The notes under the pieces: model-generated
The model's input: only the letters and a program-made list of their open reading frames with translations
Told to the model about the DNA's origin: nothing
The model's database searches: none
Program-made: the position numbers and the translations under genes
From: Oehlia diaphana
Taxonomy: Eukaryota; Glomeromycota; Glomeromycetes; Glomerales; Glomeraceae
Assembly: GCA_003833135.1 (NCBI GenBank)
Contig: QZLH01001147.1
Coordinates: forward strand, 16,968 to 31,519
Direction: 5' to 3'
Length of the DNA stretch: 14,552 nucleotides
Shown: piece after piece, positions 1 through 14,552 of the stretch
How the letters are laid out: every line of letters starts with the position of its first letter
Position numbering within the stretch: position 1 is the stretch's first letter

Positions 1-270
1 GTTTTTGTAAATGAAAGATAAAAAAATAGTTAAAATAAAAAAAAAAAACAAAAAATTCTAATAAATAAATAAAAAACCGTAACACGTAATAATCAACATG
101 TTGCATAAATCAGAAATCCTATTTAAAAATTGGAAATGTTATTAAAAATAGCCAAAAATCGGCAATTCTATGCTAAAATAGCCAAAAATCGGAAATCCTA
201 TTTTAAAATAGATAAATCCGATTTTTTTTCATTTGACCTGTGATTTGCCGGTCTCAATAAGAAACTCATC
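1..270. repeat. AT-rich repeat DNA abutting the truncated recombinase gene
   Basis: This stretch has no gene that I can support. It opens with A-rich tracts (1-75). An 18-base word starting AAAATAGCC occurs at 145-162 and again at 175-192, a 30-bp period, with a weaker third copy from about 205. The 14-bp palindrome CTATTTTAAAATAG lies at 198-211, nested inside a 9-bp inverted repeat (AAAATCGGA at 185-193, TCCGATTTT at 217-225), so a compact hairpin or cruciform is possible. Similarity of the neighbouring minus-strand gene to its own family fades at about 274, so this block is probably the edge of a different repeat or insertion that removed the gene's 3' end. The transposon class is not identifiable. 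Confidence 0.6.
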
Positions 271-273
271 TTT

Positions 274-972
274 TTTCAAAAATATATTAAACTATAACAC
301 TCCAGGCTTTCCAGGGTCTCGTAACTGACCAGAAGAAATTGCTTCCTGAATCCATGTAAGCAATTGACTAGCCCGCTCCTCGTTCTTTTCTGGTGATCTA
401 AATATTTGAGGAATGTCTTGTTGTCCCCGGTTTTTTGCATATCCAGTTACACCTCCATTAGATATACGCAAGGTTTTTATTTCAGCAGGACGGATGCAGA
501 GCATTATCGTTATATCAGTAAGGGCTTGTAAGCCAGGGGCTCTGGATACATCATATATATCCAATCTCTCTTTAACCGATTCTAACGAGAAGTAGTCTGG
601 AAAATCGATCCCTTTATCTTCACATTGTTTACTACACTTCTTTTAGATTTTATTAGCTGAGCGAGTTATGTCTAGAATCAATGTAGCTGAGATAATTTTT
701 TCTGAGGCTTTGAGGTTTCGCAATTCTCTTCGAAGCCTAGAGATTCATGATAAACCAGCGTTAGCATTGGAGGCTGACTCAGTTAAGGCTTTTGCTATAA
801 CTTTTACTTCTACTTCACCAAGATTATCCCGAATGATATGCTGGGCCAAATCTCTAATAGTCTCTTTTGGTAAAATTTGACATGTATTCACTGTATCCAG
901 TTCTGCTTCTTGGGTGATATCAGGAGTATCAGGAACATTAGGTAAGGCTCCTCCTTTTTCCCGACTAGCTGT
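274..972 (-). pseudogene. Tyrosine-recombinase-like gene, 3' part (beyond the hAT insertion)
   Basis: This is the continuation of the gene that starts at 3699. It reads in one frame from 963 down to about 274 with in-frame stops at 745-747 (TGA), 643-645 (TAA) and 292-294 (TAG). The segment 564-292 contains LCIRPAEIKTLRI, which resembles box I of tyrosine recombinases (the catalytic Arg followed by a Glu and a Leu-rich turn); the Arg would be near residue 225 of the intact protein. The conserved His-x-x-Arg box and the nucleophilic Tyr are not present, because the gene runs into unrelated repeat DNA just after the TAG at 292, where a Trp codon would fit. If the assignment is right, the protein integrated or excised the element by DNA strand exchange. 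Crypton-type or virus/plasmid integrases are the nearest concepts. The family call rests on one motif and on context, so it is moderate. The reading frame itself is strong, because it joins exactly to the 5' part. Confidence 0.6.
965..972. repeat. Left target-site duplication (8 bp)
   Basis: CTAGCTGT here pairs with CCAGCTGT at 3497-3504, a 7/8 match, immediately outside the terminal inverted repeats. Eight-base duplications are typical of hAT transposons. The single difference is a CpA to TpA change in this copy. Confidence 0.85.
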
Positions 973-984
973 TAGTGTTCTGAA
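973..984 (+). repeat. Left terminal inverted repeat of the hAT-like element
   Basis: TAGTGTTCTGAA matches the right end (reverse strand) at 11 of 12 positions. The mismatch is T here against C in a CpG there. Confidence 0.85.
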
Positions 985-1187
985 CGGATCGAATCAGATC
1001 GGATTTGAGATGAATCTAATCTGATCTAAATTCAGATCAAAAAAAATTAGATTTGATCCGATCCGTATTCAGATCAAAAATAATTGGATCCGATCTGATC
1101 CAAATCCGTAATAAACTTGATTTAATTCAGTCTGAATCTAATTCAGATAAAACCGATCTGATCCGAATCTGATCTGAATCAAAAATT
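985..1187. repeat. Left subterminal GATC-rich repeats
   Basis: Short words such as GATCTGATCC, GATCAGATC and CCGATCTGATC recur in both orientations at about 10-20 bp intervals. The 13-mer CGAATCAGATCGG at 990-1002 occurs again at 3466-3478, near the opposite end, in the same orientation. Clustered subterminal repeats are known transposase-binding sites in hAT elements such as maize Ac; that role here is an inference. Confidence 0.75.
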
Positions 1188-3280
1188 AAAAAAACGTTTC
1201 ACAACGTTTTTTTAATTTAAGCGAAAAAACCGTTGCGAAATGGTTTATATAACTAAAAAAACCGTTTCGCAACAGTTTTTTAGCGATTTTAATATAAACC
1301 GTTGCGAAACGGTTTATATAATTAAAAAAAACCGTTTTGCAACGGTTTTTTAAATTGTTTTAATATAAACCGTTGCGAAACGGTTTAAATAACTAAAAAA
1401 ACTGTTTTGCAACAGTTTTTTAACGATTTTAATATAAACCGTTGCAAAATGGTTTATATAACTAAAAAAAACAATTTTGCAACAGTTTTTTAAATTGTTT
1501 TAATATAAACCATTACAAAATGGTTTAAATAACTAAAAAAAACTGTTTCGCAACGGTTTTTTAACGATTTTAATATAAACCGTTGCGAAACGGTTTACAT
1601 AACTAAAAAAACCATTTCGCAACGGTTTTTTTAAATTGTTTTAATATAAACCATTGCGAAATGGTTTAAATAACTAAAAAAAACCGTTTTGCAACAGTTT
1701 TTTTAAATGTTTTTAATATAAACCATTGCAAAATAGTTTATATAACTAAAAAAACTGTTTCGCAATGGTTTTTTAACGATTTTAATATAAACCATTGCAA
1801 AATGGTTTATATAACTAAAAAAAACCATTTCGCAACGGTTTTTTAACGATTTTAATATAAACTATTGCGAAATGGTTTATATAACTAAAAAAAACCATTT
1901 CGTAACGGTTTTTTAAATTGTTTTAATATAAACTGTTACGAAATGGTTTAAATAACTAAAAAAAACCGTTTCGCAATGGTTTTATAATGATTTTAATATA
2001 AACTATTGCGAAATGGTTTATATAACTAAAAAAACCATTTCGCAACGGTTTTTTAAATTGTTTTAATATAAACCGTTGCGAAATGGTTTAAATAACTAAA
2101 AAAAACCATTTCGCAACAGTTTTTTTAAATGTTTTTAATATAAACTGTTGCGAAATGGTTTATATAACTAAAAAAACCGTTTCGCAACGGTTTTTTAATG
2201 ATTTTAATATAAACCGTTGCAAAACAGTTTATATAACTAAAAAAAACCATTTCGCAACAGTTTTTTAACGATTTTAATATAAACCGTTGTGAAATGGTTT
2301 ATATAACTAAAAAAACCATTTCGCAACGGTTTTTTAAATTGTTTTAATATAAACCATTGCGAAATGGTTTAAATAACTAAAAAAACCATTTCGCAACGGT
2401 TTTTTTAAATGTTTTTAATATAAACCGTTGCAAAACGGTTTATATAACTAAAAAAAACCGTTTCGCAACGGTTTTTTAATGATTTTAATATAAACTGTTG
2501 CAAAACAGTTTATATAACTAAAAAAAACCATTTTGCAACAGTTTTTTAACGATTTTAATATAAACCGTTGTGAAATGGTTTATATAACTAAAAAAACCAT
2601 TTCGCAACGGTTTTTTAAATTATTTTAATATAAACCGTTGCGAAATGGTTTAAATAACTAAAAAAACCATTTCGCAACGGTTTTTTTAAATGTTTTTAAT
2701 ATAAACCGTTGCAAAACGGTTTATATAACTAAAAAAAACCGTTTCGCAACAGTTTTTTAACGATTTTAATATAAACCGTTACAAAATGGTTTATATAACT
2801 AAAAAAAACTGTTTCGCAACGGTTTTTTAAATTGTTTTAATATAAACCGTTGCAAAACGATTTAAATAACTAAAAAAAACCGTTTCGCAACAGTTTTTTT
2901 AAATGTTTTTAATATAAACTGTTGAAAAACGGTTTATATAACTAAAAAAAACTGTTTCGCAACGGTTTTTTAACGATTTTAATATAAACTGTTGTGAAAC
3001 GGGTTATATAACTAAAAAAAACCATTTCGCAACGGTTTTTTAACGATTTTAATATAAACCGTTGCAAAACGATTTATATAACTAAAAAAACCATTTTGCA
3101 ACAGTTTTTTAAATTGTTTTAATATAAACCGTTGTGAAATGGTTTAAATAACTAAAAAAACTGTTTCGCAACAGTTTTTTAACTATTTTAATATAAACTG
3201 TTTCGCAACGGTTTTTTAATGATTTTAATAAAAACCGTTGCGAAACGGTTTAATAAAAAACATTACGCGAAACATTTTTT
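1188..3280. repeat. Hairpin satellite array, about 30 units of about 70 bp
   Basis: Each unit holds two 14-bp motifs that are reverse complements of each other, CCGTTGCGAAACGG and CCGTTTCGCAACGG, separated by a spacer reading about TTTATATAACTAAAAAA. Units are joined by a T-rich linker ending TTTTAATATAAAC. Each motif is itself a stem-loop (CCGTT/AACGG with a GCGA or TCGC loop), lengthened by flanking A and T runs. Linker spacers fall into types (AAATTG, AAATGT, AATGA/AACGA, AACGA). Units following an AAATTG-type linker also carry TTTAAATAAC instead of TTTATATAAC. AAATTG-type (or AAATTA) units start at 1362, 1502, 1643, 1925, 2065, 2346, 2627, 2839 and 3121, giving mostly 140- or 281-bp spacing, which is a higher-order repeat. 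Variation among units is mainly C/T and G/A at CpG positions. The array has no open frame of note and is not a CRISPR. Confidence 0.97.
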
Positions 3281-3484
3281 ATTCGGATCCGATCCAGATC
3301 CGATCTGAATCCATTCGAATCTGATTTGATCCGATCCGATTTGGATGAATAACTGATCCGATCTGATTTGATCTGTAACGGATCAAATTTTTTTGATTCA
3401 GATCAGATCACGGATCATAAAAAATCTGATCCGATCTGATCCGTTTCGGATTAGATCCGCAGATACGAATCAGATCGGTTTTTT
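3281..3484. repeat. Right subterminal GATC-rich repeats
   Basis: This is the counterpart of 985-1187, with dense GATCCGATC, GATCTGATC and GATCAGATC words in both orientations. The 13-mer CGAATCAGATCGG is at 3466-3478. The block ends at the right terminal inverted repeat. Confidence 0.75.
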
Positions 3485-3496
3485 TTCGGAACACTA
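3485..3496 (-). repeat. Right terminal inverted repeat of the hAT-like element
   Basis: Read on the minus strand this is TAGTGTTCCGAA, the inverted partner of 973-984 with one mismatch. It directly abuts the right copy of the 8-bp target duplication. Confidence 0.85.
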
Positions 3497-3504
3497 CCAG
3501 CTGT
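3497..3504. repeat. Right target-site duplication (8 bp)
   Basis: CCAGCTGT, partner of CTAGCTGT at 965-972. On the minus strand these bases are codons of the interrupted gene (Thr-Ala-Gly). Confidence 0.85.
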
Positions 3505-3699
3505 TAGCTTAGGAATTAATGCAAATACCTGTTCTTTGCTAAAGTTATATCCCTTTTGGAGACATCGTCGTGCCTGATCTCTCTTAACTTTATCCGTCAA
3601 AAGGATATCCAATACCAGAACGTGGTTTCTAAGCTCTTCGATACTCATCTCGGTATTGAGCTCATTTTCTATTACATATCTAGTAGCGATGCCAGCCAT
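3497..3699 (-). pseudogene. Tyrosine-recombinase-like gene, 5' part (before the hAT insertion)
   Basis: This is the amino-terminal 68 codons of the gene whose remainder is at 972-274. The start is an ATG at 3699-3697, preceded by an A/C-rich leader and a TATA-like element at 3758-3750. The visible protein (beginning MAGIATRYVIENEL) is polar and probably helical. It ends at LIPKLTA, where the hAT-like element entered. An open frame continues into the transposon to 3451, but those last residues (RSDSYLRI) come from the GATC-rich transposon end and are not original. The frame at codon Gly-68 continues exactly into the codons at 963 and below once the insertion is discounted. The start lies 247 nt downstream of the primase-helicase stop on the same strand, so the two genes were probably carried together. 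No domain is recognised in this part alone. Confidence 0.7.
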
Positions 3700-3749
3700 G
3701 TTATTTATTTGGTAGTATGTAAGATATTTGGTTATACCTAGGTTGTTTG

Positions 3750-3758
3750 TTATATACT
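3750..3758 (-). promoter_or_regulatory. TATA-like element before the recombinase gene
   Basis: AGTATATAA on the minus strand lies about 50-57 nt upstream of the ATG at 3699. A very similar AGTATATAG precedes the primase-helicase start. The assignment is by sequence and spacing only. Confidence 0.45.
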
Positions 3759-3945
3759 ATGCGGAGAAAGTTCAATTCGAAAAAATAAATAATTATTCTG
3801 ACACTTTTTTTCTTTGTGTTACTTCGAAAAAATATAAGATATACTTTAACCAAGTAAATCGATCCACTATCAAGAGAATAAGGACTACCCTACAGTCTTT
3901 AGACAAGGGGACAGGCGAGAGGGCTGGCTTTTTATTCGTTCTTTA

Positions 3946-4836
3946 TCAAAGCATACCATTCTCTTGGAGTGTGCTTACCATTTTTTTCTATTCCTCATCA
4001 GTATCAAGCCAAGAGGATGTGATCCCATCTTCCTCGAGAGAATAGCGGATTATTTCTTCTCCTATTAATCTTTCCTGTACTTTCATGTCCATATATTCTT
4101 TGGGATCTTCTTCAGTCTCTATAGCCTAACCACATATTCGTGAATTAGTTTTCATCTTATCACAGAATGCAATAGAATCGAGTCAGTCATTTTCGATAAT
4201 GGTCACGAAGGCATCTGGATTCTCTCCAAGTTCAACTGCCTTTTTTCTGAGATGTTCATCTCGCTGAGCTCTGGCCAGAAGTATGGCAGATGATACTTCA
4301 TTAGGCTTAGGAGGATCAGCTTCTTTAGGAGGCGTATTCATTACTTTACTTATGGATTTGATAAATTTGGGTTTATCGGTTACTGGCTCAGACGGATTAG
4401 AAGTCTCAGAAGCCTCGGAAGTCCCAGATGTTGAGGCAACTGGGAGGTCGGCTTGCTCTGACACATAGTCAAAGAGAGCTTGGATCGAATTACCCTGTTT
4501 ATTCACCTTCTTATCTTTACTAGTACTAAGTGGAGGCGTATTCTTTTCTGAAAGAGGCGAGATTATTTTCTGGGGAATAGTTTTTAGTACATTGAATATG
4601 GGTATATCTGCTGTCTCATTGGTCAGCAACTCATCTTGAAGTATATCATCAGAAAATTCTTCGATATCACCTAAGCCAGATTCACGGAGCTTAACTATGA
4701 TCTTGGAGCGGTTAAGTATATATTGCCATTCTCTTTTCCCACCACCTGTCCGCACTTGTTTGCTTTCAATACCAATTTCAGAAAACTTTTTTCCAGCAAC
4801 TTTACTAGTCAATAGTTTTTCACCATTCTCTCTACA
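3946..4836 (-). pseudogene. Primase-helicase, C-terminal segment
   Basis: The frame continues from the helicase straight through the TAG at 4837-4839, which stands where a Trp codon would fit between YLE and CRENGEK. The first 60 or so residues (VAGKKFSEIG, then GGGKREWQYI) look like the winged-helix-like domain that follows D5-type helicases. After that comes a low-complexity acidic, Pro/Ser/Thr-rich linker (SGTSEASETSNPSEP is typical). Then comes a charged helical stretch, and after the TGA at 4183 a tail with EYMDMKVQERLIGEEI. Further stops are TAG 4126, TAG 3988 and TGA 3946. There are no frame changes in this segment, only substitutions. Its job in the intact protein is unknown; DNA binding by the winged-helix-like part is an inference. 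Confidence 0.75.
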
Positions 4837-5832
4837 CTATTCAAGATACTTTTGATATAATGATGTACAACTTTGCGCGGATGTTCCAGCCTCAGCCCTA
4901 GATGTAATATAGTTAATTATAAATCGAATGGGACTAGGAAGCTGATCACATATTGTATCTACTTTCATTTTTGTAGAAAGAATTTTTCCTGGACTCCAAT
5001 TTGATAAATCATGGATAAGAAGGTATGACATGACTACCCCAGGTGCATCAGGATGGTCTAGAATATCCCCTAACCGGTCGAAATATGGTATATTACCTCT
5101 ACAACATGCAGAGATATCAAAACAGATTATACGAGAATCACCTATATCTATTTTGAACAGAGCATCCTGATTGCTTATAACCATATACCCAGCATAATCA
5201 TTTGTTCGTATAGTTTCAAGACCCTTACGCTCTATAGCTACCATTCGTTCTGTTATGAGTGATTTGAGATGTCTGTTAAATCTATGCCATTCCCCACTAG
5301 ACATTCCAGTCTCATTCATAACAATAAGCTTTTGAGCTTGAATGGCACTATTAAAACGCCTGAGGATTTTTTTCAAATCCGAAGTTGTAAAATGGAGGTG
5401 TGACCCCAAGACTTTATCACCAATAAAGTCAGTAATAATATTTTTTCCATACTGTTGTAATGTAGATTTTAGTACCAAGATTGTCCAGAGCTTCATCTCT
5501 GGTTTCTGTACTAAATACGCCCACCAGTTCCAGATATATTTGTCAAGTCTTTCATCCCCACTGCAGATTACGTTCTTTACATGCCAGAAAATCAGATTCA
5601 TGATTTCTTTATTAATTTCTGGTACTGGCTTAGCCAAAAATCCTATGAAAAGATTAAAGAACTTTGTATCATGAGCTGGAGTATTTAGCGAATATGGAAG
5701 AAAATTAATATTGCGGTAAAGGATTAGACCTTTGGTAACCGCCTGATCTATTAAATTAATTAACTTTACTGGCTCTCCTCCTAGCTCAATTAAGTTAACT
5801 TCATACTTGGCAAGATTTAGTTTTGGCGTCAT
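4837..5832 (-). pseudogene. Primase-helicase, helicase domain (SF3/D5, NrS-1-like)
   Basis: This is the longest open segment, 331 codons from an internal Met. Landmarks are: HVKNVICSGDE then YIWNWWAYLVQKPE, the conserved approach to the P-loop; a P-loop region reading LKSTLQQYGKN, which keeps Gly-Lys-Asn but lacks the usual extra glycines and Ser/Thr; a Walker-B-like LIVMNETG, with Asn-Glu where Asp-Glu is usual; HLKSLITE and IERKGLE; the sensor-like MVISNQD; and a C-terminal region with DIGDSRIICFDIS, YFDRLGDILDHPDAPGVV, a TKMK turn and PIRFIINYI. The order and wording match the NrS-1-type helicase domain as I remember it. The segment is flanked by a one-base loss at about 5838 upstream and the TAG at 4837 downstream, so it is a fragment of the larger pseudogene and not an independent gene. 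Confidence 0.85.
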
Positions 5833-6550
5833 ATCAAATATAGTCCACCATTCATATCTTCCGTTTTGAGTACCTATAATCTTGATGACGTTTGAATACA
5901 GGCGACTGTTGCCTGAATTGCGTCATAAATCTCATTACGAGAAAATTTCCGTCCAGATATACACATATCTATTAGATCACCCCATATAAAGTAATCGTTA
6001 GGATTTAAAATTCTGGATTGTTCTAGTTTTACGGGACTTGAAAGCTTTTGTTCTCGATCCAAGGCAGTTTCGCTAATAGTAAGTTTTTTCGAAAGCTTTC
6101 CAAACCTGAGTTGCCTATCTTGGTTTGCTCAGTAGCAGAAAAAGCTATAGGATTTTTTATTTTGTATTATATAGGCGTTATCACTATCATGTTCTCGGTC
6201 ACATATTGGATAGTGTGATGGAGAGATGCGTGATAGTGGAAATTTATCAGGAAAACTATCAGATGGATATGAGAGATTATATCCTTTAATGCTAGCTTCT
6301 TTAAGCAATATCTCAACCAGTTCGAATTCAACTACGGTTGTCTCATTACTTATGCTAACATATTTTACGCTTTCCATCTCTGGAACAATCAGGAGAAGAC
6401 TGTTCTCGATGACTTCTGATTCATCGTTAGGTGGGCGGATCATGAAATCGAAGATAGATCCATCTTTTGGATATATAGCTTTTTTTACTCGTACATGAGA
6501 GTTGGTTTTTTCATCAAACTTAGATCTTCCAAGCATTCGCAAGGAGAATG
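5833..6550 (-). pseudogene. Primase-helicase, zinc-motif and linker segment
   Basis: Two open segments (6542-6129 and 6062-5874) lie in one frame, separated by a TGA at 6129-6131 between FFCY and ANQ. The protein contains MLGRSKFDEKTNSHVRVKKA, FDFMIRPPNDE, then HYPICDREHDSDNAYI followed by SYSFFCY. That spacing of Cys, His and later Cys resembles the zinc-binding motif after the AEP core in herpesvirus UL52 and PrimPol-type primases. The position expected to be the first Cys is Tyr (TAT, one G-to-A change from TGT). A TAG at 5874-5876 replaces a probable Trp before VLKTEDMNGG. Just after it the frame shifts by one lost base near 5838 and enters the helicase segment. At the upstream edge, a (CGAA)n microsatellite-like stretch near 6550 marks another frame change. 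Confidence 0.75.
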
Positions 6551-7096
6551 TTCGTTCGTTTATTTGCTATGTTATCGATAATACTATTTACCTGTAGAGA
6601 CGCCAGAACTTTTTTATGAATGAGCTCAGTAAAATGCAACTTGAGCAATACTTTTAAGTCTCATGCTGTAAGTGGAGATATGGAGAGACATTTTTTTTGC
6701 ATCACTACTACTAGCAATAGTTATAGTTTTATGATCCCAGTCTGAAAATATATCTTTACACACTTTTCCAAAAGCGCAGACAAGTAAAATCTTGTATCTC
6801 TTTGCCTGTTAGTTTAGGTTCAATAGAATTATACACCTCTCATGGCAAATCAAAGTTTATAATGGGCTAGAGTGGCTCATCACCATCAATAAATTCATGT
6901 AAAGAATGGCCTTTACGTTCTGAGAGTATGGCTTCTATTCCATCCTCATTATCCGCGCCTAGAAAATACCTTGGTCTAACACTATCATCACGAATTTTAT
7001 ATTGGCATACTCCTATATCGGAGGCTTTAAATCTACAATAGTACGGGCAGACGTGTCGAAGGAGAGGAACTCTGAAAGCTCTGAATATTCAGTCAT
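6551..7096 (-). pseudogene. Primase-helicase, AEP primase domain
   Basis: The start is an ATG at 7096-7094 (MTEYSELSEFL), 42 nt after a TATA-like element. Reading on through frame changes near 7020, 6795 and 6632 gives GVCQYKIRDDS, RPRYFLGADNEDG, HEFIDGDEPL, then PIINFDLP, EVYNSIEPKLTGKEIQ, ILLVCAFGKVCKDIF, TITIASSSDAKKMSLHIST and ELIHKKVLASLQVNSIID. SLHI fits AEP motif II (Ser-x-His). PIINFDLP sits where motif I (paired catalytic acids) belongs, with Asn in place of the first acid. In-frame stops are TAG 6867-6869 and TGA 6840-6842. No single open frame here exceeds about 50 codons, so this domain is easily missed. The call depends on these motifs and on continuity with the helicase. Confidence 0.7.
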
Positions 7097-7137
7097 TTTT
7101 TTGGATATTATATCGCAAATATACAGTTTGAGAGAAA

Positions 7138-7145
7138 CTATATAC
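7138..7145 (-). promoter_or_regulatory. TATA-like element before the primase-helicase gene
   Basis: GTATATAG on the minus strand (AGTATATAG including the next base) lies 42-49 nt upstream of the ATG at 7096. The recombinase gene has a near-identical AGTATATAA in a similar place, which suggests related promoters for the two genes. Confidence 0.45.
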
Positions 7146-7282
7146 TCTGGAAGAAAAAAGTTTAAAATGAAAATTAATTCCGAACTATATAGATCGATAC
7201 ATAAATCAACAATCCATAGTTATTAAAAATGGTATTTTATTGATGTACTTATATCCACAGGAGTAGTAAGATTTGCAATTGA

Positions 7283-7459
7283 GGATGCTACCATCTGGAA
7301 GGATGTTTTATTCATCGCAATTCTCCTTCTCAGGTATTTTGCAAAGAATGTGGAAAATTATCTTATTCCGGATATGGATATTACGATAATCATGCTAGAA
7401 AGCACTGTAAAAGGGAACAATACCATCAGAAAAGGATGGTAGACTTAGCTTTGACGTAG
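7283..7459 (+). CDS. Short open frame with a C2HC zinc finger
   Basis: Fifty-eight codons are open between the TGA at 7280-7282 and the TAG at 7457-7459. The central part reads FCKECGKLSYSGYGYYDNHA and then RKHCKR, giving Cys-x2-Cys-x13-His-x4-Cys, a credible C2HC zinc finger with a basic end. A third Cys-rich patch (GCYHLEGCF) lies before it. There is no ATG, so this is either an exon (no splice site is clear) or a remnant of a larger gene. It is transcribed away from the primase-helicase, with 186 nt between the primase start and the first codon, and the iteron modules begin about 45 nt downstream. A nucleic-acid-binding accessory protein of the same element is possible, but this is inference. 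Confidence 0.4.
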   Translation, partial: GCYHLEGCFIHRNSPSQVFCKECGKLSYSGYGYYDNHARKHCKREQYHQKRMVDLALT

Positions 7460-7499
7460 ATAGTGGTAGGCAATTTAGAAGTAAACAAAAATAATACAG

Positions 7500-8122
7500 T
7501 TTGTCACTAGAAAAAAGATGTCACTGTTACTGAGAAAATCTTGGTGACCTCTTGGTGACGCTCTTGGTAACAAAATTTATAGCTATTTCGCAATTCCAGA
7601 GCTATTGAATAGTTTACCGATGGGTGTCACCATGTCACCAAGAGTCACTAAGAAAATTTGGACTTCTTTTCTTTTTATTTTTTTAGCACAAATGTCATAT
7701 ATTTATCATACTATATCCCTATGGCTTTTGAGCGATAGCCCATCGCTGAAATTTTTTGGTGACACTCTTGGTAACGCTCTTGGTGACAAAATTTATAGCT
7801 ATTTCGCATTTTTAGAGCCATCAAAAGGTTTCTAGATAGGTGTTACTATATCACCAAGAGTCACTAAGAAATTTCGGACTTCTTTACTTTTTTTTTTTTT
7901 TCTATAGGAGTATTAGCATATATCATACATAGTATACCATAAATATATAGTATAGAAAAATTTTGATTTTTCCCTAGAACTTTACTTTTTCTTAGTGACT
8001 CTTAGTGACATAGTGACAGATATAAAGGAATACAACCGAGCATTCTAAAACTTTGAAAAAAGCATACAAGGGTGTCACTAAGAGCGTCACTAAGAGCGTC
8101 ACTAACAAATTTTCTTGGTGAC
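7500..8122. repeat. Iteron-like modules with TTRGTGAC in opposed orientation
   Basis: Three modules each have a cluster of TTGGTGAC/TTAGTGAC words followed, about 65-75 bp later, by a cluster of the reverse complement GTCACCAA/GTCACTAA. Module 1: 7541, 7552 and 7564, then 7634 and 7644. Module 2: 7756, 7768 and 7780, then about 7850 and 7860. Module 3: 7992, 8002 and 8011, then 8074, 8086 and 8098. Within clusters the words repeat every 10-12 bp, including GTCACTAAGAGC twice in a row with a third partial copy at 8074-8105. One more TTGGTGAC is at 8115, and single GTCAC words are at 7503 and 7520. Modules 1 and 2 are a direct 216-bp tandem duplication (from about 7541). Phased short direct repeats in opposed clusters resemble initiator-binding sites of replication origins. 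The location behind the primase-helicase start fits, but the function is inferred. Confidence 0.8.
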
Positions 8123-8320
8123 AGCATATATACAGAATAGATTCGATATTTTTTTCCTATAACTATACTTTTACTAAAGACACTAGGGACACGAAATCGG
8201 TATACATAAACAGGCAACAAATGGGATTACAAAATCAGCACACTTCTGGCAACGACTATAGTATACAGAACTAGTGACAACCGGTTAACTAAATTTGCTA
8301 TATTATGACAGAGGGTGTTC
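8123..8320. other. AT-rich spacer
   Basis: No gene, RNA or repeat that I can support. A short minus-strand frame overlapping 8002-8220 is built largely from the iteron words and is not considered coding. Confidence 0.5.
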
Positions 8321-8406
8321 GGTACCGTAATAGGATCACGTGATTATGATGTAGTAAGGCGCAGGTACCGTAACAGGATCACGTGATCATGATGCAGTAA
8401 GGCGCA
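8321..8406. repeat. 43-bp tandem duplication with a CACGTG palindrome
   Basis: Copy 1 (8321-8363) and copy 2 (8364-8406) are identical except at three positions, each a TA in copy 1 and a CA in copy 2. Each copy starts GGTACCGTAA and holds GATCACGTGAT. In copy 2 the centre GATCACGTGATC (8378-8389) is a perfect 12-bp palindrome containing an E-box (CACGTG). E-boxes bind bHLH factors in eukaryotes, but no gene nearby can be linked to this one. The difference pattern is discussed in the findings. Confidence 0.9.
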
Positions 8407-8469
8407 GTATGAATTCGCTTAATTTCAGCCAGATCTTTGGATACAATAACTCAGCATTCAAGTGATCAA

Positions 8470-8530
8470 CCTTTCTGGTTCTCTGCCAGTTCTCTGCCAG
8501 TTCCATGACAGTTCCAGGAGAGTTCTGGAC
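8470..8530. repeat. Small AGTT-type tandem repeat
   Basis: AGTTCTCTGCC is repeated, then degenerates into AGTTCCATGAC and AGTTCCAGGAG, a run of 11-bp units. No function is evident. Confidence 0.6.
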
Positions 8531-9050
8531 ACTACTAGGTTACTATCATAGCACCAACTTGGATCCTTCAGATCATGTGTCCCAAAGATCGGCCAGAAAT
8601 TATGCCATAGTGCTAACCAAATTTAGACGTGAATCTACTGCGATCTACTGCGCCACCTAACACGATATTTTTTTATCATATTTCAGCATTTTGATGGATA
8701 ACAAAATAAGTGAAAAAGGAAGCACTCTTGAATCCTTAACAGGCAGTCAAAGAGGCACAGAATGGTAAAAACTTCATTATAAAACTTAGAATCCAAATAA
8801 TTGCAGACAGGCCGGACCTTCAACATAGAATTTAATAACCAATCAACCATAGAACCCCAATAACATAAATTATATTAGAAAATAATTATTAACACACAGA
8901 ACCAAACAAAAATAGGTACATTTCGATTATTTAATAATAGTAATATTTAGGTTATTTAATTACATGATCACAAATAATAAATAGAAAAAAGCTAAAGAAA
9001 AGCGAATTTAAAGGGAAGGAATATAGTAAGAAAAATAACTAGGTATACAA
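8531..9050. other. Intergenic AT-rich DNA without a supported gene
   Basis: Both strands lack long open frames. The only hint of a gene is a splice-acceptor-like CTAAC then T-rich then TTTCAG ending at about 8687. It is followed by an ATG (8694) opening a 24-codon frame (MDNKISEKGSTLESL and so on) that ends at 8768. This is too short to call. Confidence 0.4.
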
Positions 9051-9055
9051 AATTG

Positions 9056-9250
9056 TCACAAACAGGTTATTTAGTTAGAGTGTTTAATCATATTTAGGTT
9101 ATTAACTTTAGATTATTTAGATATATTTAAATTATTTAGTTATATTTAGATTATTTATAACCATATTTAGATTATTTAGTTATAGTTAGATTATTTATAG
9201 TCATACTTAGATTATTTAGTTATAGTTAGATTATTTTATTACTAAATAAC
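9056..9250. repeat. Dimeric minisatellite built on TAGATTATTTA
   Basis: TAGATTATTT recurs at 9109, 9147, 9168, 9187, 9208 and 9227, with degenerate copies before and between. Spacing alternates 21, 19, 21, 19. Units ending AGTTATA alternate with units ending ATARYCATA, so the true period is a 40-bp dimer. The right edge turns over into the inverted word ACTAAATAACC at about 9241-9251, so the array ends in an inverted repeat of its own motif. Confidence 0.85.
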
Positions 9251-9259
9251 CTAGTCTAA

Positions 9260-9780
9260 GCCGTAATATCGATAATGTTCTTCCACCTCCTGCTCCTCCA
9301 TATTATATGATTTAATATTTTCTTTTACTTATCATAAACGGCTAACATAATATCATATAATATCGTATCAATATTAGTTTGTTATATTGAAAATTATCGT
9401 AACAATATTTGCTTGAAGAAATATCAAAGTGGTATCATTTTGAAACCTGACCTGAAATTTTTTTTCAGGTCAGATATCATTACAATAATGATAATTTTCA
9501 AAAAAAATGTGAATAAATATGATATTGTATCAATATTGGTTCAGTATATCAAAAGGATAGTTCAATATTATTAAAACAATGATAATTGTTAAAAAAACGT
9601 GAAATAAAGATGATGTTGACATGATACTGTTAAAATGTTAACTCGGTGTGTTGATGATATTGTTGAAATTGACAATGTTTTTTAAAAAAAAGTGAAAAGA
9701 TTTCAGAAAGACATTTATTTGAAGAAATATCAAATCAAAATTACTTTGATCACTTTAACTAATAAATATAAACACTTTAT
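9260..9780. repeat. Degenerate AT-rich repeats
   Basis: ATGATAATT(T/G)T followed by an A-run and GTGAA is repeated at about 9487 and 9579, in longer blocks about 90 bp apart. TTGAAGAAATATCAAA occurs exactly at 9413-9428 and 9719-9734. These look like old, drifted tandem duplications. No coding potential is seen. Confidence 0.5.
9447..9473. repeat. 11-bp perfect inverted repeat
   Basis: CTGACCTGAAA (9447-9457) and TTTCAGGTCAG (9463-9473) are perfect inverted repeats separated by TTTTT. It can form a stable hairpin on either strand. No gene end lies beside it, so a terminator role is not argued. Confidence 0.8.
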
Positions 9781-10083
9781 GACCGCAGTTTACTGAAAAA
9801 TATCAAGCAAATAAAACTTGACGTACAGATAAAATTTGGCGATGAACACTATCTTTTGAAGTATCATTTTTAATTTATTAAGTAATCTTAAGACTGCTAA
9901 CTTTTTCAAATATTGATTCTCAAAAATTAAGTTGCGATATTTTTAATTGTTATTAATTATTGATACAAATAAGTATTTAAAGCTAAAATAAAGAATTTTA
10001 CAGATATTTGGTTTGAATTTGTCTTGTGATCATAAAAAAAATTTATTTTTATTTTACTTGTTATCGTTTACTTCTACAAATGC

Positions 10084-10302
10084 ATGACTGTGATTGCTGC
10101 CGACGTTACTATTTATAATAATAACAATCCTATTATTAATGATTTAATTGATGATATCATAGGTGAAAATGGTGAAGATAATGCAACTATTTTAGTGGGA
10201 ATTAGAAATGCCATTAAGGCTTCTACTGTTGCAGGTACTAATATTGCTGTTGGTAATACTGGTAATTTTGTGGGAATCGAATTTGAATTAACATTTGAAT
10301 GA
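10084..10302 (+). CDS. Hypothetical 72-aa protein
   Basis: The frame runs from the ATG at 10084 to the TGA at 10300-10302. The protein has an Asn-rich start (TIYNNNNPIINDL), an acidic middle (IIGENGEDN), an Ala/Gly/Val-rich part (IKASTVAGTNIAVGNTGN) and the end FVGIEFELTFE. Composition is balanced and unlike the repeats around it, and the opposite strand offers nothing better. TATTTAAA-like sequence lies about 110 nt upstream. No signal peptide, membrane segment or known domain is seen. It could also be one exon of a longer gene. The sequence 10303-10441 contains no further supported exon. Confidence 0.4.
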   Translation: MTVIAADVTIYNNNNPIINDLIDDIIGENGEDNATILVGIRNAIKASTVAGTNIAVGNTGNFVGIEFELTFE

Positions 10303-10441
10303 TTAAATTTAGATACGTCAAAAAATTTCTCAAGATTACTTACAATTTAGCATAAACTGACCAGCTTTTTTACAGCATATCTAACATCCAAAATCTATTT
10401 AGAAACTGTTATAAATAAGAAGTACACAGATTAAACAACTA

Positions 10442-10939
10442 TCATATAAAAAAAAAGTTCACGATACTATTTAATACTGACTTACATAAATTATAATCTC
10501 CTACGTTTTCATGATTCTTCTTAAATTTTGGAATATAAATGTTGTTTATTTCTTGGATTAAAATATTAATTGTTTCTTCTTGAACAACATTTGTTAAAAA
10601 ATTTGCTGATACTTCCTTCATGCAATCTATAATGGACCAATTTAAACTACATTAGTTCATTATTTTGTTCAATCGTCTTTCTACTATCTTCTTTTTATAA
10701 AGATATAACTTATCCTTATTATTGTCTTGGTTATCAAAAATGAAAATTTTAAAAATATTAGTTCTTCCAGCATTTGCAGATATCTGTGCTTTTGCTTTAT
10801 AAATTTTTACAGCCTTATTTAAGTATGAGCAATAATGTAGTTTAGAATGACGATATATCTCATTGTTATATTGTACATGTTTTATTCCTTTCGATAAGTA
10901 TTCAATGTAATCAGAAAGGAAAAAAAGAAAATCATGATC
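10442..10939 (-). pseudogene. Unrecognised reading frame with one internal stop
   Basis: On the minus strand, 165 codons run in one frame from 10939 (just after a stop at 10940-10942) to the TGA at 10442-10444, broken only by a TAA at 10652-10654. The protein is coherent: DFLFFLSDYIEYLSKGIKHV, then NEIYRHSKLHYCSYLNKAVK, ISANAGRTNIFKIFIFDN, and after the stop NWSIIDCMKEVSANFLTNVV, QEETINILIQEINNIYIPKF and NHENVGDYNLCKSVLNSIVN. It looks helical and charged. There is no ATG at its head. It lies about 50 bp downstream of the next pseudogene's end, in another frame, so it may be its continuation across an intron or a frame change. The family is not recognised. Confidence 0.5.
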
Positions 10940-10989
10940 TTAACTTTCTTGGGGGAGTGAAAGAGGTTGATATAATATGTTTTTTTATT

Positions 10990-12171
10990 TTATTTATTTT
11001 TCTTCCAGCTGTTTACAACTTCATTCACATCTGATGACTCATCGTATTATATTGATCCAGATATTTTAGAATTAAATTGATTTTGGTCCTCCAAGGATTT
11101 GTAAATGTGATCCTCTTTGCTATTCTCTTTAATATTATTACCAAAATCATTATTACCAATCTTTTTGCGTTTCCAATAAACATATTTCTCAACCCACCAG
11201 TTCACCAGGAAAATATCAGTCCTTTGTAAAGGAATTTTTGCAGGTAAAACATTTTTATGATATTTTGCTTGTCTTAAATATTCTTTAACGCTTCTTATCT
11301 TATTAACCTGACCTTGTTTCAGTTGTTGCTTCAAATTAATTGTAATTGTATATTCTATGCCATCGTTTAGACCTTAAGAACGCTGATTGATATAATTAAC
11401 ATTGACATACTGAAACGCTTTCCTGACACTCCTTATTTCCTCTTCATTCGTATAGAAATTAATACTCCCTTCAGTAGTACTATTAGATGTGCAAAATGTT
11501 ACTCAGTCTTTAAGTATTGTAATTGATTTAGAGAATGTAGGGAAGGTAGCGGCGGATGTCAGTGCTGCAATCGTAAACACTCCATTTTCAAAAAAAACAT
11601 TTTTGATATCATTTGAAGGTGAAAAGGTATTTAATAAGTCATCGTTGTCAGCAAATATGGAATTAATCAACGCGTTATTATGAGAAGAGGTAATTGACGT
11701 ATTATTGATAGTTGAAAGGGAAGGCGTACTTGACGTGTCATTATGAGAAGAGGTAATTGATGTGTTATTGATGGTTGAAAGGGAAGGTGTATTTGACGTA
11801 TTATTATAAGAAGAGGTAATTGTTACGTTGAAAGTAATTGACGTGTTATTGTGAGAAGAGGTGATTGATATATTATTATCGGTTGAAAGGGATGTCTTAT
11901 TGTGAGAAGAGGTGATTGACATATTATTATCGGTTGAAAGGGTAGAAGTTGTCATGTTATTATCGGTTGGAAGGATGGAAGTAGTTGACATGTTATTGTT
12001 GGTTGAAGAGGATGTTGAATTAGCTCATTTTTTATTTGGGCGAGAATTATAAAAATGAGCTTTATGATCATTGCTTCTACAAATTTGACATGAATGTGGA
12101 CAATCCTTATAAGTATATGCAGGGTTAACCGAAAGACAATTCATATATTTTCTTTTTTTTGTTGGCATCAT
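10990..12171 (-). pseudogene. Zinc-knuckle/Ser-Thr-rich protein gene with four in-frame stops
   Basis: A single minus-strand frame of 394 codons starts at the ATG at 12171-12169 and ends at the TAA at 10990-10992. Internal stops are TGA 12025-12027, TGA 11503-11505, TAA 11374-11376 and TAA 11047-11049, with no frame change at all. The start, MMPTKKRKY, has a nuclear-localisation-like KKRK. Next, CPHSCQICRSNDHKAHFY resembles a zinc knuckle (Cys-x2-Cys-x4-His-x4-Cys) with Tyr in the last Cys position. Then comes about 150 residues of Ser/Thr/Asn/His repeats (NNTSITSSHN type). The C-terminal part reads NEEEIRSVRKAFQYVNVNYI, LKQQLKQGQVNKIRSVKEYL, LPAKIPLQRTDIFLVNWWVE and KYVYWKRKK, then an acidic end. 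No enzyme domain is recognised. A nucleic-acid-binding, perhaps transposon-encoded protein is possible. All stops can be explained by single C-to-T changes (from CGA or CAA). Confidence 0.6.
11690..11990. repeat. Minisatellite encoding the Ser/Thr/Asn repeats
   Basis: GTTGAAAGGGAAGG recurs at 11711 and 11774 (63-bp period, 21 codons). Shorter variants follow at about 11881, 11932 and 11962. The period is a multiple of three, so the repeat keeps the frame of the minus-strand gene. This argues that it expanded while coding was still constrained. Confidence 0.8.
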
Positions 12172-12179
12172 GTTGGAAA

Positions 12180-12589
12180 AGTTATTCAAAAGTGCAGATT
12201 AAAAAAAAAGGAAAAAAAGGAAAAAAAACTACATATATTATAACATTAAAAATATATGCTGACGTATTATTGCAAAAAATTTTGAATACAATGACCTGTC
12301 ATCTCACTCATCTGTTGATAATAATTATGTAATTAAATTTAAAAATTGATTTTTGAAAAAAAAAAATTCTTTATACATTAAAATCTCTGATGTATTCATT
12401 TTCTAAAAAATTGTAGGCAAAGAAAGTGACTTAAAATACCAAAGAAAAAATTATTCAAGAGTTTGAAAATAGGGGAATTTATTCAAACAATTAGTATTGA
12501 TCTCACATGTCAATATTGTGAAACAATACTGAAATTTCCATTATCAATTGTTACACTTTTGAAAAAAATAGTTTTTCATGTTTAAAGGG
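12180..12589. other. AT-rich upstream region of the zinc-knuckle pseudogene
   Basis: No gene is seen on either strand. The stretch holds long A and T tracts (for example 12199-12230 and 12355-12367). Promoter elements for the minus-strand gene would lie here, but none is distinct. Confidence 0.4.
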
Positions 12590-13098
12590 AGTTAGGATTA
12601 GAGTTTGGAACCAGATGGTACATCCAGTTCCAAATTCAGTTTGCAACCAATTTTTGATGATTCGGTTTAACCCAAATTTATATTATGAAAATCAGTTTGT
12701 GTTTAAACTGGATGCAACCAAATACTCAACTCGGTTTGATATTGAAACTTTTTATAGTGCTGGACTGCTGACCCGAATTGCAAAATTTAAATCATGTGAC
12801 CACGGCTAAATAGTTTAACCACCAGGTAAGTTATATTACACAAAATTTTTTATAGATAATTGTGTCCCACAAAATTTTGTATTGTATTATACAATGTTTG
12901 TAATTCTGGGAGTTATAACTTGGCCAGATTTATGCCGATCACATTTAATTCTGGCCAAAATTATCAAATATAAACCAGATGCGCAAATCAGTTATTATTC
13001 GGTTTCAACCAGGTTTTGCAAAACTGGTTTGAAACGGGTTGAACCAGTTGCACCTATTTTAAATTCGGTTTTTGAAAATAGAACTGGTAGTTAGGATT
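12590..13098. mobile_element. Possible small insertion flanked by AGTTAGGATT
   Basis: The 10-mer AGTTAGGATT occurs at 12590-12599 and 13089-13098, bracketing 489 bp. Both ends of the bracketed segment are rich in AACCAGTT, AACTGGTTT and ATTCGGTTT words that are absent outside it. Near the centre a 9-bp inverted repeat, TTGGCCAGA (12920-12928) and TCTGGCCAA (12950-12958), can form a hairpin. No clear terminal inverted repeat is visible, and the two open frames inside (12615-12809, 12882-13094) look like repeat sequence, not genes. A 10-bp duplication could arise with Mutator-like elements or by chance. Confidence 0.35.
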
Positions 13099-13114
13099 GC
13101 ACAAACGCTGATAT

Positions 13115-13318
13115 TTATACTAAACACTAAAGTACTTTACTAAAACTTCTAATTTTTTTGCAATATTTTTGCAATATATTTACAGTACTATATATATAAT
13201 TGCGCAATATAAATGCAATACAGATTTGAGACTCATAAGCATATAGTTAAGTATTTTTATTAATATTGTAAATAGTCAAATATATCTGGCAAATGATTAT
13301 ATCAAAAGTTTAGTATAA
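13115..13318. mobile_element. Candidate MITE of about 200 bp
   Basis: TTATACTAAAC (13115-13125) is matched by its perfect reverse complement GTTTAGTATAA (13308-13318). The interior is AT-rich and non-coding, with GCAATATTTTTGCAATATATT-like repeated words. Treating the outer TA as a target duplication would make it mariner-like, with ends TACTAAAC. Eleven matching bases in AT-rich DNA is suggestive only. Confidence 0.35.
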
Positions 13319-13326
13319 TTTATTCA

Positions 13327-13568
13327 TTGAACACTCAAAGTTTTATATACACCTCACTTTTCAGAGCCTTAGACACTTTTTTCACATTTCTTAACGCGTC
13401 TGACATTAAAATTGCGTTTAGAGAATTTAAAAACTTTTGGTGGAGATCTCTTTTATTTTTTACTGACAAAGCTCTTCTTTTTTTTTGCAAATTCCAAGAA
13501 GGAGAGAAAACTCCAATTATTCCAGTCAGATAGGGAAGAAAAATCGTCAGAAAGGAAGTAAGAATCAA
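13327..13568. other. Region with overlapping open frames on both strands, coding status unclear
   Basis: A minus-strand frame (13568-13335, 77 codons) gives LHQKFLNSLNAILMSDALRN and then VKKVSKALKSEV. A plus-strand frame (13327-13533) gives RALDTFFTFLNASDIKIAFR and then EFKNFWWRSLLFF. Each reads like protein at moderate length, and I cannot tell which, if either, is real. A decayed element fragment is the likeliest explanation. Confidence 0.25.
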
Positions 13569-13755
13569 GCTTTTGCTTGAGACTGTCTAGACTGTCTGGT
13601 GGTTCATACATTTTTACTATGACTATTGGAAATCAGTTACGCGTACGCGATATTTATCTTAGAATTGTTATAGATTACATGACAATCCAGTGATAAACCA
13701 CAGTACCACACTTCATGCGCCACCACTATTGCTCACTATTTTTACTAATTAGTAG

Positions 13756-13990
13756 CTGTACGTCCCTTCTTCACTCTTTCTAGCCTGGCCGTACCAGTTG
13801 TTCACGCAAACACTGTGGACTAACTATTATTCGCTGGTTGACGAGTCATCCTGGGATGGCATCAAAAGAGTGAACGCGAAGGAGCTCTTTTTAGCCTGAC
13901 TGTACCAGTTGTTTACATGGACTTCTATTATTCGTTGGTTGATGAGTCATTCTGGGATAGCGTTGAAGAAGTCAGCACATTTCACGAATA
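13756..13990 (+). pseudogene. Degraded fragment with tandem 37-residue repeat
   Basis: Plus-strand translation gives LFLAWPYQLFTQTLWTNYYS and then LVDESSWDGIKRVNAKELFL, followed at once by a second copy: A, a stop (TGA where Trp is in copy 1), LYQLFTWT, a frame change, then YYSLVDESFWDSVEEVSTFHE and a stop. At DNA level the copies are 111 bp apart (TAGCCTG at 13781 and 13892) and differ mainly by C/T and G/A transitions. The repeat of a Trp/Tyr-rich phrase shows that this was once coding. The family is unknown to me; low-complexity tandem protein repeats occur in mobile-element proteins. Confidence 0.45.
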
Positions 13991-14016
13991 AAGAAAATAT
14001 TTAGTTTATGAGTTAA

Positions 14017-14311
14017 TTAAGTTAACAGAGGACAGCCCCCTGTAGAGTAAGTAGTGTAAATTTGCCAGTTCTGGCGCACCCAATATTTTAGCCTCCTCAG
14101 CCCATATGACCTTACCATTAAGTTTCCCATGGTACCCGCTAACCAGCCATTTGAGCTTACCTCGGGCAAATTGCTTTCAAAACTGTCCACAAGGCTAAAT
14201 TTAACCATAAAACCTAACCATCGCTTCCTACCCTCCAATCTGCTCAGTAAGCCAACCCTGCTATATAAAAATCAGGCGCACCGCTCTGCTATCATTCTTA
14301 GCTTCCTATAG
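14017..14311. other. GC-richer block open on both strands
   Basis: A minus-strand frame (14238-14017, 73 codons, with WLAGTMGNLMVRSYGLRRLK) and a plus-strand frame (14129-14311, 60 codons) overlap. Base composition is clearly less AT-rich than the rest of the window, which suggests a sequence of different origin, possibly a transposon fragment or a promoter block. I cannot choose a coding strand. Confidence 0.25.
14262..14270 (+). promoter_or_regulatory. TATA box-like sequence
   Basis: TATATAAAA lies 69 nt before an ATG at 14331 that is followed directly by GTAAGT, a consensus splice donor (14335-14340). A gene with a tiny first coding exon could begin here and continue beyond the window. 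No acceptor or second exon is demonstrable before 14552. Confidence 0.35.
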
Positions 14312-14400
14312 CCGCTAGGATAGCAAAAAGATGCGTAAGTTTATAGCCTTTTAGCGTTATTTCGAGGGCATATAGTATGTAATAAAAAAAGGCATGCTAG

Positions 14401-14420
14401 AATCACTCTAAAAAGTGATT
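14401..14420. repeat. 7-bp inverted repeat
   Basis: AATCACT and AGTGATT are perfect inverted repeats with a 6-base loop (CTAAAA). Minor structure; function unknown. The surrounding minus-strand frame (14547-14341, 68 codons) is not supported as a gene. Confidence 0.6.
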
Positions 14421-14552
14421 TAATAGGATACAGGCATATTGCATGGTAGCCTTCAAAGTCGAATTCAGCCATGAAAACAAAAGGTAATCTAAAGCAATTT
14501 TGAGTTATTCTAACAGCACCAAGTACGCAAAAATAAAATGCTCTCAAACTCA

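What the first reader, a model, noticed from the sequence alone, without database searches (positions are those of the whole stretch)
274..8122. Dead integrated element combining an AEP primase-helicase, a recombinase-like gene and iterons
On one strand, an iteron region is followed by a gene of about 1,050 codons with AEP primase, zinc motif and NrS-1-like helicase, then by a gene with a tyrosine-recombinase-like box I. Primase-helicase plus tyrosine recombinase is a known pairing in virophage-like, transpoviron-like and plasmid-like elements. I do not know of a described fungal element with exactly this layout. It may represent an uncharacterised lineage of self-replicating integrative DNA elements in this genome, here preserved only as a wreck.
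Basis: partly seen in the sequence, partly recalled or inferred. Interest (0 to 1): 0.8.

Follow-up and report, generated by a model that had tools for sequence, protein, structure and literature searches.

The report
Primase-recombinase mobile element in mycorrhizal fungi
A fungal genome carries many copies, the one here broken, of what looks like a mobile DNA element with its own replication enzyme, a recombinase-like gene, origin-like repeats and a precise palindromic end; relatives of its two main genes occur in several mycorrhizal fungi, and I found no description of it as an element.

Summary
On the minus strand, an iteron region (window 7480-8130) precedes a decayed primase-helicase gene (7043-3949) and a decayed recombinase-like gene (3699-244). 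The latter is split by a 2.5-kb hAT-like insertion (972-3496) and lacks its C-terminus, including the candidate tyrosine. In the window's own genome both genes recur: 13 of 23 other primase contigs also carry the recombinase-like gene, in 11 on the same strand downstream. The pair also appears as consecutive locus tags in two Rhizophagus irregularis strains and in Gigaspora rosea. The helicase matches NrS-1 phage primase-polymerase. The recombinase-like family matches no library model, yet conserves the R-K-R-H-Y set of tyrosine recombinases. New here: one element end, a palindrome of about 50 bp followed by short repeats that share its arm sequence; two subfamilies stop at it sharply (10 and 12 further places). 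A small divergent zinc-binding-like gene sits beside the iterons. Leucine-rich-repeat and Crinkler-like genes follow collinearly in many copies; whether they are cargo is open. The other end, the target site and any free form were not found. The two genes reassort between copies.

The parts
9241..9264 (.). Left end of the element: inner stub of the terminal palindrome (...CCTAGTCTAAGCCGT); the outer arm is missing here and unrelated DNA follows
   Evidence: 10 places in 9 other contigs stop matching at window 9262-9264 (40 of 132 candidates scored); palindrome seen when 10 fetched ends, C1651 and the window were lined up
9104..9240 (.). Subterminal short tandem repeats (TTAGATTATTTAG...)
   Evidence: TRF array 9107-9236; sharing of repeat and palindrome arm was counted in C1651, C1013 and C1060, not in the window
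8285..8762 (.). Conserved block between the terminal repeats and the iterons, with a 43-bp tandem duplication at 8321-8407
   Evidence: repeated hits to this part in many contigs; TRF
7480..8130 (.). Iteron region: short repeats TTGGTGAC / GTCACTAA on both strands around A+T-rich DNA, origin-like
7283..7456 (+). Remnant of a small divergent gene for a Cys/His-rich (zinc-binding-like) protein
   Evidence: open frame; relatives in C1651, C1060 and C1013, and a diverged one in C1062
3949..7043 (-). Primase-helicase gene (AEP-like N-terminus, zinc motif, DUF5906/NrS-1-like SF3 helicase), broken by stops and a frame change
5146..5469 (-). DUF5906 helicase core
   Evidence: Pfam PF19263 E 7.4e-17, residues 152-259 of frame 4837-5922
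3496..3699 (-). N-terminal piece of the tyrosine-recombinase-like gene (P0122 residues 1-68)
244..975 (-). Middle piece of the tyrosine-recombinase-like gene (P0122 residues 65-314), with box I CIRPAEIKTLRI and the AKNR lysine; box II and the tyrosine are absent
972..3496 (.). Independent hAT-like insertion in the recombinase-like gene: TIR TAGTGTTC/GAACACTA, 8-bp flanks CTAGCTGT (964-971) and CCAGCTGT (3497-3504), filled with a 70-bp palindromic tandem array (1187-3214)
   Evidence: absent from C1651, C1440 and C1166; of the 39 other places in the leading rows, 38 stop at window 3496-3497 and one at 3499 (40 of 161 candidates scored); array; ends read

Best explanation
The window holds a dead copy of a family of integrated, plasmid-like mobile DNA elements of arbuscular mycorrhizal fungi. 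Proposed working: the element carries its own origin (iterons) next to a divergent gene for a small zinc-binding-like protein that probably binds them. The primase-helicase opens and primes the origin, and host polymerase extends. The tyrosine-recombinase-like protein acts on the palindromic end and the repeats that copy its arms, to move the DNA into and out of chromosomes, most simply as a circle. Shown: gene order, relatives, motifs, iterons, one precise palindromic end, arm/repeat sharing, low dN/dS in both genes. Inferred: which protein binds which repeat, replication, circularity, recombination, mobility itself. Not shown: the other end and the target site.
For: Co-occurrence: 13 of the 23 other contigs with a primase match also have a recombinase match; in 11 it lies on the same strand downstream, ten of them 1.5-2.0 kb and C1337 5.9 kb from the end of the primase match; C131 and C96 do not fit. 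Consecutive locus tags: RhiirA4_477442/477441, RhiirC2_795548/795549, Gigaspora rosea C2G38_2160558/2160557. Helicase: sequence match to NrS-1 at E 2e-7; Foldseek top hit NrS-1 6k9c at E 1e-9, then mpox E5 and ASFV PrimPol. Recombinase: in 51 family members, R226 43 of 48, K251 42 of 42, R322 43 of 50, H351 49 of 50, Y363 49 of 49 (gaps set aside). The best profile alignment to 81 Xer proteins spans 154 columns with R, LR, H and Y in register (0 of 200 shuffles that long). One end: sharp limit at window 9262-9264 in 10 other places and at the C1013 palindrome in 12 other contigs. dN/dS 0.11-0.22 for the recombinase gene (6 of 6 pairs) and 0.13-0.44 for the primase gene (14 of 15 pairs; one had too few codons), open stretches only, several pairs with saturated dS.
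Against: The right end, a target-site duplication and an empty site were not found. The score of the Xer alignment is not above shuffles (67 of 200 reach it; HHalign probability 0.3), an unrelated control (recombinase versus primase profile) scored 16.4 against 15.5 for Xer, and the lysine is not in register. No usable Pfam or PHROG family is seen in 51 members (25 of 54 and 25 of 47 families shown). PF00589 lists five other loci of this genome, not these. The AlphaFold model of the catalytic domain is poor, and the primase-helicase superposition has a low TM-score (about 0.2 by query). The two genes do not clearly share a history (637 of 5000). Ten primase contigs have no recombinase match. 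Left ends also occur on contigs without a primase match.
Confidence: 0.62

Rival explanations
1. Linear replicon with hairpin telomeres. The roughly 50-bp palindrome is a replicated-telomere (telRL-like) site, and the tyrosine-recombinase-like protein is a telomere resolvase that turns it into covalently closed ends, as in phage N15, which pairs a replication protein with protelomerase.
Confidence: 0.15
2. Host multigene cluster spread by segmental duplication. The genes are former mobile-element genes now copied along with leucine-rich-repeat and Crinkler-like neighbours, with no element-driven movement.
For: Leucine-rich-repeat, ORF3 and Crinkler-like blocks follow the recombinase gene collinearly in many contigs, and the shared stretch runs on past 10 kb without a limit; the block is also found where no recombinase match is listed.
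Against: Segmental duplications would not be expected to share an exact palindromic end next to unrelated flanks. 31 of 39 primase segments other than the window's hold stops, yet open stretches show low dN/dS.
Confidence: 0.15
3. Relic of a dsDNA virus (polinton-like virus, virophage or nucleocytovirus).
For: Primase-helicase fold hits to mpox E5 and ASFV PrimPol; a Pox_D5 domain match in one copy at E 8.5e-7; endogenous asfarvirus-like DNA is known in R. irregularis strain 4401 (PMC10640383, passages).
Against: No capsid, packaging ATPase or viral protease family among the open frames given to Pfam (a weak retropepsin-like frame in C1062 only). That paper did not detect D5 in five strains, so these genes are not ordinary virus D5.
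Confidence: 0.05

Closest known systems
NrS-1 phage primase-polymerase and DUF5906 helicases of bacterial mobile elements
   Same: Same helicase family by sequence, with fold hits; primase fused to helicase
   Different: Fungal nuclear genome; every hit that carries an organism name is from Glomeromycotina, and 8 weak unnamed hits (P0110-P0117) have domain partners that I read as bacterial
PrimPol-PV1 elements of bacteria and archaea (PMC5862659, passages)
   Same: Integrated elements that pair an AEP primase, often with a helicase domain, with a tyrosine or serine integrase
   Different: Those have direct-repeat att sites, often in tRNA genes; here a palindromic end, and no site known; that paper groups NrS-1 outside PrimPol-PV1
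Crypton and Starship elements of fungi
   Same: Tyrosine-recombinase-type elements in fungal genomes; Starships carry cargo genes
   Different: To my knowledge they lack a primase-helicase; their recombinase families (recalled as DUF3504 and DUF3435) are not among the families shown for 51 members
Phage N15 linear plasmid-prophage
   Same: Replication protein, tyrosine-recombinase-like enzyme and a palindromic site of about 50 bp
   Different: There the palindrome lies beside the protelomerase gene; here it is a terminus about 2 kb upstream of the primase gene; resolvase activity untested
Ectocarpus endogenous phaeoviruses (PMC13236599, passages)
   Same: Tyrosine recombinase with one end bearing a conserved inverted repeat; also a telomere resolvase and a telRL-like site
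   Different: Giant virus with many genes; not a small plasmid-like element

Membership tests
NrS-1/D5-type primase-helicase | DUF5906/SF3 helicase core | tested here: met
   PF19263 E 7.4e-17 in the window, 1.3e-19 and 3.5e-20 in relatives; NrS-1 in PDB by sequence and as top Foldseek hit
AEP primase | hhDhD motif I, sxH motif II, primase fold | tested here: inconclusive
   IDFDLP and SSSDAKKMSLHIS are present in open relatives; fold hits to PrimPol structures, with low TM-score and moderate model confidence; no Pfam primase domain in the N-terminal frames
Tyrosine recombinase superfamily | R-K-(H/K)-R-(H/W)-Y active site | tested here: met
   R, K, R, H and Y conserved in 51 relatives; the position of the first His is Ser, Arg or Lys. 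The window copy itself lacks R322, H351 and Y363.
Tyrosine recombinase superfamily | profile or fold match to known members | tested here: inconclusive
   HHalign to Xer not above shuffles or an unrelated control in score, but in register over 154 columns; no usable Pfam or PHROG match; model too weak in the catalytic domain
Protelomerase / telomere resolvase | resolves a palindrome into hairpins | not testable with these tools
Crypton | Crypton-type recombinase domain (recalled as DUF3504) | tested here: inconclusive
   Not among the 25 of 54 families shown for 51 members; the unseen ones match one member each at E 0.058 or worse
Crypton | compact element without replication genes (recalled) | tested here: not met
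   A primase-helicase gene lies upstream of the recombinase gene
Starship | captain tyrosine recombinase (recalled as DUF3435) as first gene at one end, direct-repeat target sites | tested here: inconclusive
   No such family among those shown; at the known end the first genes inward are the zinc-binding-like one and the primase; the other end is unknown
Polinton-like virus / virophage | capsid and packaging genes | tested here: inconclusive
   None among the frames searched; complete elements not in hand
hAT (the insertion at 972-3496) | 8-bp target duplication and terminal inverted repeats | tested here: met
   TAGTGTTC ends, 8-bp flanks matching at 7 of 8; fixed 3' limit in other copies; transposase gene not sought

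The most novel reading that the evidence does not exclude
A eukaryotic nuclear lineage of linear, hairpin-ended plasmids: iterons, primase-helicase and a recombinase-derived telomere resolvase acting on terminal palindromes whose arms evolve together with subterminal repeats. It would have spread through mycorrhizal fungi and picked up Crinkler-like and leucine-rich-repeat genes as cargo, swapping modules between copies as phages do.
Probability: 0.13. Interest if true: 0.92.

Novelty: new variant of a known kind. Interest (0 to 1): 0.66.

Why it matters
Much of the repeat content of Rhizophagus genomes is unclassified (two thirds of transposable elements before curation, PMC11075540, passages). 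One genome study discards 'helicase-primase' genes as transposon-related, with no element named in the passages I saw (PMC8647823). This gives those genes a home: an apparent replicating element with a defined end. If the downstream Crinkler-like and leucine-rich-repeat genes are cargo, it would also offer a route by which effector-like gene families spread in these symbionts. The palindrome makes the mechanism directly testable.

Tried and rejected
Named families for the recombinase-like gene: Pfam and PHROG scans of 51 members and a genome scan with PF00589 gave nothing usable (the scans show 25 of 54 and 25 of 47 families). HHalign against lambda Int and TelN found nothing credible, and an unrelated control scored as high as the Xer match. 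A first shuffle test was invalid: the aligner failed and the script re-read an old lambda-versus-Xer result; it was repeated correctly. R-to-K spacing like that of telomere resolvases was considered and dropped, because P0122 has a 6-residue insert there that the other 50 rows lack. Co-diversification of the two genes was tested and not found. The 70-bp array inside the recombinase gene was rejected as the element's own iterons: it lies in an unrelated insertion. A 9-bp TSD reading (AGCTGTTAG, written in note 1) was replaced by the 8-bp one because only that makes the inverted repeats symmetrical and fits the family's 3' limit. A right end was sought by extending C1651, C1318 and C1062; similarity ran on to a contig end and to a run of N. 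tRNA search: none.
Full report
What the window is. The window is G000:C1098:16968-31519 of a 108.8-Mb, 1672-contig genome. Proteins of this genome resemble those of Rhizophagus (up to 92% identity); the window's own 361-aa helicase frame reaches 83% over most of its length at best, so the species is not established. Left of the window lies a run of N.

The primase-helicase gene. On the minus strand, 7043-3949 corresponds to nearly the whole of a 1048-aa relative, in two frames with 13 and 4 stops. DUF5906 scores E 7.4e-17. An AlphaFold model of the relative (mean pLDDT 65) hits the NrS-1 C-terminal region first (E 1e-9), then mpox E5 and ASFV PrimPol; TM-scores by query are only about 0.2, so domain arrangement is not fitted. 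The AEP motif I is DFD in relatives and NFD in the window. The search with the C1062 frame lists 117 proteins; those with an organism name are all from Glomeromycotina: Rhizophagus, Diversispora, Entrophospora, Cetraspora, Funneliformis, Scutellospora, Gigaspora and Glomus.

The recombinase-like gene. 3699-3496 and 975-244 are two pieces of one gene, 91% and 88% identical to a 387-aa relative; residues 315-387 find no match in the window. The search with the C1651 frame gave 378 relatives, 120 listed; one is called 'integrase: PROVISIONAL' in Gigaspora margarita and one 'integrase' by JGI. I aligned 49 of the 120 listed, chosen by me for length and spread, with two frames of this genome (A1). 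R226, K251, R322, H351 and Y363 are conserved in 43 of 48, 42 of 42, 43 of 50, 49 of 50 and 49 of 49 ungapped rows. The exceptions at R226 and R322 are Cys or His, as CpG decay would give (inference). The usual His before R322 is Ser, Arg or Lys. Profile alignment with 81 Xer proteins puts box I, box II, His and Tyr in register over 154 columns, a length not reached in 200 column shuffles, but its score is ordinary (67 of 200 shuffles reach it; an unrelated profile scored 16.4 against 15.5). I call it tyrosine-recombinase-like on the motif evidence; no library names it.

The insertion. Relatives C1651, C1440 and C1166 are continuous where the window has 972-3496. The inserted piece begins TAGTGTTC, ends GAACACTA and is flanked by CTAGCTGT and CCAGCTGT. 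In one search (40 of 161 candidates scored), of the 39 leading rows other than the window's, 38 end at query 297 or 298 and one at 300. It belongs to an abundant hAT-like family and is filled with a 70-bp palindromic array.

Recurrence as a unit. Matches to the helicase frame lie on 23 other contigs and matches to the recombinase piece on 36 others (lower bounds). Thirteen contigs have both. In eleven (C1062, C338, C1318, C1060, C808, C1648, C1651, C1337, C1119, C188, C1573) the recombinase match is downstream on the same strand, ten of them 1.5-2.0 kb from the end of the primase match and C1337 5.9 kb; C131 and C96 do not fit. C1440 and C1050 add a primase tail by DNA match upstream of the recombinase gene. 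Ten primase contigs lack a recombinase match. The pair recurs as adjacent locus tags in R. irregularis A4 and C2 and in Gigaspora rosea, on one contig length each (strand and order not visible there). Open stretches of both genes show dN/dS below one (0.11-0.22 in 6 of 6 pairs; 0.13-0.44 in 14 of 15 pairs; several saturated). Distances of the two genes over ten copies correlate weakly (r 0.28, 637 of 5000 permutations as high): for example C1318 and C808 differ by 7% in the primase region but 24% in the recombinase region. Order is kept while alleles reassort.

Upstream anatomy. Between the primase gene and the end lie, in order, a divergent gene for a Cys/His-rich protein of about 90 residues (C1651, C1060, C1013; diverged in C1062; remnant in the window), the iterons, a conserved block, short tandem repeats and a palindrome. 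Iteron octamers exceed 200 Markov resamples in the five copies read. They are GTCACTAA/TTGGTGAC in the window, TAGTGACA in C1651, C1060 and C1013, and ATAGGGAC in C1062, the copy whose zinc-binding-like protein also differs. That pairing rests on one copy.

The end. With window 7460-9600 as query, 10 places in 9 other contigs stop at window 9262-9264 (40 of 132 candidates scored). Ten ends were fetched and lined up with C1651 and the window. Eight of the twelve end in ...GGCT at the close of a palindrome AGCCGTTTATGACTAAATAATATAA/TTATATTATTTAGTCATAAACGGCT or a near variant; C1651 is a few bases short, two are degenerate, and the window keeps only AGCCGT. The flanks differ; a duplication cannot be judged from one end. 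The 46-bp core with up to 3 mismatches occurs at 13 places in the genome, against none for the reversed control. C1013 has its own palindrome (27613-27665), unlike in the arms but alike in the A+T core. With that region as query, matches on 12 other contigs begin at its base 1-3 (40 of 117 candidates scored), among them C1337, which also carries the primase gene at the expected distance. In C1651, C1013 and C1060 the palindrome arm (C1060 keeps one arm) recurs 5, 7 and 10 times, at up to 2 mismatches, in the adjoining array of the same copy and 0 or 1 times in the arrays of the others. Arms and repeats thus change together, as binding sites for one protein would.

Downstream. A coiled-coil-like ORF3 follows the recombinase gene in many contigs (37 matches), then a leucine-rich-repeat gene (PF13516 E 1.6e-7) and, in the block beyond, a Crinkler N-terminal domain frame (PF20147 E 4.2e-11). 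Fourteen contigs appear both and in the primase or recombinase lists (C1651, the query's own, C1062, C1440, C1050, C1318, C1150, C808, C338, C771, C1119, C1230, C97, C1073, C1008), and in all 14 the block is downstream on the same strand. The block is also found on contigs without such a match, and only 40 of 205 candidates were scored. C1318 and C1062 stay similar up to a run of N. I cannot say whether these genes are cargo.

Mechanism. I favour a plasmid-like element that integrates by its recombinase, with the palindromic end as part of the recombination site. A conserved inverted repeat at one end, with a tyrosine recombinase, is reported for Ectocarpus phaeoviruses (PMC13236599, passages). 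The hairpin-telomere reading deserves a test: the palindrome is N15-like in size, and the best structural match of the helical domain is protelomerase TelA, at a Z that the tool warns may be a common arrangement.

Literature. Searches listed no paper that I recognise as describing this element; listings were cut, and only open-licence PubMed Central papers are held. PMC8647823 filters out helicase-primase genes as transposon-related (passages). PMC11075540 curates Rhizophagus elements, and its main text holds neither 'primase' nor 'helicase'. PMC10234402 notes glomeromycotan replication-origin-binding genes of potential viral origin (passages). PMC6431247 foresees new elements from joining a nucleic-acid-primed polymerase, a primase and a recombinase (passages).

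Noticed in passing
972-3496: hAT-like non-autonomous-looking element filled with a 70-bp palindromic tandem array; a very abundant family (161 candidate places).
   Followed up: partly
14050-14537: Repeat 81% identical to C1008:33982-34478, where it directly abuts the end of the primase match.
   Followed up: no
11503-12024: Ser/Thr/Asn-rich repetitive frame (ITSSHNNTS units) with strong GC skew (0.56) over 11501-12000.
   Followed up: no
L040:662-1147: In C1062 the place after the recombinase gene holds a weak retropepsin-like frame (gag-asp_proteas E 0.008) instead of ORF3.
   Followed up: partly
L072:381-931: C1013 carries a long inverted repeat with TGATTGGTGAC units just outside the element's left palindrome.
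   Followed up: no
L077:2808-3239: Crinkler effector N-terminal domain frame (PF20147 E 4e-11) in the block that follows the recombinase gene.
   Followed up: partly
window 9264 against C1395, C40, C627 and others: Left ends are found on contigs with no primase match, so short or other derivatives of the element may exist.
   Followed up: partly
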